From the NCBI GenBank assembly GCA_027483535.1, contig JAIXUN010000002.1, positions 2,046,001 through 2,110,000 on the forward strand: a stretch of DNA of 64,000 nucleotides, given 5' to 3'. This DNA comes from a bacterium (lineage in GTDB: Bacteria > Armatimonadota > Fimbriimonadia > Fimbriimonadales > Fimbriimonadaceae). Position numbers and translations under genes: made by a program. Below the pieces are notes generated by a model. That model saw only the letters and a program-made list of their open reading frames with translations. It searched no databases and was not told the origin of the DNA. Positions 1-64,000 of the stretch are shown here, one piece after another. How positions within the stretch are numbered: position 1 is the first letter of the stretch; the number at the start of each line of letters is the position of its first letter.

Positions 1-1052
1 ATGCTGCCCAAGAAGCTCAACGCATTGTGCAAACGGCTCACCTCCTGCGCGGCGAGCAGCCCCCTTACTTCCCCACCTACAACTTTGAGTTCCCCGATTC
101 GGTGCAGGGCTGGTCACCCGTTGAGTACGACTTCGGCGCGATCCTTATCTCCGGTCCCGCCGATACCGAGGCATCCTGCTTCACCTGGCTGGAATCGCTT
201 GAAATGAAGGGTTACGAGCTCATGGGTTCGCCAACCCTCATGACCGGGCAGACCATTGGTATTGTCTACGAAGACGCCCACGTTGCTCCCCCGTTCGAAG
301 TCGTGGTCGAGTATCAGATTGATGCGGAGAACAAGCGAGAGATCGTCGCGGGTCACCACTTCCCCAAAAACCCGCAGAAGGAGTACCAGGGCACGATTGG
401 ACAAACCGGGCATCTCGTGACCATCACCGTTCCGGAAACAAAAGGATTCCCCATTCGAAAACTAGGCATTCGGTTGCTGGAAGAAGGAACGCTGAGAATA
501 GCCGGAATAGAGATTTCCGGCACGCCCGTTCTGGACCTCACCAACGGCGGATCACCCGCCCAACAGTTGCAGTGGATGAACGCGGTCGATGATTGGTCGA
601 AGTGGTCCCTCGGTTTCCGGCTCAGTCACGAGTCTGGAGACGGGCTTTTCCTCCATGGCGCCGGGGGTGTCTCCGACGTTTCACTCGCAGCGGACATCCA
701 CGTCACCCTCGCGCAGAGATGCGGCCTTGTCCTGGGATGCTCGGGACTCCGTCGATATCTCGGGCTGGTTCTCACCGCAGAGGGTCAGATTCAGTTGATC
801 CAACAGTACGACGACGAGACGATCGTGTTGGCGGAAGAACGATTCCGTGGGACACCATTCTCCTCACATCCGTTCCGATTCAGCGCCCTCTACGTTCCGG
901 ACCGCGAAGCCACCATTCTTGAAGGCAGCATTGGAGACAATCTCCTGCGAATCGGAGTGCAAGGAAGACACCCAGGGTCGGTTGGTTACCTCATCTCGGA
1001 AGGTCGAATCGACAGTCCGTTGCTCTCGATTCGACCGGTTGCCCGAGCGTGA
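1..1052 (+). CDS. C-terminal part of an ADP-ribosylglycohydrolase-like protein (5' truncated by window edge)
   Basis: The reading frame is open from the first bases of the window (first full codon at position 3), so the gene begins upstream; the GTG at 27 is probably internal. About 350 residues are visible. The last 180 or so form a beta-rich module with motifs such as WSLGFRLSHESGDG and GCSGLRRYLGLVL, ending in short beta strands. That pattern resembles the C-terminal beta-sandwich attached to many bacterial DraG/ADP-ribosylglycohydrolase-family proteins. The catalytic domain itself would lie outside the window, so the call rests on recalled similarity only. The stop is followed by about 210 bases without a convincing gene. 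Confidence 0.45.
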   Translation, partial: AAQEAQRIVQTAHLLRGEQPPYFPTYNFEFPDSVQGWSPVEYDFGAILISGPADTEASCFTWLESLEMKGYELMGSPTLMTGQTIGIVYEDAHVAPPFEVVVEYQIDAENKREIVAGHHFPKNPQKEYQGTIGQTGHLVTITVPETKGFPIRKLGIRLLEEGTLRIAGIEISGTPVLDLTNGGSPAQQLQWMNAVDDWSKWSLGFRLSHESGDGLFLHGAGGVSDVSLAADIHVTLAQRCGLVLGCSGLRRYLGLVLTAEGQIQLIQQYDDETIVLAEERFRGTPFSSHPFRFSALYVPDREATILEGSIGDNLLRIGVQGRHPGSVGYLISEGRIDSPLLSIRPVARA

Positions 1053-1265
1053 AGGACGAAAAACTTGAAGAGTGGAAGGGTCGGCAAAGGACTCATCAGT
1101 AGGAGGTTTGAATCTTGACCTTTGAAGGTTTACGGAAAGACCCGTAGGATCGAAGGATCAGGATCGTGTCTGCATCTTTTGCTAGGTGCTTTGGATAAGC
1201 ATGCCCATTATTCATAGGCGTTTATGAGACCGATTGTGATTCCGACTCCCTCCACTTTTGCTTGG
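1053..1265. other. Intergenic stretch with no recognised element
   Basis: This is 213 bases between a plus-strand stop and a converging minus-strand stop. An AGGAGG near 1101 is followed by a TTG that opens a frame of only a few codons. I see no T-tailed hairpin and no RNA gene here. Confidence 0.5.
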
Positions 1266-1715
1266 TTAAAGTTCTACTTCGATCTTCACCGTTGCGTTGT
1301 ACTCGTCAATTTCATCTTGCAGGGTGTCGACCTCTTTTTCCCAAGACTCGATCACCTCGGCGAGATGTGCGGCCGTTAACTGGACCGCATAGTTCACCGG
1401 GGCTCCCCCGAAACCGTATTCATTCGGCCCTTCGCCCGTGGGTACGCCCTTCGCCCAGGAAATCAGACCTCGCAACTCAGCAATACGGTTGATCTTCACT
1501 TGGGCTTCTCGGTTGGCAACGGTGATGGCCGCCTTTAGCTTCGCCAATTTTTCTACCGCCACCGTCAAGTTTGCCAATTCCTGTTTCAAATCGAACTGGG
1601 CGGGGACGCCTTCCGCAAATCGGTTGTGGCTCACAATTCGCTCTTGCAGGGTGCGAACGAGCTTTATTTGCCTGTTCTTGAGCTTCAAAGCTTTACTCAG
1701 CGAAACTTGCGCCAT
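1266..1715 (-). CDS. Hypothetical coiled-coil protein, possibly DIP1984/septicolysin-like
   Basis: About 149 residues from the start MAQVSLSKALKLKNRQIK. The upstream extension to 1769 would run into the terminator hairpin of the next gene, so the shorter start is preferred. The sequence is charged and heptad-rich, with two long helical stretches (about residues 5-75 and 110-148) and no signal peptide or membrane segment. The layout of a Lys/Arg-rich helix, a central INRIAELRGLI helix and a final helix is loosely like small DIP1984-family proteins, but I would not assert homology. It is separated from the upstream regulator by an intrinsic terminator, so it is probably transcribed on its own. 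Confidence 0.5.
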   Translation of the reverse strand: MAQVSLSKALKLKNRQIKLVRTLQERIVSHNRFAEGVPAQFDLKQELANLTVAVEKLAKLKAAITVANREAQVKINRIAELRGLISWAKGVPTGEGPNEYGFGGAPVNYAVQLTAAHLAEVIESWEKEVDTLQDEIDEYNATVKIEVEL

Positions 1716-1738
1716 ACCCCTTTTTATAACGTTTAGGC

Positions 1739-1767
1739 AAAAAAATGGGAAGCCAGAATGGCTTCCC
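1739..1767 (-). terminator. Intrinsic terminator of the winged-helix regulator gene
   Basis: A perfect 8-bp stem, GGGAAGCC/GGCTTCCC (1747-1754 with 1760-1767), has a 5-nt loop. On the minus strand it is followed directly by an A and seven T residues. It lies 27 bases past the stop of the gene ending at 1794. Confidence 0.85.
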
Positions 1768-1793
1768 AAAGAATCTTGAACTCCTAGTGTCGA

Positions 1794-2147
1794 TTAAACG
1801 TTGGTAGGAACGCGAGGCGCAGGCTTCGCGAAATACTCTTTGAAGCGTCGATCGTCGTGACCCGTGTTCGGATCCCAATCGACGTCCTCGTAAAAGTCGC
1901 CAAGAAGACGCTCTACGAGCGGGCGGGCTCGTTCCGAAATACGAAACTTGAGCCATCGACCCTGGAAGTCGCTGTGGACGACAAAGGCGTCTCTCAGTTT
2001 CGTTAGGCGAAGATCAACGGTGTGACGATCCAGATCAAGGACAGTTTGAATGTCCTGGATGGTCATTGACTGCTTTAGCAGAACGCGCATGATTCGCACG
2101 GCGATCGGATCGGCGAAGCACTTTCCAAAACTCACGATTCGGTGCAT
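1794..2147 (-). CDS. ArsR-like winged-helix transcriptional regulator
   Basis: A 117-residue cytoplasmic protein. Residues about 10-75 fit a compact winged helix: a helix with DPIAVRIMRVLL, a turn with MTIQDIQTVLDLDRHTVDLRLTKLRDA as the HTH, then a short wing with FRISE. The D-R-HTVDLRLTKLR recognition helix is typical of ArsR/SmtB-type folds. There is no cysteine or histidine cluster for metal sensing, so the effector is unknown. The ATG at 2147 is the first possible start. Transcription ends at the hairpin at 1747-1767. The divergent neighbour is the pseudopilin gene at 2461, which it could regulate, but nothing in the sequence proves that. Confidence 0.65.
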   Translation of the reverse strand: MHRIVSFGKCFADPIAVRIMRVLLKQSMTIQDIQTVLDLDRHTVDLRLTKLRDAFVVHSDFQGRWLKFRISERARPLVERLLGDFYEDVDWDPNTGHDDRRFKEYFAKPAPRVPTNV

Positions 2148-2460
2148 TTCATCTTAGTGATACGACATCGTTCACTGATATATCTTCCTTTTTCGAAACG
2201 TATGAACGAAATCGTCTGAAGCGCATGATAAAAACCCCCGGACTCATTTGAATGAATGAAAAGAGACGGGAGGGTCGATCCTTCTCTACCTAAAATCTGG
2301 GGTTTTTGATGTATCAGTGTGGGCCGACTTCCATCAGTCGGCACACCGCAAAAAATCCAGAAACAGACAAAAACTTGTCAAGGATTGTTCAAAGTGCCCA
2401 TCTTTTCACATTCTCTTAACATTGGCAATTCTCAATCTAGGGGTACCGATTGGAGATTCC
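2148..2460 (+). other. Intergenic region holding a probable structured leader of the pseudopilin gene
   Basis: This is 313 bases between divergent genes. A 9-bp inverted repeat, AAAAACCCC (2230-2238) with GGGGTTTTT (2299-2307), encloses about 60 bases. It is followed at 2317-2345 by a hairpin, GTGTG-GG-CCGACT / AGTCGGCACAC, with a two-base bulge. The rest is AT-rich and ends in the ribosome binding site of the pilin gene. I do not recognise the fold as a known riboswitch. Confidence 0.4.
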
Positions 2461-3483
2461 ATGAAGAAAGGTTTTACACTTATTGAGCTGCTCGTCGTCA
2501 TTGCGATCATCGCAATTCTTGCCGCTATCCTCTTCCCGGTCTTCGCCCAAGCGAAGGCTGCTGCAAAGAAGACGACCGACCTCAGCAACCAAAAGCAGAT
2601 CAGCCTCGGCTTGATCATGTACTCGGCGGACAACGACGACGTCCTCCCCAGCGCTTACTTCCACCGCGCATTCAACCCCGCGCTTGGCGGTACCGCAGGC
2701 GGCTACGTTCACTGGTCCGCAATGGTTCAGCCGTACGTGAAGAACCTCGATATGTTCGTCTCTCCTGGCGACCAACTTCAGGGCCACGCTCCCACCTGCT
2801 TCGCGTCTGCAAACAACAACAGCGGTCGAGGCTTCCCGGGAGGACAACAGCCCGACCGATGTCCGAACGGCGGTCAAGTACCGGGCGTTCCGACCGTTGG
2901 TGGTTCGATCGTCGACGATCAGGTGCCTCGCCTTTCCTACACGGTTAACAGCGCGGTCATCCCTCGCTTGCGAAACATCCTCGACCAAACGGTTGGTGGC
3001 ATTCGAGTCGTCAGCGTCACCGCTCTTGACTCTCCTGCAAACACCATCTACATCATGGGTCTCACCAGCAGCCTTCAGTGTTTGAACGGTCAATCGCTCG
3101 GTACGGGTCTTCGAAACTCCTCGCACCGATCGGCGAACGCGGTCACCCGAGATGCGGCGAACAACACGCCTTATTTTGGTGAGAACACCGACGGGACATC
3201 TTCCCCGCTGTACGCTCTGAACTTCCAGCAAATCGTTAGCCCGGCTCGCAACATCTTCCAGATTTGCCAACAAGGTCAAGCCAACATGCCGCTGATCACT
3301 TACACCAGCGCGTTCCGATGGAACAACCAAGGCGACAACTACGGCTTTGCCGACGGTTCCGCTAAGTTCCGAGCATTCGCTCAAACCCTGGCAGTCAACA
3401 ACTACCAGTGGGGCAACCGAATGTACACCGCGGGCGGTACACCTATCCTCGATCCGATCTCTGGCGTCCAAGTCCAGAACTAA
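2461..3483 (+). CDS. Type IV pseudopilin with prepilin-type leader and DUF1559-like C-terminus
   Basis: 340 residues starting [21 protein letters not shown] lies a few bases upstream of the ATG, so this start is preferred over longer in-frame options. The leader MKKG is followed by FTLIE, the prepilin peptidase site (cleavage after G4, methylation of F5), with E9 present. A hydrophobic helix of about 20 residues follows, then an extracellular domain. The C-terminal NYGFADGSAKF resembles the H-X9-DG motif of prepilin-processing-associated proteins but lacks the His. The product should be an inner-membrane pseudopilin assembled by the type II secretion/type IV pilus machinery; PilC at 31610 is a possible partner. 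The gene is monocistronic and ends at a strong terminator. Confidence 0.9.
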   Translation: MKKGFTLIELLVVIAIIAILAAILFPVFAQAKAAAKKTTDLSNQKQISLGLIMYSADNDDVLPSAYFHRAFNPALGGTAGGYVHWSAMVQPYVKNLDMFVSPGDQLQGHAPTCFASANNNSGRGFPGGQQPDRCPNGGQVPGVPTVGGSIVDDQVPRLSYTVNSAVIPRLRNILDQTVGGIRVVSVTALDSPANTIYIMGLTSSLQCLNGQSLGTGLRNSSHRSANAVTRDAANNTPYFGENTDGTSSPLYALNFQQIVSPARNIFQICQQGQANMPLITYTSAFRWNNQGDNYGFADGSAKFRAFAQTLAVNNYQWGNRMYTAGGTPILDPISGVQVQN

Positions 3484-3502
3484 TCGCGAAAGAGCCACGA
3501 AC

Positions 3503-3537
3503 AAATGGCCGATCCCACTTTTGGGATCGGCCATTTT
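3503..3537. terminator. Intrinsic terminator between convergent genes
   Basis: A perfect 15-bp stem (3503-3517 with 3522-3536) and a CTTT loop. The plus-strand side ends in TTTT, so it mainly serves the pseudopilin gene. The minus-strand tail is weaker. It lies directly at the stop of the converging exporter gene. Confidence 0.9.
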
Positions 3538-4311
3538 CTATTTGAAGATCAAATAGAGGCCACCCAATGCTGCAAACAACAGGACAACCTTGTTAAAGAC
3601 CGCCTGCGGGACAGCCCCGGCGAATCGCCGCCCGAGAAGGGCACCCACAATCAAAAGCGGCAACCCGCACGCCACTGTCGACAGGGAGGCAACACTCCAC
3701 ATCGGATTGTTCGGCTGCGAGGTGCTGAGCGCAATGTAGAACGGAATCTTGATGACGTTGACCGTGAAGAAGTAGAGCGCGGTGGTGCCCATCAGCTCTT
3801 CTTTTTTCATCTCCGTCGCCACTAAGTAGATCTGCATGATCGGACCGGCTGCGTTGCTCACCATGGTTGTGAAGCCCGCCAATACGCCGGTTGCTCGAGT
3901 TCCCCAAACCGAATGGGGAACGAGTTTGTCTCCTAACTTGCCCCGAAGCACCCCAAGAACCAACATGATCAAAACGATCGATCCGATGATTGGATTCAGC
4001 GGGTCGGTCACCGACTTCTTATCGCCAATCGAGAATAACGCGACCGTTCCTGCCACCAATCCCAAACTCACCCAGGGGAGCAACTTGCCGAGATGATCAA
4101 ACCTCGCCTCTTTCCGGTAGTAGTAGACCGCGAAACAATCTGCCGCAATCAGCAGCGGAAGGGCTGTTCCCACGGAAAGTCGGCCCCCAAACACTGCGGC
4201 GAGCATGGGAACCGCCACGATTCCCGAGCCCGGAAGTCCAGTCTTGCTGAATCCAACCAGCAGCGAGGCGCTCAGCAGGATCGCCCACGAAGCAGGGTCG
4301 AGTGAGAGCAT
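3538..4311 (-). CDS. TauE/SafE-family membrane permease (putative sulfite/organosulfur anion exporter)
   Basis: 257 residues from the ATG at 4311, which has GGGAG five bases upstream. A TTG one codon earlier is less likely. About eight hydrophobic segments are visible, with the two-repeat organisation of the TauE/SafE family. The first repeat has GFSKTGLPGSGIVAVPML and the second GFTTMVSNAAGPIMQIYLVA; Gly/Pro/Asn-rich motifs in these helices are the family hallmark. The substrate cannot be read from sequence: members move sulfite, sulfoacetate or other small anions. The gene stands alone, transcribed toward the pseudopilin gene, and its stop abuts the shared terminator. Confidence 0.85.
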   Translation of the reverse strand: MLSLDPASWAILLSASLLVGFSKTGLPGSGIVAVPMLAAVFGGRLSVGTALPLLIAADCFAVYYYRKEARFDHLGKLLPWVSLGLVAGTVALFSIGDKKSVTDPLNPIIGSIVLIMLVLGVLRGKLGDKLVPHSVWGTRATGVLAGFTTMVSNAAGPIMQIYLVATEMKKEELMGTTALYFFTVNVIKIPFYIALSTSQPNNPMWSVASLSTVACGLPLLIVGALLGRRFAGAVPQAVFNKVVLLFAALGGLYLIFK

Positions 4312-4438
4312 CAAAGCTCCCCTTCCCGGTTGATCGCCACGACAAAATTTAAGTGAGCAGGCACGTGAGAGTCGATATTACTCACCTCAGGTTTTCCGCT
4401 CTGCCCTGTTAGCCGAACCAACATTCAGAAGGTGGCAT

Positions 4439-5929
4439 ATGCCAAAATCTCTTATGGCTTTTCGAGAGGCACTTAGCTTCGATGATGTCCTCCTGGTGCC
4501 CCAGCACACCGAAGTTCTGCCCAGCGAAACCGACCTGTCTACCGAGTTCCTTCCCGGAATTCGCCTACGAGTCCCGATCGTGTCTGCCCCAATGGACACG
4601 GTCACCGATGCCCGTCTTGCAATCGCCATTGCCCGTGAAGGCGGCGTGGGCGTTCTTCACCGAACGATGTCGATTGAGGCTCAGGCCAATGCGGTCGACC
4701 GAGTGAAACGATCCGAATCGGGCGTTATCACGAAGCCGTTTAAACTTGGTCCGGAAGAAACGATTCAAGACGCCGTGAACCTCATGGAGCGCTATCACAT
4801 TAGCGGCGTTCCCATCGTTGATGTTGAGGGTCGATTAGTCGGAATTCTCACCAACCGCGACATTCGCTTCGAGTCTGATTACTCGCAGAAGATTTCCACC
4901 CGGATGACCAACAAAGACCTGGTCACCGCCAAGCCCGGCACCACCCTTGAAGAGGCTCAAATGATGCTCGCCGAGCATCGGATCGAGAAGCTCCCGATCG
5001 TGGATTCTGATGGTCACCTCACGGGCCTCATCACCATTAAAGACATCCTCAAGATTCAGCGACACCCGCTTTCCACAAAGGACTCGAAAGGACGGCTCGT
5101 GATCGGAGCGGCCATTGGCGCGCTCCGCGAGCCGTACGAGCGGGCAAAAGCATTGCACGACGCAGGAGTGGACTTCATCGTGATCGACGCCGCCCACGGG
5201 CATTCCAAGGGCGTGATGAACTGCTTGAAGATGCTCAAAGAGCGACTTCCTGATCTGAAAGTCATCGCCGGAAACGTCGCCACGCGAGCCGGAGTTCGAG
5301 CCCTGCACGAGCTAGGGGCCGACGGACTTCGAATCGGAATCGGTGCGGGATCGATCTGCACAACACGTGTCGTGGCAGGCGTCGGTGTTCCGCAATTCAC
5401 TGCCGTGTACGACTGTGCGCAGGAAGCAGGTGAACTTGGCATTCCGACCATTGCCGATGGTGGCATTCGCTCATCCGGCGACGTCGTCAAGTGTCTTGCG
5501 GCGGGGGCCAATAGCGTCATGATGGGCAACATGTTCGCGGGATGCGAAGAGAGCCCCGGTGAGGTGGAAATCTTCCGAAACCGAGCCTACAAGGTGTATC
5601 GAGGCATGGGCAGCATCGGCGCGATGAAGTCTGGATCCAGCGATCGCTATATGCAGGTGAAAGAAGCGGGAGCGGTCATCGTTCCGGAAGGTGTTGAGGG
5701 TCGAGTTCCGTACAAGGGCACCCTCAAAGACACGATGGACCAACTGGTGGGGGGACTACGATCGGGCATGGGCTACGTCGGCGCCTCCAACCTCTTGGAG
5801 CTTCGAGAAAACGCGGAGTTTGTAAAGATCACCAACGCGGGCCTTCGAGAATCTCACCCCCACGACGTTCAGATCACCAAGGAACCACCGAACTACTCTT
5901 CGCCCTACGCAGGCTCTGAGAGCGACTAA
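4439..5929 (+). CDS. guaB: Inosine-5'-monophosphate dehydrogenase
   Basis: 496 residues, normal for bacterial IMPDH. It oxidises IMP to XMP with NAD+, the first committed step of GTP synthesis. The N-terminal barrel segment contains SFDDVLLVP and PMDTVTD. A pair of CBS domains follows (about residues 95-210), then the barrel resumes with the catalytic-loop motif GSICTTRV, in which C307 is the nucleophile. The C-terminal flap carries YRGMGSIGAM. The usual GIGPGS is GIGAGS here. An AAGGTGG lies upstream of the ATG. The gene has its own terminator at 5938-5990 and no purine genes around it. Confidence 0.97.
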   Translation: MPKSLMAFREALSFDDVLLVPQHTEVLPSETDLSTEFLPGIRLRVPIVSAPMDTVTDARLAIAIAREGGVGVLHRTMSIEAQANAVDRVKRSESGVITKPFKLGPEETIQDAVNLMERYHISGVPIVDVEGRLVGILTNRDIRFESDYSQKISTRMTNKDLVTAKPGTTLEEAQMMLAEHRIEKLPIVDSDGHLTGLITIKDILKIQRHPLSTKDSKGRLVIGAAIGALREPYERAKALHDAGVDFIVIDAAHGHSKGVMNCLKMLKERLPDLKVIAGNVATRAGVRALHELGADGLRIGIGAGSICTTRVVAGVGVPQFTAVYDCAQEAGELGIPTIADGGIRSSGDVVKCLAAGANSVMMGNMFAGCEESPGEVEIFRNRAYKVYRGMGSIGAMKSGSSDRYMQVKEAGAVIVPEGVEGRVPYKGTLKDTMDQLVGGLRSGMGYVGASNLLELRENAEFVKITNAGLRESHPHDVQITKEPPNYSSPYAGSESD

Positions 5930-5937
5930 CTCTAACG

Positions 5938-5990
5938 AAGCCCATCGCAGGTCACCCTTTGAACCGCGATGGGCTTCATAATCTTTTTGC
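5938..5990 (+). terminator. Intrinsic terminator of guaB
   Basis: An 11-bp perfect stem, AAGCCCATCGC/GCGATGGGCTT (5938-5948 with 5966-5976), followed by CATAATCTTTTT. It begins eight bases after the guaB stop and argues against the TTG at 5959 as the start of the next gene. Confidence 0.85.
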
Positions 5991-5991
5991 T

Positions 5992-6678
5992 TTGAACGAA
6001 CGCGAACTGCGTCGAGAACTGTGCGAGGTTGGAACCTTCCTCTCACTCAAGAACCTTGTGGGCGCCACCGAGGGGAATATCAGTTGCCGCCTGAGCGATT
6101 CCCTGCTCCTGGCTTCGCCGAGCGGGGTTTCTAAGGGACACCTCAAGCCCGACCAGTTAGTGGTTGTGGACCTGGATGGAAACGTGGTTTCTTCTCCCAG
6201 CGCGCAAAGACTTGGTTTTCGGGATGCCGCACCAACCGAGCCGGCTTACAAGCCCAGCAGCGAGTTGCTGATGCACCTGGAGCTTTATCGGCAGCGACCC
6301 GATTGCCAGGCGGTTGTCCACGCCCATCCTCTGATCGCAACCGGCTTTGCTCTTGCGGGAGAAACCCTTCCCGACGACGTTATGCCCGAGGCTGCGGAAG
6401 TGTTAGGTCCCGTTGCGCTGGTGCCGTTTGGGATGCCGGGAACGGATGAACTTCCCATCGCGATGAGGCCGTATTGTCAAGATCATAAAACCTTCCTTCT
6501 TGCGGGTCATGGCGCAACCGTTATCGGAAAAGACCTTTGGGACGCTGCCTATCGCATGGAGACTCTGGAGCGGATTGCGACCATGATTCTGACCGCGAAC
6601 ATGTTGGGGGGAGCCAAACGAATGCCCACCGATGCCTTTCAAGTGGTGCTCGCAAAATCCCTTTCTGGACGGCTATAG
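5992..6678 (+). CDS. Class II aldolase/adducin-family protein
   Basis: About 228 residues. The frame stays open to a TTG at 5959, but that lies inside the guaB terminator hairpin. The TTG at 5992 puts the typical ELRRELCEVG helix near the N-terminus and is preferred, although no ribosome binding site is clear. Motifs match L-fuculose-phosphate/L-ribulose-phosphate aldolases: ATEGNIS (phosphate-binding region), SPSGVSKG, VVHAHPLIATGFA (two zinc-ligand His) and LLAGHGATVIG (third His). The reaction is zinc-dependent retro-aldol cleavage or epimerisation of a sugar phosphate; the substrate is unknown. The stop is three bases before ogt, suggesting an operon by proximity only. Confidence 0.85.
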   Translation: MNERELRRELCEVGTFLSLKNLVGATEGNISCRLSDSLLLASPSGVSKGHLKPDQLVVVDLDGNVVSSPSAQRLGFRDAAPTEPAYKPSSELLMHLELYRQRPDCQAVVHAHPLIATGFALAGETLPDDVMPEAAEVLGPVALVPFGMPGTDELPIAMRPYCQDHKTFLLAGHGATVIGKDLWDAAYRMETLERIATMILTANMLGGAKRMPTDAFQVVLAKSLSGRL

Positions 6679-6681
6679 GCC

Positions 6682-7203
6682 GTGCGTAAGAATCCTCGAA
6701 AGCTCGATTTTGGTTCGGTAACCGGTTACGGCGAACTCGGTAGCCCCTGGGGGAGTATCCGGCTCTGGGCGACGGATTTGGGCGTCTCAGGCCTCGTCTT
6801 TGCCGATGAGGAAATCGATTCGAACGCGAATGTGCTTCAGCTCGCGAACCAACATTCAGACCAAGCGCTCACGGAGCTTTCTGAGTATCTGAGCGGAAGT
6901 CGAACCACGTTCTCGGTGGCGCTCGACCTTCACGGGACCGATTTTCAGAAGAGGGTCTGGGCGGCTTTGATGGATGTGCACTTCGGCACAACTACGACCT
7001 ACGGAGAACTCGCGACGCTGCTGGGTGATCCAAACCTCTCGCGAGCGGTCGGGCTGGCCAATGGGTCCAATCCGGTGTCGATCATCGTTCCCTGCCATCG
7101 AGTGGTCGGTGCGAGCGGACTGGTGGGATACGCAGGTGGCCTAGCAAGAAAAGAAGCGCTCCTCAAGCATGAGGGAGCGCTTCCGTCTAACCTCTTCGAC
7201 TAA
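6682..7203 (+). CDS. ogt: Methylated-DNA--[protein]-cysteine S-methyltransferase
   Basis: 173 residues starting at a GTG just after the aldolase stop. The protein repairs O6-alkylguanine by moving the alkyl group to its own cysteine and is consumed in the process. The C-terminal DNA-binding domain shows the hallmark IIVPCHRVVGASG with the acceptor Cys in PCHR, preceded by TTTTYGELATLLGDPNLSR, which holds the minor-groove helix with its Arg finger. The N-terminal half is the variable ribonuclease-H-like domain. It lacks the Ada N-terminal zinc domain, so it is the stand-alone Ogt/MGMT type. Confidence 0.93.
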   Translation: MRKNPRKLDFGSVTGYGELGSPWGSIRLWATDLGVSGLVFADEEIDSNANVLQLANQHSDQALTELSEYLSGSRTTFSVALDLHGTDFQKRVWAALMDVHFGTTTTYGELATLLGDPNLSRAVGLANGSNPVSIIVPCHRVVGASGLVGYAGGLARKEALLKHEGALPSNLFD

Positions 7204-7211
7204 CAGGTCCG

Positions 7212-7799
7212 CTACGATCCAAACTCGGATTTATAGGCCAGAATCTCGTCCTCAATTTCCTTCGCCTCAATGAGGTGGAGGAGATTCTCGTCGGACAAAC
7301 GCTCGAATACCGCTTCGAGTGAAGCACGTTCAGCGCGGTGCTTGGTCCGAAGTTCGCGGCGAAGTTTGCCTTGCAAGAATCGAATACGGTCTTCGCGCGA
7401 CTCGCAGATGAGCTGTGGTACAGGGCTCGGCTTAAGATCTTCGAGGGCGACCATGGTGACTCGAGCCGTGTTGGTGTGTCGGCGATGTCCGGTCCGGACG
7501 TTCTCGGCATACACCTCGACAATGACCTCAACCGAAGTTCGTCCGACAAAACCAACCGTCCCTTCAAGGGTTACCAGTTCGCCGACCTCGATCGGCTCGT
7601 GGAAATCCACACGATCAAAGCTCGCCGTGACGCACACTTTCCCAGCAAATCGGCTCGCGGTTGCATAGGCGCAAAGGTCGATCTTGGACAGCAACGCGCC
7701 ACCAAATGCCTTGCCGAGGTAATTCGCCTCGTTCGGCTGAATCAGCTCGGCGATGGTGACCTTGGTTGCGGAAACCGACTTCCCTGCCGGAGCCGACAC
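7212..7799 (-). CDS. Hotdog-fold acyl-CoA thioesterase
   Basis: 195 residues. One hotdog domain covers about residues 10-125: LIQPNEANYLGKAFGGALLSKIDLCAYATASRF is the typical BFIT/YciA-type N-terminal strand and helix with the catalytic Asn region, followed by VTASFDRVDFHEPIEVGELV. A charged helical tail of 60-70 residues follows, longer than in YciA. It hydrolyses acyl-CoA thioesters in the cytoplasm; chain-length preference is not evident. The GTG start overlaps the tpiA stop by one base (TAGTG), so the two genes are translationally coupled. Confidence 0.82.
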   Translation of the reverse strand: MSAPAGKSVSATKVTIAELIQPNEANYLGKAFGGALLSKIDLCAYATASRFAGKVCVTASFDRVDFHEPIEVGELVTLEGTVGFVGRTSVEVIVEVYAENVRTGHRRHTNTARVTMVALEDLKPSPVPQLICESREDRIRFLQGKLRRELRTKHRAERASLEAVFERLSDENLLHLIEAKEIEDEILAYKSEFGS

Positions 7800-8581
7800 T
7801 AGGACGCGCTCCGAATAACCTGAATGAAGTCGCTCGGCTTCAGCGAGGCGCCACCGACCAGTCCACCGTCGATCTCTGGTTGAGAGAACAGTTCAGCCGC
7901 GTTCGCCGGGTTCACACTGCCGCCATATTGGATTCGGACGGATGCTTGAATGGACGCGGGGAGAACGGATCGAATGAATCCGCAAACTCGATTCGCTTCC
8001 GTCGAATCGCAAACTTGTCCGGTACCGATCGCCCACACGGGTTCGTAAGCGATCACGCCTTCCGCAAATGCCTCCGCTTCAATGCCATCGAGCATGGCGT
8101 TGACCTGCGCCGCAATGACCTCGTCGGTCTTGCTCGCTTCTCGTTCGGCAAGCGTCTCGCCGACGCAGACGATCGGGGTGAGACTCGTGCCCAGAACCGC
8201 CTTCAACTTAAGATTGACCGTCTCGTCGGTCTCTGCAAAAAATCCGAGTGTTGACTCGGGCACTTCTAGTTTTCCAAATCGACCACGTCGCTCGGAGTGA
8301 CCGATCAAAACGTACTTACAACCCGCATCGGCGATCATTGCCGCGCTAAGGAATCCCGTAAACGCACCGGATTCCTTCCAGAAAATGTCTTGCGCTCCCA
8401 CGCCAATGCACGAGCCCTCAAGAGCTGAGACAACGGGAGAGATGGAGAGGAACGTGGGGCAAATCCCGACTTCGCACCCCGAACTTTCTCCGACGAGTTC
8501 CTTGAGCTCCGTTGCTCGGGCTGCCGCGTCGGCTTGCAGCAGGTTCATTTTCCAGTTGCCGACCACGATCTTCTTTCGCAT
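7799..8581 (-). CDS. tpiA: Triosephosphate isomerase
   Basis: 260 residues from the ATG at 8581; a GTG one codon earlier is also open. It interconverts dihydroxyacetone phosphate and glyceraldehyde 3-phosphate. The signature residues are all present: GNWKMN with the catalytic Lys, GHSERR with the electrophilic His, AYEPVWAIGTG with the catalytic Glu and the flexible loop 6, and QYGGSVNP with the phosphate-binding GG. Length and order are normal. It is followed by the one-base-overlapping thioesterase gene and has no other glycolytic gene beside it. Confidence 0.97.
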   Translation of the reverse strand: MRKKIVVGNWKMNLLQADAAARATELKELVGESSGCEVGICPTFLSISPVVSALEGSCIGVGAQDIFWKESGAFTGFLSAAMIADAGCKYVLIGHSERRGRFGKLEVPESTLGFFAETDETVNLKLKAVLGTSLTPIVCVGETLAEREASKTDEVIAAQVNAMLDGIEAEAFAEGVIAYEPVWAIGTGQVCDSTEANRVCGFIRSVLPASIQASVRIQYGGSVNPANAAELFSQPEIDGGLVGGASLKPSDFIQVIRSAS

Positions 8582-8680
8582 CACTCGGAGTTTTACCTGC
8601 CAACCGTTCTCCCGGGCGTCAGCATTATTGTTACGATCTGTGCGCTACTGCCTACGTTCGTTCGTTATGCTTATTCGAAT

Positions 8681-9634
8681 ATGCCGCTCCTTGATCTTCC
8701 GCTCGAAAAGCTGTATGCCTACGAAGGTCGAAATCCGAAGCCTGCCGACTTCGAGTCCTTTTGGGATCAGTCGCTTGCCGAACTGGACGCCATAGACCCG
8801 CAAGTAAGACTGGAGCCTGTCGATCTCGGGGTGAGCGCATACGAGTGCTTTCGGCTGTGGTTTAAGGGCACTCACGGGGCAGACATCCATGCGAAGTACG
8901 TTCGCCCAAAGGGAGCCAGGAACCGCCCCACGATTCTGCAGTTTCATGGCTACACCTGGCACAGCGGCGAATGGTCTGACCGATTTGGTCTAGCCGGAGA
9001 GGGGTACTGCGTGGCGGCGCTCGATTGTCGCGGACAGTCTGGGCTCAGTACCGATCCCGGTGGGAATGTTGGCAACACGCACAACGGGCAAATCATTCGA
9101 GGGGTGGAAGGCCCCCCGGAGAACATGTACTTCCGCAATGTCTACCTCGATACGGCGATGCTTGCTAAGGTCGTTGCCCAGTTCGAGGAAGTCGATCCCG
9201 AACGGATCGGGGCAATGGGGGGTTCACAAGGCGGCGCTTTGACCCTTGCTTGCAGCGCCCTGGCGAACATCAAAATGGCTGCTCCGATGTATCCATTCCT
9301 TTGCGACTACAAGCGCGTGTGGGAAATGGACCTTGCCAAAGGCGCCTACAACGAGATTCGCGAGCACCTAAGAAGGCGGCATCCGAACCACACCGAAGCC
9401 GAAGCGTTCTGGACCAAGCTCGGGTACATCGACAACCAGCATCTGGCGCCCAGAATTCGCGCGAAAACCTTGATGGCCATTGGCCTGATGGATGACATCT
9501 GCCCGCCATCTACCCAGTTCGCGGCGTTCAACAAGATCAGCGCCGAAAAAGAAGCCGTGATCTATCCCGACTTCGGCCATGAAGGACTGCCCGGCTGGAA
9601 CGACCGACTCTACCGATTCTTCTCTGCCCTATGA
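8681..9634 (+). CDS. Acetylxylan esterase / cephalosporin-C deacetylase-like alpha/beta hydrolase
   Basis: 317 residues starting MPLLDLPLEKLYAYEGRNP, which matches the normal family start and is preferred over a longer frame from 8534. The alpha/beta hydrolase core shows FHGYTW (oxyanion region), DCRGQS, the nucleophile elbow GGSQGG, an Asp in IGLMDDICPPST and the final His in FGHEG. The family (AXE1, carbohydrate esterase 7) removes acetyl groups from xylan, xylo-oligosaccharides or cephalosporin C. No signal peptide is seen, so it may act on imported oligosaccharides. Its stop overlaps the next start by four bases. Confidence 0.87.
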   Translation: MPLLDLPLEKLYAYEGRNPKPADFESFWDQSLAELDAIDPQVRLEPVDLGVSAYECFRLWFKGTHGADIHAKYVRPKGARNRPTILQFHGYTWHSGEWSDRFGLAGEGYCVAALDCRGQSGLSTDPGGNVGNTHNGQIIRGVEGPPENMYFRNVYLDTAMLAKVVAQFEEVDPERIGAMGGSQGGALTLACSALANIKMAAPMYPFLCDYKRVWEMDLAKGAYNEIREHLRRRHPNHTEAEAFWTKLGYIDNQHLAPRIRAKTLMAIGLMDDICPPSTQFAAFNKISAEKEAVIYPDFGHEGLPGWNDRLYRFFSAL

Positions 9635-10719
9635 GAACCTTTCGCCTGTTATTGGTTGGTCTGGTTGCATCGGCGGCAACGGTTTCATTCGCACAGGATC
9701 TGGACCCGATCGATAAAGCCGTCGTTGACTCGATGGAGGTCGAACATATTCCGGGCGTCGTCATCGGCATTCTCAAGAACGGCAAAATCATCGACTCACG
9801 TGCCTATGGGTTTGCCGATCTCGAACAGCGCATTCCGATGACTGTAGACAAGGGTTTCCGAATCGCCTCTATCTCCAAGCAGATGGTGGCAACGGTGACC
9901 CATCACCTCGTCGCTGAGAATCGACTTTCGATGGAAGATCCTGTCGCGAAGTTTTTCCCCGCTCTCGCGAGAAAATATCCCGAAGTCAAGGTCCGACACC
10001 TTCTGACCCATACCGCCGGGGTCGCAGACGTCACCTCGTTCTCCGAATTCCAATACAGCCAAAACTACGGAACGGACGGAATGATCGAGCTGATCCTGAG
10101 CCGGGAGCCCGACTTCGCACCAGGCTCGGCGTACAAGTATTCGAACTCGAACTTTGCTCTGATGGGCCTCATCTTAGAGAAAGTCTCCGGCACATCGTTG
10201 CGATTCCTGCTCCGAGACCGGCTGTTCAATCCGCTCGGCATGAAGGAGTCTTTCGTCTATCGGGACTACGAGGACGTCTCGAACGTGTCGGTCGGGTATC
10301 GCTGGGAGAACGGCAAGTTTCTGAAGTCAGGCACAAAGCGGCCGATCGAACTCGATGGCTCGGGATCGGTGGTTTCCACGCTGACGGACCTTGCGAAGTG
10401 GGACGCCGCTCTCTACACCGATTTTCCGCTCACGGAGAAAATGAAGGCCATTGCATGGGCCCCTACGCCATTGACCACCGGGAAAACGAGCAACTATGGG
10501 ACAGGCTGGACTACCGGACTAGTTGACGGCCTTCGAATGATCAGTCACGGAGGAAGCACTCTTGGCTACACCGCAGCGTTCATCCGTTTGTACGACAAAC
10601 AAATTTCGGTGATTGTTCTTCGCAACGGAGCAGGTAAAAACGCTCTTCCACTTGCTCGGAAGATACTTTCCGAGGTTGCCGGGATCAAGCCCTCTCAGGA
10701 CGGTTCCGGCTCTTTGTAA
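9631..10719 (+). CDS. Exported beta-lactamase-family serine hydrolase
   Basis: 362 residues with an N-terminal signal peptide (MRTFRLLLVGLVASAATVSFAQ, probable cleavage after FA). The class C beta-lactamase/DD-peptidase fold is marked by SISK (catalytic Ser and Lys, about residue 90), YSN (in YKYSNSNF) and HGGST near the C-terminus in place of KTG. This family includes esterases, D-aminopeptidases and penicillin-binding-like enzymes, so substrate and role are open. The ATG overlaps the stop of the upstream esterase (ATGA), indicating one transcript and coupled translation with carbohydrate-deacetylating enzymes. Confidence 0.85.
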   Translation: MRTFRLLLVGLVASAATVSFAQDLDPIDKAVVDSMEVEHIPGVVIGILKNGKIIDSRAYGFADLEQRIPMTVDKGFRIASISKQMVATVTHHLVAENRLSMEDPVAKFFPALARKYPEVKVRHLLTHTAGVADVTSFSEFQYSQNYGTDGMIELILSREPDFAPGSAYKYSNSNFALMGLILEKVSGTSLRFLLRDRLFNPLGMKESFVYRDYEDVSNVSVGYRWENGKFLKSGTKRPIELDGSGSVVSTLTDLAKWDAALYTDFPLTEKMKAIAWAPTPLTTGKTSNYGTGWTTGLVDGLRMISHGGSTLGYTAAFIRLYDKQISVIVLRNGAGKNALPLARKILSEVAGIKPSQDGSGSL

Positions 10720-10725
10720 TCGGCC

Positions 10726-12666
10726 ATGCTCTCGCTTGCTCTTCTCATAACCACCCAAATGGCATGCCGACCCGCGGCCATTTTTTCCGACGGGATGGTT
10801 TTGCAAAGGGGCAAGCCAATCCCAGTTTTTGGGTTCGCCCCTCCGGGATCAACCGTTATCGTTGAGTTCAACGGGCAGCGAGTCTCGACAGTCACTGAGC
10901 CGGAAGGTCGATGGTCGTTGAACCTGCGCGCCGTGGATAAGCCCGGTCCGCACGTTCTGACCGTTCGCGGCACTTCGAAAACTGTGATCCGGGACGTGCT
11001 GGTCGGTGAGGTGTGGCTCTGTGCCGGACAGTCGAACATGGACTGGCCCGTCCTTCGGGCCGATCAAGCGAAGGAAATGCTGGCGGAATCCAACTCGAAT
11101 ATCCGGTTCTTTAAGGCCCAGCGCATCAGTCGCCCGAGCATGGCGGTCGACGTGAAAGGGAGTTGGATGTCTGGGTCCTCCGAAACGATGAGCAGCGTTT
11201 CGGCAGTTGGGTTGGCGTTTGCCCTTCGACTTCGGAGCGAACTGGGCGTCCCCGTTGGGATTGTGCAAGCCACCTGGGGAGGCTCTCGATGCGAAAGCTG
11301 GATGAGTCAAAAGGCGATCGATTCCGATCCCGCGCTTCGACCCATCATGGACGAATACTTCGCCCAGCTCACCACCTTCGAGAGTCGAATGGTGACCTAC
11401 AGAACCCAACTTTCAGAATGGGAAGCGGCTACTCAGAAAGCGGATCCTGGCAATAAAGGGTTTGAAGATGGTTGGGCGAGGATTGACCTTAATGAGGCGG
11501 ATTGGTTACCCGTCGATCTCCCCGCGAGCATCGAGCAGATCGAAGGTCGCGACGCGGACGGTGCCTTCTGGTTCCGAAAAACCATCGATGTCCCGGCAGC
11601 GGTAGCAGAAAAGGGGCTGCGTCTGGCTCTGGGGCAGATCGCAGACAACGACACCGTCTATTTCAACAACTCGAAAGTAGGTGGTCTCAAAGGCAAAGAG
11701 CGTCGACGGGCTTACTTCGTGGGTGCGGGATTGGTCCGACCCGGAAAGAACGTCATCTCGATCCGCTGTTGGAATCGCAGCGGCGATGGGGGCGTATTAG
11801 GACCCATCTGCACCTTAGAGCAGGCTTCCTCCCAATGGAAACTTGACCTTGCCGGCACGTGGATGATGAAGCCGGAGGCCCTCTTGGAGTCGGCAGAGGT
11901 AGACGTGACGCGTCCGACTCGGCCCATGGGTCCGGGAGATCCCAATGCACCCGCCGGAGCCTATCACGGCATGGTCGGTCCGCTCATGCCAATGGCGATT
12001 CGCGGCGTCCTCTGGTATCAGGGCGAGGCTCATTTGGGAGAACACGGCATCTATCGAAAGCTCTTCCCCGCTCTGATCAACGACTGGCGAAGACGCTGGA
12101 AGCAGCCGAATCTTCCTTTCTATTTCGTGCAGCTTCCCGGCTACGGACCTCTCGACAAACAGTCGGACAAGTATCTCTGGGCAGAGATGCGAGAGGCTCA
12201 AACGGCGGCTCTTTTCCTGCCTGCAACCGGAATGGCGGTCACTTACGATTTAGGCGAGCAGGCCAGCACTCACCCCCGAAAGAAGCGACAAGTGGGAGAC
12301 CGACTTGCCGCCATTGCCCTCGACCGCATTTACGACAAGCCGAAAACGGGCTACTCGCCCCGATTCAAGTCTTACAACATCGTCGGCGATTCCATCCGGC
12401 TGCGGTTTGACTTCGTTGCTGGGGGATTCAACACCCTCGAAAACGGCCCGATTCGCGGGTTCGAGGTCTTGGATACCAAGGGCGTTTGGCACCCCGGAAA
12501 AGCCGTTTTTGAAGGGATCGAGATTGTCGTTACGGCGGAGGGTGTTCCTAACCCTCTCAGCGTACGATATGCCTACCACGATTTCCCAGATGCGAACGTC
12601 ACGAACGGGGTTGGACTTCCCTTGCAACCGTTTTGGGTGGATCGTCCCCGCCAGGACTCTTTCTAA
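10726..12666 (+). CDS. Sialate O-acetylesterase-type SGNH esterase
   Basis: 646 residues with a short hydrophobic N-terminus. An N-terminal beta domain (about residues 10-85) leads to GEVWLCAGQSNMDWPV, the SGNH block I with the nucleophile Ser. A jelly-roll insertion follows (about residues 240-390), then the rest of the catalytic domain with RGVLWYQGE and the final Asp/His block DLGEQASTHPRKKRQVGDRL. The family removes O-acetyl esters from sialic acids or related sugars. It starts six bases after the serine hydrolase and belongs to the same exported-hydrolase operon. Confidence 0.9.
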   Translation: MLSLALLITTQMACRPAAIFSDGMVLQRGKPIPVFGFAPPGSTVIVEFNGQRVSTVTEPEGRWSLNLRAVDKPGPHVLTVRGTSKTVIRDVLVGEVWLCAGQSNMDWPVLRADQAKEMLAESNSNIRFFKAQRISRPSMAVDVKGSWMSGSSETMSSVSAVGLAFALRLRSELGVPVGIVQATWGGSRCESWMSQKAIDSDPALRPIMDEYFAQLTTFESRMVTYRTQLSEWEAATQKADPGNKGFEDGWARIDLNEADWLPVDLPASIEQIEGRDADGAFWFRKTIDVPAAVAEKGLRLALGQIADNDTVYFNNSKVGGLKGKERRRAYFVGAGLVRPGKNVISIRCWNRSGDGGVLGPICTLEQASSQWKLDLAGTWMMKPEALLESAEVDVTRPTRPMGPGDPNAPAGAYHGMVGPLMPMAIRGVLWYQGEAHLGEHGIYRKLFPALINDWRRRWKQPNLPFYFVQLPGYGPLDKQSDKYLWAEMREAQTAALFLPATGMAVTYDLGEQASTHPRKKRQVGDRLAAIALDRIYDKPKTGYSPRFKSYNIVGDSIRLRFDFVAGGFNTLENGPIRGFEVLDTKGVWHPGKAVFEGIEIVVTAEGVPNPLSVRYAYHDFPDANVTNGVGLPLQPFWVDRPRQDSF

Positions 12667-12691
12667 CCGACAACCTGCGTAGAACCTACTT

Positions 12692-13882
12692 GTGCTCTCT
12701 AACCTTGTCTCTGCGCTTCGCGGCGTGACGGAGTATCGAGAACGAACGCTCCTAAGTTCCGTTGGTGTCATGGCGGCGACGGTTGCCATCGTTCTCCTCA
12801 CCGGAATTGCCCTTGGCGTCCAGCAAGAGTTCGCGTCGCAGGTCGATGAGCTGGGGGTCAACAATCTTGTCATCATTCCCGGTCGACTCCAAGACGGGTT
12901 CAACTTCAACCTCGGCGGGGCAAGTTACTTTAAATCGGAGGACTCGAACTCCCTCCAAGGGATTCCAGGAGTGTCCAAAACTGCGATGTGGACCTTTGTG
13001 GGTGGCGGAGCCTCGGCGGGCAAGAAACGAGCTTCCAGTTTTCTCGTAGCCTCCACGCCCGAGTGGTTCACCATGCGTTCATTCAATTTGCGAGAAGGCA
13101 GGTTGATGCAGGAAGGAGATCGCATGAAACCCGTCGCCGTGATCGGGTCGATTGCCTCAGACGCGATGTTCCCGAGCCAGAGCGCCCTCGGAAAGAAGAT
13201 CACCGTCAACGGGTCGGAATTTGAAGTCGTTGGAGTGACCGAGGACAAGGAAGCCGAAGAGAGCGTTTTGAGCTTCGGCAGCTTCCAGAACCTCATCTAC
13301 CTTCCGTTCGATTTGCTCCGAAAACGGAACCCGGCGTCGCAGATCGATCGCCTTCTCGTCCAGATCGACGAAAGCGTCGAGCCTACGTCTATGATCGACA
13401 AAGTCGAGGGCGTTCTCGGCAAGCGACTCGATGAAAGTCAGTTTCAAGTTCTAACGCAGAAGGACCTGTTGAAGCTGGTTTTCAAGTTCACCAACATCCT
13501 TACCTACCTGCTCATCGGGCTTACTTCGATCGCACTGTTCGTGGGCGGAATCGGCATCATGACCGTGATGCTGCTGTCCATTGGCGAGCGCACCTCAGAG
13601 ATCGGTATTCGAATGGCGAACGGGGCCAAGCGTCGTGACATCTTCATGCAGTTTCTGATTGAGTGCTCGTTTGTCTCTTTAGTAGGTGTCGCGGTAGGAA
13701 TCGCCTTCAGTATCGGGGTCGGGGCTGCCATCCGGCACTTCACGCCTATTAAGCCTCTCTTCCCGCCGGATCTCCTTTTGGGGACGGTTGGAGTCGGCCT
13801 GTTTGCAGGACTCTTGTTCGGGATCCTGCCCGCAATGACCGCCGCCAAGAAGGACCCGGTTCGTTCGATCCAGCGCGGATAA
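12692..13882 (+). CDS. MacB-like ABC transporter permease (FtsX family)
   Basis: 396 residues starting at GTG. One N-terminal membrane segment (about residues 22-45) is followed by a MacB periplasmic core domain (about 45-250) and three C-terminal segments (about 270-390), the FtsX-type layout. The motif GGIGIMTVMLLSIGERTSEIGIRMANGAKRRDI is characteristic of MacB-type permeases. These form mechanotransmission transporters with a LolD-like ATPase, moving lipoproteins, peptides or drugs. No ATPase gene is adjacent, so it must use one from elsewhere. It follows the sialate esterase by 25 bases and converges on the AraC regulator. Confidence 0.88.
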   Translation: MLSNLVSALRGVTEYRERTLLSSVGVMAATVAIVLLTGIALGVQQEFASQVDELGVNNLVIIPGRLQDGFNFNLGGASYFKSEDSNSLQGIPGVSKTAMWTFVGGGASAGKKRASSFLVASTPEWFTMRSFNLREGRLMQEGDRMKPVAVIGSIASDAMFPSQSALGKKITVNGSEFEVVGVTEDKEAEESVLSFGSFQNLIYLPFDLLRKRNPASQIDRLLVQIDESVEPTSMIDKVEGVLGKRLDESQFQVLTQKDLLKLVFKFTNILTYLLIGLTSIALFVGGIGIMTVMLLSIGERTSEIGIRMANGAKRRDIFMQFLIECSFVSLVGVAVGIAFSIGVGAAIRHFTPIKPLFPPDLLLGTVGVGLFAGLLFGILPAMTAAKKDPVRSIQRG

Positions 13883-13885
13883 GGG

Positions 13886-14671
13886 CTACGTGGGTCGCCT
13901 GGCGTCCAAGGCAATTTGTCGAAAGGCAGACGGCGCGACTCCCGTCTCTGCCTTCACCAGGCGATTGAATTGCGAAAGGTCGGGGACTCCCACACCTTCC
14001 GCAATCGCCTTGATCGGGCGACTCGTTGTGGTTAGAAGTCGACACGCTTCCTGAACTCGGCGGCGCCGAATGAACTCCTGAACCGTCATCCGGTGCTCCT
14101 CACGAAACATTCGGAGCAAGTGTCGGTGTGACACCTCCGCATGATCGGCGATGTCGGGAACCCGAATCTCGTCCCGGAGATTCCTGGCAATGTACTCTTC
14201 GGCGGCGTAAAGCGCTTCGTGGCTGCGAAGGTGGATGGGATCCATGGAGATGTGGTGGACAAGCCCCCAAGCAAAGGCCCTTGCTTGAACCAGGTCGCCG
14301 CTGACTCTGGCAATCGCTCTGCGGAACGGAGTCCCGAGACCGTGACCCGCTTCCACCAAAGCAGGCAGGGCAGACCTCTTTCCCTGTTCGGCCGGGAGAT
14401 TGAATGAGAGGTAGAGGTGATCCGTTCCGGCGTCGATGCGACTATGAGCCGCGCGGACTCCCGGCGCAAAAATGACGATCGAGTCCCGCCGAACGAGAAG
14501 GGTTCGAGAGTTGATGGTCACGGTGTTTTCGTGGTCGTAGTAAATCGCCGTCCAGAGGTCAAGAGGCTGGAGCCACTCCTGCCGATTCTCGCGAAATTCC
14601 CCGTCCCCCGCATAAATGCGGTCAGGAGGTGTGGCTAATCTGGCCGGGAAGACTAGAAGAGGCTGCTTCAC
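13886..14671 (-). CDS. AraC-family transcriptional regulator
   Basis: 261 residues. The N-terminal part (about 1-150) is a cupin-like sensing domain with a beta-rich pattern. The C-terminal 100 residues hold two helix-turn-helix units: IRVPDIADHAEVSHRHLLRMFREEHRMTVQEFI and then PIKAIAEGVGVPDLSQFNRLVKAETGVAPSAFR, the second being the conserved AraC signature. A sugar or other small-molecule effector is expected. It is divergent from the PEP-CTERM gene at 14833 (161 bases apart) and converges on the permease gene with only three bases between stops. Confidence 0.9.
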   Translation of the reverse strand: MKQPLLVFPARLATPPDRIYAGDGEFRENRQEWLQPLDLWTAIYYDHENTVTINSRTLLVRRDSIVIFAPGVRAAHSRIDAGTDHLYLSFNLPAEQGKRSALPALVEAGHGLGTPFRRAIARVSGDLVQARAFAWGLVHHISMDPIHLRSHEALYAAEEYIARNLRDEIRVPDIADHAEVSHRHLLRMFREEHRMTVQEFIRRRRVQEACRLLTTTSRPIKAIAEGVGVPDLSQFNRLVKAETGVAPSAFRQIALDARRPT

Positions 14672-14832
14672 TTGACTTTACATGTCCGAGTTTGACACCA
14701 ATAATCTATCCTTTTCGCTCTAGATTTTGAAGATGAGTTCAAATTTTCGCCATACACAGTCAAGCAATGGCGAATAGAGTCAACCCTTATTGCGAGGATT
14801 TGATCGAAACTATTCGGGAAAGGAGAGATCCA

Positions 14833-15690
14833 ATGAATCGATTGTTTCTATCAGTTGTTGTTGGTGCAGTTGCATCTTTAGGCTTTGCTCAAGGCATTCA
14901 TGACTCGTTTAGCTATCGCACCGGGACGGTGGTGAACAACCTGCCGTCACCCGCAGGATTTACGTGGTACTCCCACAACCTCAACGGCAATCAGGCCAAT
15001 AAGGTTCTTGCCACCGGACTCAGCTACGCCGATGCTGGATACTCGAATTTCGCGGAATTCGGTGGGGCGGTGAGAGTCGATACTACGGATGCCGGAACAC
15101 CTAGCAACTACTACTCAAGCCGCATTCACACTCCAAATATTCCTGCCGTCGTGGGCGGATCCATTCTTTATGGCTCTTTTCTCGTTCGACCCGATGCGGG
15201 CCAAGGCAGCGCTACAAACCCTTACTGGTTCCTTGCATTAGACAACGGGGCACTCATTGGCCAGGGAAATGGGAGCTACAACGGAGGAATCGAGGTGATC
15301 AACGGCGAGATTTCCGCATACGGCTGGAGTGGTGGTCCCGTGATCAAAGGAACCGGTAAGAACAGCTCTATTGGGCAAACTTCCTTTGTCTTGTTCAAGT
15401 TCGACAGCACGGTTTCTGGAGCGTCCAAGTTATCTCTTGCCGTGAATCCTTTGCTTTCCGGACCGTCCGTCGCGTGGGACGCAGAGATCACCTTCCAAGA
15501 GTCGATTGCCGGTTCTCGAGTGGAGTTTGGAACCGCCCATTACACAGGACAAACCGCGGCCAAGGCAACGTTTGACGAGATTCGCTTTGGGCGAGACCTG
15601 CAATCGGTCACACCCGTGCCGGAGCCCGGAACGATGGTTGCCCTCGGCATGGGAGCGTTAGCATTCCTGAAACGCAGAAAAAGAGGCTAA
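14833..15690 (+). CDS. PEP-CTERM sorting-domain exported protein
   Basis: 285 residues with AGGAG eight bases before the ATG. It has a signal peptide (MNRLFLSVVVGAVASLGFAQ), a Gly/Ser/Asn-rich beta-type domain of about 240 residues and a C-terminal sorting signal: VPEPGT, a hydrophobic helix, then KRRKRG. PEP-CTERM proteins are processed by an exosortase and are linked to exopolysaccharide; no exosortase gene is in the window. The domain, with motifs such as YWFLALDNG and FDEIRFG, suggests a concanavalin-like or DUF-type beta sandwich of unknown function. Confidence 0.85.
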   Translation: MNRLFLSVVVGAVASLGFAQGIHDSFSYRTGTVVNNLPSPAGFTWYSHNLNGNQANKVLATGLSYADAGYSNFAEFGGAVRVDTTDAGTPSNYYSSRIHTPNIPAVVGGSILYGSFLVRPDAGQGSATNPYWFLALDNGALIGQGNGSYNGGIEVINGEISAYGWSGGPVIKGTGKNSSIGQTSFVLFKFDSTVSGASKLSLAVNPLLSGPSVAWDAEITFQESIAGSRVEFGTAHYTGQTAAKATFDEIRFGRDLQSVTPVPEPGTMVALGMGALAFLKRRKRG

Positions 15691-15711
15691 CCAAATTTGG
15701 GGGAGGGGATC

Positions 15712-15750
15712 AGGTTTGCGCTCTAAAGGTTCGGGCGCAAACCTAGTTTT
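15712..15750 (+). terminator. Intrinsic terminator of the PEP-CTERM gene
   Basis: A 10-bp stem, AGGTTTGCGC/GCGCAAACCT (15712-15721 with 15735-15744), has a 13-nt loop and ends in AGTTTTG. It lies 22 bases after the stop. Confidence 0.75.
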
Positions 15751-15851
15751 GCTTCCATTCACCGTTTTGCAGGGAATCTCACCTGTGCGGAAGTCGTACG
15801 AGAACCGAACACTTTTACTAGGAGTACAATTCCTTAAAGGAGAATCCTCTT

Positions 15852-16040
15852 ATGTCTTCGATCAAGAAATTTTTCGCAGCCGCGCTTCTATTCAGCGTGG
15901 CACTCGTAGGCTGCTCAGGCGGAAGTGAACCCGTTCAACCCATCGGAGAGGTCATGACCTCGAAGGCGGGCGCCGAGCAAATGAAGCGAATGGGACCGAA
16001 GGTTCGATCCAGCGCATCCGTCGTCCCGGTTGACCGCTAA
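15852..16040 (+). CDS. Small putative lipoprotein
   Basis: 62 residues with a strong AAAGGAG nine bases upstream. The N-terminus KKFFAAALLFSVALVGC is a type II signal peptide with lipobox ALVGC; the mature part would be about 42 residues starting CSGGSEP, rich in charged residues with no recognised domain. The residue after Cys is Ser, compatible with an outer-membrane-type lipoprotein if a Lol pathway exists. It stands between terminators at 15712 and 16068, so it is a single-gene transcript. Confidence 0.75.
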   Translation: MSSIKKFFAAALLFSVALVGCSGGSEPVQPIGEVMTSKAGAEQMKRMGPKVRSSASVVPVDR

Positions 16041-16067
16041 GACGGTTGCCAAAGCAATTCTAAAGAG

Positions 16068-16099
16068 CTGACGGGGAGAATGACTCCCCGTCAGTTTTT
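16068..16099 (+). terminator. Intrinsic terminator of the small lipoprotein gene
   Basis: A perfect 10-bp stem, CTGACGGGGA/TCCCCGTCAG (16068-16077 with 16085-16094), with a 7-nt loop and a TTTTTCTTT tail. It abuts the stop of convergent thrS and may also slow minus-strand transcripts. Confidence 0.9.
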
Positions 16100-16101
16100 C
16101 T

Positions 16102-17895
16102 TTATTCGAGGGGTTTCAGTTTTGCGACGAGGTCGGCCAGCGACATCGACCCAAGGTCCCCATCCTCCCGGCTTCGCACTCCAATGCTTCCGTTTTCAAG
16201 ATCCCGATCGCCGAGAACGATCATGAACGGAACCTTCTGAAGCTGGTTCTCACGAATCTTCTTGCCGAGGGTCTCTCGACGGTCATCCACTTCAACGCGA
16301 TAACCGTGCTCCTCCATGAGTTGCGAAGCAATCTCGTGAGCCTTTTCATTGTGGCGATCCGCGATAGGCAGCACCACAATCTGAACCGGTGACAACCAGA
16401 ACGGGAAAGCGCCCGCATACTGCTCGGTGAGCAGACCGATCATGCGCTCGAGCGAGCCAAACGGAGCCCGGTGAATCATGATCGGACGGTGCGGCTTGCC
16501 ATCCTCGGCGATGTATTCCAGTTCGAATCGCTCCGGAAGGTTGTAGTCCACCTGGACCGTTCCCATTTGCCACTCGCGACCCAAAGCGTCTTTGATGACC
16601 AAGTCCAGCTTGGGACCGTAGAAGGCGGCGTCGCCGGGGCTGACTTCGTACTCCAAGCCCTTCTGATCACAGGCATCCATGATCGCCTTGGTCGCCGCTT
16701 CCCAGTTCTCATCGTGCCCGATGTACTTGTCCGAACTCGGATCCTTGGTGCCAACCCGGGCGCGGAAATCCGTAAGACCAAGCTTCTTCAGAACGGTCTG
16801 CATCAAGTCCACAACTCCCAAGAACTCCTCAAGCAGTTGGTCGGGGCGAACAAAAAGGTGAGCGTCGTCCTGGGTAAATCCACGTGCTCGAAGGATGCCC
16901 GTCACCTCGCCGCTCTGCTCGTATCGGTAGACGGTTGCGACCTCGGCGTAGCGAATCGGTAGGTCTCGATAGCTCCGCATCTGCGATCGATAGATCTCGA
17001 TGTGGAACGGGCAGTTCATCGGCTTCAGAACGTACGTTTCCTTCTCGTCGTCCTCCATGAACGGGAACATCTTTTCGCGATAGTTGTAGACGTGGCCCGA
17101 GACCTCGAAGAGCTTCACGTTGGCAAGGTGAGGGGTGGCGACCGGTTTGTAACCACGCTTCATTTGCTCGTGGTTGAGGAAGTCGGTCATGGTCATTCGC
17201 AACTGAGCTCCCTTTGGCAACCAGAGGGGGAGACCCGTGCCAACCCGTGCCGAGAACATGAAGAGCCCTAGCTCCTTGCCAAGAATCCGGTGATCGCGCC
17301 GCTTTGCCTCTTCCAGTCGCTCCAGATAGCCTTCTAAATCTTCCTTGGACTCAAAGGCAGTTCCGTAAATACGGGTCAACTGTTTGTTCTTGACATTGCC
17401 GCGCCAGTAAGCGCCCGCAATCGACATGAGCTTGACGTGCTTGATCTCCTTCGTCGAATCCACGTGGGGACCTCGGCAAAGGTCCAGAAATCGGTGAAGG
17501 GTTCCTTCTCTATCAGTTCGCTGCTGGTTGTAGAAGGAGAGAGTCTCGCCTTCCGGAATCGCGTCCAAAAGTTGGAGCTTGTACTCAGCGACGGCTTCGC
17601 CCATGCCCGGAATGGTGTCGTCCAGGATGAGTTTTCGAGCTTCTTCTCGGCTGACTTCCATGCGCTCGATGCGCTGGTCGAGCTTGCAAAGCTCTTTCAT
17701 CTTCCCTTCGATCAAAGCCAAGTCGGACTCGGCGATCGGCGTGGGAAAGTCGATGTCGTAGTAGAAGCCGTTCTCAACAGGAGGGCCGATACTCAGCTTT
17801 GCTCCCGGATACAGCTCGGTGACTGCCTGCGCCATAAGGTGAGCGGCGCTGTGTCGCAGTCGATAAAGATAACTGTCTTCGTAACGTTCTTGCAT
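16102..17895 (-). CDS. thrS: Threonyl-tRNA synthetase lacking the TGS domain
   Basis: 597 residues, about 45 shorter than the common bacterial form. The protein begins directly with the N2 editing domain (RHSAAHLMAQAV; later LCRGPHVDSTK, which supplies editing-site residues), so the N-terminal TGS domain is missing. The class II catalytic core follows, with motif 2 around YRYEQSGEVTGILRARGFTQDDAH, a zinc-site Cys in MNCPFHIEIYRS and motif 3 in HRAPFGSLERMIGLL. The C-terminal anticodon-binding domain starts near residue 495. It charges tRNA-Thr and clears mischarged Ser-tRNA-Thr. The ATG follows a long purine-rich stretch. No T-box leader was recognised upstream. Confidence 0.95.
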   Translation of the reverse strand: MQERYEDSYLYRLRHSAAHLMAQAVTELYPGAKLSIGPPVENGFYYDIDFPTPIAESDLALIEGKMKELCKLDQRIERMEVSREEARKLILDDTIPGMGEAVAEYKLQLLDAIPEGETLSFYNQQRTDREGTLHRFLDLCRGPHVDSTKEIKHVKLMSIAGAYWRGNVKNKQLTRIYGTAFESKEDLEGYLERLEEAKRRDHRILGKELGLFMFSARVGTGLPLWLPKGAQLRMTMTDFLNHEQMKRGYKPVATPHLANVKLFEVSGHVYNYREKMFPFMEDDEKETYVLKPMNCPFHIEIYRSQMRSYRDLPIRYAEVATVYRYEQSGEVTGILRARGFTQDDAHLFVRPDQLLEEFLGVVDLMQTVLKKLGLTDFRARVGTKDPSSDKYIGHDENWEAATKAIMDACDQKGLEYEVSPGDAAFYGPKLDLVIKDALGREWQMGTVQVDYNLPERFELEYIAEDGKPHRPIMIHRAPFGSLERMIGLLTEQYAGAFPFWLSPVQIVVLPIADRHNEKAHEIASQLMEEHGYRVEVDDRRETLGKKIRENQLQKVPFMIVLGDRDLENGSIGVRSREDGDLGSMSLADLVAKLKPLE

Positions 17896-18044
17896 GTGTT
17901 TTCCTCCCCTACAACGGGATCGAATTGTTGTGGATCTATAAACGACCCGCCCTAATTATGACCTCAAGGCGAGTTTTGGCAAAGTTAAGGAAACAAGGAA
18001 GCGCCTGTTACCGTCCAAAATCAACAGTAAGGCGTAAGATCACG

Positions 18045-18896
18045 ATGATGAGAGGTTTATTGAACAAAGGTGCGTTTGTGGTGGCGGGATTCGCCGCATC
18101 ACTGACCGCTTTCGGGCAATCTGCCGATCAAGCGATCGGAGCCGCTCTGGATTCGCACCGCCAAAACCGAACCAACATTCACGGTGGAGTTGCCTTTGCC
18201 CTTCAACTCACCCAAAAGGACTCCATCGGAACTTCGGTGACGCAGCAAGACGCAACACTCGCTTGGTACTCCGGACAAGTCGGGAATCGGCTCGTCAACA
18301 AAGTCGAGATCGTCGTCTACAAGAACGGACAAACCACTCACCGAATCGTTGCGGATGGCGAAACGGTTTGGACCTACGAATTCGTCGCCAACAGGTATCG
18401 AAGCGAGGTCTACGATCGTCGAACGGGCAACCAATCACAAACTTATCGATCCGACTTCTTTGGTCTAGTCGGAAAGAACCTGCCCAGCGTGGCGAACCCA
18501 CTCTGGCGCCTTGCGGTTGAAATGGCCTTCTATCCCGACACCAGGATCCAACCGTGGATTCCGGGAATCACTCCCTTCTTCAGGAGTCAGGATCAGAACG
18601 ACCCCTATCGCCAAACGCATCCTAACGATGTCATTTACTTAATGGCGAACACGGGCAAACGGATCGAGTTCGGGCTGAGTTACAATCAGCAAACCAATGT
18701 TTGGGCTTGGGAGAGTCTGCTCCTTAGCGAACCCTCTGTCATCAAGAACACTCAGCGAACCGTTGTGACTTCCCTTCGACCCTGGATGACCCAAAACGGC
18801 GAGGTTCAAGTGGCGCTCAACGATCCTGCGTTCAAATTCATCCCTCCGGTTGGGGCGAAAGCCATCCCTCAATCGCAAACGATCACGATCGGCTAA
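18045..18896 (+). CDS. Hypothetical exported protein
   Basis: 283 residues from the first of two adjacent ATGs, with a TAAGG upstream. The N-terminus is a signal peptide ending TAFGQ. The mature part has alternating beta strands with VEIVVYKNGQTTHRIVADGETVWTYEFVANRYR. This 'read-out of an oxidised substrate' style resembles LolA/DUF2092-like lipoprotein-carrier folds, but the similarity is only structural in feel and no family is claimed. It is divergent from thrS and converges on the 18909 gene. I see no obvious terminator in the 12 bases between the stops. Confidence 0.65.
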   Translation: MMRGLLNKGAFVVAGFAASLTAFGQSADQAIGAALDSHRQNRTNIHGGVAFALQLTQKDSIGTSVTQQDATLAWYSGQVGNRLVNKVEIVVYKNGQTTHRIVADGETVWTYEFVANRYRSEVYDRRTGNQSQTYRSDFFGLVGKNLPSVANPLWRLAVEMAFYPDTRIQPWIPGITPFFRSQDQNDPYRQTHPNDVIYLMANTGKRIEFGLSYNQQTNVWAWESLLLSEPSVIKNTQRTVVTSLRPWMTQNGEVQVALNDPAFKFIPPVGAKAIPQSQTITIG

Positions 18897-18908
18897 AATT
18901 CGCTCTCG

Positions 18909-19367
18909 TCAGTTGCTGAGCGATTGAACCGCGAGTTGGAACTCGTCCCACCTCTCTTCGGTAGGGGGGCCGATCATGAGGCACTTAACTCCGGATTGAG
19001 AAATTAGAGCCGCGAACGCACGTCCGGGGTGATCTGGCTGGACGATTTCTCTCCAAATCGCGCTCCCCGTCGAACAAATAAGAGTTTGCTTTTGCAGGCT
19101 CTTCGGAACGACGTAACCGATCTCTTCGCGCTCCTCTAGTGACCAGCCTTCGTCGAAGAATACAAATCTCAGTGGATCGAGCCCGTACTCAGCTTCAATC
19201 AGCCGCAACCAGACGCCCATGCCCATGTAGCCTTCCGGTGAAAAGGTTCCAAGCGCGATGACCCCCGCAGGTAGGGTTTCCGACTGCGAATCTAAGGTAC
19301 GTCCGGTGATCGGGGCAGCTTCAACGTCGTACAGAACGCGAGTGTCGTACCGTTCCCGCCAGAGCAC
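18909..19367 (-). CDS. Hypothetical protein coupled to a TlpA-like thioredoxin
   Basis: 152 residues starting at a GTG three bases after the stop of the thioredoxin gene, so it is very likely cotranscribed. It has no signal peptide or membrane segment. Patterns such as VIALGTFSPEGYMGMGVWLRLIE and LRFVFFDEGWSLEEREEIGYVVP suggest an alpha/beta fold of thioredoxin size without a CxxC motif. It may process or report on the same redox substrate as its neighbour, but function is unknown. Confidence 0.6.
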   Translation of the reverse strand: MLWRERYDTRVLYDVEAAPITGRTLDSQSETLPAGVIALGTFSPEGYMGMGVWLRLIEAEYGLDPLRFVFFDEGWSLEEREEIGYVVPKSLQKQTLICSTGSAIWREIVQPDHPGRAFAALISQSGVKCLMIGPPTEERWDEFQLAVQSLSN

Positions 19368-19370
19368 AGG

Positions 19371-19934
19371 TCAACCACCCAAGGAGCTCTTAAGGACTTC
19401 GGCAATCTTGTTCCCGGTTCCCTCGTTGATTCCAGTCGATAGGAAAGCGACTTTTCCGGCTTTGTCCAGGACCATGATGCTGGGCAAGCTATCGATTCCA
19501 AGCATCGCCTGAACTTCATGGTTTCGATCCCAATAAGTCGGCGACTTGTGCGGGTGCTCACTCTCAAAGGTTTGAACAACCTTCAAATCATCATCCGTTG
19601 AGATGGCCATGAACTTCGCTCCCTTGGGCTCGAATTCTTCGGTCAACTTGTCTAGAACGGGCGCAAATTGTCGGCAGGGTCCACACCAGGTTGCCCAGAA
19701 GTACAGCACAACCGGGCTCCCCTTCGTGGAGGAAAGGGAAACATCCCCACCCGCCTTTACCGGAGCAACTTTAAAGTCTGGAACTTCTCGTCCAATGGGA
19801 CCCTGGTCAGCCGGTCCCAAGCTATCTTCACCGCAACCGGCTAAAGCGACGGCAATAAACATCGTGCCGATGATCGCCTTTACCGACCTACCCAGGCGAA
19901 GACGCACGGGCTGAAACATGGACGAAGAAAGCAT
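19371..19934 (-). CDS. TlpA/ResA-like thiol-disulfide lipoprotein
   Basis: 187 residues. The N-terminus carries a hydrophobic segment with lipobox VALAGC (Cys 34), so the protein should be membrane-anchored outside the cytoplasm. The thioredoxin fold follows, with [12 protein letters not shown] (active-site C84 and C87) and the cis-Pro in DSLPSIMV. TlpA/ResA-type proteins reduce apo-cytochrome c or periplasmic disulfides. An ATG at 19919 is an alternative start; neither has a clear ribosome binding site. It is followed by the 18909 gene. Confidence 0.88.
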
Positions 19935-20047
19935 GCGGTAAGTTTATCTACGCTCGTTCCACAGATTCCAGCACTTCCATGCGCAAAGCATCGCATTAAC
20001 GAAGCCTATGAAATCGTAGAACCAGCGGGTTTCCCCATTTTCTTTCC

Positions 20048-21571
20048 ATGAATCCTTCTGATTTGCAAGATGAGCCAAGCACCGAATCGAAAGATTCGCC
20101 TGCGCAACAGTTGGAATCAGACGCTAAATCTGCTCCGATCGTGGAAGAAAACGAAAATCCCAGCCGAGTTTTGTGGCAGCTCGCCTGGCCCGTTGTTGCC
20201 GTTAACAGCCTTGGGGTGGTCAATTCCGTTCTTGATCGCTCCTTCCTGGGTCACCTTCCGTCTTCTGCCCTCACCGCCCACGGGGGTGCCACTTCGGTGA
20301 TCTTCCTCATGTTCTCGCTCGCCGTTTCGGTGGCGACCGGAGCAGGCGCGATTGTGAGTCGAGCATACGGGGCAAACAACCCTCAGGAGTACCGGAAAGG
20401 AAGCGATCAGGCGTTGCGGGTCGCCCTTTACTCGGGCCTCGTTTGCGCTCTGATCACCATTCTTGGAGCACCCGGGTTTGCATCCTTCATCCTTCCCCGA
20501 GGAGCGAACGATGCGATCAAGCAGATGACCACCTTCAGCATCTGCTTCGGTATCGCTCTTCCCGCGACGTTCCTTATCCAAACGACCGCCGCCAACCTGC
20601 GCAGCATCGGCGATACGAAGTCCCCGATGCGCATCTCTGGGCTCCAGATTCTGCTTCATATCGTGCTGAACTTCATGTTCATCTTCCCTTCTCAGATGGT
20701 GAAGTTCGGCGGGGGGACATTCAGGGTCCCCGGCCTTGGGCTTGGGCTGCTGGGGGCGGGAATCGCGATCGTGATCTCAAGCTGGATCGCCTGCGTGGTC
20801 TATCTGTTCTATGTCCGAAAAACGGCATTGGAACTCCACTTCGGGTTTGCCTTGCCGGATAAAGATTGGGGCGTCCGAATTCTAAAAATTGCGACCCCCG
20901 CCGCGCTGATGTCGGTACTGCGCGTGTTTTCGCTAACCGTATTCACGATGGTTCTTGCGATCACGCCCACCGCCTCCGATGCTGTCGCGGCGTTGACAAC
21001 CGCGTTCGCGATTGAGTCCGTGATGTTCGCCCCGGCATTCGGGCTGTCCGCTGCCGCCGGAGCGTTGGTTGGGCAATCATTGGGCGCGCAAAAGCCCGAA
21101 CGAGCTCAAAGCCTCGGGTGGATCGCCGGGCTGTACGCCTTTGGAGTCGCGCTTGTTTTTTGCGCACCCGTCTACATTTACGCGGAGACCATTGCGAAGT
21201 CGATGCTCGGCGCGAACGTTGGGGTGATCAAAGAAGCAACCAGCCTGATCCACGTGCTCTGTCTCACCGAACCGCTCTTCTGCCTAGCCATGGTTTTAAT
21301 GGGTGCGATGCAGGGCGCGGGTGATACGAAGCGCCCAATGTGGATCTCCATCTTCTCGCTCTGGCTGTTGCGAGTTCCGCTAGCCGTATTCCTCTGTCTT
21401 AAGCCGGGTGACCCGTATTTCACCGTCCTGGGCTTTACTCTTACCGCGCCCATTGGTTGGGCGATGGGGGCAAAGGGCGCTTGGATCGCAATGTCGTTTA
21501 CGCAGGGTTTCCAAGGGATCGTCAGCGCTATCGTCTTTTTGCAGGGCCGATGGAAATCGCAGGCCGTTTAG
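20048..21571 (+). CDS. MATE-family multidrug efflux transporter
   Basis: 507 residues. After an acidic 35-residue N-terminus there are twelve predicted membrane helices in two six-helix halves. Family motifs are visible: AWPVVAVNSLGVVNSVLDRSFLGHL in helix 1, GAGAIVSRAYGANNP after helix 2, TTAANLRSIGDTKSPMRIS, and in the second half AAAGALVGQSLGAQKPERA and GAMQGAGDTKRPM. MATE pumps expel cationic drugs or metabolites in exchange for Na+ or H+; the ion and the substrate are not evident. No adjacent regulator is seen. The next gene starts 37 bases after the stop. Confidence 0.93.
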   Translation: MNPSDLQDEPSTESKDSPAQQLESDAKSAPIVEENENPSRVLWQLAWPVVAVNSLGVVNSVLDRSFLGHLPSSALTAHGGATSVIFLMFSLAVSVATGAGAIVSRAYGANNPQEYRKGSDQALRVALYSGLVCALITILGAPGFASFILPRGANDAIKQMTTFSICFGIALPATFLIQTTAANLRSIGDTKSPMRISGLQILLHIVLNFMFIFPSQMVKFGGGTFRVPGLGLGLLGAGIAIVISSWIACVVYLFYVRKTALELHFGFALPDKDWGVRILKIATPAALMSVLRVFSLTVFTMVLAITPTASDAVAALTTAFAIESVMFAPAFGLSAAAGALVGQSLGAQKPERAQSLGWIAGLYAFGVALVFCAPVYIYAETIAKSMLGANVGVIKEATSLIHVLCLTEPLFCLAMVLMGAMQGAGDTKRPMWISIFSLWLLRVPLAVFLCLKPGDPYFTVLGFTLTAPIGWAMGAKGAWIAMSFTQGFQGIVSAIVFLQGRWKSQAV

Positions 21572-21608
21572 CGAAATCGCCAATCAAACAGTCGTATCTT
21601 AGAGTGTT

Positions 21609-22367
21609 ATGTCCGCTCTAGTGCTTTCTCTTTTGGCCCTCACTACTCAAGGTGCCACCTTTTCTCAAGGGGATTTCGAATACAAGGACGGTGATTTGGC
21701 GTTCGAAGGCTACTATGCCGCGCCACTAAAAGCCGGCACGAAGCCAACCGCGGCTGTGATTGTGATTCAGGACTGGAACGGCATCGACAACTACGAGAAG
21801 ACTCGTTGCCGAATGCTTGCCGAGGAACTAGGAGTAGTCGCGTTCGCGATCGACATTTATGGCAAGGGGGTTCGACCGACCAATCCCCAAGCATCAGGCG
21901 CGGAATCTCGGAAGTACTACGCTGATCCGTCGCTACTCGCCCGAAGAATGAGCGTTGGCTTAGAGCAACTCGCAAAGCTGCCCGTGAAGGTGGATGCCTC
22001 TCATGTGGGAGCAATCGGCTACTGCTTCGGTGGCAAGGCCGTTCTAGAAATGGCTCGATTTGGAATGCCCGTGAAGTCGGTGGTTTGCTTCCACGGCAAC
22101 CTAGGAACGAACGCACCCGCTCAGAAAGGAAAAGTTTCCGCCCAGGTGATGGTGCTTAATGGAGACGCCGATCCGGTGGTCCCCGTCAAAGAGCGAGAGT
22201 CCTTTAAGGAGGAAATGAAGACCGCAGGTGTTCCGTTGGTCTTCATCGACTACCCTGAGGCAAAGCACGCATTCACCGTCTTCGGTGGCGGCAACTATCA
22301 AGAGAAGGCCGACAAGGAATCTTGGATCGAGATGTCCAAATTCTTGAAGAAGACTCTTTCTCTCTAA
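21609..22367 (+). CDS. Dienelactone hydrolase-family protein
   Basis: 252 residues with a probable signal peptide (MSALVLSLLALTTQGATFS). The alpha/beta hydrolase fold shows the nucleophile elbow GYCFGG with Cys instead of Ser, the Asp in NGDADPVVP and the His in EAKHAF, all typical of dienelactone hydrolase. DLH cleaves the lactone ring of dienelactones in chlorocatechol breakdown, but most homologues have other ester substrates, and an exported form would not be part of that pathway. It follows the MATE gene on the same strand. Confidence 0.88.
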   Translation: MSALVLSLLALTTQGATFSQGDFEYKDGDLAFEGYYAAPLKAGTKPTAAVIVIQDWNGIDNYEKTRCRMLAEELGVVAFAIDIYGKGVRPTNPQASGAESRKYYADPSLLARRMSVGLEQLAKLPVKVDASHVGAIGYCFGGKAVLEMARFGMPVKSVVCFHGNLGTNAPAQKGKVSAQVMVLNGDADPVVPVKERESFKEEMKTAGVPLVFIDYPEAKHAFTVFGGGNYQEKADKESWIEMSKFLKKTLSL

Positions 22368-22382
22368 GCAGGCGAGCCCTTT

Positions 22383-22417
22383 TTACGGTCGGTCGGAACT
22401 AGCCCGATCGACCGTAA
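22383..22417. repeat. Near-perfect inverted repeat between convergent genes
   Basis: A 14-bp stem with one G-U pair (22383-22396 with 22404-22417) and a 7-nt loop. The right arm lies in the last codons of the lysozyme-like gene. No T-tract follows on either strand, so it is not a standard terminator, although the position suggests a transcript-end structure. Confidence 0.6.
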
Positions 22418-23784
22418 CGACCACCCCATCGAGACATGATCTGGGGCGGAACATCCGGCGCGGGCTCGGGCTGAGAAAGACCATTGTCGCGGATGTAGTT
22501 TTTTCGATACCAAAGCGCGTTGATGAACACGTGCTCGTACTTGGCCAAATCCGCAAAGTTGTTGATTCCCTTTGCTTCGGCAATGATCTTCGCCGCCTCT
22601 ACGAACAAGGCAATGGTGCCGGTGTTGACCTTGCGATCCATGAGGGTCGCGAGTCCCGCCTCGGTCTTCATCACATCCGAAACCTTGCCGCTCAGTTCAA
22701 CCCCTGTTTGTGTAGTGAACTTAATGAGGTCGTCTGCCGGGTAGTACATCGACTTGGCGACCTTCAGCTGAGCCACCCGGTAGGGTGCGAATCTCCCCGC
22801 TCGCTGAAAAACTGCAATCAGACGCTTGTCTTTGATGATCGTCCCATTCGCATCAGGACCCACTTTAGGCGTTCCCGTCTCGAGGTCGAGCGCGACAAGC
22901 GTTCCCGTTGGCGTGACTTCAATGCCAAACCGTTGGAAGTCCTTTCTAAAATTTTCTGGGTCGTCTGTCTTGTATCGAAGCAAAGTTTGACCCAGCGAAT
23001 GACCACCTCCAGAGAGTGCGGCGAACTGAATAAAGCCAACGGAGACGTACCCGGTGTCGTAGGTGTTGACCGAGTCAAACCCACCTTCCAGGAGCGAGAC
23101 CGCTTTGAACACCTTGGCGACCGAATCCGTGACCCCAGCCGATTGAAGGACCTGCTGCACCTCGGTGGGAGCGATATCCCTCATCCGAGTCCCACCCGAC
23201 ATCACCCCATCTGGGAACCTGTAGTAGGCGTAGCGAGGGCGCATGTCGACGTTGTCCTCATAGGCGAGGGTCATGTCCTCAAACTTGATGGTGTGAACGT
23301 TCGGACGAACGCAGTTGGCAAATTTCGGCGGGGTTCCGGCAAAGGTGACAAGCGTTTGAGGAGGCATTCCCGGCGAGATCACGGGTTCAGGATCGGGAGA
23401 CTTCATCCGCCAGAGGGCATCATTGAACTTCTTGGCTTCCAGAGACGCGATGTACCTGTCGTACTTGACCATTGCGTCGATCCACCCTTCCCAATATGCT
23501 TCCTGCTCAGAATTGGCAGGCGGAAGTTGGGTGGGGGCCGTTTTACCTGTGCCACGACGATTGTTGTAGTTCCAGAGCCACAGCGAGGCTTCCGGAGATA
23601 GCCGAACCGCCCAAGGACCTTTGGCGCGATCGCTCGAAGGAGCGGTCACGTACCTTCCGGGCGCACTCCAGTACGCCTGAATCTGCTTGATATCGTCCGG
23701 CGTGAAGATGGGATCCTGGTTATAACAGGCCGTCGACAACGTGAATGTGGTGCCCGCGAGGGCTTTGATACTCCCTAAGATCAT
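22399..23784 (-). CDS. Putative lysozyme-like (lytic transglycosylase fold) protein
   Basis: 461 residues from the ATG at 23784, which has GGAGG seven bases upstream; longer in-frame starts lack a site. The middle contains SLLEGGFDSVNTYDTGYVSVGFIQFAALSGG. This is the pattern of lysozyme-like/transglycosylase domains, with the Glu as candidate catalytic acid and GFIQF as the core. A flexible basic N-terminus and a Pro-rich C-terminus flank it. It could cleave peptidoglycan or chitosan-like glycans. A hydrophobic N-terminus (MILGSIKALAGTTFTLSTA) is too weak to call export with confidence. Confidence 0.5.
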   Translation of the reverse strand: MILGSIKALAGTTFTLSTACYNQDPIFTPDDIKQIQAYWSAPGRYVTAPSSDRAKGPWAVRLSPEASLWLWNYNNRRGTGKTAPTQLPPANSEQEAYWEGWIDAMVKYDRYIASLEAKKFNDALWRMKSPDPEPVISPGMPPQTLVTFAGTPPKFANCVRPNVHTIKFEDMTLAYEDNVDMRPRYAYYRFPDGVMSGGTRMRDIAPTEVQQVLQSAGVTDSVAKVFKAVSLLEGGFDSVNTYDTGYVSVGFIQFAALSGGGHSLGQTLLRYKTDDPENFRKDFQRFGIEVTPTGTLVALDLETGTPKVGPDANGTIIKDKRLIAVFQRAGRFAPYRVAQLKVAKSMYYPADDLIKFTTQTGVELSGKVSDVMKTEAGLATLMDRKVNTGTIALFVEAAKIIAEAKGINNFADLAKYEHVFINALWYRKNYIRDNGLSQPEPAPDVPPQIMSRWGGRYGRSG

Positions 23785-23893
23785 TGGTTTCCTCCGTCCT
23801 TCCTTGGTTTGAGGAGACTTTTCCCCCGATGCGATACTCCTCTTACCTAAAGAGATTAACGACACGGGGGACTCGAAGTTTCTGTTTCCGTAA

Positions 23894-25273
23894 TTACACG
23901 AGCATTTTGGCCCGTTCGATGTTGGCTACGAAGTCTTCCAGCCGTCTGCGAACCTCTGCGCCATCCATCGTCACTTGCTTCGGTGCGGATTCGGGAGCGT
24001 CGAAGAGGAGATCCTCGAGCAACCGCTCCAACATGGTCTGCAATCGACGGGCGCCGATGTTTTCGGCGGTCTTGTTGACCTGCTCCGCGAGCCGAGCTAC
24101 CTCGTCAAGCGCATCTGCCGAAAGAGTGAGTTCGACCCCTTCCACCTTGAGCAACGACTGATACTGTTTGACCAGCGCGTTCTTCGGCTCTGTAAGAATC
24201 CGACGGAAGTCGGCGGTGTTGAGCGGCTCCAGTTCGACGCGAATCGGCAATCGACCCTGAAGTTCCGGAATCAGGTCGCTGGGCTTCGACATGTGGAACG
24301 CACCCGCACAGATGAACAAGATGTGCTCGGTTCGAACCGGACCAAACTTGGTTTGAACGGTAGAACCCTCGATCACCGGCAGCAGGTCTCGCTGCACGCC
24401 TTCTCGAGAAACATCGGGACCTGATCCGCCCGTCTTCCCGGCGACCTTATCGATCTCGTCGATGAAGATGATTCCAGTTTGCTCAACGCGGTCAACGGCC
24501 TCACGGTGAACCGAAGAACGATCGATGAGCTTCTCCGCCTCTTCAAGGGTGAGAATGTGCTTCGCCTCGGCGACCGTGCCCTTGCGACGAACGAACTTGT
24601 TGCCAAACGGGCTGGTGAGTTGGTTCATGTCGAAGCCCATCTCCTCCATTCCGCCCGGGGTGAAGACCTGAAGGAACGGGTTGCTCGGTTCGACCACATC
24701 AAACTCGATCACTTCCTTGTCGTGTACGCCTGCTCGGATCTCCTCGATCAAGGCTCGTCGTTTGGTGTCGAGTTCGGCTTGCTCTTTCTCCCATTCGACC
24801 GTCGAGCCGTCTTCTACGTCGGCATAGAACACATTGCGAGAGCGATCTTGGTCGATTGTGTCCGCGATCCGACCAAGAGCTTCTTCATACGCTTGTTCTT
24901 CGACCGAATCTTGTCGCTCTTTTTCCACCATGCGAACGGCAGCCGCAACGAGGTCGCGAATCATGGACTCTACGTCTCGCCCAACGTAACCGACTTCGGT
25001 GAACTTTGTGGCCTCGACCTTTACCAGCGGAGCTTTGGCAAGCTGAGCCAAGCGGCGGGCGATCTCAGTTTTGCCGACACCCGTCGGACCGATCATGAGG
25101 ATGTTCTTGGGCATCACGTCGTTGCGCTCCGCTTCGGGAAGCTGCTGGCGACGGTATCGGTTGCGTAAGGCCACGGCCACGGCTTTCTTTGCCGAGTTCT
25201 GCCCCACGATGTACTTATCGAGTTCGGCAACAATCTGCCTGGGCGTTAAATCTTCAATCGGAGGCGTGTTCAT
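23894..25273 (-). CDS. hslU: HslU ATPase subunit of the HslUV protease
   Basis: 459 residues. The AAA+ module starts with LTPRQIVAELDKYIVGQ and has Walker A GPTGVGKTEIARRLAQ (about residue 64), the pore loop GYVGRDVES, Walker B IIFIDEIDKV and an arginine-finger region. An intermediate domain (about 110-240) is present as in HslU. The C-terminus ends IERAKMLV, whereas many HslU end in RFIL, the tail that docks into HslV. It unfolds proteins for the HslV peptidase. No hslV gene is next to it: a lysozyme-like gene lies downstream and a cysteine desulfurase upstream. Confidence 0.96.
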   Translation of the reverse strand: MNTPPIEDLTPRQIVAELDKYIVGQNSAKKAVAVALRNRYRRQQLPEAERNDVMPKNILMIGPTGVGKTEIARRLAQLAKAPLVKVEATKFTEVGYVGRDVESMIRDLVAAAVRMVEKERQDSVEEQAYEEALGRIADTIDQDRSRNVFYADVEDGSTVEWEKEQAELDTKRRALIEEIRAGVHDKEVIEFDVVEPSNPFLQVFTPGGMEEMGFDMNQLTSPFGNKFVRRKGTVAEAKHILTLEEAEKLIDRSSVHREAVDRVEQTGIIFIDEIDKVAGKTGGSGPDVSREGVQRDLLPVIEGSTVQTKFGPVRTEHILFICAGAFHMSKPSDLIPELQGRLPIRVELEPLNTADFRRILTEPKNALVKQYQSLLKVEGVELTLSADALDEVARLAEQVNKTAENIGARRLQTMLERLLEDLLFDAPESAPKQVTMDGAEVRRRLEDFVANIERAKMLV

Positions 25274-25288
25274 GGCGTTCGTTATAGG

Positions 25289-26452
25289 TTACAGGACGGC
25301 GCGAGATTCGCGCATAGATCGGACGCATTTGAGAATGATTTCGGAAGCATCCCGCATCTGCTCCGGTGTGTTGCCGTCACCGAGGGTGAATCGTACCGAT
25401 TCCTTCGCTTCCGACTCGCTGTATCCGCACGCAAGCATGACATGGCTCGGTTCAATGCTGCCGCTGCTACAGGCGGCTCCCGAAGAGGCCGCTATTCCGC
25501 CGCGATCCAGCCGAATCAGGAGCGTCTCTGCGTCGAGCCCTGGGAATCGGCCATGGACGTGCCCAGCAAGCACGCCCTCCTGATTTGTTACGGTCGGAAC
25601 GAATCCTTCCGCCAACAAGCTATTCAGAAGGGTCACTTTGGCTTCCGATGAATCCGGGCTCGGCGTATTCAGATGATCCCGCACCGCGGCTCCCGCCCCC
25701 GCAATTCCGATCAGGTTCTCCGTTCCCCCGCGAATTTCTCGCTCTTGCTCGCCACCCGAGACGAATGGTTTCACCTTCACTCCGCCTCTCACGTACAGTG
25801 CGCCTACGCCCTTGGGGCCATTCACTTTGTGGAACGAAACGGTGAGGAGATCGCAACAATCGTCCCCGTGCTCGCCAATGGGCAACGGTGCCGAACCCTT
25901 CAGAAAGGTCTGCGTCGCATCGCAGTGGTAGAGGCTTCCGTGGCGGTGGGCGATCTCCGCAATCGTGTTTACGGGCTGAAGTCGACCCGTCTCGTTATTG
26001 GCGTGCATCACCGAAACGAGCAGCGTTCGATCGTCTACGAGTGCCTCCAAGGCGTTCAAATCGATCTCCGAATCCGCCCGAACCGGAATCGAAACGGGTT
26101 CGTAGCCGAGTCTTCGCAAGATTGGAGCGGTGTGAAGCACGCAGTGGTGTTCGACACTGGAAATCAAAACTTTGGTTCGGCGAGGGTCTTCGTTGGCAAG
26201 GGCGGCGCCGATCACCGCCAAATTCGCGCTTTCCGTCCCCGATCCGGTGAAGATCACTTCCGCGAAAAGACACCCGAGCGCGGTGGATACCGCCTCGCGT
26301 GCAGAGTCGATGGTTTCCTTTGCCGCACGACCTTCTGTGTGCAGACTCGAAGGATTCCCAAACCGTTCCGCCGCTTGGCGCATCGCCTTTTTCGCAGATT
26401 CTCGCAGCGGCGTGGTTGCCGCATGATCCAGATAAATGCGGTTTCCAGACAT
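25289..26452 (-). CDS. Cysteine desulfurase (NifS/IscS family)
   Basis: 387 residues from the ATG that overlaps the GT2 stop (TGATG); longer upstream frames are read-through. It is a PLP enzyme of aminotransferase class V. Motifs: YLDHAATTP at the N-terminus, GSGTESANLAV, SVEHHCVL, HCDATQTFL, the PLP lysine in SFHKVNGPKG and the persulfide Cys in SSGAACSSG near the C-terminus. It takes sulfur from cysteine for Fe-S clusters, thiolated tRNA or other uses. Without an iscU/sufU partner here the role is open. Confidence 0.92.
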   Translation of the reverse strand: MSGNRIYLDHAATTPLRESAKKAMRQAAERFGNPSSLHTEGRAAKETIDSAREAVSTALGCLFAEVIFTGSGTESANLAVIGAALANEDPRRTKVLISSVEHHCVLHTAPILRRLGYEPVSIPVRADSEIDLNALEALVDDRTLLVSVMHANNETGRLQPVNTIAEIAHRHGSLYHCDATQTFLKGSAPLPIGEHGDDCCDLLTVSFHKVNGPKGVGALYVRGGVKVKPFVSGGEQEREIRGGTENLIGIAGAGAAVRDHLNTPSPDSSEAKVTLLNSLLAEGFVPTVTNQEGVLAGHVHGRFPGLDAETLLIRLDRGGIAASSGAACSSGSIEPSHVMLACGYSESEAKESVRFTLGDGNTPEQMRDASEIILKCVRSMRESRAVL

Positions 26453-27363
26453 CAGATCAGCTTCCGAAAAGCACTCGGCGGGAGGTAGGTCGCGGCGTAT
26501 CGGAGCAAGCTCTTTGCTCGTCCCGGCATGAGGTGAAGGCTTGCCCGATAAGCCTCCCGCGCTTCTCTCGGCGAGCCGTTCAACATCCTCACCGTGCCGA
26601 GCGTCGCCCAGCAGTGCGCTCGTGCTTGCTTCGTTCGCTCCGCCGGGAATCGGCTGCCGAGGTCTTCCAAGCGAGGAAGCATCCATTCGCGAAGTTTTTG
26701 ATCATCTCGCCAGATCTTCTCCAACTTGTGCGAGGCGTTGGCACCGTGAACGCGATAGTAAGTGAGATCTTCGTTGACGCAGCCGACCTTCCACTCCTCG
26801 GCGATGCGGAACCACATCTCCCAATCGCCCGAACCGAAGTAGTCCTCGTTGAACCCACCTAGACTCTCGAAGCACTCCCTTCTCGCCAGCGCCGCCGATG
26901 CGATGATCTTGTTCTCATAAACCAGGTCCAGCAGAACATCGCCCGTTTCGAATCTCGGGAACGAGAATCCCAACGGTTTCCCTTCAAATATCTGACTCTT
27001 GCCGTCGATAAACTTCCCCTCTGTATGGACCAACCCCACTTCTGCGTGGGAGTCGAGCAGTGCGACCTGTTTCTCAAGTTTCTGAGGAAGCCAAACATCG
27101 TCGTCGTTCAGCACGGCGACGAGTTCACCGGATGCCCTTTGCAGGCCAACGTTGAGCGTGCCGTAGGTGCCTAGGTTCTTTTCGTTGAAAACGGTCTGAA
27201 GGTCGCTTTGCTCCGCTAACCACTCTCGTGTTCCGTCCGAGGAACCATCGTCTAAAGCGATGATCTCGTAGTCTTTGAACGTTTGCGACCGGATGCCCTC
27301 CACCGCTTCTTCGATGTAAGCGCGATGGTTATAGCAGGTGAGAAGGATGCTGACGCGTGGCAT
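26452..27363 (-). CDS. Family 2 glycosyltransferase
   Basis: 303 residues. The GT-A fold begins with VSILLTCYNHRAYIEEAVEG and continues with LDDGSSDGT (nucleotide-binding Asp) and AVLNDDDVWLP (DXD-like metal site). The last 100 residues are a tail with several Arg/Lys. GT2 enzymes transfer a sugar from a nucleotide donor, often in cell-surface glycan synthesis. Its start overlaps the stop of the upstream lipoprotein gene by one base, and its stop overlaps the start of the desulfurase gene, so all belong to one translationally coupled operon. Confidence 0.92.
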   Translation of the reverse strand: MPRVSILLTCYNHRAYIEEAVEGIRSQTFKDYEIIALDDGSSDGTREWLAEQSDLQTVFNEKNLGTYGTLNVGLQRASGELVAVLNDDDVWLPQKLEKQVALLDSHAEVGLVHTEGKFIDGKSQIFEGKPLGFSFPRFETGDVLLDLVYENKIIASAALARRECFESLGGFNEDYFGSGDWEMWFRIAEEWKVGCVNEDLTYYRVHGANASHKLEKIWRDDQKLREWMLPRLEDLGSRFPAERTKQARAHCWATLGTVRMLNGSPREAREAYRASLHLMPGRAKSLLRYAATYLPPSAFRKLI

Positions 27364-28088
27364 TACGGACGTCGCACCTCGATGTACCAGTCCACAATAT
27401 CCAGGTCTGGGTCCACGCAGTCGATCTCACTCGGCGTGCCACTGGTTGGCTCCAAGAGTGAGAATCGCGAGTTGTCGTAGATACCGCTTGTCGCAAGCGG
27501 AATTCGAACAAACGAGTTGAGCTCAGAGATGAGGCGGTTATCGCCAAGCGAGTCAAAAACCCGTCCGGAACCCGTACTCTGCGAGATACGGTTCATGGTG
27601 AGGAAGTTGACTTGGAGCGCCTGTAGGTTTGCCCCCGCCGATGCCGAGTTACCTGCCAACTGGTCGACCGTCAGTTCAAATTGAAGAGTCCTACCACCGG
27701 GGGTGACATCCACTTGCGTGATCGGGATGCCCACTTCTCGCCACACGGTTAGGTCTGGTTGGGTGAATTGATAAAGAATGTAGGCTCGCGATTGAAGAGG
27801 GTCCCAGCGCACGTAATAGTCGGGCGCACCCGCCACAAAACCGTTCGCCGCGGGGTAGTTCACCACCGGGACCGGACCGTTTACGTCTGGATTGGGGTCG
27901 GTAGAGGTCCGGATCGCAACGATGTAAACGTAGTCGGAGCGAATCTCACGAGAGACATCGAAACGAAAGATCACCCGGGTGGCATCTGTTTGAGCCACAT
28001 CGGGAAACTTTGCGCAACCGGACAGCCCCACGCCCAGCGCGGCGACACCCAAAAGCGCAAACGAACTTAAACGACTCCGTCGGTCCAA
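27363..28088 (-). CDS. Hypothetical lipoprotein
   Basis: About 241 residues. The best start is a TTG at 28088, giving MDRRSRLSSFALLGVAALGVGLSGC with the lipobox LSGC. No ATG occurs upstream of the signal peptide in this frame. Starting here it overlaps the zinc-ribbon gene stop by 22 bases. The mature domain, about 220 residues, is beta-rich (VIFRFDVSREIRSDYVYIVAIRTS and PDYYVRWDPLQSRAYILYQF). It has no match I recognise. Being surface-anchored next to a glycosyltransferase it may bind or modify a surface polymer. Confidence 0.65.
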   Translation of the reverse strand: MDRRSRLSSFALLGVAALGVGLSGCAKFPDVAQTDATRVIFRFDVSREIRSDYVYIVAIRTSTDPNPDVNGPVPVVNYPAANGFVAGAPDYYVRWDPLQSRAYILYQFTQPDLTVWREVGIPITQVDVTPGGRTLQFELTVDQLAGNSASAGANLQALQVNFLTMNRISQSTGSGRVFDSLGDNRLISELNSFVRIPLATSGIYDNSRFSLLEPTSGTPSEIDCVDPDLDIVDWYIEVRRP

Positions 28089-28783
28089 TAGAGCAACCTG
28101 TGACAGGATTCGCAGGTCCCGATCCCGTCGTTCTTTAGCGTATCCAACGTCTTCTCCGGAACGCGCGTTCCGCACTCGTTACAGGTGTTGGTTTTCAAAA
28201 CCTCAGACATTCCCGTCTGATACTTTGCGCGGATGGCTTCGTAGCGTGCCAAGAGAGAAGGGTTGATGACCTTCACAAGTTCTGGACGTTTGGCACCAAG
28301 CGCCCGGTACCGCGTTTCCAACTGCGTTTTCTCCTCGGCGGCTCGGACTTTCCAAGCATCGAGGGCCTTCTTCTTCTCTCGAAAAACCGTCTCTGCCGCT
28401 TTGGACGCCGCTTCAAGCGGGGGCAACCGGTCCATCAATTCCAGCATGCGATCCTCGTTTTGGGATTTCCGCAGCTTCAACGATTGAATGTCTTTCTCAA
28501 GCGCATCGACTTCGCGAGGGCTCACCACCTTCCCGCCGTAGAGCAGGTCTGAATCCTTCTTGGACTTCGCGTCGATCGCTTGGTTTTGGATTTCGAGCTC
28601 TTTGACTTCGTCGGCGACCACCTTAAGGGCGCCATGTTCGACATCATAGATCTTCTTTGCCGCTTCGGCCTGGGCTAAGAGTTCTCTACCCTCCACCATT
28701 GCCGCCGCATGCTTCTTGATCTCCAGCATCTCGCCATCGAGTTCGTGGAGTTTATGGAGCCGAATGAGTTCAAGCGATGCCAC
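28067..28783 (-). CDS. C4-type zinc-ribbon coiled-coil protein (DUF164-like)
   Basis: 238 residues, GTG start. The first 170 residues form a long charged coiled coil. The C-terminal 45 residues hold a zinc ribbon: NTCNECGTRVPEKTLDTLKNDGIGTCESCHRLLYW. Such proteins (CT398/DUF164 type) are widespread, with proposed roles in secretion and motility, but the biochemical function is not settled. It starts the coupled run that continues through the lipoprotein, GT2 and cysteine desulfurase genes. Confidence 0.88.
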   Translation of the reverse strand: MASLELIRLHKLHELDGEMLEIKKHAAAMVEGRELLAQAEAAKKIYDVEHGALKVVADEVKELEIQNQAIDAKSKKDSDLLYGGKVVSPREVDALEKDIQSLKLRKSQNEDRMLELMDRLPPLEAASKAAETVFREKKKALDAWKVRAAEEKTQLETRYRALGAKRPELVKVINPSLLARYEAIRAKYQTGMSEVLKTNTCNECGTRVPEKTLDTLKNDGIGTCESCHRLLYWTDGVV

Positions 28784-28974
28784 GATCTAAGCGTAGCAGA
28801 TTCAACTTACGTTACGGGGACCCACAAAAGTGTCTCACGGAACATACCCCCCAGGGGATAAACATCGATCCGATAAAGAACCTAGTCCTCAAGACCAGAT
28901 CGTCAAAAGTTGGCGACCTCAACAAAGTCGATCCCATACCTTGCCGGAAAACGGGGGCCGTGTTGGAGAGCGAG
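28784..28974. other. Intergenic stretch upstream of the zinc-ribbon gene
   Basis: About 190 bases between the small Cys-rich reading frame and the zinc-ribbon gene start, both minus strand. It probably holds the promoter and leader of the zinc-ribbon operon. I see no clear consensus hexamers and no strong hairpin. Confidence 0.4.
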
Positions 28975-29181
28975 CTACGAGGAAAGCTTGCCGGAGGGCC
29001 CTTGCCGATCCATCAACCGAGTCGCGACAATACGTTCGCGGTACTCATTGAACACACAAATCGAGCGAAGACCAATCGTTTGGGCGGTCGTAAACGTCGA
29101 TTCAAAAGAGTGTGGATTCACTTTGCCGTCTTTGCAACGCGCGTTTAATTCGTCGAATCTTGCACAATCCCTACAGTCCAC
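28975..29181 (-). CDS. Candidate small Cys-rich protein
   Basis: 68 residues from a GTG at 29181 with GAGG six bases upstream; the longer frame to 29226 would overlap the divergent gene. The sequence reads like a real small domain: DCRDCARFDELNARCKDGKVNP has a CxxC pair and another Cys, then GLRSICVFNEYRERIV adds a fourth Cys. This spacing suits a zinc site. The start is 16 bases from the divergent 29198 gene. The next gene on this strand is the zinc-ribbon gene. I do not know a family name for it. Confidence 0.5.
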   Translation of the reverse strand: MDCRDCARFDELNARCKDGKVNPHSFESTFTTAQTIGLRSICVFNEYRERIVATRLMDRQGPSGKLSS

Positions 29182-29197
29182 TGGAGGCCTCGTAAAA

Positions 29198-30181
29198 ATG
29201 ATAGCCGTTTGTCTACTCGTTTCCAATATGATTCCTCAAGAGACCTCGATCAGTTTCGACAAAAAAGCTCGGTCGTTTGTGGTGAAGGTTGGCAAAGAGA
29301 CCCGCGTCGCCAAGGTGCAACCCGCCCCGCCGGAACCCATCCCCGCGCTCGTTTTTCGTAAAGACGATCGGTGGGTGGTCTGGGATGATCGCGGCCTTGT
29401 GATTCGGGTCGGCGACAAAGTCACCACCACCAAGCTCGACCCGGTGGTCGACGATGCCACTCTTTTCACCGCGAAGCAAAAGGCTGAGAACGGAAAGCTG
29501 ATCAAAGAGGGGAAAAGGAAGAAGCAAGCCGCCGCCTTGAGCGGAGCGGTGAGAATTGGTTCGACAGTCTTTCTCCTTCCGCGTTGGGTGGACAACACCG
29601 GACAAACCTGGCTGGAAGCCATGGTCAAAGTCGATTTCTCCGACCCCGAACCGCGCCCCAAGGTCCTCGGAAAGTTTAACGGCAACACTCGGGCGACCAA
29701 AAACATCGACAACGAAGTTTTCGTGGTGGACGATCGCCCCGCCGCCATCGTGACTCAGGGAGATACCTGGGGGGTTTCTAGCCTAGACCCGAAATCGGGG
29801 GACATCGTTTATTCCGTTTTTGGGAGCAACTTAGTGGAGTACCGGTCGTCTGGCCTGTTCCTAGAAAAGACTTCGTACAAAACCACTCTCTTTGGGGAGG
29901 TGGATCCAAAAACGGGTCGAAGAAGGATTCTCTACGAAACGAAGTCGACGAATTTTGAGCTCACCCCGACACTCCCCGTGTTGGCGAGATTTGACTCAAA
30001 GGCAACCGTTTTTCATCATCTGGAAACCGGAGCCGAAGTATCGCTGCCCGGCAAGCAAGGATTTCGCGAAGCGGGAGACTGGCTGGTTGCCTGGAAAACA
30101 GACAATGGTCGAACCCGGGTGAACGTTTACAAGGCCGAGACCTGGGCGCTTCTTGCCAGCGCAAACATCTCCCTAAAATAA
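29198..30181 (+). CDS. Hypothetical protein with beta-propeller-like repeats
   Basis: 327 residues from the ATG at 29198, which has GGAGG eight bases upstream; earlier in-frame starts from 28910 lack one. A short hydrophobic N-terminus (MIAVCLLVSNMI) is too short to be a sure signal peptide. The rest is beta-rich with recurring motifs such as DDRWVVWDDRGLVIRVGD, FVVDDRPAAIVTQGDTWGVSSLDPKSGD and LVAWKTDNGRTRVNVYK. This is the sort of four-strand pattern seen in propellers. No catalytic motif is seen. It ends at a bidirectional terminator shared with the sigma gene. Confidence 0.65.
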   Translation: MIAVCLLVSNMIPQETSISFDKKARSFVVKVGKETRVAKVQPAPPEPIPALVFRKDDRWVVWDDRGLVIRVGDKVTTTKLDPVVDDATLFTAKQKAENGKLIKEGKRKKQAAALSGAVRIGSTVFLLPRWVDNTGQTWLEAMVKVDFSDPEPRPKVLGKFNGNTRATKNIDNEVFVVDDRPAAIVTQGDTWGVSSLDPKSGDIVYSVFGSNLVEYRSSGLFLEKTSYKTTLFGEVDPKTGRRRILYETKSTNFELTPTLPVLARFDSKATVFHHLETGAEVSLPGKQGFREAGDWLVAWKTDNGRTRVNVYKAETWALLASANISLK

Positions 30182-30220
30182 AAACTCCCCTGCCGTGTCG
30201 CATTCGGCAAGGGAGTTCCT
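30181..30220. terminator. Bidirectional intrinsic terminator
   Basis: A 13-bp stem with one mismatch (30183-30195 with 30205-30217) and a 9-nt loop. On the minus strand it is followed by TTTTTATTTTA, a strong tail for the sigma-GGDEF gene. On the plus strand the tail is CCTTTC, which is weaker. Confidence 0.85.
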
Positions 30221-30237
30221 TTCGGAGTGAGTCCTGA

Positions 30238-31512
30238 TTAGGCGGCGCGTTGATCGCCCGTTTCGGCAAGTGTCGCTTCGATCTTGGCGATCAAGTCTCG
30301 ACCCGTCTTGCCGTCTTTCGGAGCAAGAGCCTCGGCGACGTACGCCTTGACAGCGCCCGTGTTTCCGTATCGACCGCTTACCCACAGGTTCAATCGAGAG
30401 AGCAAACGTCCTCGAACGAGGTCCAAGTTTTTGCCACCCGAAGGAAGAATGATTGCAAATCCGGTTTGACCGTATCGTGCTACCAAGTCTAGGCGACGAA
30501 CGTTGTCTCGGAAGAAGTCGGCGGCATCGTAAAGGAATCCTTGAACGCTTTCCTCACCATAGAACCGTCGCATACCCTCCAGACCCGTGAACTTCACCAC
30601 GATGAGACCCACCTCGGTGTTCTCATAGCTGGCTCGGTGAAGCTCCTCATCGATTCGTGCCCGGAAGTATGCCTCCGTGTACGCATCGGTGATCGGATCG
30701 ACGATCTCATTTTCGGAGACGTCGGACGACTTTCGCAGCACGCGATCCTTCGCCTCTTCCGAGGTGAGAATCTTGCGCAGCTTCGCCAGCGATTGTCGGA
30801 GAATGTGCGACACATAGTTGCACGAGATTCCGAGTTTGCTTGCGATTTCTGTTTGGTTCAGAGCCTCGAAGTGGAAGAGGGTCAAAACCTCTCGTTCCAA
30901 ATCTCGAAGCTGTTGCATGGCGTGTTCAAGTACCACTCGATCTTCCACCGACAGTTGCTCTGGGGTGTAGTTGGCCGCGTCGATCTTATCGACTTCGGAT
31001 TCCACATCATCCTCAGAATTGGTCGGCAGAGCATCCAGTGAACCGACGCGCAACAGGTCCGCGGTGATAAGAACTTCTTTCACCGACGACTCGCTAACAC
31101 CGATGGTGTCGGCGATTTCCCGCTCGGTAGGAACTCGTCCAAGCGTTGCCTGCAGCGACGACGCGGCTCGATTCACCTTGTGACGCAGCTCTTGAAGCCA
31201 CGCCGGTTGGCGAATCGTCTGCGACTTATCGCGCAGGTAGTGCTTGATTTCACCCGCCACCAAGTAGGTGGCGTAGGTGTTGAATCGAACTCCTGCCGAC
31301 GGATCGAACTTATTGAGCGCGTTCAGCAGACCGATAAAGCCCACTTGAACTAGGTCTTCGTACGCTTCGATACCGGCGAACTTTCGTGCGGTTCGCTCCA
31401 CGAGACTTGCATAGTTCACCATGATCAAGTCTCGAAGATCCGCACGCGGATTCTCCAGATACCGAAGGACTAAACCCTCCGAATCGTGCCCCAGTTGAGA
31501 CGTTTGCGACAT
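30238..31512 (-). CDS. Sigma-70 family factor fused to a degenerate GGDEF domain
   Basis: 424 residues. Region 2 (about 28-110) has LVQVGFIGLLNALNKFD and FNTYATYLVAGEIKHYLRD, region 3 (about 118-160) GRVPTEREIADTIGVSESSV, region 4 (about 195-250) LRDLEREVLTLFHFEALNQTEIASKLGIS. That is a FliA/SigF-like group 3 sigma without region 1. From about 270 to 420 comes a second domain that follows the diguanylate cyclase pattern: DPITDAYTEAYF, LIVVKFTGL (the metal Asp replaced), then RRLDLVARYGQTGFAIILPS. The GGDEF signature is GQTGF, so synthesis is unlikely, but RxxD (R339, D342) is at the exact inhibitory-site spacing. GGAGTG precedes the ATG by five bases. The upstream same-strand gene is pilC. 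No anti-sigma is adjacent. Confidence 0.9.
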   Translation of the reverse strand: MSQTSQLGHDSEGLVLRYLENPRADLRDLIMVNYASLVERTARKFAGIEAYEDLVQVGFIGLLNALNKFDPSAGVRFNTYATYLVAGEIKHYLRDKSQTIRQPAWLQELRHKVNRAASSLQATLGRVPTEREIADTIGVSESSVKEVLITADLLRVGSLDALPTNSEDDVESEVDKIDAANYTPEQLSVEDRVVLEHAMQQLRDLEREVLTLFHFEALNQTEIASKLGISCNYVSHILRQSLAKLRKILTSEEAKDRVLRKSSDVSENEIVDPITDAYTEAYFRARIDEELHRASYENTEVGLIVVKFTGLEGMRRFYGEESVQGFLYDAADFFRDNVRRLDLVARYGQTGFAIILPSGGKNLDLVRGRLLSRLNLWVSGRYGNTGAVKAYVAEALAPKDGKTGRDLIAKIEATLAETGDQRAA

Positions 31513-31536
31513 ATTTCACTCCGTTGATTGCTGTTT

Positions 31537-31602
31537 CCGAGCACATCCTGTGCTCGGGGTTGATGATTGCTTTTGCCCGTGGTGGATCCTTCCGCCACGG
31601 GC
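31537..31602 (-). other. Tandem hairpins upstream of the sigma-GGDEF gene
   Basis: Two stems lie in the 97 bases between pilC and the sigma gene: CCGAGCACA/TGTGCTCGG (31537-31545 with 31549-31557, 3-nt loop) and a 12-bp stem with one G-U (31575-31586 with 31591-31602). Neither is followed by a T-tract on the minus strand, so they are more likely mRNA structures, processing or pausing sites than standard terminators. Confidence 0.55.
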
Positions 31603-31609
31603 GAAATCG

Positions 31610-32818
31610 TTATTGAACGCTGTTGACGAGTTTGAAGATCGGAACCATGATCGAGATGGCGATAAAGCCGACCACGACACCGAGGAAGATGATGAGTAAG
31701 GGCTCGATCATCGAAGTAAGCCCCTTCACCGCCGCCTCGACCTCTTGGTCGTAGAATTCGCCGACCTTGACCAGCATCTCTGGGAGTCGTCCTGACTCCT
31801 CACCGATGTCGATCATGGTGGTGACCATGGTTGGGAACAAGCCCGAAGCCGCGAGCGGAGTCGACAGCTTCGTTCCTTCCCGCAGGCTGGCTCGAGTGTT
31901 ATCGATCGCCTGGTTCAGAACTTCGTTGCTCAAGGTTTCACCCACAATTTCAAGGCTGCGCATCATCGGCACACCCGAGTTGATGAGGGTTCCAAAGGTT
32001 CGAGAGAAGCGAGCGACGCTCATTTTCATGGACAGATCGCCCATGATCGGCACTCGCAGCTTCAGAAAGTCGAGCTGATACTTCCCTTTCGGAGTCTTCG
32101 CGTACTGCTTCAGACCAATAAATACGGCTCCGATGAAGAGGAGAATCACCCACCAGTAGGCCTGCATGAAGTCGCCAATTCCGAAGAGGAACTTCGTGAC
32201 AGGCGGCATCTCTACGTTCATGCCCGTGAAGATCTCTTTGAACTTCGGCAAAACGAAGGTGAAGAGAGCGAAGAGCATGATCTGAGAGAAGGCAAGGACG
32301 AGGACCGGGTAGGTCATCGCCGATTTGATCTTGCCCTTGATCTCGGCTTCGTACTCCAAGAATCCGCTGAGACGGTCGAGAATCTGGTCGAGGATGCCTC
32401 CCAGTTCTGCCGCACGAATCATGTTCACGTAAAGTTTCGAGAACACGTTTGGGTGCTTGGCCATCGCCTCGTTCAGGGTCATACCGCCCTTAACGTCAAT
32501 GGTGATGGTCTCTAGCGCCTCAGTGAGTCCAGGATCTTTACTTTGACCGTGGAGAATGTCCAGACACCGGAGAATGGGGATACCGGCGTCGATCATGGTC
32601 GCGAACTGCCTTGAGAAGACGACAAGCGATTTCAGCTTGACCTTCTTCGGCTTCTTTGACCCAATCGGCGCAGCCGCTTTGGCCTGTTTGATTTCGGCGA
32701 CATGAAGCGATTGCTCCCGCAGTTTTGCGGCGAGCGCTGCTTCAGACTCTGCTTCTTGGGTGGATGAAATCATCTTCCCCGAAGCAGGATCTACCGCTTT
32801 AAAGGCGTACATCGGCAT
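31610..32818 (-). CDS. pilC: Type IV pilus / type II secretion inner-membrane protein (PilC/GspF)
   Basis: 402 residues from the ATG at 32818, with AGGAG upstream; the longer frame to 32983 is read-through. The family start MPMYAFKAVDPASGKMI is typical. Two T2SF cytoplasmic domains are present: VFSRQFATMIDAGIPILRCLDIL in the first repeat and RFSRTFGTLINSGVPMMRSLEIV in the second. Membrane helices lie after each repeat and at the C-terminus, which ends VGFIAISIMVPIFKLVNSV. PilC is the platform that couples the assembly ATPase to pilin polymerisation in the inner membrane. It likely serves the pseudopilins in this window and precedes the sigma-GGDEF gene. Confidence 0.95.
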   Translation of the reverse strand: MPMYAFKAVDPASGKMISSTQEAESEAALAAKLREQSLHVAEIKQAKAAAPIGSKKPKKVKLKSLVVFSRQFATMIDAGIPILRCLDILHGQSKDPGLTEALETITIDVKGGMTLNEAMAKHPNVFSKLYVNMIRAAELGGILDQILDRLSGFLEYEAEIKGKIKSAMTYPVLVLAFSQIMLFALFTFVLPKFKEIFTGMNVEMPPVTKFLFGIGDFMQAYWWVILLFIGAVFIGLKQYAKTPKGKYQLDFLKLRVPIMGDLSMKMSVARFSRTFGTLINSGVPMMRSLEIVGETLSNEVLNQAIDNTRASLREGTKLSTPLAASGLFPTMVTTMIDIGEESGRLPEMLVKVGEFYDQEVEAAVKGLTSMIEPLLIIFLGVVVGFIAISIMVPIFKLVNSVQ

Positions 32819-33057
32819 TTTCGTTCTCTCTCCTAATGTGCGGGGGAATTCGGACGACCGAATCCAGCAACAAGCGCCCCAACCCAATCCCCTTGGATTT
32901 TCGTTCACTTGTTTTTGCTGAACCGGCATCTCTACCAAGTTCCCTTCGACACGATTAATAGTCGGGAAACGGAGTGCGGACACCCCACGTATAAATGCGA
33001 GAATCGCCTAACAATCAACTTTAGGTTTTTCCATGAGCCGACAAAGACTTGAGGCGA

Positions 33058-33096
33058 AAAACAAAAAAGCCCCCAGAGAAACCTCTGGGGGCTTTT
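33058..33096 (-). terminator. Intrinsic terminator of atpDC
   Basis: A 14-bp perfect stem, AAAAGCCCCCAGAG (33065-33078) with CTCTGGGGGCTTTT (33083-33096), and an AAAC loop. On the minus strand it runs into TTTTTTGTTTTT. It starts about 12 bases beyond the atpC stop. Confidence 0.95.
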
Positions 33097-33107
33097 GATC
33101 GCGCCGT

Positions 33108-33518
33108 TTACCGCGTGGATCGTGCGGCTCGGATGCGTGCCGTGGCTCGTTCGATCTCGGTGATCGCGTCTTCTTGCGCGACGGTGGAATCCTCTCCGCG
33201 AAGAGCCTTACGGGCCTCTTCGAGAGCCTTTTCCGCCTCTGCAAGCTGAACCTCGTCGGCAAGACGAGCTTCATCGGCAAGAACTGTTACCTTGCCCTTT
33301 GCGACTTCCACAAAGCCACCGCCAACATAAACATATTGGCGATTACTCTTATCGTCGATGTACTCCAACAAACCAGGTCTCAAGGCCGAAACCAACGCTA
33401 CGTGACCGGCTTGCACACCGAAGTAACCATCGATGCCGGGCGCCACGAGCGAGATAGCCGTGGTTTCGACAACCGATCGATCCGGTGCCACAACGGAGAG
33501 CGAGAAGGTTCCTGCCAT
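33108..33518 (-). CDS. atpC: F1-ATPase epsilon subunit
   Basis: 136 residues. The N-terminal beta barrel shows FSLSVVAPDRSVVE, GYFGVQAGHVALVSALRPG and YVGGGFVEVAKGKVTVLAD; the C-terminal two-helix hairpin is about residues 88-136. The epsilon subunit sits on the gamma stalk and regulates ATP hydrolysis. The ATG lies three bases after the atpD stop, and the transcript ends at a strong terminator. Only beta and epsilon are encoded here; the other subunits are not in the window. Confidence 0.95.
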   Translation of the reverse strand: MAGTFSLSVVAPDRSVVETTAISLVAPGIDGYFGVQAGHVALVSALRPGLLEYIDDKSNRQYVYVGGGFVEVAKGKVTVLADEARLADEVQLAEAEKALEEARKALRGEDSTVAQEDAITEIERATARIRAARSTR

Positions 33519-33521
33519 AGA

Positions 33522-34982
<1,461 letters not shown>

Positions 34983-35064
34983 TTATCACTTGGCACTCAT
35001 GGAACGAATCCCGCAAATCTCAAGCGACGCGCAGGAGTATACCGGTCGCATAATAAGAATCGGT

Positions 35065-35727
35065 ATGCAACCAGACGCTTCCTCTAACGATTCCTCGCCG
35101 AACTTCCCGGAATCGGGCGCTGGACAACTTCCCGCCGAAGAAACTGGCGACAACGTCAGCCAGTTCAAGATGGGAGCCTTCAACGAACACGGCACCGTTC
35201 AGAAACACCGGTTCGAAAATGTTTATTCAATCGAGGAGACGGAAGGGGGAACCATCCTTGAGGCAACGACCGATGGCGAAGCGTTCGATCTTTGGGTGAG
35301 CCTGCTGGAAAATCTCCCCGAGCCTTTCGTGCTTCTTTACGACCTGGTGTCCTCCGGATCGGAGCGACCTCCGAGCGCCTACGTTCACGAAGATTTAATG
35401 GCGACAGAGGATTTGAAAGCTCTGCTCAAAGACCACGCCGAGTTTTTGAGGCAAGACGGTCGGCATCGACTGGCGATCCACTCCACCCCGGCCGCGACAA
35501 CCCTTCTAGTAGATGAGCACGACGTCATCAAGGTATTTCCGAGCCATCCCCGAGTTCGAAAAGCTCTCGATGATCTGGGCTATCGCCAAAGTCTTATTGA
35601 GATTCCATTCCCACATTCTCACGGACAAGACCCCCGATTCGACGCCGAAGAAGATCGTTGGCTCTCTTCGCATCCGTGGGTCGAACTGGATGGCGAGGAA
35701 CTGGACCAAATGCTCGGTGGTTCCTAG
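35065..35727 (+). CDS. Hypothetical protein
   Basis: 220 residues from ATG 35065; an in-frame ATG at 34999 and further codons exist upstream, but they sit in a region also serving as the atpD promoter. The sequence is acidic and rich in Glu/Asp. A Pro/Ser/Glu-rich N-terminus precedes a domain with FENVYSIEETEGGTILEATTDGEAFDLWVSLLENLPEPFVLLYDLV. No transmembrane or signal segment is present and no family is recognised. It is divergent from atpD and stands in front of pspA on the same strand. Confidence 0.55.
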   Translation: MQPDASSNDSSPNFPESGAGQLPAEETGDNVSQFKMGAFNEHGTVQKHRFENVYSIEETEGGTILEATTDGEAFDLWVSLLENLPEPFVLLYDLVSSGSERPPSAYVHEDLMATEDLKALLKDHAEFLRQDGRHRLAIHSTPAATTLLVDEHDVIKVFPSHPRVRKALDDLGYRQSLIEIPFPHSHGQDPRFDAEEDRWLSSHPWVELDGEELDQMLGGS

Positions 35728-35810
35728 GACTTAGCTTTTCGCAGAAGGTTCGCCTGCCGAAGGACCTAGCCACATCTCACGCGCAACCCCCGGAAATTGT
35801 TACCCGTGTG

Positions 35811-35816
35811 TATAAT
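35811..35816 (+). promoter_or_regulatory. Candidate -10 element upstream of pspA
   Basis: A perfect TATAAT lies about 78 bases before the pspA ATG, preceded by GTGTG. No good -35 hexamer at 16-18 bases is seen, so this is only a candidate. Confidence 0.3.
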
Positions 35817-35894
35817 CCGTAAGAATCGTTGAACCTGAGACATGAGCTTTACGGTCAACGGTAAATGACTCGGCAAACTAATTTAGGAAACCCC

Positions 35895-36698
35895 ATGAAG
35901 CGCTTCATTAACTGGCTTAAGGCACTCTTCAACCGGACCATGGATAACTTGGAGGATCCGGACATGATGCTGGATCAAGCCAAGCGCGACATGAACCAGG
36001 CTTACATCACTAACAAAGAGCGAGCGGTTCAGGCGATTGCCCAGAAGAACCAGTTAGAAAATTTGCTAAAAGATGAGCGCAAGAAAGCGGAAGAGCTCGA
36101 GCGCAAGGCCGGTCTTGCGCTGAAACAGGGCAACCGAGATCTCGCTGTTCAACTGATGCGCGAGAAGATGAATCGCGAAGCAACCATCGGAAACTTGCAA
36201 ACCAGCTACGACCAAGCTCTCGCAACCGTCGAGCAGATCAAGGTCGGCCTCAAGCGACAAGAAGAAGAGGTTCGCAAGAAGACCGCCGAGGCGCTCGCAC
36301 TCAAGGCCCAATGGAAGCAAGCTCAAATCCAAAGCGAAATCAGCAAGGCACTCGATGGTCTCAACTTTGAGAACCAGTTCGAAGGTTTTGGTGCGGTCGA
36401 GCAACGGATTCGAGAAAAGCAAAGCGAAGCCGCCGCTCGTGCCGAAGTTGGTTCGACCTCGCTCAGCGCACAACTGATGGACCTAGAGTCCAAGTCTCGC
36501 GACTACGAAGCCGAGGACGAACTCACGAAGCTCGAAGAGCGACTTGGCCTATCGACCGCGCCTAAGGCAGAGACCGCTCAGCAGGTCATGGTTTCCGAGG
36601 GTGGCCCTGCTGCGGCTCCCGCCACTGAGAACAAAGTGAGTGTTGGTGAGGCAGAGGCTGCTCTTGCCGATCTCGAAAAGCGGCTGAACGGAAACTAA
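35895..36698 (+). CDS. pspA: PspA/IM30-family membrane-stress protein
   Basis: 267 residues from the ATG at 35895, with AGGA six bases upstream; the longer frame to 35865 is less likely. The N-terminus MKRFINWLKALFNRTMDNLEDPDMMLDQAKRDM is the amphipathic membrane-binding helix and first coiled-coil segment of PspA/IM30/Vipp1. Long coiled coil covers residues about 30-220 and a Pro/Ala-rich linker leads to a final EAEAALADLEKRLN helix. These proteins are ESCRT-III-like and protect or remodel the membrane under stress. No pspF-like activator is adjacent. A weak terminator-like AGACC/GGTCT-TTTTT follows the stop. Confidence 0.9.
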   Translation: MKRFINWLKALFNRTMDNLEDPDMMLDQAKRDMNQAYITNKERAVQAIAQKNQLENLLKDERKKAEELERKAGLALKQGNRDLAVQLMREKMNREATIGNLQTSYDQALATVEQIKVGLKRQEEEVRKKTAEALALKAQWKQAQIQSEISKALDGLNFENQFEGFGAVEQRIREKQSEAAARAEVGSTSLSAQLMDLESKSRDYEAEDELTKLEERLGLSTAPKAETAQQVMVSEGGPAAAPATENKVSVGEAEAALADLEKRLNGN

Positions 36699-37768
36699 GA
36701 GACCTTAACCGGGTCTTTTTGGAGGAGACGCTCGTACACTGCGAGCGTCTCCTCGATCATTTTAGGGGCCCCAAAAACTTCTTCCGCTCGGCGCGTGGCA
36801 CCCGCTCCAAGTTCGAATCGCAGCTTCTCGTCGTTGACGAGCGCAAGCAAAGCCGACGCCATCGCCTTTTCGTCGCGAGCGGGCACCAGCAAACCTGATT
36901 CGGAGGTAACCACCTCCGGCAAGCCACCCACGTCGGTGCTGACGGTGGGCAAACCCATCATCATCGCTTCCACCACCGACATGCCCATAGCTTCCTTCAG
37001 GGAAGGAAAGGCAAAAAGGTCCATTGCCGAAAGGGCGGGCCAAACCGGATCTCGATATCCGGCGAAGGTCACCTTCTGGTCCAAGCCGAGCGATCGGGTA
37101 AGTGACCGGTATTCGGTTTCCCCATCACCGTTTCCAACGAGCAGCAACCGGGCGTTCGGAACCGTGTTGGACAAAATTTTGAAGGAACGAATCAGGGTGT
37201 CGATCCCTTTCATCGGGGTGAGGCGAGCAACCGTTCCGACCACGAGGTCACCTTCATCGAACCCAAACTCCCGCCGAGCAGCAACACGATCCACCACTGG
37301 GGGATTGGGAATTCCGTTGTAAACGACCTCAATTTTCGAAGCTGCTACCCCCTGGCCGATCAAGTGGGCGCGTACCCCTTTCGACACGGCGATCATGCGG
37401 TCGGCAAACGCAAAGGAGAGCTTCCCGCTCATGCCGTGAACGGTGGCAACACAAGGAATTCCAGCAAGTTTTGCCGCCAAACATCCGTTGAGACTCGACG
37501 TCGAGAGGTGGGTATGGACCACATCGACTTTTAGCTCTCGATAAAGCCTCATCAGTCGGGAAATGGCGATGGGATCGATCTTGGCTCGTACTCGAACCGG
37601 ATGGGCGTCAAAGCCCAGGGCGCGCATCTCCTCGGTGTACGGCTTCCCTTCGAACGTGAAAAACGGACAGTCGTGGCCCACTTCCCGGAGCCCGGTCGCC
37701 AGGATCGTTAAGCTCTGAGCCGCGCCGTAAATGCGGTGGGTGGCACTGCAAACCTGAGCAATGCGCAT
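36695..37768 (-). CDS. GT4-family glycosyltransferase
   Basis: 357 residues from the ATG at 37768. The family start MRIAQVCSATHRIYGAAQSL is followed by a GT-B fold: VVHTHLSTSSLNGCLAAKLAG, VYNGIP, VGTVARLTPMKGIDTLI, LLVGNGDGE and the donor-binding FPSLKEAMGMSVVEAMMMGLPTVSTDVGGLPEV with its ExxxxxxE. It likely transfers a sugar for a surface glycan. It follows the polysaccharide deacetylase gene by two bases (same strand) and converges on pspA with overlapping stops. A perfect 13-bp inverted repeat (36722-36734 with 36742-36754) lies in the last codons. Confidence 0.93.
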   Translation of the reverse strand: MRIAQVCSATHRIYGAAQSLTILATGLREVGHDCPFFTFEGKPYTEEMRALGFDAHPVRVRAKIDPIAISRLMRLYRELKVDVVHTHLSTSSLNGCLAAKLAGIPCVATVHGMSGKLSFAFADRMIAVSKGVRAHLIGQGVAASKIEVVYNGIPNPPVVDRVAARREFGFDEGDLVVGTVARLTPMKGIDTLIRSFKILSNTVPNARLLLVGNGDGETEYRSLTRSLGLDQKVTFAGYRDPVWPALSAMDLFAFPSLKEAMGMSVVEAMMMGLPTVSTDVGGLPEVVTSESGLLVPARDEKAMASALLALVNDEKLRFELGAGATRRAEEVFGAPKMIEETLAVYERLLQKDPVKVS

Positions 37769-37770
37769 AG

Positions 37771-38487
37771 CTACTTTCCGTACTTCTCCGCCCGGAAAAG
37801 TTTGTAGATGAATACGGGCATCACCGTGTCGTTTCTGATCGCGATCCGACGGATCAAATATGGATCGGTGGCCGCGGTATTCAAGCCTTTCAGAGTCGAG
37901 ATTCCAAGGTCGTAACCCGCTTGCTTCACCAAGCCGGGAGTTGCCTGATTGTGACTGCCGTACGGGTAGCAGAACGTTCGACAAGGCTTTCCAAGAAGAT
38001 CTTCAATCTGCTTCTTGCTGCGGAAAATTTCCTCTCGTTGAGCGGACTCGTCCAATTCGCCGAGTTTCGCGTGAGTGGCGGTATGGCTCCCAAACTCCAC
38101 TCCCTTCTGGGCGAGTTCGAGGATTTGTTGGGCTGACATCAGCGGCGCGGACGCGTCGCCAACTTTCGTGTCCCAGTCGTTCGTTTGCCCGATTCGCTCC
38201 GAAACCAAGAAGACGGTAGAGGGAAAACCGTGTGCCGAAAGCTCGCTGAACGCCGAGTTGTAGAAGTCTTCGAAGCCGTCGTCGAAAGTTAAACAGACCG
38301 TCTTTCGCACGCTTGTACTGCCCGAAAGAAAGGCTTGCTCCAAGTTCTCCACCGCGTAGCCACGCTTGGCTAGGAACGACAGTTGTTTTCGAAACAGTGT
38401 CGGTGGCACAAAGGTGCCCGGGTAAGTGGTTTTCGGATCGACCGGGGCGATCTTATGATAGGTCAGAACCGAAACCTTTCTTGGCAC
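37771..38487 (-). CDS. Polysaccharide deacetylase (NodB-like, carbohydrate esterase 4)
   Basis: 238 residues. Motif 1 LTFDDGFED supplies the catalytic D69 and the metal ligand D70; motif 2 HTATHA supplies H135 and H139; CYPYGSHN is motif 3. The N-terminus VSVLTYHKIAPVD is the strand often seen in polysaccharide deacetylases near glycan-export genes. No signal peptide is seen. It removes N- or O-acetyl groups from an exopolysaccharide or chitin-like polymer. Its neighbour GT4 is two bases downstream and they probably share a transcript. Confidence 0.92.
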   Translation of the reverse strand: MPRKVSVLTYHKIAPVDPKTTYPGTFVPPTLFRKQLSFLAKRGYAVENLEQAFLSGSTSVRKTVCLTFDDGFEDFYNSAFSELSAHGFPSTVFLVSERIGQTNDWDTKVGDASAPLMSAQQILELAQKGVEFGSHTATHAKLGELDESAQREEIFRSKKQIEDLLGKPCRTFCYPYGSHNQATPGLVKQAGYDLGISTLKGLNTAATDPYLIRRIAIRNDTVMPVFIYKLFRAEKYGK

Positions 38488-38496
38488 GGCTCTATT

Positions 38497-38727
38497 TTAC
38501 GAGTTCTGCGAGTCGGATTCACTCGCGTTCTCGTTGACGGTGGCGGCAGCCTCGTTCAGATCGGCTTTGGCTTGTTCTCGCCACGCCTTTCTCATTTCCT
38601 GATCCCGACGCATGGCGCTTTTCCACCAGAACGCACCTGCGATCAAACCCGCCGTGATGAGAAATAGCGATGCCCCAATCAAGAAGGCCCCAACGGGGTT
38701 AAGGAGAGCATCGTAGCCACGGACCAT
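38497..38727 (-). CDS. Small membrane protein
   Basis: 76 residues with one transmembrane helix (about 12-34, GAFLIGASLFLITAGLIAGAFWW), then an amphipathic charged tail of 40 residues rich in Glu, Ala and Asn. The stop is nine bases before the deacetylase start on the same strand, so it may be cotranscribed. The ATG has no clear ribosome binding site. No family is recognised; a scaffold or regulatory role in the polysaccharide machinery is only a guess. Confidence 0.55.
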   Translation of the reverse strand: MVRGYDALLNPVGAFLIGASLFLITAGLIAGAFWWKSAMRRDQEMRKAWREQAKADLNEAAATVNENASESDSQNS

Positions 38728-38765
38728 TGCAAAGAAGATTACCGCCGATTAAACCGTCTGGCATC

Positions 38766-39410
38766 TTAGGCAGCGGCGCGAGACGTGATGCGGCTCGACT
38801 CGACCCGGTCTTCAAGCATCGCTCGCCAGCGAGCCCGAGAAATACGGTCGACGTGCAGAATTTGGACGCCCCCTCGGAAGTGACCAATCATGGTCGTGGG
38901 TCGACAATTCTTAAGGGTGCCAAGGAAGTCGACTCCCCCAAAAGCGGTTGCCAACGTAAAGTGGGCGTTGAGCCCGAGGGGCAGGTTGCAGGGCAACAGA
39001 ATTCCGACGCCACTCTCAGAAATGTCTTCGCAAATGAAGGCAAGCGAGCCTTCGTCAGAGTGCATGATCCCTTCCAGTGAATCCACGCAAAGCCGACTTT
39101 CCCCCTTCAATGGTCGCTCTTCAACGGGCGAAACAAGTTTGAGCTGGGCCGATTCCTCGTCGAGTCGAGTGACCATTCCGATGAAGGTGTAGCAGGTTTT
39201 CGGTCCCTCAACCTCAACCGCCACGAACTCGCCGAGGCTGTAGTCCATTGCATCGGCCGGGCGGACCTCGATGTAGCCGTTCCAGAAATCGGCCACCCAT
39301 CCTCCTCCGAGCTTAGACGTGGAAAGGCTTTGCACCCTCATGCGGCGATTAATGCACTGCATGATGTAGACGTAGTCAATGTTTATCCCTTGACGAAGTG
39401 TCTTAGCCAT
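38766..39410 (-). CDS. PilZ-domain-like protein
   Basis: 214 residues from the ATG at 39410; longer frames are unlikely. The N-terminal 90 residues form a YcgR-N-like beta domain (NRRMRVQSLSTSKLGGGWVADFW, FVAVEVEGPKTCYTF). The C-terminal part has EDISESGVGILLPCNLPLG and FLGTLKNC with HFRGGVQI, matching the PilZ DISxxG core and later strands. The RxxxR loop that binds cyclic di-GMP is not obvious, so binding is uncertain. PilZ proteins link the messenger to pili, flagella or polysaccharide synthesis. A long gap separates it from the ALDH gene upstream on the same strand. Confidence 0.6.
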   Translation of the reverse strand: MAKTLRQGINIDYVYIMQCINRRMRVQSLSTSKLGGGWVADFWNGYIEVRPADAMDYSLGEFVAVEVEGPKTCYTFIGMVTRLDEESAQLKLVSPVEERPLKGESRLCVDSLEGIMHSDEGSLAFICEDISESGVGILLPCNLPLGLNAHFTLATAFGGVDFLGTLKNCRPTTMIGHFRGGVQILHVDRISRARWRAMLEDRVESSRITSRAAA

Positions 39411-39564
39411 CCCCACGTGGCTTATTGAACAAATCTGGAGGCAATCTACCGGCAACCCTACAAGGTTTTGCCTTTTACAGGTTCGATTGGTACAGGCGAT
39501 ACCGGTCTTGGGGTCGCTTGTGAACGACCCCAAATCCCGCTACGTTCCGCGCAGTGGGCGGGGC
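39411..39564. other. Intergenic stretch with a hairpin
   Basis: Contains a 9-bp stem, TTGGGGTCG (39508-39516) with CGACCCCAA (39525-39533). It lies just past the end of the ALDH gene and may end its transcript, but it lacks a T-tract. Confidence 0.4.
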
Positions 39565-41193
39565 CTAGAACATGAAGTCGGTTCGCAAGAAGTTGCTCGA
39601 CCGACTCTTCAGGATCTCGTTGACCAGTTCCCGGTTTTGCTCCGAGTAGTCCGTCGCAACGAGAGTCCGGATCGAAAATCGCTTCAGAGCATCCGCGACT
39701 GAAAGCGTTCCTTCTGCAGAAGCTTTTCGACCTGTGAACGGGAACGAGTCGGGACCTCGTTGACACTGCGTATTCAGGTTGACGCGAGAGACTTGGTTTA
39801 CCAGCGCATCGATCATCGGACCAAGAACCAGCGGGTCATTGCCGAAGAGGCTCACCTGCTGACCGAACTCCGACTCGACCGCATACTCCATCACTTCCGA
39901 GACATCTTCGTATTCCGCGATTGGAATGATGGGGCCGAACTGCTCGACCGTGAAGAGACGCATCTCCTTGGTGACCGGGAAGACAATCGCCGGGTGCATG
40001 AAGTTCTCCACGAACTCGCCGCCGCCCTCGTTCATCACCTTCGCGCCCATTTCTTCCGCCTCGTCGATCAGCGACCGGAACCAGTTGACCGCCTCGATAT
40101 CGGCAACAGGCGTGAGTTGAACACCGGGTGCCCAGGGCAGACCCGCTTTCATCTTCGAGATCGCCTCTCCGAGAAGGGTGATCAGCTCTTCGCGGCGGGA
40201 CTTGTGAACGTAAATGATCTTCAGAGCGGTGCATCTCTGGCCGTTGAAACCGAGGGCTCCGGCGATGATCTGCGGTACCGCGACCTTCATGTCCGCATCG
40301 GGCAGAACAACCGCAAGGTTTTTGGCATCCAGCGACAGAACGCATTTGAATCGGTGAGGTTGCGGGTGGTACTGCTTCAACTTGTCGGCTGTCTTGCTGC
40401 TGCCGATGAACGCCAGCAGTTCAATGCCACCAGACTGGATGATCGGCGGAATGATCGTGCCGCCTCGTCCGTTGATGATGTTGACGACTCCGGGAGGGAA
40501 ACTGTCTCGGAACGCCTCAAGCAGCGGGTTGTTCAGAAGCTGTCCGAATCGCGGGAGCTTGCTGATCACCGGGTTACCCATCAGGATCGCGGGCAAGAGG
40601 GTCGTAAACGTCTCGTTGAGCGGATAGTTGTAGGGACCCATGCAGAGCGTCGGTCCGAATGGCGACCGTCGAACCTGCGCCAGGAAGCCGTTTTCGATGC
40701 TGAAACCGCTGTTGTTTCGATCAAGCACCTTTAAGGCTTGAACCGAGTCTTCGATGTACTGAACCGTACGGTCGAACTCTTTATAGGAATCGGCTTGAGT
40801 CTTGCCAATCTCCCACATCATTCGCTCGACAACCGTCTCTCGAACGGCCTTCATTCGAGCCGTGAACTCTTCGACGGCATGAATCCGTTCGGCCACGGTC
40901 ATGGTGGGCCACTTCCCTTTTCCGTGATCCCACGCCGCCTGGGCCGCTTCTAGGGCCTGGAGCGCCTCGCTCTCGTCGAGCAGGGGAGCCGGACCAAGGG
41001 AGGGTCGAACAATGCCTCCGTTCCAATCGAAGAAGAGGCACGACTTAACGTCTTGTTGATCGCCCGACCACTCCCTAATCTCACCACCGATGAGATAGCG
41101 CAGGCCATCTTCGATTTTGGGGATCGGACGGCCGTCCGACTGCCAATTTCGGCGGTCTGCGTGGGATGCGATGGGGGAAGCATTAGAAGACAT
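39565..41193 (-). CDS. NADP-dependent aldehyde dehydrogenase, GapN-like
   Basis: 542 residues from ATG 41193 (MSSNAS); earlier in-frame starts up to 41271 are possible. ALDH motifs: GPTLCMGPYNYPLNET (Rossmann region), ELLAFIGSSKTAD with the general-base Glu, GFNGQRCTALK with the catalytic Cys and VEQFGPIIPI. QRGPDSFPFTGRKASAEG near the end matches non-phosphorylating glyceraldehyde-3-phosphate dehydrogenase, which makes 3-phosphoglycerate and NADPH without ATP. An N-terminal extension of about 60 residues is longer than usual. It is divergent from tsaE. Confidence 0.85.
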   Translation of the reverse strand: MSSNASPIASHADRRNWQSDGRPIPKIEDGLRYLIGGEIREWSGDQQDVKSCLFFDWNGGIVRPSLGPAPLLDESEALQALEAAQAAWDHGKGKWPTMTVAERIHAVEEFTARMKAVRETVVERMMWEIGKTQADSYKEFDRTVQYIEDSVQALKVLDRNNSGFSIENGFLAQVRRSPFGPTLCMGPYNYPLNETFTTLLPAILMGNPVISKLPRFGQLLNNPLLEAFRDSFPPGVVNIINGRGGTIIPPIIQSGGIELLAFIGSSKTADKLKQYHPQPHRFKCVLSLDAKNLAVVLPDADMKVAVPQIIAGALGFNGQRCTALKIIYVHKSRREELITLLGEAISKMKAGLPWAPGVQLTPVADIEAVNWFRSLIDEAEEMGAKVMNEGGGEFVENFMHPAIVFPVTKEMRLFTVEQFGPIIPIAEYEDVSEVMEYAVESEFGQQVSLFGNDPLVLGPMIDALVNQVSRVNLNTQCQRGPDSFPFTGRKASAEGTLSVADALKRFSIRTLVATDYSEQNRELVNEILKSRSSNFLRTDFMF

Positions 41194-41322
41194 GTCATTT
41201 TCAGTTTGGACCAAACTTTCCGCTGATTCACGGATATATCCCATCAAATTTCGCGAAACCATTCTTCCCACTCTTTAGCAGTGAGGATCGCCGAAGATTC
41301 GTAAACTAAGCGGAAGGAGTCC

Positions 41323-41826
41323 ATGAAACGTCGATCCGCGATTCTCAACTGTGCGAACGAGTCTGCTTTACAAGCATTCGCGGCTCGCTTGGCGGAAGGG
41401 GTCCAACTCGGCGATGTCATTCTTCTTCGCGGACCACTTGGAGCGGGGAAAACCACGTTCGTGCGTGGATTTCTCCGCGGGATCGGTCACCAAGGTGAAG
41501 TCCGGAGTCCGACGTTTTCTCTGGTCCACCTATACGAAACGACCCCGCCTGTTCTGCACGCCGACCTGTACCGGGTGGAATCGGTGCTTGGGTTGGGCTT
41601 AGAGGACGAACTTGATGATCGCGTGTCCTTCATCGAATGGCCCGATCGAGCCGATTTTCCCTGGGACCCGAACCAGACCATCGACGTTTCCATCGGCTTT
41701 GTTTCAGAGGACGAAGGGGCTCGGACGGTGGAGATCAGCCTTCCCGAATCGCGCGAACCACTCTGGTCGATTGTTCACGACTGGTCGGTCGTACATGCAG
41801 GGTCTATCGTTCATACTTGGAATTGA
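41323..41826 (+). CDS. tsaE: tRNA threonylcarbamoyladenosine biosynthesis ATPase TsaE
   Basis: 167 residues; GGAG lies three bases before the ATG. P-loop GPLGAGKTTFVRGFLRG at about residues 37-53, then SPTFSLVHLYE and the Walker B-like LHADLYRVE, followed by FIEWPDRAD. The ATPase works with TsaB and TsaD to load threonylcarbamoyl on A37 of ANN-decoding tRNAs. Its C-terminus is about 15-20 residues longer than usual. The stop overlaps the next start (TGATG), so the oxidoreductase is translationally coupled. Confidence 0.93.
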   Translation: MKRRSAILNCANESALQAFAARLAEGVQLGDVILLRGPLGAGKTTFVRGFLRGIGHQGEVRSPTFSLVHLYETTPPVLHADLYRVESVLGLGLEDELDDRVSFIEWPDRADFPWDPNQTIDVSIGFVSEDEGARTVEISLPESREPLWSIVHDWSVVHAGSIVHTWN

Positions 41827-42848
41827 TGGATCGGCTTCGCGTTGGGATTCTTGGTTGTGCGCACATGCACGTCCACGCGTACATGCATGGACTCAATACC
41901 CACCCAAATGCCGAAGTCGTTGGCGTCTTTGACCGCAACACAGAACGTGCCCAGACACTCGTTGATCGTTGGAACATCGAGGGCGGAGTTTTCAGCCAGG
42001 TTTCCGACCTCCTAGAGAAGTGCGACGCGGTTGCGATTGCTTCTGAAAACGTTTTTCACGCCGAGTTGGCGATCGCCGCCGCCAAGGCAGGAAAGCATGT
42101 GATCTGCGAGAAACCGCTGGTCACAAACGAAGACGATGCCAACGCGATGCGAGCCGCGTTCGACGGAACCGGACTGGTGTTCGCCACCGCATTTCCTTGC
42201 CGGTTCTCCCCTTCCTTCCAACGACTCAAACAAGTAGTGAGCGGTGGCGAATTGGGCAAGCTTGTTGCCATCACCGCGACAAATCGGGGTCGATGCCCAT
42301 TTGATTGGTTCGTCCAAACCGAACTTTCAGGCGGTGGGGCAATGATCGACCACGTTGTCCACGTTGCCGACCTCCTTCGTGCACTCCTCGGTGAAGACCC
42401 GACCTTTGTCCAAGCCTCGATTGGAAACAACCTCTATGGGAAGGAGTGGGACGATACCGCGATGGTGACCCTCCAATATCCTTCCGGACTGTTCGTCACC
42501 CTCGATTCCAGTTGGTCGAGGCCGAAGAATTTCCGAACTTGGGGCGATGTTACGATGTCGGTGGTCTTCGAAAATGGTCGCCTAGAACTGGACATGTTCG
42601 ATCAAGTGATCGAGCGGTTCACGATCAACTCCGACCCCTCCCACGTTTCCGAATCGTTCGGCTCCGACCTTGATGAAGCTCTGATCCACAACTTTGTCGA
42701 TGCGGTTCTGCAGGGCGTGCCCGTCAGCGCATCGCTAGAGGATGGTCTTGCCGCTTCGAAGATTGCGATCCGAGCGTACGATTCCGTGGCAAGAACCCAG
42801 CCGATCGCCCTGCAGACCCCAGACTCTCAACCCTTCGCTCGGGCTTAA
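41826..42848 (+). CDS. Gfo/Idh/MocA-family oxidoreductase
   Basis: 340 residues starting at the ATG that overlaps the tsaE stop. The N-terminal Rossmann fold has VGILGCAHMHVHAYMHGL. ICEKPLV carries the EKP motif, and the C-terminal domain contains GGAMIDHVVHVADLLRALLGEDP with the catalytic His/Asp pattern. The family reduces or oxidises sugars or inositols with NAD(P)+. The His-rich N-terminal loop, HMHVHAYMH, is unusual. The substrate cannot be told. Confidence 0.9.
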   Translation: MDRLRVGILGCAHMHVHAYMHGLNTHPNAEVVGVFDRNTERAQTLVDRWNIEGGVFSQVSDLLEKCDAVAIASENVFHAELAIAAAKAGKHVICEKPLVTNEDDANAMRAAFDGTGLVFATAFPCRFSPSFQRLKQVVSGGELGKLVAITATNRGRCPFDWFVQTELSGGGAMIDHVVHVADLLRALLGEDPTFVQASIGNNLYGKEWDDTAMVTLQYPSGLFVTLDSSWSRPKNFRTWGDVTMSVVFENGRLELDMFDQVIERFTINSDPSHVSESFGSDLDEALIHNFVDAVLQGVPVSASLEDGLAASKIAIRAYDSVARTQPIALQTPDSQPFARA

Positions 42849-42996
42849 TGCTCTGTTTGTAAGGTTTTCGATGCTGGAAACCTAAGAAGTCTCTGCAGAA
42901 ATACCAGGTTTTGCCGATACCTAACCTGGGCTCAGGCGCGTTGCTTTCGGCGTAGTAAACAATCCGGAAGCGGGGATTCCTGCTCGAAGAAAGGCT

Positions 42997-44280
42997 ATGG
43001 CATTGACTATCAAGGTTGCTCACGACTTCATCTGTCCCTGGTGCTGGATCGGACTCTTCCAAGCGCAAAGGATGCAGCGGGAATTCGGCGTCAAGATCGA
43101 CTGGCGCGGTTACGAACTCTTTCCCAAGAGCCTTGATTGGCCAGAGGCAGGTCCAACTCAAGAGAAGCCTGCCGACAAGCCGGATACTCCCTCTCGATTG
43201 GCGCTGATGCTCGCTGCAGAAGGTCTAGAAGTTCCCAAGATCGACCGACCCCACCACATGCGAACGTACAACACCCACCAAGCGGTGGAGTACGCGAAGA
43301 CTGAAGGCGTTCAGGATGCCGCCATCGAAGCGCTGTACCGAGCCTTTTGGGAAGGCGGGCGAAACATCAACGACCCGCACGTCATCTCCGACATCCTTCG
43401 CGGCATCGTTCACGACCTCGACGCCTTGGCTTATGCCATCAAGAACGACAAGTTCGGCGATCAGGTGGTGGACTTTGACGATGACGCTTACGCTCGGGGC
43501 GTTTACAACGTGCCGACCTTCTTCATCGGCTCGGACCGATACGCCGAACAACCTTACGGGATTCTTCGAAAGGCGCTGGTAAAGGCCATCGAGAACGGTT
43601 CGAGCACCACCCTGTACGAAGATATTCACTTCCCTGCCGGATACTCCACGCCGGGTCACGGTAAGCGACCGTACATCTTCATCAACATGGTTTCCACCAT
43701 CGATGGCAAGATCATCACCGGAGAGCGCGATGAACCCGTCGACGATCTTGGATCCAAGACCGATCACGCCGTGATGCACCTTCTTGAGTCGAAAGCCGAC
43801 GCCGTGCTCGTCGGTGCGAACAGCCTGCGAGCCACTCCAAAGTCTTGGAACCCCAAAACTCACAAGCGGATCGTGGTCACGAAGTCTGGCAACATCCCCG
43901 CCGACGCCGAGTTCCTGCATCACGGAGAGCCGTTTGTAGCCGTTCCCGGAAGCGCCAATGTGAAGCTTCCCGGCAAGGCGGCCATCCTTCGCACTGGAAC
44001 CAACGAGGTCGATTGGGAGATGCTTTTGGAACGGCTTTACTCGCTGGGTGTTCGACGCCTGAACGTGCTGGGCGGAAGTGAGATCAATGCTGCGCTTCTT
44101 GAACGAGACCTAGTCGATGAGCTGTTCTTGACGCTCGCTCCCAAGATCAAGTTGGGCAAAGATATTCCAACCTACGCGGACGGTAATCCGCTTCCGCGTC
44201 ACAAGATTCGTTCTTACGACCTCGTGGAGCACCACGCGGTGGATGGCGAGATTTTCCTGCGATACCGCCGGAAGCACTAA
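42997..44280 (+). CDS. Fusion of a DsbA/FrnE-like domain with a RibD C-terminal reductase domain
   Basis: 427 residues in one uninterrupted frame, with AAAGG just before the ATG. Residues about 1-205 are a DsbA/FrnE-type thioredoxin domain: CPWCWIG at C13 and C16, a helical insertion, and VPTFF with the cis-Pro near residue 170. Residues about 222-427 match the RibD C-terminal (dihydrofolate-reductase-like) domain: INMVSTIDGKI, DAVLVGANSLRATPKSW, RRLNVLGGSEINAALLERDLVDELFLTLAPKI. RibD-C reduces the ribosyl-aminopyrimidine of riboflavin synthesis, but stand-alone domains have other roles. I do not know this combination as a standard architecture. It ends in a strong terminator. Confidence 0.85.
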   Translation: MALTIKVAHDFICPWCWIGLFQAQRMQREFGVKIDWRGYELFPKSLDWPEAGPTQEKPADKPDTPSRLALMLAAEGLEVPKIDRPHHMRTYNTHQAVEYAKTEGVQDAAIEALYRAFWEGGRNINDPHVISDILRGIVHDLDALAYAIKNDKFGDQVVDFDDDAYARGVYNVPTFFIGSDRYAEQPYGILRKALVKAIENGSSTTLYEDIHFPAGYSTPGHGKRPYIFINMVSTIDGKIITGERDEPVDDLGSKTDHAVMHLLESKADAVLVGANSLRATPKSWNPKTHKRIVVTKSGNIPADAEFLHHGEPFVAVPGSANVKLPGKAAILRTGTNEVDWEMLLERLYSLGVRRLNVLGGSEINAALLERDLVDELFLTLAPKIKLGKDIPTYADGNPLPRHKIRSYDLVEHHAVDGEIFLRYRRKH

Positions 44281-44301
44281 AGCCCCGGCAGTATCGGGTT
44301 C

Positions 44302-44340
44302 AAGAACGGAGATCGAGTTACTCGATCTCCGTTCTTTTTG
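44302..44340 (+). terminator. Intrinsic terminator overlapping the end of the convergent VOC gene
   Basis: A perfect 16-bp stem (44302-44317 with 44321-44336) with the loop TTA and a TTTTT run at the end. The loop bases are the reverse complement of the TAA stop codon of the convergent minus-strand VOC gene, so the right arm is protein-coding. Confidence 0.92.
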
Positions 44341-44782
44341 CTTCGAGAATTTCGATCACGGCGCCCATGCCCTCGTTGGCATCGAAGTAGGCGTACTGCC
44401 CGTCCGAGCCCATGTCGCCGCGCATCATGAGCGTTGCTCCCTGCTCTTCAAGAGCCTGCTTGGTGGTCGCCATGTTTTGCGTCCAGAAGGCTATGTGGTG
44501 AAGCCGGGGTCCCTTTGTGTCCAGCCCTTCCGCCCACGCGCTATCGGTTCCGATCGGCTCGATCAGTTCTAGTTGAACGCCGCCGAGGTCGATGAATGCG
44601 AGCTTCGCTCGATCGTTGGTGGGAGTGCCTCGATAGGTCGCTCGGCAGTCGTTGCCCGGATCGGTGACGATCACCTTCGGTCGTTCGATTCCGAGAAGAG
44701 CGACGTACTTGTCCAGTGCCGATTCGATGTCGTTTACGACCACTGCTACCTGAGCCAACTTGGTGCTATCGAGGGTTGCCAT
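44318..44782 (-). CDS. VOC-superfamily (glyoxalase-like) protein
   Basis: 154 residues. Two beta-alpha-beta-beta-beta units are visible: QVAVVVNDIESALDKYVALLGIERPKVIV and LHHIAFWTQNMATTKQALEEQGATLM. The C-terminal EILEA strand supplies the last metal-ligand Glu. Candidate metal ligands (Gln 12, His in LHHIAFW, Glu) fit methylmalonyl-CoA epimerase-like or other VOC enzymes. It could be an epimerase, a lyase or a resistance protein. The last codons overlap the convergent gene's terminator. Confidence 0.83.
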   Translation of the reverse strand: MATLDSTKLAQVAVVVNDIESALDKYVALLGIERPKVIVTDPGNDCRATYRGTPTNDRAKLAFIDLGGVQLELIEPIGTDSAWAEGLDTKGPRLHHIAFWTQNMATTKQALEEQGATLMMRGDMGSDGQYAYFDANEGMGAVIEILEAKRTEIE

Positions 44783-44920
44783 ACGGTCACGCTACCCCGC
44801 CAAAAAGTTTTTTCAAAGATTTTTTCGAATGTTGTCGAAACGGGTCTGGCTCAAACGCTCGGGAACTGTAACCGAGATTGCTCCAGAGAAAAAAGCAAGA
44901 CCGGGCTCAAGGCAACGACA

Positions 44921-45382
44921 ATGGACATTCGAACCATCATCACCATCACCGCCGTCACCGCGCTTTCTGCGGTGCTCACGGGATCTTCCGTTAAGACTCA
45001 ACCCGTGCCGACCCAAGAGACGGGCAAGAAGTTCGCGATTCTGTTTTACGAAAGCGAGCAAGGATTCGCCGACCGGACCAACGCAAAGGCCGAAAAGTAT
45101 TGGGCTGGCTGGATGGGCTACATCGGCGGAATCCAAGGCAAGGGCATCGTTGAGAGCGGATCACCGCTCCTGCCCCCATCCGAGGGTCGAACCGTGGACG
45201 GTTCTGGGACGACGAAACTCAGTTCCAAAGGAGTTCACCTCAGCGGAATGCTTGTGGTGAAGGCGGCAAGCCTTCAAGAAGCGATCGATCTCACCAAGGG
45301 TTGCCCCGCGCTGACTTCGGGCGGAAAAGTGGAAGTTCGCGAAGTGATGCTCAGTGCGCCTAAAATGGAGGCGGTTCGATGA
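44921..45382 (+). CDS. YCII-related (DGPF-type) protein with an N-terminal hydrophobic segment
   Basis: 153 residues from the ATG at 44921. A hydrophobic N-terminal stretch (IITITAVTALSAVLTGSS) looks like a signal or anchor. The rest is one YCII-like domain: FAILFYESEQGFADRTN, YWAGWMGYIGGIQGKG, VVKAASLQEAIDLTKGCPAL and a final VEVREV strand, as in DGPF proteins tied to ECF42 sigma factors. Its stop overlaps the next start (ATGA). The function of DGPF proteins is not known. Confidence 0.8.
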   Translation: MDIRTIITITAVTALSAVLTGSSVKTQPVPTQETGKKFAILFYESEQGFADRTNAKAEKYWAGWMGYIGGIQGKGIVESGSPLLPPSEGRTVDGSGTTKLSSKGVHLSGMLVVKAASLQEAIDLTKGCPALTSGGKVEVREVMLSAPKMEAVR

Positions 45383-45747
45383 AATACGCCCTGATCTTTG
45401 CTGAGACACAAGAAGAGTTGGCTAAGCGCAACTCGCAAGACGCACCCGCCTATTGGGGAGCCTGGGGGGCATACATTGACCTCCTCGATAACGAGGGAGC
45501 GTTGGTTCGCGGGTCGGGGGCAGGTTTAACCGGTCCCGAAACCGCAACCACCGTACGTTCCACCGAAAGCGGTCTGGCAATCCAAGACGGACCTCTGGCG
45601 GCGATCAAGGAGCAACTCGGAGGATTCGTGGTCATCGACGTTCCCAATCTCGATGCGGCTTTACGACTGGCACAAGAGGCTCCTTGCGCCAAGCCCGGGG
45701 CAGGAGCGGTTGAAGTGCGCCCCGTACTTCCCGACCCAGAGTCGTAA
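45379..45747 (+). CDS. YCII-related (DGPF-type) protein, cytoplasmic
   Basis: 122 residues overlapping the previous stop by four bases. The YCII-like domain shows YALIFAETQEELAKRN, WGAWGAYIDLLDNEGALVRG, IKEQLGGFVVIDVPNLDAALRLAQEAPCA and VEVRPVLPDP. It has no export signal, in contrast to the previous protein. Five bases after its stop comes the ECF sigma gene, the usual DGPF-ECF42 order. Their operon with the sigma suggests it is controlled by or modulates that factor. Confidence 0.85.
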   Translation: MKYALIFAETQEELAKRNSQDAPAYWGAWGAYIDLLDNEGALVRGSGAGLTGPETATTVRSTESGLAIQDGPLAAIKEQLGGFVVIDVPNLDAALRLAQEAPCAKPGAGAVEVRPVLPDPES

Positions 45748-45752
45748 TCGGA

Positions 45753-46970
45753 ATGCAGAAGCTCTCCCCAGAATTCGACCGATTTCTGAGGGAGAGCTAC
45801 GCCCGACTTTTGGGACAACTTTTAGCGAAGGGCTTCCCTCTTGCCGACTCTGAAGATGCCCTTTTGGAAGCATTTCGACGGTATTGGGAGCAAAAAACCG
45901 ACCTAGAAGTCGCTCAGCCCGAGGCATGGGTGCTCACCGTCGCAAGGCGTCTGTGCATCGACTCTGCTCGGAAGCGCAAGCACAATGCCCCCCTGGAGGA
46001 GATTTCCGAAACTTCGGCGAGCGATACCGCAATGGAAACCTTTGAACCCGACGAACTCGCCGATGAGCGGCTCAGGGTTTTCTTCCTCGCCGCTCACCCT
46101 GCTATCGACCCCGCCATCCAGACGCTTCTGATGCTCCAAATCGGTTGCGGACTGAGTGTCGCGGAAGTAAGCACACTCCTTTTAGAACCTGCTGAAACCG
46201 TCTCTCAGCGCATTGTGCGAGCGAAGCGAAAGATCAAAGAGGCTGGAATCGAACCCGTTCTTCCCGCCCCGAACGAGGTGAACGCGCGGGTGGGAACCGT
46301 TCTTACCGCGGTGTACGCCCTGCTACTTCTTTCGCAAGATCGACCCCATTCAGAAGACCAAATTTCTCTCGCGGGCGAAGTGATGTGGCTCGCAAAAGCC
46401 CTTGCCGAACTTTGTCCTGATGATCCGGAGGCGTTGGGGCTGCATAGTTTGGTCTGCCTACTGGAATCACGCCGCAGGGCAAGGAGAACGTCTTCGGGCG
46501 TCTTCCTTGCACTGGCAGATCAAAAGGAGACCGATTGGGATTGGCAACTCATCGCCGAGGGTGAAGCATCGCTAAGGAAGGCTTCAGCTTTTGCGCGGCT
46601 GGGTCGATTCCAACTTGAAGCGGCAATCCAAAGCGTCATGGTGGCGGAAAAGGCGACCGGCGAATCCCGAGCCCCTATCGTCTTGCGGCTCTATACCGAA
46701 CTCCACCGAAAATTCCCTACCGCAGGGTCGCACCTTGGGCTGGTCGAAGCTAGCTGGAGAAATCTAGGACCGGAGTTGGCCCTGAAGGAGCTTGGCGAAT
46801 ACTCCTTTTCAACTGAATACCTCCCCTACTGGGCACTAAAAGCCCACCTCGAGCGGGAGATGGGCTTGTCGGTGCCGGCGAAAGAGAGTTTTGAAACCGC
46901 CTTTCGATTGGCGAGGGATAACGCGAATCGGGAGTATCTGAAGGCTCAGATCGACCGGCTCGACGCTTAG
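45753..46970 (+). CDS. ECF42-type sigma factor with a C-terminal TPR-like extension
   Basis: 405 residues. Sigma region 2 (about 10-80: SEDALLEAFRRYWEQ, PEAWVLTVARRLCIDSARKRK) and region 4 (about 105-165: IQTLLMLQIGCGLSVAEVSTLLLEPAETVSQRIVRAKRKIKEAG) are followed by 240 residues of helical repeats as in ECF42 factors, where the extension is needed for activity in the members studied. There is no anti-sigma in this module. The gene follows the two YCII genes, and its stop overlaps the stop of the convergent anti-sigma gene by a few bases. Confidence 0.9.
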   Translation: MQKLSPEFDRFLRESYARLLGQLLAKGFPLADSEDALLEAFRRYWEQKTDLEVAQPEAWVLTVARRLCIDSARKRKHNAPLEEISETSASDTAMETFEPDELADERLRVFFLAAHPAIDPAIQTLLMLQIGCGLSVAEVSTLLLEPAETVSQRIVRAKRKIKEAGIEPVLPAPNEVNARVGTVLTAVYALLLLSQDRPHSEDQISLAGEVMWLAKALAELCPDDPEALGLHSLVCLLESRRRARRTSSGVFLALADQKETDWDWQLIAEGEASLRKASAFARLGRFQLEAAIQSVMVAEKATGESRAPIVLRLYTELHRKFPTAGSHLGLVEASWRNLGPELALKELGEYSFSTEYLPYWALKAHLEREMGLSVPAKESFETAFRLARDNANREYLKAQIDRLDA

Positions 46971-47245
46971 GCTTTCTTCTCGTCTGAGGTGGCTTCGCTA
47001 ACCGCGGTTTTCCAACTGCCGTTGAGCAGCCTGTTGAACACTTCCTCGTCCTCCACTTTCTGAGCGGATCGAAGCGCCGAAACCGTTCGCGTCATCCGAG
47101 AAAGGAAATTGCCACAGTGAGTGCATCGGTTGGCATGGGCAACGGCGTACCACTTCTTCAACCCCTTCGCCGAGCCGTCGGCAACTTGTTGAAGCAGGTT
47201 CTCCATGTTCGAACAGGGCGGGCCTTCGGGATCGTGACGGAACAT
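46967..47245 (-). CDS. Zinc-finger (ZAS-like) anti-sigma factor candidate
   Basis: 92 residues with the motif HANRCTHCG, an HxxxCxxC zinc site as in ZAS-type anti-sigma factors, and helical flanks. No membrane helix is present, so it would be a soluble anti-sigma, perhaps redox- or metal-responsive. The ATG lies two bases after the stop of the ECF sigma gene, the standard sigma/anti-sigma pair order, and translation is probably coupled. Confidence 0.75.
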   Translation of the reverse strand: MFRHDPEGPPCSNMENLLQQVADGSAKGLKKWYAVAHANRCTHCGNFLSRMTRTVSALRSAQKVEDEEVFNRLLNGSWKTAVSEATSDEKKA

Positions 47246-47247
47246 GG

Positions 47248-47811
47248 TTATTTCGCCTCCTGATATTCAGTATGGAAGGCTACGAGTTTCGCGCGGAGCA
47301 TGTTGCGACCCCGGTGGAGTCGGGAGTTGAGCGTACCTACGGGCACCCCAAGGGCGTCTGCCGCTTCGTCTCGCGTGAGCGATTCCATATCGCACATCAC
47401 AACCGCCAAACGGTTCTCTTCGGGAATGGCGTCGAGTGCTCGACCGATCTCGGTGCCGGAGATGTTCCAGTCGATCTCTCTCCAAAACAGGTCGTCGTAT
47501 GGTTCAGAAACTTCGTCGATGGAAACGGTCGGTCCCGAACCGACCTTTCTGTGGGCGGAGGCATATTCGTTTCTCATGATTCGGATCATCCAGGATCGTG
47601 GATAGTTTCCGTCGAAAGCTTGCCAGCCCTTGGCAGCGAGAAAGAGAGTTTGGGCAACCAGATCTTCAGCCGTGGTTTCGTTTCGGCAAAGTCGAACCGC
47701 CACTCGATACAAGGTGCTCAGTTCGGCCTTAACGACATCCTCGAAAGGCTTTTTAGTCGTTGTCGCTTCGACCTTGCTTTTGTGTGAGCCCCATCCCAAA
47801 ACTTGAAACAT
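47248..47811 (-). CDS. ECF-family RNA polymerase sigma factor
   Basis: 187 residues with GAGGG before the ATG. Region 2 (LSTLYRVAVRLCRNETTAEDLVAQTLFLAAKGWQAF, PRSWMIRIMRNEYASAHRK) and region 4 (IPEENRLAVVMCDMESLTRDEAADALGVPVGTLNSRLHRGRNMLRAKL) are complete; there is no extension. The gene is the first of a pair with the ZAS-like anti-sigma. Two DM13 genes lie directly upstream on the same strand, behind a terminator. Confidence 0.94.
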   Translation of the reverse strand: MFQVLGWGSHKSKVEATTTKKPFEDVVKAELSTLYRVAVRLCRNETTAEDLVAQTLFLAAKGWQAFDGNYPRSWMIRIMRNEYASAHRKVGSGPTVSIDEVSEPYDDLFWREIDWNISGTEIGRALDAIPEENRLAVVMCDMESLTRDEAADALGVPVGTLNSRLHRGRNMLRAKLVAFHTEYQEAK

Positions 47812-47822
47812 AATCCCTCTCT

Positions 47823-47860
47823 CAAAAATGCGCCCCCAGAGAAAATGATCCCTGGGGGGG
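47823..47860 (-). terminator. Intrinsic terminator between DM13 and sigma genes
   Basis: Stem CCCCCAG (47833-47839) with CTGGGGG (47852-47858), followed on the minus strand by GCGCATTTTTGAG. It separates the DM13 transcript from the sigma gene downstream. Confidence 0.65.
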
Positions 47861-47902
47861 AAAAGTTTCCTGGAAGCGCAATTTTCTTTCGACTACTTTC
47901 CC

Positions 47903-48349
47903 TTACTTGTTCATCACCGCCTTGGTGAAGGAAGCCTCTCCGAGATTGACCTCTGCGAAGGAGCACCAGATTTGGACCTTGGCAACATCCTTGATGTAGG
48001 AGGGGAGGGTCACGGATCGGTTCATCTTGTCTCCGGCGATCTTGAGCTGGTTCAGAAGGTAGGTATTTCCCTTCGAATCGACGATTTGCCAGTGCGGTGC
48101 CGGGGTCTTGGGCGTCGTAAAGTTCTCGCTGAGGGTGAGAACGAGCTTGCCCTTTTCGGACTTTGCCGTGACCGTTCCGCCGTTCACTTCGATCCCCTTG
48201 AAGGCGCCAGACGTTGCCGTCATTGCCATCTTCTGCTGAGCTGAGGGAGCCGGGTTGTGGCTCGGATTGTGGTTGGCCATTGCCGGGACTGCGAAAGCGG
48301 TCGAGAAAGCGATAGCAGCGACGAGGGTGTTGATGTTGTTGATTTTCAT
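47903..48349 (-). CDS. Exported DM13-like protein
   Basis: 148 residues. AGGAA lies six bases before the ATG. A signal peptide (MKINNINTLVAAIAFSTAFAVPAMA) precedes a His/Asn-rich linker and a DM13-like domain: GTVTAKSEKGKLVLTLSENF, PHWQIVDSKGNTYLLNQLKIAG, VAKVQIWCSFAEVNLGEASF. The IWC Cys and the terminal FG-like strand match the DM13 core. DM13 is proposed to bind a redox cofactor in electron transfer, but this has limited proof. It is cotranscribed with the larger DM13 gene upstream. Confidence 0.75.
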   Translation of the reverse strand: MKINNINTLVAAIAFSTAFAVPAMANHNPSHNPAPSAQQKMAMTATSGAFKGIEVNGGTVTAKSEKGKLVLTLSENFTTPKTPAPHWQIVDSKGNTYLLNQLKIAGDKMNRSVTLPSYIKDVAKVQIWCSFAEVNLGEASFTKAVMNK

Positions 48350-48409
48350 GTTAGTTTCCTGTTGTGTGAGTTGTTTGTGAGTGAGTCGTGGCGACAGTTG
48401 AGTCGCAGA

Positions 48410-49351
48410 TTAGACGAGAAGGAGGTTCTTGCGCTTAAGCTCTTGTTCTGAGCGAAGATTCGCAAACCCGAAGACTTTTCCGGTTTTGGGATTGGTGAAG
48501 CTGACCGATCGGTAGAGCCAAACGTCGAGCTCTTTCGATACTTCGAATTCAGCACCCTTTTGGCCAGCCTTGATGGTGCCAAGCTTGACCAGTTCAGCTT
48601 TAGAAAGGTCTGCACCTACCGTGAGAGATTCTTTCTTGACAAATTGGGCATCAAATTCAGGGAGATTCTTGAGTCCCTCGAATCGAACAAAGCGCTTACC
48701 GTTTCTTTCTACAAGCTTGACGGCACCCTTAAAGCTCACCTTTGGTTCGACAGTGCCTTTGGTGACGAGGATTTCACTGTTGGTCTGGAATCCAACCGTT
48801 TGCCATTGGCCTTGCTGAACTGAAAGAGCGGCGGAAGTCGTGGTTTCCAGGTTCATTGGTGCCTGGAAGCTGACTGTCTTGGACTGATTCAGCGTCGCTC
48901 CACCGAAAGCAACGGAGAACCGCTTGCACCAGATATTGACCGAGCCGTAGTCGGAGAGATTGACGTCGGCCGGGAGTTTATAGTTTTGGGTTCCTTGGTT
49001 ACCCTTAATGACTCCCAGGTCGATAAAGTTGCCTTCCGTAACTTTTTGAGCGTCAGCCCCCTTGATGAGGTAGACGTGTACATCAGGTCCGTTAGAGGTT
49101 TTGAAATCGGACAGTTGAAGGAACTTCTCCGAGCCAGAATCAAGGATCTCAGCCTTGCCAACTGTTTCGTGAGCGTAGGAGCTGAATGTTCCCTCTGCGA
49201 GAAGTTGGTTGCCTGCCTTTTGCTTTAGGTCGGTCTCGTTTACTTGATTGTTGACGAAGATCAGTTCGGGTCGGAAAGCGGCCCATCCCAAGACTAGCAG
49301 CGGTACTGCGGAGAAGATGGCGATTCGTTTGATGTTCGGTTTTTGTCGCAT
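48410..49351 (-). CDS. DM13 domain-containing membrane-anchored protein
   Basis: 313 residues from ATG 49351; a TTG at 49366 is possible. One N-terminal membrane segment (about 10-28) anchors an extracytoplasmic region. Residues about 45-170 are a clear DM13 domain: FLQLSDFKTSNGPDVHVYLIKG, TQNYKLPADVNLSDYGSVNIWCKRFSVAFGGATL with the conserved Cys. A second beta-rich unit (about 180-300) repeats a similar strand order with VWLYRSVSF but no Cys. Such proteins are thought to work in cell-surface redox processes. It heads the DM13 pair upstream of the ECF sigma/anti-sigma operon. Confidence 0.85.
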   Translation of the reverse strand: MRQKPNIKRIAIFSAVPLLVLGWAAFRPELIFVNNQVNETDLKQKAGNQLLAEGTFSSYAHETVGKAEILDSGSEKFLQLSDFKTSNGPDVHVYLIKGADAQKVTEGNFIDLGVIKGNQGTQNYKLPADVNLSDYGSVNIWCKRFSVAFGGATLNQSKTVSFQAPMNLETTTSAALSVQQGQWQTVGFQTNSEILVTKGTVEPKVSFKGAVKLVERNGKRFVRFEGLKNLPEFDAQFVKKESLTVGADLSKAELVKLGTIKAGQKGAEFEVSKELDVWLYRSVSFTNPKTGKVFGFANLRSEQELKRKNLLLV

Positions 49352-49402
49352 GCCTTCGGAACGCAACTATCCGAATTATCCATCCATCTTTTTCAAAGAA
49401 AA

Positions 49403-49436
49403 ATAGAATAGGGTCGATTTAGGTTCAAATCGACCC
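49403..49436 (-). terminator. Intrinsic terminator of the VirK-like gene
   Basis: A perfect 10-bp stem, GGGTCGATTT (49411-49420) with AAATCGACCC (49427-49436), and a 6-nt loop. On the minus strand it is followed by TATTCTATTTTTC. Confidence 0.85.
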
Positions 49437-49455
49437 ACAAAAAATCTCCACCGAC

Positions 49456-49929
49456 CTACTTTGTGGCGAAGAGGTGAACGCCGAACTTATCCTTACCGTC
49501 CGAGATTTTTGATTTGAAAGTCTCGTCCATGACCACTTTAAAGTCGGTCGGAGTGAGGTACCTGGCGGTGATCTCCACGCTTCCATCGCCATAAACTCGA
49601 AGTCGCACGTAGTTCCAAACGTGACCATACCGAGGGTGGGCAATCAACTGCGTTTCGGAAATGGCGATGTACTCCTTCTCATTCCGAACAACGCCCTTGG
49701 CAAACCGCTCCCAGTTGTGAATCGTCATTCCCCCCACGGCGTCGGGAGCGGGCTCCTCTTTCCCATCGACCAGTAGGGTCATGTCCTTGTACTTCAAAAC
49801 CACCTTGACTGTTTCCCCGCGATCGAGGTTTTCAATGAGGCGCGCGTAGGAGTTGACTCTCGATGTCGCTGCGCAAGCGAGCGAAGTAAGGGCAAAGAGC
49901 GCGATTCCAACAGGGACTCGAGTTTTCAT
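49456..49929 (-). CDS. VirK-like exported protein
   Basis: 157 residues from ATG 49929, with GAGGG just upstream (ATG 49938 is the alternative). A signal peptide (MKTRVPVGIALFALTSLACAA) is followed by SYARLIENLDRGETVKVVLKYKDMTL, the strand-helix motif of the VirK family (PF06903), then a beta-rich tail with YGDGSVEITARYLTP. VirK proteins are secreted and of unclear function; some are linked to virulence or surface modification. It ends at the terminator at 49403. Confidence 0.55.
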   Translation of the reverse strand: MKTRVPVGIALFALTSLACAATSRVNSYARLIENLDRGETVKVVLKYKDMTLLVDGKEEPAPDAVGGMTIHNWERFAKGVVRNEKEYIAISETQLIAHPRYGHVWNYVRLRVYGDGSVEITARYLTPTDFKVVMDETFKSKISDGKDKFGVHLFATK

Positions 49930-49961
49930 GTCCCTCATTCTGTCTCAACCTTTCGAGGCAT

Positions 49962-50010
49962 ATAAAAGATGGCCCCGCTTCTCCAAATTTGCGAAGGAGA
50001 AAGCGAGGCC
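49962..50010 (-). terminator. Intrinsic terminator of the S9 peptidase gene
   Basis: A long stem (49971-49984 with 49996-50010), GGCC-CGCTTCTCC paired with a bulge, followed on the minus strand by ATCTTTTATA. Confidence 0.75.
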
Positions 50011-50029
50011 TAACTAGGCGATTGCTAGG

Positions 50030-52642
50030 TTATCTACCCAGCACGTACTTATCCAGCCAGGCGATGTGCCGAGCCCACATGTCCATCATCGTCTCGCGAG
50101 CGATTTGCCCGTGATCCTCATAGGGATACATGTATAGCGAGGCCGTCTTGCCGATGCTTTCCAGAACGTGGAACATTCGCTCCGAGTTCGTGGGGTCGGT
50201 GCCAACGTTCTGGTCGTCCATTCCAGCGTACATCAGCAGGGCACCGCTAAGGGTTTCCGCGTGGAAGATCGCAGAGATGTCGACGTACATCTCCCGAGCT
50301 TCGAACAGCGTTCGCGGCTCGCTTTGGAACGACATTGGCGTGAGCGATCGGTTGTAGTTACCCGCACCCGCGATTCCCGCCTTAAAGAACGGCGTGTGGA
50401 TCATGGCGTTAGCGGTGCTGAATCCGCCGTAGCTGTGACCACCGATCGCCAACTTCGTTCGGTCGGCGATTCCCTCGGAATCAAGGGTGTCGATGGTTGC
50501 GGAGAGGTTGTTTCGAAGGTCGTTGATGTAGTTGTCGTTCATCCGACCCGCCGGGGCAACGATCGGACAATCGGGCTCGACCACTGCCCAGCCGCGACGA
50601 ATCATCACCGACTTCGCATTCACGCTCTGAGACGGGAACAGGTTCTTGTTCTGCCCTCGCTGCGTCTGATCGTAAGCGGCTTGGTTCACAAACTCTCGCG
50701 GATAGAACCAGAAGAAGGCCGGAAGCTTGGTGCCAGGCACGTGCGACGCCGGGGCGGTTACCCGTACCCAGAACTTGAATCCGTCCGCTCGCGTGACCTG
50801 AAGCTTGTAGCGTCGGGCCATGGTGATGTCCGGTGCGAGGTCTTGGTTTTGGGTGAGCTGAGCCGTTTTCTTGCCACCCTCGACAATCCATTCGTTCACA
50901 GGTGAAGTCGCGGTTTGTCGGTTGATGATGAAGCGAGAGCCATCGGGCGAAAGAATCGAATCGACCGTCTCATAGGCGTTCTCGTCGCTCTTCCAAAGGT
51001 TCTCGAGCTTGCCCGATCCGATAACAACCTTGTTCAGATAAGGCCGAGGAGCATCGTAAACGGGGCTCTTAGGATCGTTCGAGGTCTCGGTTCCTCGGAA
51101 GAGAATGGTCCCCTCGTGAATGTGCAGCGTGGCAACCCCGTTCTCGTTGTCCTTTGTCACCCAAGTTCCCGGAGCCTCCTTGGATTCAGAAGTCTTGTAG
51201 GAGTAGACCGTAGTCTTCTTGCCCGTCCCGAGCTCTTCAAGGATGTAGCTCGTGTTGCCAGCCGCCGACTGGGTGTAAGCAATCGACTTCATATCGGCGG
51301 TGAAGGTCACCGCGCTGAATCCGGTTGCGCTGGTTGCGAGCGTGGAGACATTGTCCTTGCCAAAGGGTGCTACCCACCGAACCAACTTCTCGGCACGGTT
51401 GGCGGTTGCACCGGCACCAGGCCCACCCTGCCGACCGGCTCGACCTTGCTCGTCTTCACCATCGTTCTTTGGCTCTTCTTTCGCAGGGGTATCGGTCGTG
51501 ATGTAAGTAAATCCGTTCCCATCGGGAGCCCAAGCAAGGTTTCGTCGGGCACTCGGGTCGGCGGCGGGTGCAGGAGCGTCGGGATCACCGCCACCATCAC
51601 CTGTGCGAAGTTTGCGCTCGCTGAGAGTAACCAGCGACTTACCCGTCAGATCGACGACCTCTTCCTTCCGACCAAAGCTGGAGAACGGAACGATGTAGCT
51701 GAACGGCTTTTGAATCGTGCTCACCCGAACGAAATCGCCCTTCGGTGCAGCATCGATCGACTCGATCATTTTCGGCTCGCCGATCGCCGTTTCCTTGCCC
51801 GACTTCGGATCGATCTTGACCAATTGTCCGGTCGTTAGATATTCAAAACGGGCTTGCTCCCAGCGGCTCTTGATGAGCGACCGATAGGTTCGAAGCTTGT
51901 TAGAGGTGGGGTCCGCTACCTGAACGCGAGGTTGCTCGGCCACGGATGGCATGGTTGGAATCGGTCCGCGCTTATCAGGAATCACCACCGCGAAAACTCC
52001 ATCCGTGCTCCAAACGGGTCGAACAAACACCGCGTTGAGAGCTCGCTTGGTCAGTCGTCGCTCCTTTCCAGTGGCGGCTTCGATCAAGTACAAGTGGCTC
52101 GAATCATCGAAGTTCGCGACTGCCGAAATCCATTTCCCGTCCGGAGACCAGGCCGGATTCGACCAGGTGGCACCCTTGGGAGCTGGGACCGTTTTGGTGA
52201 CGCGTTGAGGAACAAACTGAGTGGTAATGATGATCTCAGCGGTGCCGCGCATCGTCATCGATCTCGCACGGTTAGCCTTGAAGTCGATCATCAAGCCCGC
52301 CAAGTTGTCGTAAGGCTTTGCGAGATCGGCGAGCTTGGGCAGACCCGTCGACCTTGCCGCCATTGACATGGTCCAAGTTGGGTTGATGGTTCCGGTGCTG
52401 TCCACCAGGTGCCGGGGAAGATCCAGGTAGTCGGCGATCTCCTTCGGCGGCATCACGTACGATTCGTTATCTAGAATCGTAGGGCCGGCTGCCTTTTCGT
52501 CTTTAGAGGCGGCTTGCTGAGCGGTGATGCCCGCAAAAGCGATCGGCGCGACTCCAACAATCCAACCCGTTCCAAGGAGGATTGATAGAGCGCGCGCCGA
52601 GAGCGAAGATGCGAATCGATAATGGCTGTCGCGACGCGGCAT
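50030..52642 (-). CDS. Exported S9-family prolyl oligopeptidase-like peptidase
   Basis: 870 residues with a signal peptide (a basic start then ALSILLGTGWIVGVAPIAFA). Residues about 120-600 are a beta-propeller with NPAWSPDGKWISAVA and SILSPDGSRFI-type repeats. The alpha/beta hydrolase domain follows: GGHSYGGFSTANAM with the catalytic Ser (about residue 737), GMDDQNVG with the Asp (about 809) and EDHGQ with the His (about 843). A low-complexity Asp/Gly/Pro/Ala-rich insert lies in the propeller at about 350-420. The enzyme cleaves peptides outside the cytoplasm. It lies 67 bases after the PEP-CTERM gene stop on the same strand. Confidence 0.92.
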   Translation of the reverse strand: MPRRDSHYRFASSLSARALSILLGTGWIVGVAPIAFAGITAQQAASKDEKAAGPTILDNESYVMPPKEIADYLDLPRHLVDSTGTINPTWTMSMAARSTGLPKLADLAKPYDNLAGLMIDFKANRARSMTMRGTAEIIITTQFVPQRVTKTVPAPKGATWSNPAWSPDGKWISAVANFDDSSHLYLIEAATGKERRLTKRALNAVFVRPVWSTDGVFAVVIPDKRGPIPTMPSVAEQPRVQVADPTSNKLRTYRSLIKSRWEQARFEYLTTGQLVKIDPKSGKETAIGEPKMIESIDAAPKGDFVRVSTIQKPFSYIVPFSSFGRKEEVVDLTGKSLVTLSERKLRTGDGGGDPDAPAPAADPSARRNLAWAPDGNGFTYITTDTPAKEEPKNDGEDEQGRAGRQGGPGAGATANRAEKLVRWVAPFGKDNVSTLATSATGFSAVTFTADMKSIAYTQSAAGNTSYILEELGTGKKTTVYSYKTSESKEAPGTWVTKDNENGVATLHIHEGTILFRGTETSNDPKSPVYDAPRPYLNKVVIGSGKLENLWKSDENAYETVDSILSPDGSRFIINRQTATSPVNEWIVEGGKKTAQLTQNQDLAPDITMARRYKLQVTRADGFKFWVRVTAPASHVPGTKLPAFFWFYPREFVNQAAYDQTQRGQNKNLFPSQSVNAKSVMIRRGWAVVEPDCPIVAPAGRMNDNYINDLRNNLSATIDTLDSEGIADRTKLAIGGHSYGGFSTANAMIHTPFFKAGIAGAGNYNRSLTPMSFQSEPRTLFEAREMYVDISAIFHAETLSGALLMYAGMDDQNVGTDPTNSERMFHVLESIGKTASLYMYPYEDHGQIARETMMDMWARHIAWLDKYVLGR

Positions 52643-52708
52643 ATACGGTTATAGCCAATTTTCGGGCTATACGTAACCGATTTCTGACGCGATCAGCCTT
52701 CACCAACC

Positions 52709-53266
52709 TTATTTCTTGCGGCGTCGGATCAGAGCAACGCAGCCCGGGGCCAACGCGAGCAGAGTCATCGGTTCGGGAACGGCGGCGACGACATTGGCAG
52801 TCGGCGTCACCGAACCGTTGCCCCATTTCCAACCATCCCAATCGTTCCCATTAATCTGCCGACTGGAAGCACCCACATTCGAGGACGCCCAGCCAGAGGG
52901 GGTGGACGAGTCATCCACCAGCCAATAGCTGAGGTAAGACCCGTTGCTGAACCCGGAGCGGCTCAAGTTTCCGAATGGCGAGTTGTATGCGAATCCGGTG
53001 ATTGCGATGCCGAAAGATCCGAAATCTTGGGTGGTCATCGAAAGGCTGGAATCGGCGGCGTCGATCGCTTGCGCTAAAGCCAGGCCCGTGATCGATCCAT
53101 CGAATCGGTGACCCCAGGCGAAAGCGGGAACGCCTGCCTCACTGAAGTCAATGACAAGTGCGGCTTGATTAGCCCCCGAACCCGACCAGAGCTTGATGTC
53201 GTTGAAGGTGAAGGAGAAGGCGGAACCCGCGAGCACGAGAGTGGCGATTGTGAGTGTGGTTTTCAT
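52709..53266 (-). CDS. PEP-CTERM exported protein in the cobalamin-riboswitch operon
   Basis: 185 residues, starting two bases after the stop of the pseudopilin gene. Signal peptide MKTTLTIATLVLAGSAFSFT, a domain of about 140 residues with FNDIKLWSGSGANQAALVIDF and WGHRFDGSITG, then the sorting tail VPEPMT, a hydrophobic stretch and RRRKK. The GSGANQAALVIDF...WGHRFDG pattern seems to me to recur in exported proteins of other phyla, but I cannot name the family. Being second in an operon under a B12 riboswitch, it may act at the surface in corrinoid capture; that is inference. Confidence 0.85.
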   Translation of the reverse strand: MKTTLTIATLVLAGSAFSFTFNDIKLWSGSGANQAALVIDFSEAGVPAFAWGHRFDGSITGLALAQAIDAADSSLSMTTQDFGSFGIAITGFAYNSPFGNLSRSGFSNGSYLSYWLVDDSSTPSGWASSNVGASSRQINGNDWDGWKWGNGSVTPTANVVAAVPEPMTLLALAPGCVALIRRRKK

Positions 53267-53268
53267 GG

Positions 53269-54009
53269 TTAGTTAAGGTCAAAAAGTTCGTCAGTAGCCA
53301 GATCGCCATCGCGATCGATGTCGCCCAGGTTTGCTTGGATAAACGGGGCGGGCTGAAAGATGGAGAACGGCGTTCGTCGCAGAATCGGACTTCGCGAAGT
53401 GCAGTGGGTATCGGCCCAGGCGATCACCCCTCGGGAGTTCACACGACCGTGAAAGGTCGGGTATCTCGCGCTGGGTGCCTCCAGATAGGTGTTGCCCTGG
53501 AGCTGTCGGGCAGCACCCCAGTCGATCTGTGCTGAGGAAGCAAAGACCACCGTATCGGCGGGCTCCCCGACTTGCGTGGCGGATACTTGGCCCGTGCCCA
53601 GATATCGATAGTTATATCCGTACCCCGTTAAGCCGGTAGCGGCTCGTAAGCGGTTCGGAAAAGAAGGATCCGCCTGGATTCCCTTCCCTTTCGTGTAAGG
53701 AAACAGAAGCCCTTCTTCTTCAATCTGCACTTGGTTGGAGCCGTCGTAACTAGCCCACCAATAGCGATACTTGTTCCCGTGGAGCCACGTTCGAGGCGGC
53801 ATGAGAACGTCGTCCACATCACCGGAGTACAGCATCCAAGCCAGACCAATTTGTCTGAGATTGGAAACGGACTGCGTCTGCTTGGCCGCAGATTTTGCGG
53901 AAGCAAAGACGGGGAAAAGTATCGCCGCGAGGATCGCAATAATCGCGATCACGACGAGTAGTTCAATGAGCGTAAAGCCCTTTGTTTGGTTGATTCTTCT
54001 ATTCGAAAT
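53269..54009 (-). CDS. Pseudopilin with non-canonical start codon (ATT or ATC)
   Basis: About 246 residues. The leader [21 protein letters not shown] is intact, so translation must start upstream of the GTG at 53952. Between the in-frame TGA upstream and that leader there is no ATG, GTG or TTG. GGAGGAGGAACC is followed directly by ATC ATT TCG; ATT at 54007-54009 (or ATC at 54010-54012) would give [11 protein letters not shown] ahead of FTLIE. The C-terminus resembles DUF1559 proteins ([18 protein letters not shown]). It is the first gene after the cobalamin riboswitch and is coupled to the PEP-CTERM gene. A decayed start codon or sequence error is the alternative. Confidence 0.8.
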
Positions 54010-54012
54010 GAT

Positions 54013-54038
54013 GGTTCCTCCTCCGGTTGGGAGAAACC
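54013..54038 (-). promoter_or_regulatory. Shine-Dalgarno-sequestering hairpin
   Basis: On the minus strand GGTTTCTCC pairs with GGAGGAACC (54030-54038 with 54013-54021) over nine base pairs, one of them G-U, with an 8-nt loop. The pairing covers the ribosome binding site of the pseudopilin. It lies about 80 bases after the cobalamin aptamer, as in translational riboswitches. Confidence 0.75.
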
Positions 54039-54048
54039 TCGAATAGCC

Positions 54049-54077
54049 CTCTCAACCGTCGAAGCTACCGTTGAGAG
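54049..54077 (-). other. Hairpin between aptamer and ribosome-binding-site hairpin
   Basis: CTCTCAAC pairs with GTTGAGAG (54049-54056 with 54070-54077), with partial continuation inward. No T-tract follows on the minus strand. It may be part of the riboswitch expression platform. Confidence 0.5.
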
Positions 54078-54109
54078 CGAGATTCAGCAAGAGAGCAATG
54101 CCCAAAAAG

Positions 54110-54300
54110 GCTATGCCCTTTCGCGTCGGCCAATGCTCGTTGGCGATAGCGTAACTTTTTCCATTGCGAGTGGGCATTCGGACTTGGGACCATTCCCTTA
54201 CCGTTGCGGCACAGTGCCGGATTTTCACCGGACTTTCCCCATGTTTCAGATCGCCACGACAGCGACCCTCGTCAACGAGAACAATATACACGCACAATCA
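54110..54300 (-). promoter_or_regulatory. Cobalamin (AdoCbl/B12) riboswitch
   Basis: On the minus strand the core reads GGAAAGTCCGGTGAAAATCC then GGCACTGTGCCGCAACGGT (about 54191-54236). This matches the conserved B12-box region (GGGAA...GGTG.AA.TCC....C.G..CCGC.AC.GT) of the cobalamin riboswitch. It is followed by CCAAGTCCGAATGCC, the conserved 3' part. Upstream paired regions extend to about 54300. It is oriented toward the pseudopilin and PEP-CTERM genes, not toward the divergent protease. Boundaries are approximate. Confidence 0.9.
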
Positions 54301-54387
54301 CCGGCTGATAACACTTCTTTGCAAAGGATCGGGCCGAAACAAAAGATTCGTAAGTGCCAAGAGCCATTCTCGGCTATGCTCACGAGC

Positions 54388-57300
54388 ATGAGATTCTTGG
54401 GGACTCATCGCACGGCACTTGCCGCCTTCGGCATTGTCGCCGGATCGCTCGTTATCTCTGGTTCGGCTACCGCAAAGCTTCAGGCGGAACCGATTGTTGG
54501 GGCGCGATTCCTAGCGCTCAGCCCAGACGGATCAAAGATCGCCTTCTCTTACCTTGGCGATGTTTGGGTTGCGTCTAGCGACGGTGGTCGCGCGATTCCG
54601 ATCACGAACAACGTCGAGATGGACGATCGACCCGTTTGGTCTCCCGATGGCAAGCAAATCGCCTTCGCGAGCAATCGGTACGGCAACAACGAGATCTTCG
54701 TCGTGGATGCAGATGGCGGCAAGCCGAAACGCGTCACCTACCACTCAGGCGGCGATATCCCCTCCGGTTGGACACCGGACGGCAAAGCTCTCATCTTCAA
54801 GGCCACTCGCGATGCTTCCAGCAATGGCATTTACACCATCGACGTCAAAACGGGAGCGTTCAAGCAACACTTCCTAGATAACGTCAGCATCGACGAACCC
54901 AAGATGTCTCCCGAAGGCGACAAAGTGGTCTACACGCGACTCGGATTCCCTTGGGCACGAGCCCGCTACCAGGGATCCAGTGCAGCGCAATTGTGGGTGT
55001 TTGACCTGAAAACCGCCAAGCGACAGCAGCTTCGCAACAATGGCTTCCAGCACCTTTGGCCGCAGTACACCCAGAACGGCATCTACGTGGTCACCATGAC
55101 CGAAAAGGTCGCAAGCAGCAGCTACCTGAACAAGCCGATCGGTCGAGTGAACTTTCCCGTCGGTGGTACGCCAAACGTCTACCAAGTCGATCTCAAGGGG
55201 AATGCGAAGCGACTGACCAATTTTGCGGGTCAAGGAACACGGTTCCTCACGGCCTCCGCCGATGGAAAGACGGTTGCCTTCGAGCGCGATGGCGTGGTTT
55301 ACACCATGACTCCCGGCTCGGAACCGAAGCCGATCACGCTCACCGCAAGCGTCGACGATAAGGTCTCCACCGAAGAGCGACTCGTGCTCACCTCGGGGGC
55401 TCGATCATTCACCCTTTCTCCCGATCTCTCGACGGTGATCTTCGATGTCCGCAGCGAAATCTGGTCGGTTCCGGTGAAGAAGGGCGAGGGTCCGAACAAA
55501 GACGACGCCACGCAACTCACCGACTGGGTTGGATCGGATACCGAACCCGTTTACTCGCCCGATGGAAAGTCGATTTTCTTCGTTAGCGATCGCAACGGAG
55601 CGGAGCGGCTGTACCGAATGGAGGTCGAAACCAAGAAGATTTCTGCCGTCACGAACGCCGATGCGGATATCTCGCAACTGAAGTTAACCCCAGACAAGAA
55701 GTTTCTGACGTTCTTCCAGAAAGGTAAGAACGGCGGCGTCTATCGAGTGCCGATCGCCGGGGGCGAGCCTCAGCGAATTGTGGTGCGCCCCGGTGCTTCC
55801 GACGTGGATTACGAAGTCTCACCGGATGGTCGATATGTGGCGTACGTGGACATTCTTCCCGAGAGCGGCTACTACTATTGGGAGTCGGGCGAGAACATCT
55901 ACATCACGGAAATCGCTACGGGCGAAACGAAAGACGTGACGATGCTCAACGCTCGCCACTCGTCGCCGACTTGGTCGCCCGATGGCAAGTATCTGTTCTT
56001 TGGGTCCAACCGAAACGGTGAGGGTCTCTACGTGTTGCCCTTCCAAAAGGAAGATCAACGAGAGAATGAAATCAAGCTGAAGTACGAGAAGCCGAAAGAT
56101 GAAGTGAAGGTCGAAATCGACTGGAACGATATCGAGACTCGAGCGCGCCGACTTTCGGGTGTATCGGTCAACGGAATGGTGATCGATCCGGAAGATGGTT
56201 CGATCTACTACCGATCCGGTGGCGAACTTTTCAAAGCCGACTTCAATGCGGAAAACGCTCGCCGGGTAGCGGGCGGCGTTCGATCGTTCGAACTGGTCGA
56301 TGGCGGGAAGCAACTGGCGGCACTTGTTGGCGATTCCATTGCCCTCATCAACGTCAAGAATCCAAACTTCCCTCAGAACACAATTGGCTTCCGAGCCGAT
56401 TGGACTCGCGACCTTCACCAAGAGCGACGCGCTGCCTTCCAACAGTTCTGGCGCGAATACAACCGCGGATTTTACGACGCAAACTTCCACGGACGAGACT
56501 GGGTGGGCCTGCGCAACACCTACGAGAAGTTCCTTGGTAGCGTTGGACACCGAAACGAGTTCGCAACCGTTTTGAACATGATGGTCGGCGAGTTGGAAGC
56601 GAGCCACGCCGAGGTAGGACCTGCTTCAGGCAACCCTCGCGGAGAGTCTTCGGCTCACCTTGGCTTCACGTTCGACTACGCCTACTCGGGTCCTGGCATC
56701 AAGATCAAGGATGTTCCGGCAAAGACCCCGGGATCTTACGCAAAGACTAAGTTGAACGCGGGCGAGATCGTCACCAAGATCAACGGGAAGGAAGCTTCGA
56801 TCTCCGAGGCCCTTTACCGAGATCTCCTCAACGAGCAAAGTGGTCGAGAGGTCACTCTCACCGTGAAGGGCACCGACGGCAAAGAGCGCGAGGTGAAGTA
56901 TCGCCTCATTTCTGGCGGCGAGTTCGGTGGCATCGTCTTCAACAACCTGCTCGAGCAGCGGCGCAAATACGTCGAAGAAAAGTCTGGCGGCAAGCTCACC
57001 TACGTTCACATCTCGGGCATGGGTGGACCTCAGTTCGACCGCTTCGTCCAGCAACTCTGGGCGTTTGGTCGAAACAAGCAGGGCCTCATCATCGACGTTC
57101 GCAACAACGGCGGTGGAAACACCTCCGACCGAATCATCGACATTCTAGAGCGACGTCAGAACTCGTTCTATCAGCCTCGAGATGAGGGAGCGGTCAAGGG
57201 TCCGGGCCAAACCTGGGAGATGCCCATTGTGGTGATGCACGCCGAATCGAGCTTCTCCAACGCGGAGATGTTCCCGTATGCGATGCGTGCCCGTAAGCTC

Positions 57301-57534
57301 GCCAAACTGGTCGGCAAGCCCACCCCGGGCTACGTCATCTACACCTACGGTCTTCCGTTGGTAGACGGCACCAGCGCGCGAATGCCATCGACGGGTGTCT
57401 TCCGGATGAACGGTTCTCCGCTAGAGAACATGGGTGAAGAGCCTGACTTTGAAGTCGAAATCTCGCCCGAGCAGTACTTCGCGGGACAAGATCCTCAGCT
57501 CGACAAAGCCATCGACGTCTTGCTGAAGAAGTAA
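54388..57534 (+). CDS. Tricorn-like protease (propeller domains plus S41 peptidase)
   Basis: 1048 residues from ATG 54388 (ATG 54376 is four codons earlier; no ribosome site decides). A signal peptide (MRFLGTHRTALAAFGIVAGSLVISGSATA) precedes two beta-propellers with repeated PVWSPDGKQIAFASNR and PTWSPDGKYLFFGSNR-type PD40/WD40-like units (about residues 40-650). The C-terminal part has the C1 helix, a PDZ-like domain (GEIVTKINGKEAS) and the S41 core: IIDVRNNGGGN and HAESSFSNAEMFPYAM with the nucleophile Ser (about residue 956). Archaeal tricorn degrades peptides downstream of the proteasome; here export suggests peptide scavenging. Divergent from the riboswitch operon; ends at a bidirectional terminator. 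Confidence 0.92.
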   Translation: MRFLGTHRTALAAFGIVAGSLVISGSATAKLQAEPIVGARFLALSPDGSKIAFSYLGDVWVASSDGGRAIPITNNVEMDDRPVWSPDGKQIAFASNRYGNNEIFVVDADGGKPKRVTYHSGGDIPSGWTPDGKALIFKATRDASSNGIYTIDVKTGAFKQHFLDNVSIDEPKMSPEGDKVVYTRLGFPWARARYQGSSAAQLWVFDLKTAKRQQLRNNGFQHLWPQYTQNGIYVVTMTEKVASSSYLNKPIGRVNFPVGGTPNVYQVDLKGNAKRLTNFAGQGTRFLTASADGKTVAFERDGVVYTMTPGSEPKPITLTASVDDKVSTEERLVLTSGARSFTLSPDLSTVIFDVRSEIWSVPVKKGEGPNKDDATQLTDWVGSDTEPVYSPDGKSIFFVSDRNGAERLYRMEVETKKISAVTNADADISQLKLTPDKKFLTFFQKGKNGGVYRVPIAGGEPQRIVVRPGASDVDYEVSPDGRYVAYVDILPESGYYYWESGENIYITEIATGETKDVTMLNARHSSPTWSPDGKYLFFGSNRNGEGLYVLPFQKEDQRENEIKLKYEKPKDEVKVEIDWNDIETRARRLSGVSVNGMVIDPEDGSIYYRSGGELFKADFNAENARRVAGGVRSFELVDGGKQLAALVGDSIALINVKNPNFPQNTIGFRADWTRDLHQERRAAFQQFWREYNRGFYDANFHGRDWVGLRNTYEKFLGSVGHRNEFATVLNMMVGELEASHAEVGPASGNPRGESSAHLGFTFDYAYSGPGIKIKDVPAKTPGSYAKTKLNAGEIVTKINGKEASISEALYRDLLNEQSGREVTLTVKGTDGKEREVKYRLISGGEFGGIVFNNLLEQRRKYVEEKSGGKLTYVHISGMGGPQFDRFVQQLWAFGRNKQGLIIDVRNNGGGNTSDRIIDILERRQNSFYQPRDEGAVKGPGQTWEMPIVVMHAESSFSNAEMFPYAMRARKLAKLVGKPTPGYVIYTYGLPLVDGTSARMPSTGVFRMNGSPLENMGEEPDFEVEISPEQYFAGQDPQLDKAIDVLLKK

Positions 57535-57552
57535 GCCTCGACGGGGATAACC

Positions 57553-57590
57553 AAAAAAAGGGAGGGCATCGCCCTCCCTTTTTCTTTTCA
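57553..57590. terminator. Bidirectional intrinsic terminator
   Basis: A perfect 13-bp stem, AAAAAGGGAGGGC (57555-57567) with GCCCTCCCTTTTT (57571-57583), and a 3-nt loop. Runs of T follow on both strands. It serves the protease gene and the convergent glycosidase-like gene. Confidence 0.95.
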
Positions 57591-57595
57591 ACCTA

Positions 57596-58645
57596 TCAAA
57601 GCGGGTTCCACTTCTGCATTTCTAGACCCAGTCGTTTCCAACTCGGTTTGGGATTCCCTGCTGCGTCGTGGAAACCGAGGGTCCCGAGGAAAGCGCGAAA
57701 GCGCTCGTTCTTGAGTCCATAGTAGTTCTCGAAGAAGTCGAGCATCACCGATGGGAACTCGTACTGCATAAAGAAGCTGGCGAATTCGATCCCCTTCCGC
57801 GTTTCGAGTTGCCGAAACACTGCGCTCACGAAGTCGGCTTGCAGGGCCTCACTGCTTCCTAGAAGTGGCGCGGATGCGAGTCCAACTTCTTGCAGAACCA
57901 ATCCTCGCCCTGCCGCGTATGCCTGAATCTTGTCAAAGTTCGCGGCGGTGTCCGTGAGTGGCATCGGAGAGAAATCCTCCTTCATGGGATAGTAGTTCAC
58001 TACCGCGCAGTTTCCGAACTTAGCGAGCTTAGAAACGATCTCCGGGCGTCGGACAATTCCGTCGAAGGTCACGGTCACGCCAACTTTCATGTCTGGTCGT
58101 TCGCGTCGAACAATCGCCTCAAGCTCCTTCAGAAGGTTCAGATACTCGGGAAGTTCTTCGGGATGCTCGGCCAGATAAACGTCTACCTCGTTGCCAAGAC
58201 TGATCCACTTCACCCCTTGGCCGAGCGAGGTGAGAACCTTGTTGAGCAGCACCGACGCACGCCCAACCACCTTGGGGTCATCAAATCGCAACCCCGTCAG
58301 ATCTTGCGGAAGGGCCCAATTGTTGGTGTCGATGGTTTGGAAGGTGAACAGACTCTTTCCGCCAATGAACTTAGACAGCCCAACCGAGTCCTCAATCTTC
58401 TTGAGAGCATATTGGCCAGGTGCGGGCTCCAGTTCGTTCCACTTGGCCGACATCGCGAGTCCCTGCGCCCCAACACGTACTTGTTCTCGCAAAGAGACAA
58501 GGTAGGTCTCCTCAGTTGGATTGTCCTTGATTCCAAAGTGGATTCCGACGGTTGCCCGGTTCTGGTTGCTCTGACTTTGGATGGAAACGCCGGGTGGAGC
58601 GACGACAAGAGCGGTCCCCAAAAGAAGCGATGCAATGGCACTCAT
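57596..58645 (-). CDS. Exported TIM-barrel glycosidase-like protein (clan A)
   Basis: 349 residues from ATG 58645 (a GTG at 58657 is also open). A signal-like N-terminus (MSAIASLLLGTALVVAPPG) precedes a clan GH-A barrel: IHFGIKDN at strand 1, SAKWNELEPAPGQY, WISLGNEVDVYL with the putative acid/base Glu (E153), and VLQEVGLAS with the putative nucleophile Glu (E253). The order NE...E is typical of GH5/GH53-like enzymes. The substrate is unknown; a plant or bacterial polysaccharide is plausible. The gene ends at the bidirectional terminator. Confidence 0.72.
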   Translation of the reverse strand: MSAIASLLLGTALVVAPPGVSIQSQSNQNRATVGIHFGIKDNPTEETYLVSLREQVRVGAQGLAMSAKWNELEPAPGQYALKKIEDSVGLSKFIGGKSLFTFQTIDTNNWALPQDLTGLRFDDPKVVGRASVLLNKVLTSLGQGVKWISLGNEVDVYLAEHPEELPEYLNLLKELEAIVRRERPDMKVGVTVTFDGIVRRPEIVSKLAKFGNCAVVNYYPMKEDFSPMPLTDTAANFDKIQAYAAGRGLVLQEVGLASAPLLGSSEALQADFVSAVFRQLETRKGIEFASFFMQYEFPSVMLDFFENYYGLKNERFRAFLGTLGFHDAAGNPKPSWKRLGLEMQKWNPL

Positions 58646-58754
58646 GAAGTTCGACACGGTTCGGTTGGCGAATAGGTTGCGACCGAGTGAAAGCGAACAC
58701 GGCCGGTCCGGGCACTTAGTCCCAAACCGACCGTGGTTTCTTCGCTACGCGAGG

Positions 58755-59996
58755 TTAAAGCGCGTTGCGCTCAGAAAGAGAGACGTTGCCCGTCACCGCG
58801 CTCACGTCGATCGATCCCGACCCGGAACCAAGTTTGCCCGTTACTCGCTGCTCGGTTCTTGCCTCGTCCTCTAGATTCACCAGGGACATGGCCGATCCTC
58901 GCAGAGTCGTCAGCGTCACCCGAGCATCGCAGCCATCGACGATCTTGAGCGAGGCGTCGCCGCTCACCGTTCGGATGCTCACCGTGCCCGAGACGGGCTC
59001 GTTGAGGTCTACCGAGACCGCTCCCGATACTGCCTCTACGGCGATGGTTCGACCTGAACACTCGCTCAGAACAACCGCACCCGAAGCACTTCGCAGGTTG
59101 ATGTTGCCCTTAACTTGCTTGAGTTCAACAATGCCTGCCTTGTTCTCGATGGCGATGCTCGGTCCTTCAGACCGCGAGAGATAAACCTCACCTGTATCGC
59201 TATCGATCTCGATGGGACCGTTCAAGCCAGACAAGACGATCTTGCCCGTCTTCGCTCGAACCTTGGCGCGAGCACCCGTGTCCTCGATCTTCACGTCGCC
59301 ATGATCGGCTTTCGCTTCGACCGCCATGGTAACCGCCAACCCAACCTCAATCTCAAGAGTGACTCCGGGGACGCTAGGCTGTTTGATGACCACCCCGTGC
59401 TCGCTCTCTTCGACCATGAGGGTGAAAGCGTCGGCTTTCGCTTTTGCCTCTTCCTGGGTGCTTCCTCGGAATACGCCCTTCGCGAGGACGTAGCTTTCGC
59501 TGACATCCCTCCGAACTCGGATCCCGCCGCTTCCATTTTCGATCTTGAGCAGATCGCCTTCCTTTGCGCTCAACGGAAGCCGAACTTCGCGGGCGGCTTG
59601 GTTGCCGAACCAACCCACATTGAACTTGCCTTTGCTGAAGTCTTCAATGCCGGACTTGAGGAGTTCGAATCCCTTGTTGGCAGACGTTTTGGCGGTTTCA
59701 GCGACCTCTTTCCAGTTCACGCTGTCGCTGGCGTCCTTCCCAATCTTTTCGATCGCGTCGATCAGGCTCTTGAACGGATTATCGTCTTCGGTTTGCGTGC
59801 CCGTCTTCTTTTCCGATTGGCCCTCGGGTTCTTCGCTTCCTTCCGCTCTCGGCGCGCTTGCTTCGGCGTTGGCAGAGGATGCTTGGCTCTCTCGCTCTTC
59901 GTTCGTGTAGAAGGCATCGATCAAGTCAGCGGCATCTTCGGGAGTCAACTTCCCTTCCGCAACCAGTTTGCTAATTCTTTTAATCTCGTCTCGCAT
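58755..59996 (-). CDS. DUF4097-family beta-repeat protein with N-terminal SHOCT-like helix
   Basis: 413 residues from ATG 59996. The N-terminus MRDEIKRISKLVAEGKLTPEDAADLIDAFY is a SHOCT-like short helical motif. An acidic Ser/Glu-rich linker (about 35-70) and an amphipathic stretch follow. The last 270 residues are a right-handed beta-helix-like series (VRAKTGKIVLSGLNGPIEIDSDTGEVYL, IRTVSGDASLKIVDG) with the recurring SGxV of DUF4097. Such proteins are often cytoplasmic or membrane associated and function is unproven. It follows the DUF2089 regulator by 17 bases, a commonly seen pairing. Confidence 0.85.
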   Translation of the reverse strand: MRDEIKRISKLVAEGKLTPEDAADLIDAFYTNEERESQASSANAEASAPRAEGSEEPEGQSEKKTGTQTEDDNPFKSLIDAIEKIGKDASDSVNWKEVAETAKTSANKGFELLKSGIEDFSKGKFNVGWFGNQAAREVRLPLSAKEGDLLKIENGSGGIRVRRDVSESYVLAKGVFRGSTQEEAKAKADAFTLMVEESEHGVVIKQPSVPGVTLEIEVGLAVTMAVEAKADHGDVKIEDTGARAKVRAKTGKIVLSGLNGPIEIDSDTGEVYLSRSEGPSIAIENKAGIVELKQVKGNINLRSASGAVVLSECSGRTIAVEAVSGAVSVDLNEPVSGTVSIRTVSGDASLKIVDGCDARVTLTTLRGSAMSLVNLEDEARTEQRVTGKLGSGSGSIDVSAVTGNVSLSERNAL

Positions 59997-60013
59997 GGCA
60001 GTCCCCAAAAACC

Positions 60014-60421
60014 TTAATTCAATACTCCCAACTTCTGTTTGGCTTCCTCGGCCGAGATTTCTCCCGCTTCTAGTTGCTCCAGAATTCTTCGACGTCGCTC
60101 GCTACTCTTTTCGTTGCCGTTCTTCTCCGGCTTTGCGTCGAGCGGCTGCAGTTCGAGCGTCTTCAGTAGGGAATCCAGCCGGGCCTTAGCCGTGGGATAG
60201 CTGATTCCGAGTTCTCGCTCGACACCGTTAATCATTCCTCGGCACCGCAGAAAGGTCTCAAGAAATCTCGCCTGCTCGTCATCCAGCTTGGCATAGCGCG
60301 GAATTTCAAACCTTCCCCGAATAGTGATGCCTGTGTCCTCGCTGGCAAGCTCACTTACGTAAAGCTCACCACCCGAGACCGGGTCCCTATGCGGCAATCG
60401 GTGTCGTTTGCTTCGATCCAT
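60014..60421 (-). CDS. DUF2089-like helix-turn-helix protein lacking the zinc-ribbon cysteines
   Basis: 135 residues. The middle matches DUF2089: GRFEIPRYAKLDDEQARFLETFLRCRGMINGVERELGISYPTAKARLDSLL, which includes an HTH. In typical members the N-terminus carries a CPVC...CPSC zinc ribbon; here the matching positions read DPVSGGEL and SEDTG, so the ligands are gone. A SHOCT-like C-terminal motif (LEAGEISAEEAKQKLG) mirrors the N-terminus of the next gene's product. It is probably the regulator of the DUF4097 operon. The ATG is the first of the frame. Confidence 0.82.
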   Translation of the reverse strand: MDRSKRHRLPHRDPVSGGELYVSELASEDTGITIRGRFEIPRYAKLDDEQARFLETFLRCRGMINGVERELGISYPTAKARLDSLLKTLELQPLDAKPEKNGNEKSSERRRRILEQLEAGEISAEEAKQKLGVLN

Positions 60422-60598
60422 GTTGTTCCTTACAATTATTCTCAGCTACCGGTTGCGACAGCTTAAGAATATGGACACGCTTTTTAGTTTTTTTGTTTTG
60501 TGATGCAAAAACAAACGCCGAATATCGACCCAAAAGACCCATCAAGATATTCACGAGTTTGGGAATGTTGAGCCGGAAAAGAGCGGTAATCTTGCTAT
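60422..60598. other. Divergent intergenic region
   Basis: Holds promoters for the DUF2089 operon and the M32 peptidase. A T-rich stretch (60478-60500) lies near the DUF2089 side. No strong hairpin is seen. The M32 gene start is preceded by CTTGCTAT and has no clear ribosome site, so a leaderless or short-leader transcript is possible. Confidence 0.4.
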
Positions 60599-62086
60599 AT
60601 GAGCAGTTCCCTAGAGCAGTTGAAGGGTCGATTGACCGACGTAACATCCCTCCGGTCGGCGATCGCCGTCCTAGATTGGGACCAACAAACTTACATGCCG
60701 AGCGGGGGCGCCCACGCCCGTGCCACCACCGTTGAGAGCCTTTCTCGACTGGCCCACGAGATTTTCACCGCTGATGAGACTCGCCAATTATTAGACAAGG
60801 CAAAGACCGAGGTGGACCCAACCACCGATGAAGGTGCGTTGGTGCGTGTAGTTGGTCGAGACGTGGACCTCGCCACGAAGTTTCCGTCTGAATTTGTTGC
60901 CCGAAAAACCAAGCTCGCTGCGATCGCGCACGAAGATTGGGTGAAGGCTCGCGCCAACAACGATTTCAAGGGCTTTGAAGCGACCCTCACCGAGATGTTC
61001 GAGATCGCCAAGCAAGAGGCCGAGTATCTGGGTTACACCGACCACATCTACGACGCTCTTCTGGACCAATACGAGGAAGGCGCGACTGCAGCCGACTGCG
61101 TAAAAATGTTCGAAGCGCTCAAGGCGGGTCAGGTGCCTTTGGTGAAGGCGATCCAGGCCGCGAAGCCCATCGACGATTCCGCGCTCTACGGCGAGTGGGA
61201 TGCTGCCAAGCAGTCTCAGTTCACCGAGTTCATCGCCAAGGAGGTCGGATACGACTTCAATCGTGGTCGGCAAGACGTAGCACCGCACCCGTTCTGCACC
61301 ACGTTCGGAATCGGCGACGTGCGGATCACCACCCGCTACAAGTCTTACATCGGCAGCGCGATCTTTGGCACTTTGCACGAATCCGGGCACGCGATGTACG
61401 AGCAAGGATCACCCGCTGACTGGGAAGGATCGATGCTCGCGGGAGGCGTCTCGCTGGGTATCCACGAATCGCAAAGCCGATTCTGGGAGAACATCGTTGG
61501 TCGGAGCCTTCCGTTCTGGAATCGATACTTGCCGAAGCTCCAAGAGACCTTCCCTGCCCTCAACGGCATTGGAGTCGAGGACTTCTACCGACAGATCAAC
61601 AAGGTTGAAACCTCGTTCATCCGGGTAGAGGCAGACGAGCTCACATACAACCTGCACGTCTTGGTTCGATTCGAGATCGAATGCGACATTCTCACGGGCA
61701 AACTCGCGGTTAAGGATCTTCCGGAAGCTTGGAACGCAAAGTACACCGAGTACTTGGGCGTGACCCCGAAAACAGATGCCGAAGGGTGTCTGCAGGATGT
61801 CCACTGGTCCATGGGTAGCATCGGATACTTCCCGACCTACTCCATGGGCAACGTTCTCAGCTACCAAATCTGGAACGCACTCAAGAAGGATATTCCGGGC
61901 GCCGAGGAAGGCTTCGGTCGCGGAGAGTTCCAGCAAGTCCAAGATTGGCTGATCGAGAAGATCTATCGACACGGTCGAAAGTTCTCGCCGAAGGATCTGG
62001 TTGTCCACGCCACGGGCAAGCCGATGGACCCAACCGATTACATCGACGGTCTCAACGCCAAATATCGAGCCATTTACGGCTTGTAA
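60599..62086 (+). CDS. M32-family carboxypeptidase (Taq type)
   Basis: 495 residues, normal for the family. The metal site is HESGHAMYEQ with H260, E261 and H264; the third ligand lies in IHESQSRFWEN. Other M32 motifs are DVRITTRY, GTLHESGH and IRVEADELTYNLH. These carboxypeptidases remove C-terminal residues with broad specificity, with cobalt or zinc bound. It is cytoplasmic (no signal) and single-gene, ending at its own terminator. Confidence 0.95.
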   Translation: MSSSLEQLKGRLTDVTSLRSAIAVLDWDQQTYMPSGGAHARATTVESLSRLAHEIFTADETRQLLDKAKTEVDPTTDEGALVRVVGRDVDLATKFPSEFVARKTKLAAIAHEDWVKARANNDFKGFEATLTEMFEIAKQEAEYLGYTDHIYDALLDQYEEGATAADCVKMFEALKAGQVPLVKAIQAAKPIDDSALYGEWDAAKQSQFTEFIAKEVGYDFNRGRQDVAPHPFCTTFGIGDVRITTRYKSYIGSAIFGTLHESGHAMYEQGSPADWEGSMLAGGVSLGIHESQSRFWENIVGRSLPFWNRYLPKLQETFPALNGIGVEDFYRQINKVETSFIRVEADELTYNLHVLVRFEIECDILTGKLAVKDLPEAWNAKYTEYLGVTPKTDAEGCLQDVHWSMGSIGYFPTYSMGNVLSYQIWNALKKDIPGAEEGFGRGEFQQVQDWLIEKIYRHGRKFSPKDLVVHATGKPMDPTDYIDGLNAKYRAIYGL

Positions 62087-62105
62087 GAAGCCCTGAAAGC
62101 CCGCT

Positions 62106-62147
62106 CACGCCGTCCAGATTCAACTCCTGGACGGCGTGTTTTGTTTT
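62106..62147 (+). terminator. Intrinsic terminator of the M32 peptidase gene
   Basis: A perfect 12-bp stem, CACGCCGTCCAG (62106-62117) with CTGGACGGCGTG (62127-62138), a 9-nt loop, and TTTTGTTTTG downstream. Confidence 0.95.
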
Positions 62148-62212
62148 GTCCCTGAATCCGGCGGCACTCCGCACCCGCTCTAGTTGTTCACAATCTACGT
62201 AGGACAAACAAG

Positions 62213-62380
62213 ATGCTCGAAACCTTCACATACAAGGACGCCTGGATCACAACGCTCGTTTTTGGCGGCTTGTTCTTGCTGGCGATGTGGGGCAGCTTCT
62301 TCTTCTTTGTCCGGTTCAAGAAGCGCGACGACGCCCGGCGCTATCGGGACTTCAACGAGAACGGGCCCAAGTTCAAGTAA
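62213..62380 (+). CDS. Small single-span membrane protein, 55 residues
   Basis: AGGA lies eight bases before the ATG. The product begins MLETFTYKDAWITTLVFGGL, continues with a hydrophobic helix rich in Phe (about residues 12-33) and ends with a charged tail, KKRDDARRYRDFNENGPKFK. The layout is an N-out, C-in or reverse single-pass protein as in CcoQ-type or stress-related small proteins, but no family is recognised. It is bounded by the M32 terminator upstream and the convergent GNAT gene downstream. Confidence 0.65.
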   Translation: MLETFTYKDAWITTLVFGGLFLLAMWGSFFFFVRFKKRDDARRYRDFNENGPKFK

Positions 62381-62387
62381 GGAACCG

Positions 62388-63323
62388 TTAGAGGTCTAGC
62401 TTCGCCGACCGATAGGTTCGCGTGGGCTCGAATCCATGTTTGCCATAGAACTCGACGAGGGTCGTCCAGTCGATGATGGACTGCTTCGCACCCGACTTGG
62501 AGAGATGTTGAAGAGCGGCTCCAAGGAGCGCGCCGCCCCAACCCTGACCGCGCGTCTTTTGCGATACGCCAATAGGTCCGAGCGATCCCCACTTCTCACC
62601 GAGATCGCCTCGCCAAACCGCTCCCCCTATCGGGAACTTATGCGTCGCGTCCTGCAGCAGAGCGAATCCTCGAACGCGACGCTCGTGGATCAGACCGTAA
62701 ACGAAGTCGTAACGACCTTCCTTCTCCACCTTCCAGAGAACGTCGTACTTCCATCGACCCGGGAACTCGTCATCGAAGAATGCCACCAGACTGTCGTGGT
62801 CTCCGGGAGTCAAGGGTCGAAACTCCACGCCCTCGGGAAGCGCCTTCGGGAGTTCGTAGGAAGAGAGGTCGCGCTCAAGATCCACTTGCTCGCCCCCAAA
62901 CTCAAATCCTTCCACCATCAGCAGATCGTTCAGCGCGGGAACGTCTAGCGGCACGCCCGGGAAGAAGTGCTTAGAGTCGGTTCCAAACACAATTCGGGTG
63001 ACCCCACGCTCGCGTAGGATCTTCTTTGCTTCGCTCAGGAGGTCGATCGCAATGGAAGGTGAAGAGAAGGCGATCGAGTTAAGGTGAACCGAATCGGGGT
63101 CGTTGACCTTGAAGTACCGCGTGGCAGGCTTCTTGAAACAGACAAATCCGAGCACACCGCCATCGTCGTCTAGCTTTACGAGCGAGACGCCCCAATCCAT
63201 GAGCGGCGAGTCAACCGTGTTGAGGGAAAACAGTTCGAGGTCGGTTTGATACCGCGCAGGGTAGAAGGCGTTCCATCGCTCAACGATCTTTTCAAGCGGA
63301 ATCCCGCGCCAATCCCTTGTCAT
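62388..63323 (-). CDS. Tandem GNAT-fold N-acetyltransferase
   Basis: 311 residues with two GNAT domains. The N-terminal one (about 1-150) is degenerate: GVSLVKLDDDGGVLGFVCFKKP. The C-terminal one (about 155-311) has the acetyl-CoA loop GVSQKTRGQGWGGALLGAALQHL and ends with EFYGKHGFEPTRTYRSA. The tandem arrangement is as in mycothiol synthase-like proteins, but substrate identity is open. It converges on the small membrane gene; the next gene on this strand is 29 bases upstream. Confidence 0.88.
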   Translation of the reverse strand: MTRDWRGIPLEKIVERWNAFYPARYQTDLELFSLNTVDSPLMDWGVSLVKLDDDGGVLGFVCFKKPATRYFKVNDPDSVHLNSIAFSSPSIAIDLLSEAKKILRERGVTRIVFGTDSKHFFPGVPLDVPALNDLLMVEGFEFGGEQVDLERDLSSYELPKALPEGVEFRPLTPGDHDSLVAFFDDEFPGRWKYDVLWKVEKEGRYDFVYGLIHERRVRGFALLQDATHKFPIGGAVWRGDLGEKWGSLGPIGVSQKTRGQGWGGALLGAALQHLSKSGAKQSIIDWTTLVEFYGKHGFEPTRTYRSAKLDL

Positions 63324-63352
63324 CCTTTCTGTTCCCTACTCGCCCGAAAAAG

Positions 63353-63862
63353 CTATTCGCTTCTTGCAAGAAGGTACCGCAAATGATCGCTGTACAGGGT
63401 CAAAGCTTCGCGTGTTCGCATGATCCGAGCGATCATGTGTCCGTCGTCGTATTGAAGGAAAGTCGCGAGGTCCGGGGCGGCGGTGAGAGCCTCAAAGGGG
63501 TCGCATCCCTTGCCAGCCGCTTTCAGACCAAATTCTTCGTCCTCCAAACTAAGTCGCACGTAGGCAAGCACGTATGGGCGGATCGCCGGATACGACTCTG
63601 CCATGTACGCCTTCATGCCCGCGTATCGCTTCTCCAGTTCTGGAGTCGGCCCAAACTGAGCGCCGTCGACCAACACTTCGACCGTCTCCTCGTACTTCTC
63701 GTAAAACTCCAGCAGGTGGGCTTGGCGAGCCTGCGGGGAGAGACTCAGGTCCTGCTCTTCACGGTCGCGAATGTCCTTGATCGCGATTCGAATACGATTC
63801 AGAACCGTTCGACCGACGCCCGTTACGCCAGAAAGCCCACCGGAGCGAGCGGAAACGTCCAA
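63353..63862 (-). CDS. Hypothetical helical protein
   Basis: 169 residues. A TTG at 63862 with GTGAGG nine bases upstream is the best start; no ATG occurs earlier in the frame. Sequence is mainly helical (LLEFYEKYEETVEVLVDGAQFG, AESYPAIRPYVLAYVRLSLEDEEFG) with no membrane segment or cysteine cluster. It begins two bases after the stop of the upstream partial gene, so it is probably cotranscribed with it. No family is recognised. Confidence 0.6.
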   Translation of the reverse strand: MDVSARSGGLSGVTGVGRTVLNRIRIAIKDIRDREEQDLSLSPQARQAHLLEFYEKYEETVEVLVDGAQFGPTPELEKRYAGMKAYMAESYPAIRPYVLAYVRLSLEDEEFGLKAAGKGCDPFEALTAAPDLATFLQYDDGHMIARIMRTREALTLYSDHLRYLLARSE

Positions 63863-63864
63863 GA

Positions 63865-64000
63865 TTAGACCTCACTCCCGATCGCATTCGAGCCAGGGTT
63901 TCCACCCTCCATCGCTGATCGCTGGACGAAGTTGATTTTGAGGTCTCTCATTACGTTCTGAATTTGTCGGCGATCCCCTTCGTCGTCCAGTTGCTGCTCT
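63865..64000 (-). CDS. Partial CDS at right edge, C-terminal end only
   Basis: About 44 C-terminal residues are visible, ending MEGGNPGSNAIGSEV. It runs off the window to the right. The visible part is polar (EQQLDDEGDRRQIQNVMRDL) and cannot be assigned. Its stop is two bases before the TTG of the helical hypothetical protein, so the two are likely one operon. Confidence 0.55.
   Translation of the reverse strand, partial: EQQLDDEGDRRQIQNVMRDLKINFVQRSAMEGGNPGSNAIGSEV

Follow-up and report, generated by a model that had tools for sequence, protein, structure and literature searches.

Alternative sigma factors are usually governed by separate anti-sigma factors or by regulated synthesis. Direct action of c-di-GMP on an alternative sigma factor is known from the RsiG-(c-di-GMP)2-WhiG complex of Streptomyces and Rubrobacter, and in Rubrobacter the c-di-GMP-gated WhiG has promoters in a type IV pilus cluster (PMC8325347). 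Cyanobacterial SigF, a group-3 sigma factor with region 3, governs the genes for type IV pilins as well as motility, and in Synechocystis it directly drives transcription of pilA1 (PMC2758279). GGDEF-type or diguanylate cyclase-like domains can also serve as c-di-GMP receptors and not as cyclases, as in PopA and PelD, whose reported outputs are the cell cycle and exopolysaccharide (PMC10519070).

The gene analysed here lies in a 64,000-nucleotide stretch of a Fimbriimonadaceae genome (the whole stretch is referred to as the window) and encodes a SigB/SigF-type (group-3) sigma-70 factor continued by a GGDEF-fold domain. As we predict it to work, it would share with RsiG-WhiG the direct action of c-di-GMP on an alternative sigma factor and the link to pili. 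RsiG, however, is a separate coiled-coil anti-sigma factor with E(X)3S(X)2R(X)3Q(X)3D motifs, whereas here a GGDEF domain with an inhibitory site (I-site) is covalently part of the sigma factor, and the two systems belong to different phyla and different sigma subgroups (PMC8325347). The predicted use of the domain as a receptor resembles PopA and PelD, but here the domain has a sigma factor of RNA polymerase as its output. SigF comes from the same broad NCBIfam neighbourhood, but no fused GGDEF domain has been described for it, and neither its pilA1-type promoter consensus nor the SigB-type consensus was found in the window. The product-inhibited diguanylate cyclases PleD and tDGC have the same fold and identical RxxD spacing; unlike them, the fusion is joined to a sigma factor and has lost the catalytic signature in every homologue.

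Architecture of the fusion protein

The fusion gene occupies positions 30238-31512 of the minus strand (the plus strand, which bare coordinates might suggest, is wrong) as a single uninterrupted open reading frame of 424 codons plus stop, with an ATG at 31512 and a Shine-Dalgarno-like GGAG a few bases before it (31522-31519). Four Pfam domains, all above cut-off, follow one another on this strand: sigma-70 region 2 (residues 34-97, 31222-31413; PF04542, 3e-14), region 3 (residues 108-152, 31057-31191; PF04539, 6.6e-9), region 4 (residues 198-247, 30772-30921; PF04545, 7.3e-12) and a degenerate GGDEF domain (residues 271-418, 30259-30702; PF00990, 1.4e-13, 51.4 bits against a cut-off of 23.8). 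The one-frame fusion read by the first-pass annotation is thus borne out, with no internal stop. The sigma half is nearest to the SigB/SigF/SigG and cyanobacterial SigF models of NCBIfam; since its scores fall below the curated cut-offs (TIGR02980, 183.8 bits versus 234.35; PRK07408, 176 versus 261), SigB/SigF/SigG is its nearest group and not a formal family assignment.

In the predicted structure the GGDEF fold is well formed (Z 19.8 and rmsd 2.1 over 150 residues to 4urs), and the fold matches of the C-terminal domain include PleD-c-di-GMP complexes (Z about 19). The sigma half matches SigB and other sigma factors in polymerase complexes, and region 4 ends in a long helix (residues 231-263) that continues directly into the linker. 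The AlphaFold model leaves the position of the two halves relative to each other undefined (pTM 0.40), and its domain packing is unusable.

The possibility that two separate genes had been joined by a frameshift or an assembly error, raised when the fusion was first noticed, is excluded, because well over 100 distinct homologues, from more than 100 genomes and down to about 35-45% identity, have the same fused frame. The named relatives that carry it are Fimbriimonas, Fimbriimonadaceae, Chthonomonas and other Armatimonadetes metagenome-assembled genomes, and on that ground we assign the phylum as Armatimonadota. The literature searched, which omitted most subscription papers, held no description of a sigma-GGDEF chain; because that literature is limited and domain databases may already display the architecture, we claim no more than the absence of a functional description from the literature searched.

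Loss of catalytic residues and retention of the inhibitory site

The signature motif reads GQTGF (G348 to F352, 30457-30471, minus strand) and the first metal-Asp position is K307 (30592-30594, minus). We followed both in an alignment of 145 sequences, made up of an earlier homologue set and the deepest branches: not one has an intact GG[DE]EF, Asp stands at the first metal position in only 16, and acids stand at both metal positions in a single homologue. The degeneracy noticed in one protein therefore extends to the family, and, judged by the signature and metal residues of active diguanylate cyclases, the C-terminal domain is predicted no longer to make c-di-GMP. In two deep-branch members (L137 and L139) the signature reads GGGTF and the first metal position is an Asp; they appear closer to an ancestral active cyclase.

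The I-site, R339-R-L-D342 (30487-30498, minus), precedes the signature by five residues, as in degenerate-GGDEF receptors. R339 and D342 align exactly with R158 and D161 of Thermotoga tDGC, both in sequence and by the model-to-chain offset of 181, and in tDGC the R158A substitution abolishes c-di-GMP binding (PMC4215984). Both residues are kept in 142 of the 145 homologues, the exceptions being L184 (Gln), L239 (Asn) and L244 (His), so that a fusion retained with its RxxD lost, which had been named in advance as an argument against sensing, is rare. One genome (G188) has two copies of the fusion, L230 and L244, the latter being the one with His in place of the I-site Arg.

The first-pass annotation was right about the presence and the spacing of the motif, but by itself the motif is unremarkable: of 44 GGDEF domains of active type that we sampled from the same phylum as a control, 37 carry RxxD, and so do 57% of diguanylate cyclases (PMC4215984). 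Because it is so frequent, RxxD in one sequence means little, and we dismissed it as evidence on its own; for the same reason, part of its retention in the fusion family could be structural. What is informative is its family-wide survival after catalytic decay, which, as a pattern of sequence conservation, argues for a binding role. In a set of 114 homologues, which form 86 clusters at under 70% identity, no column of the C-terminal domain is strictly invariant except R339 and D342, although the domain varies much more than the sigma half (mean column entropy 2.43 versus 1.43 bits).

Conservation of this kind might instead mark a protein-protein or dimerisation module, holding for example an anti-sigma factor or a pilus protein, with RxxD kept for the fold or for surface contacts. 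R286, E289, E290 and R293 are conserved almost as well although none is a known I-site residue, and protein-interaction roles of degenerate GGDEF domains are described (PMC5635695). R339 and D342, however, outrank every other column and coincide with the I-site position for position. In Campylobacter that have lost their active cyclases, moreover, the degenerate GGDEF domains left behind have decayed I-sites too (PMC9239204), so the fold can do without this site. We regard a purely protein-binding role as unlikely.

Nor do we expect the domain to sense GTP or (p)ppGpp with what is left of its active site, a reading that we rate as very improbable. A remnant A-site cleft may persist, and structures of PleD with ppGpp or pppGpp are among the fold matches (9g85, 9g86), but the signature and the residues at the metal positions are disrupted and differ from homologue to homologue, and the conservation sits at the I-site and not at the A-site.

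Apart from R339 and D342, two arginines could take part in holding the ligand. R293 (30634-30636, minus; Arg in 144 of 145) sits one turn of the helix ahead of the secondary I-site position, whose canonical residue, R115 in tDGC, corresponds to Tyr296 here and is Arg in 75 of the 145 homologues. R369 (30406-30408, minus) is Arg in 139 of 145, and we take it to be a candidate equivalent of the secondary I-site Arg of PleD.

Distribution in Armatimonadota and co-occurrence with cyclases

The first-pass annotation had proposed searching for sigma-70 regions and GGDEF in one chain. Searching the phylum with the fusion protein and then with a 43-row profile, and counting by hand from the search tables, we found such chains in about 140 of 194 good-quality genomes (completeness of 90% or more, contamination of 5% or less), leaving 54 without; most lineages of Armatimonadota carry the fusion. 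Full-length fusions match at 1e-87 or better and are well separated from sigma-only paralogues. A single-query scan across some 85,000 species genomes, which reaches close relatives only, returned nothing but Armatimonadota-type fusions and one partial sigma match; there was no fusion at 1e-60 in 148 genomes around a Syntrophorhabdaceae genome (a thin sample of a second phylum), and no plasmid record covered 80% of the query. In one single-contig genome (G150; L148, positions 4971-5966) the fusion frame stops inside the GGDEF domain before the I-site, at a TGA after about 332 residues, which is a truncation, a pseudogene or a sequencing error.

In a tree of the sigma domains every fused sigma factor falls in one clade (support 0.91). 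Three unfused sigma factors of one family (f17; L185, L186 and L188) nest inside that clade beside a fused sister (support 0.96), and this nesting suggests one fusion event followed by one secondary loss of the C-terminal domain in f17. The three proteins end in basic tails.

A strong cyclase (a cyclase-type GGDEF match with E below 1e-20) is missing from none of the 140 fusion-bearing good genomes and from 14 of the 54 fusion-less ones. Fisher's test gives p about 4e-9 with phylogeny ignored, a value that overstates independence, because the cyclase-less genomes amount to roughly eight lineages. That all good genomes without a strong cyclase also lack the fusion speaks against a domain that merely contacts proteins. 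Two 1.5-Mb genomes (G132 and G133) keep the fusion with just two GGDEF matches in all, and some c-di-GMP-competent relatives are without the fusion, such as G080 (11 GGDEF matches) and G186 (9). Four close relatives in one genus (G081, G082, G088 and G098) have no GGDEF domain match at all and no fusion, an apparent whole-system loss of c-di-GMP synthesis. We also considered that cyclase-less genomes might keep the sigma factor minus its GGDEF domain; this was unsupported, the sigma-only matches in G015, G221 and G215 being a separate paralogue in the tree.

Linkage to pilC and a proposed mode of action

Directly upstream of the fusion gene, on the same minus strand, lies pilC (T2SSF family; 31610-32821 from a likely start MPMYAFK, in a frame reaching to 32983; PF00482, 1.2e-61). 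The pilus link was at first drawn from this one neighbour; it now extends across the phylum: of about 110 loci that could be scored, 78 have pilC as the immediate upstream neighbour in the same orientation (median gap 110 bp), and in many pilB is found two or three genes ahead of the fusion gene. In the present genome neither pilB nor pilT adjoins pilC, which follows ATP synthase genes (33108-33518 and 33522-34958, read as atpC and atpD). On the other side of the fusion gene is a convergent plus-strand gene of unknown function (28910-30181) with a weak beta-propeller match, which adjoins the sigma gene in 14 loci. Presence and absence are uninformative on dependence of pili on the fusion, since type IV pilus genes are near-universal (PilT in 290 of 291 genomes); because they also occur in essentially all fusion-less genomes, the fusion is not required for pili.

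SigB/SigF-type sigma factors are normally controlled by RsbW-type anti-sigma factors. As these are the closest sigma families, a separate anti-sigma factor acting by partner switching might be the main control here too, with the GGDEF domain merely fine-tuning. We recognised no anti-sigma factor, however, among the recurrent genes of the fusion neighbourhoods (pilC, pilB and unrelated genes), and consider this arrangement quite improbable.

The minus-strand leader between pilC and the sigma gene (31513-31609) contains hairpins. One, CCGAGCAC-AGGAT-GTGCTCGG (31537-31557, minus), has a CsrA-type GGA loop and, as we read it, resembles the known CsrA site consensus; another, GCCCGTGG-CGGAAGGATCCAC-CACGGGC (31575-31602, minus), has GGA in its apical part. 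Across 74 pilC-sigma gaps we counted 66 GGA-loop hairpins, a strong enrichment over the 11.6 obtained on average, and the 22 at most, in 20 shuffles. A csrA gene was found in this genome, and hairpins occur in 38 of 63 pilC-linked loci with csrA versus 3 of 21 fusion loci from genomes in which csrA was not detected. Deep csrA-bearing lineages mostly lack them (hairpins in just 4 of 17), so they look like a feature of some lineages and not of the whole family. The hairpins suggest a second layer of control through putative CsrA-type sites; no Rfam family, the c-di-GMP riboswitch included, matched the leader.

The selective retention of R339 and D342, the co-distribution with cyclases, the linkage to pilC and the fold matches to PleD complexes lead us to favour a one-component receptor-sigma. 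We think it reasonably probable that the protein is a c-di-GMP-gated sigma factor, in which the dead GGDEF domain is kept as a receptor, its immobilisation alters access of the sigma regions, and pilus genes are likely targets. The group-3 half would bind core RNA polymerase and select promoters, while an intercalated c-di-GMP dimer would sit on R339 and D342, clamped by further arginines, such as R293 or R369, of a second GGDEF domain, should the protein dimerise, or of the sigma body. Immobilisation of the domain, as in PleD and tDGC, would then change the access of sigma regions 2-4 to polymerase or promoter DNA. Type IV pilus genes would be among the likely targets, a choice supported by the nearness of the sigma half to cyanobacterial SigF-type models and by the control of pilA1 by Synechocystis SigF. 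Points that weigh against the model are the frequency of RxxD among GGDEF domains at large, the Tyr at the canonical secondary I-site position, the c-di-GMP-competent relatives that do without the fusion, the occurrence of type IV pilus genes irrespective of it, and the lack of SigB- or SigF-type promoter consensuses in the window. We lean slightly, by analogy with RsiG-WhiG, towards repression at high c-di-GMP.

Thus c-di-GMP probably switches genes, likely those for surface pili, directly through the fusion protein. For the wider proposal we put the balance only just in favour: that a phylum-wide family of sigma factors in Armatimonadota is ligand-gated, c-di-GMP binding to the sigma chain itself via a fossil cyclase domain and so rewiring the choice of pilus and surface promoters without an anti-sigma factor. 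If true, a sigma factor that carries a c-di-GMP receptor of its own would connect the second messenger to promoter choice by the shortest route, and would be an independent solution, in another phylum, to that of Rubrobacter RsiG-WhiG, where c-di-GMP also acts through a sigma factor on type IV pili. It would offer an entry point to c-di-GMP signalling in Armatimonadota, and would mean that the product-inhibition site of a cyclase can outlast catalysis as a sensor.
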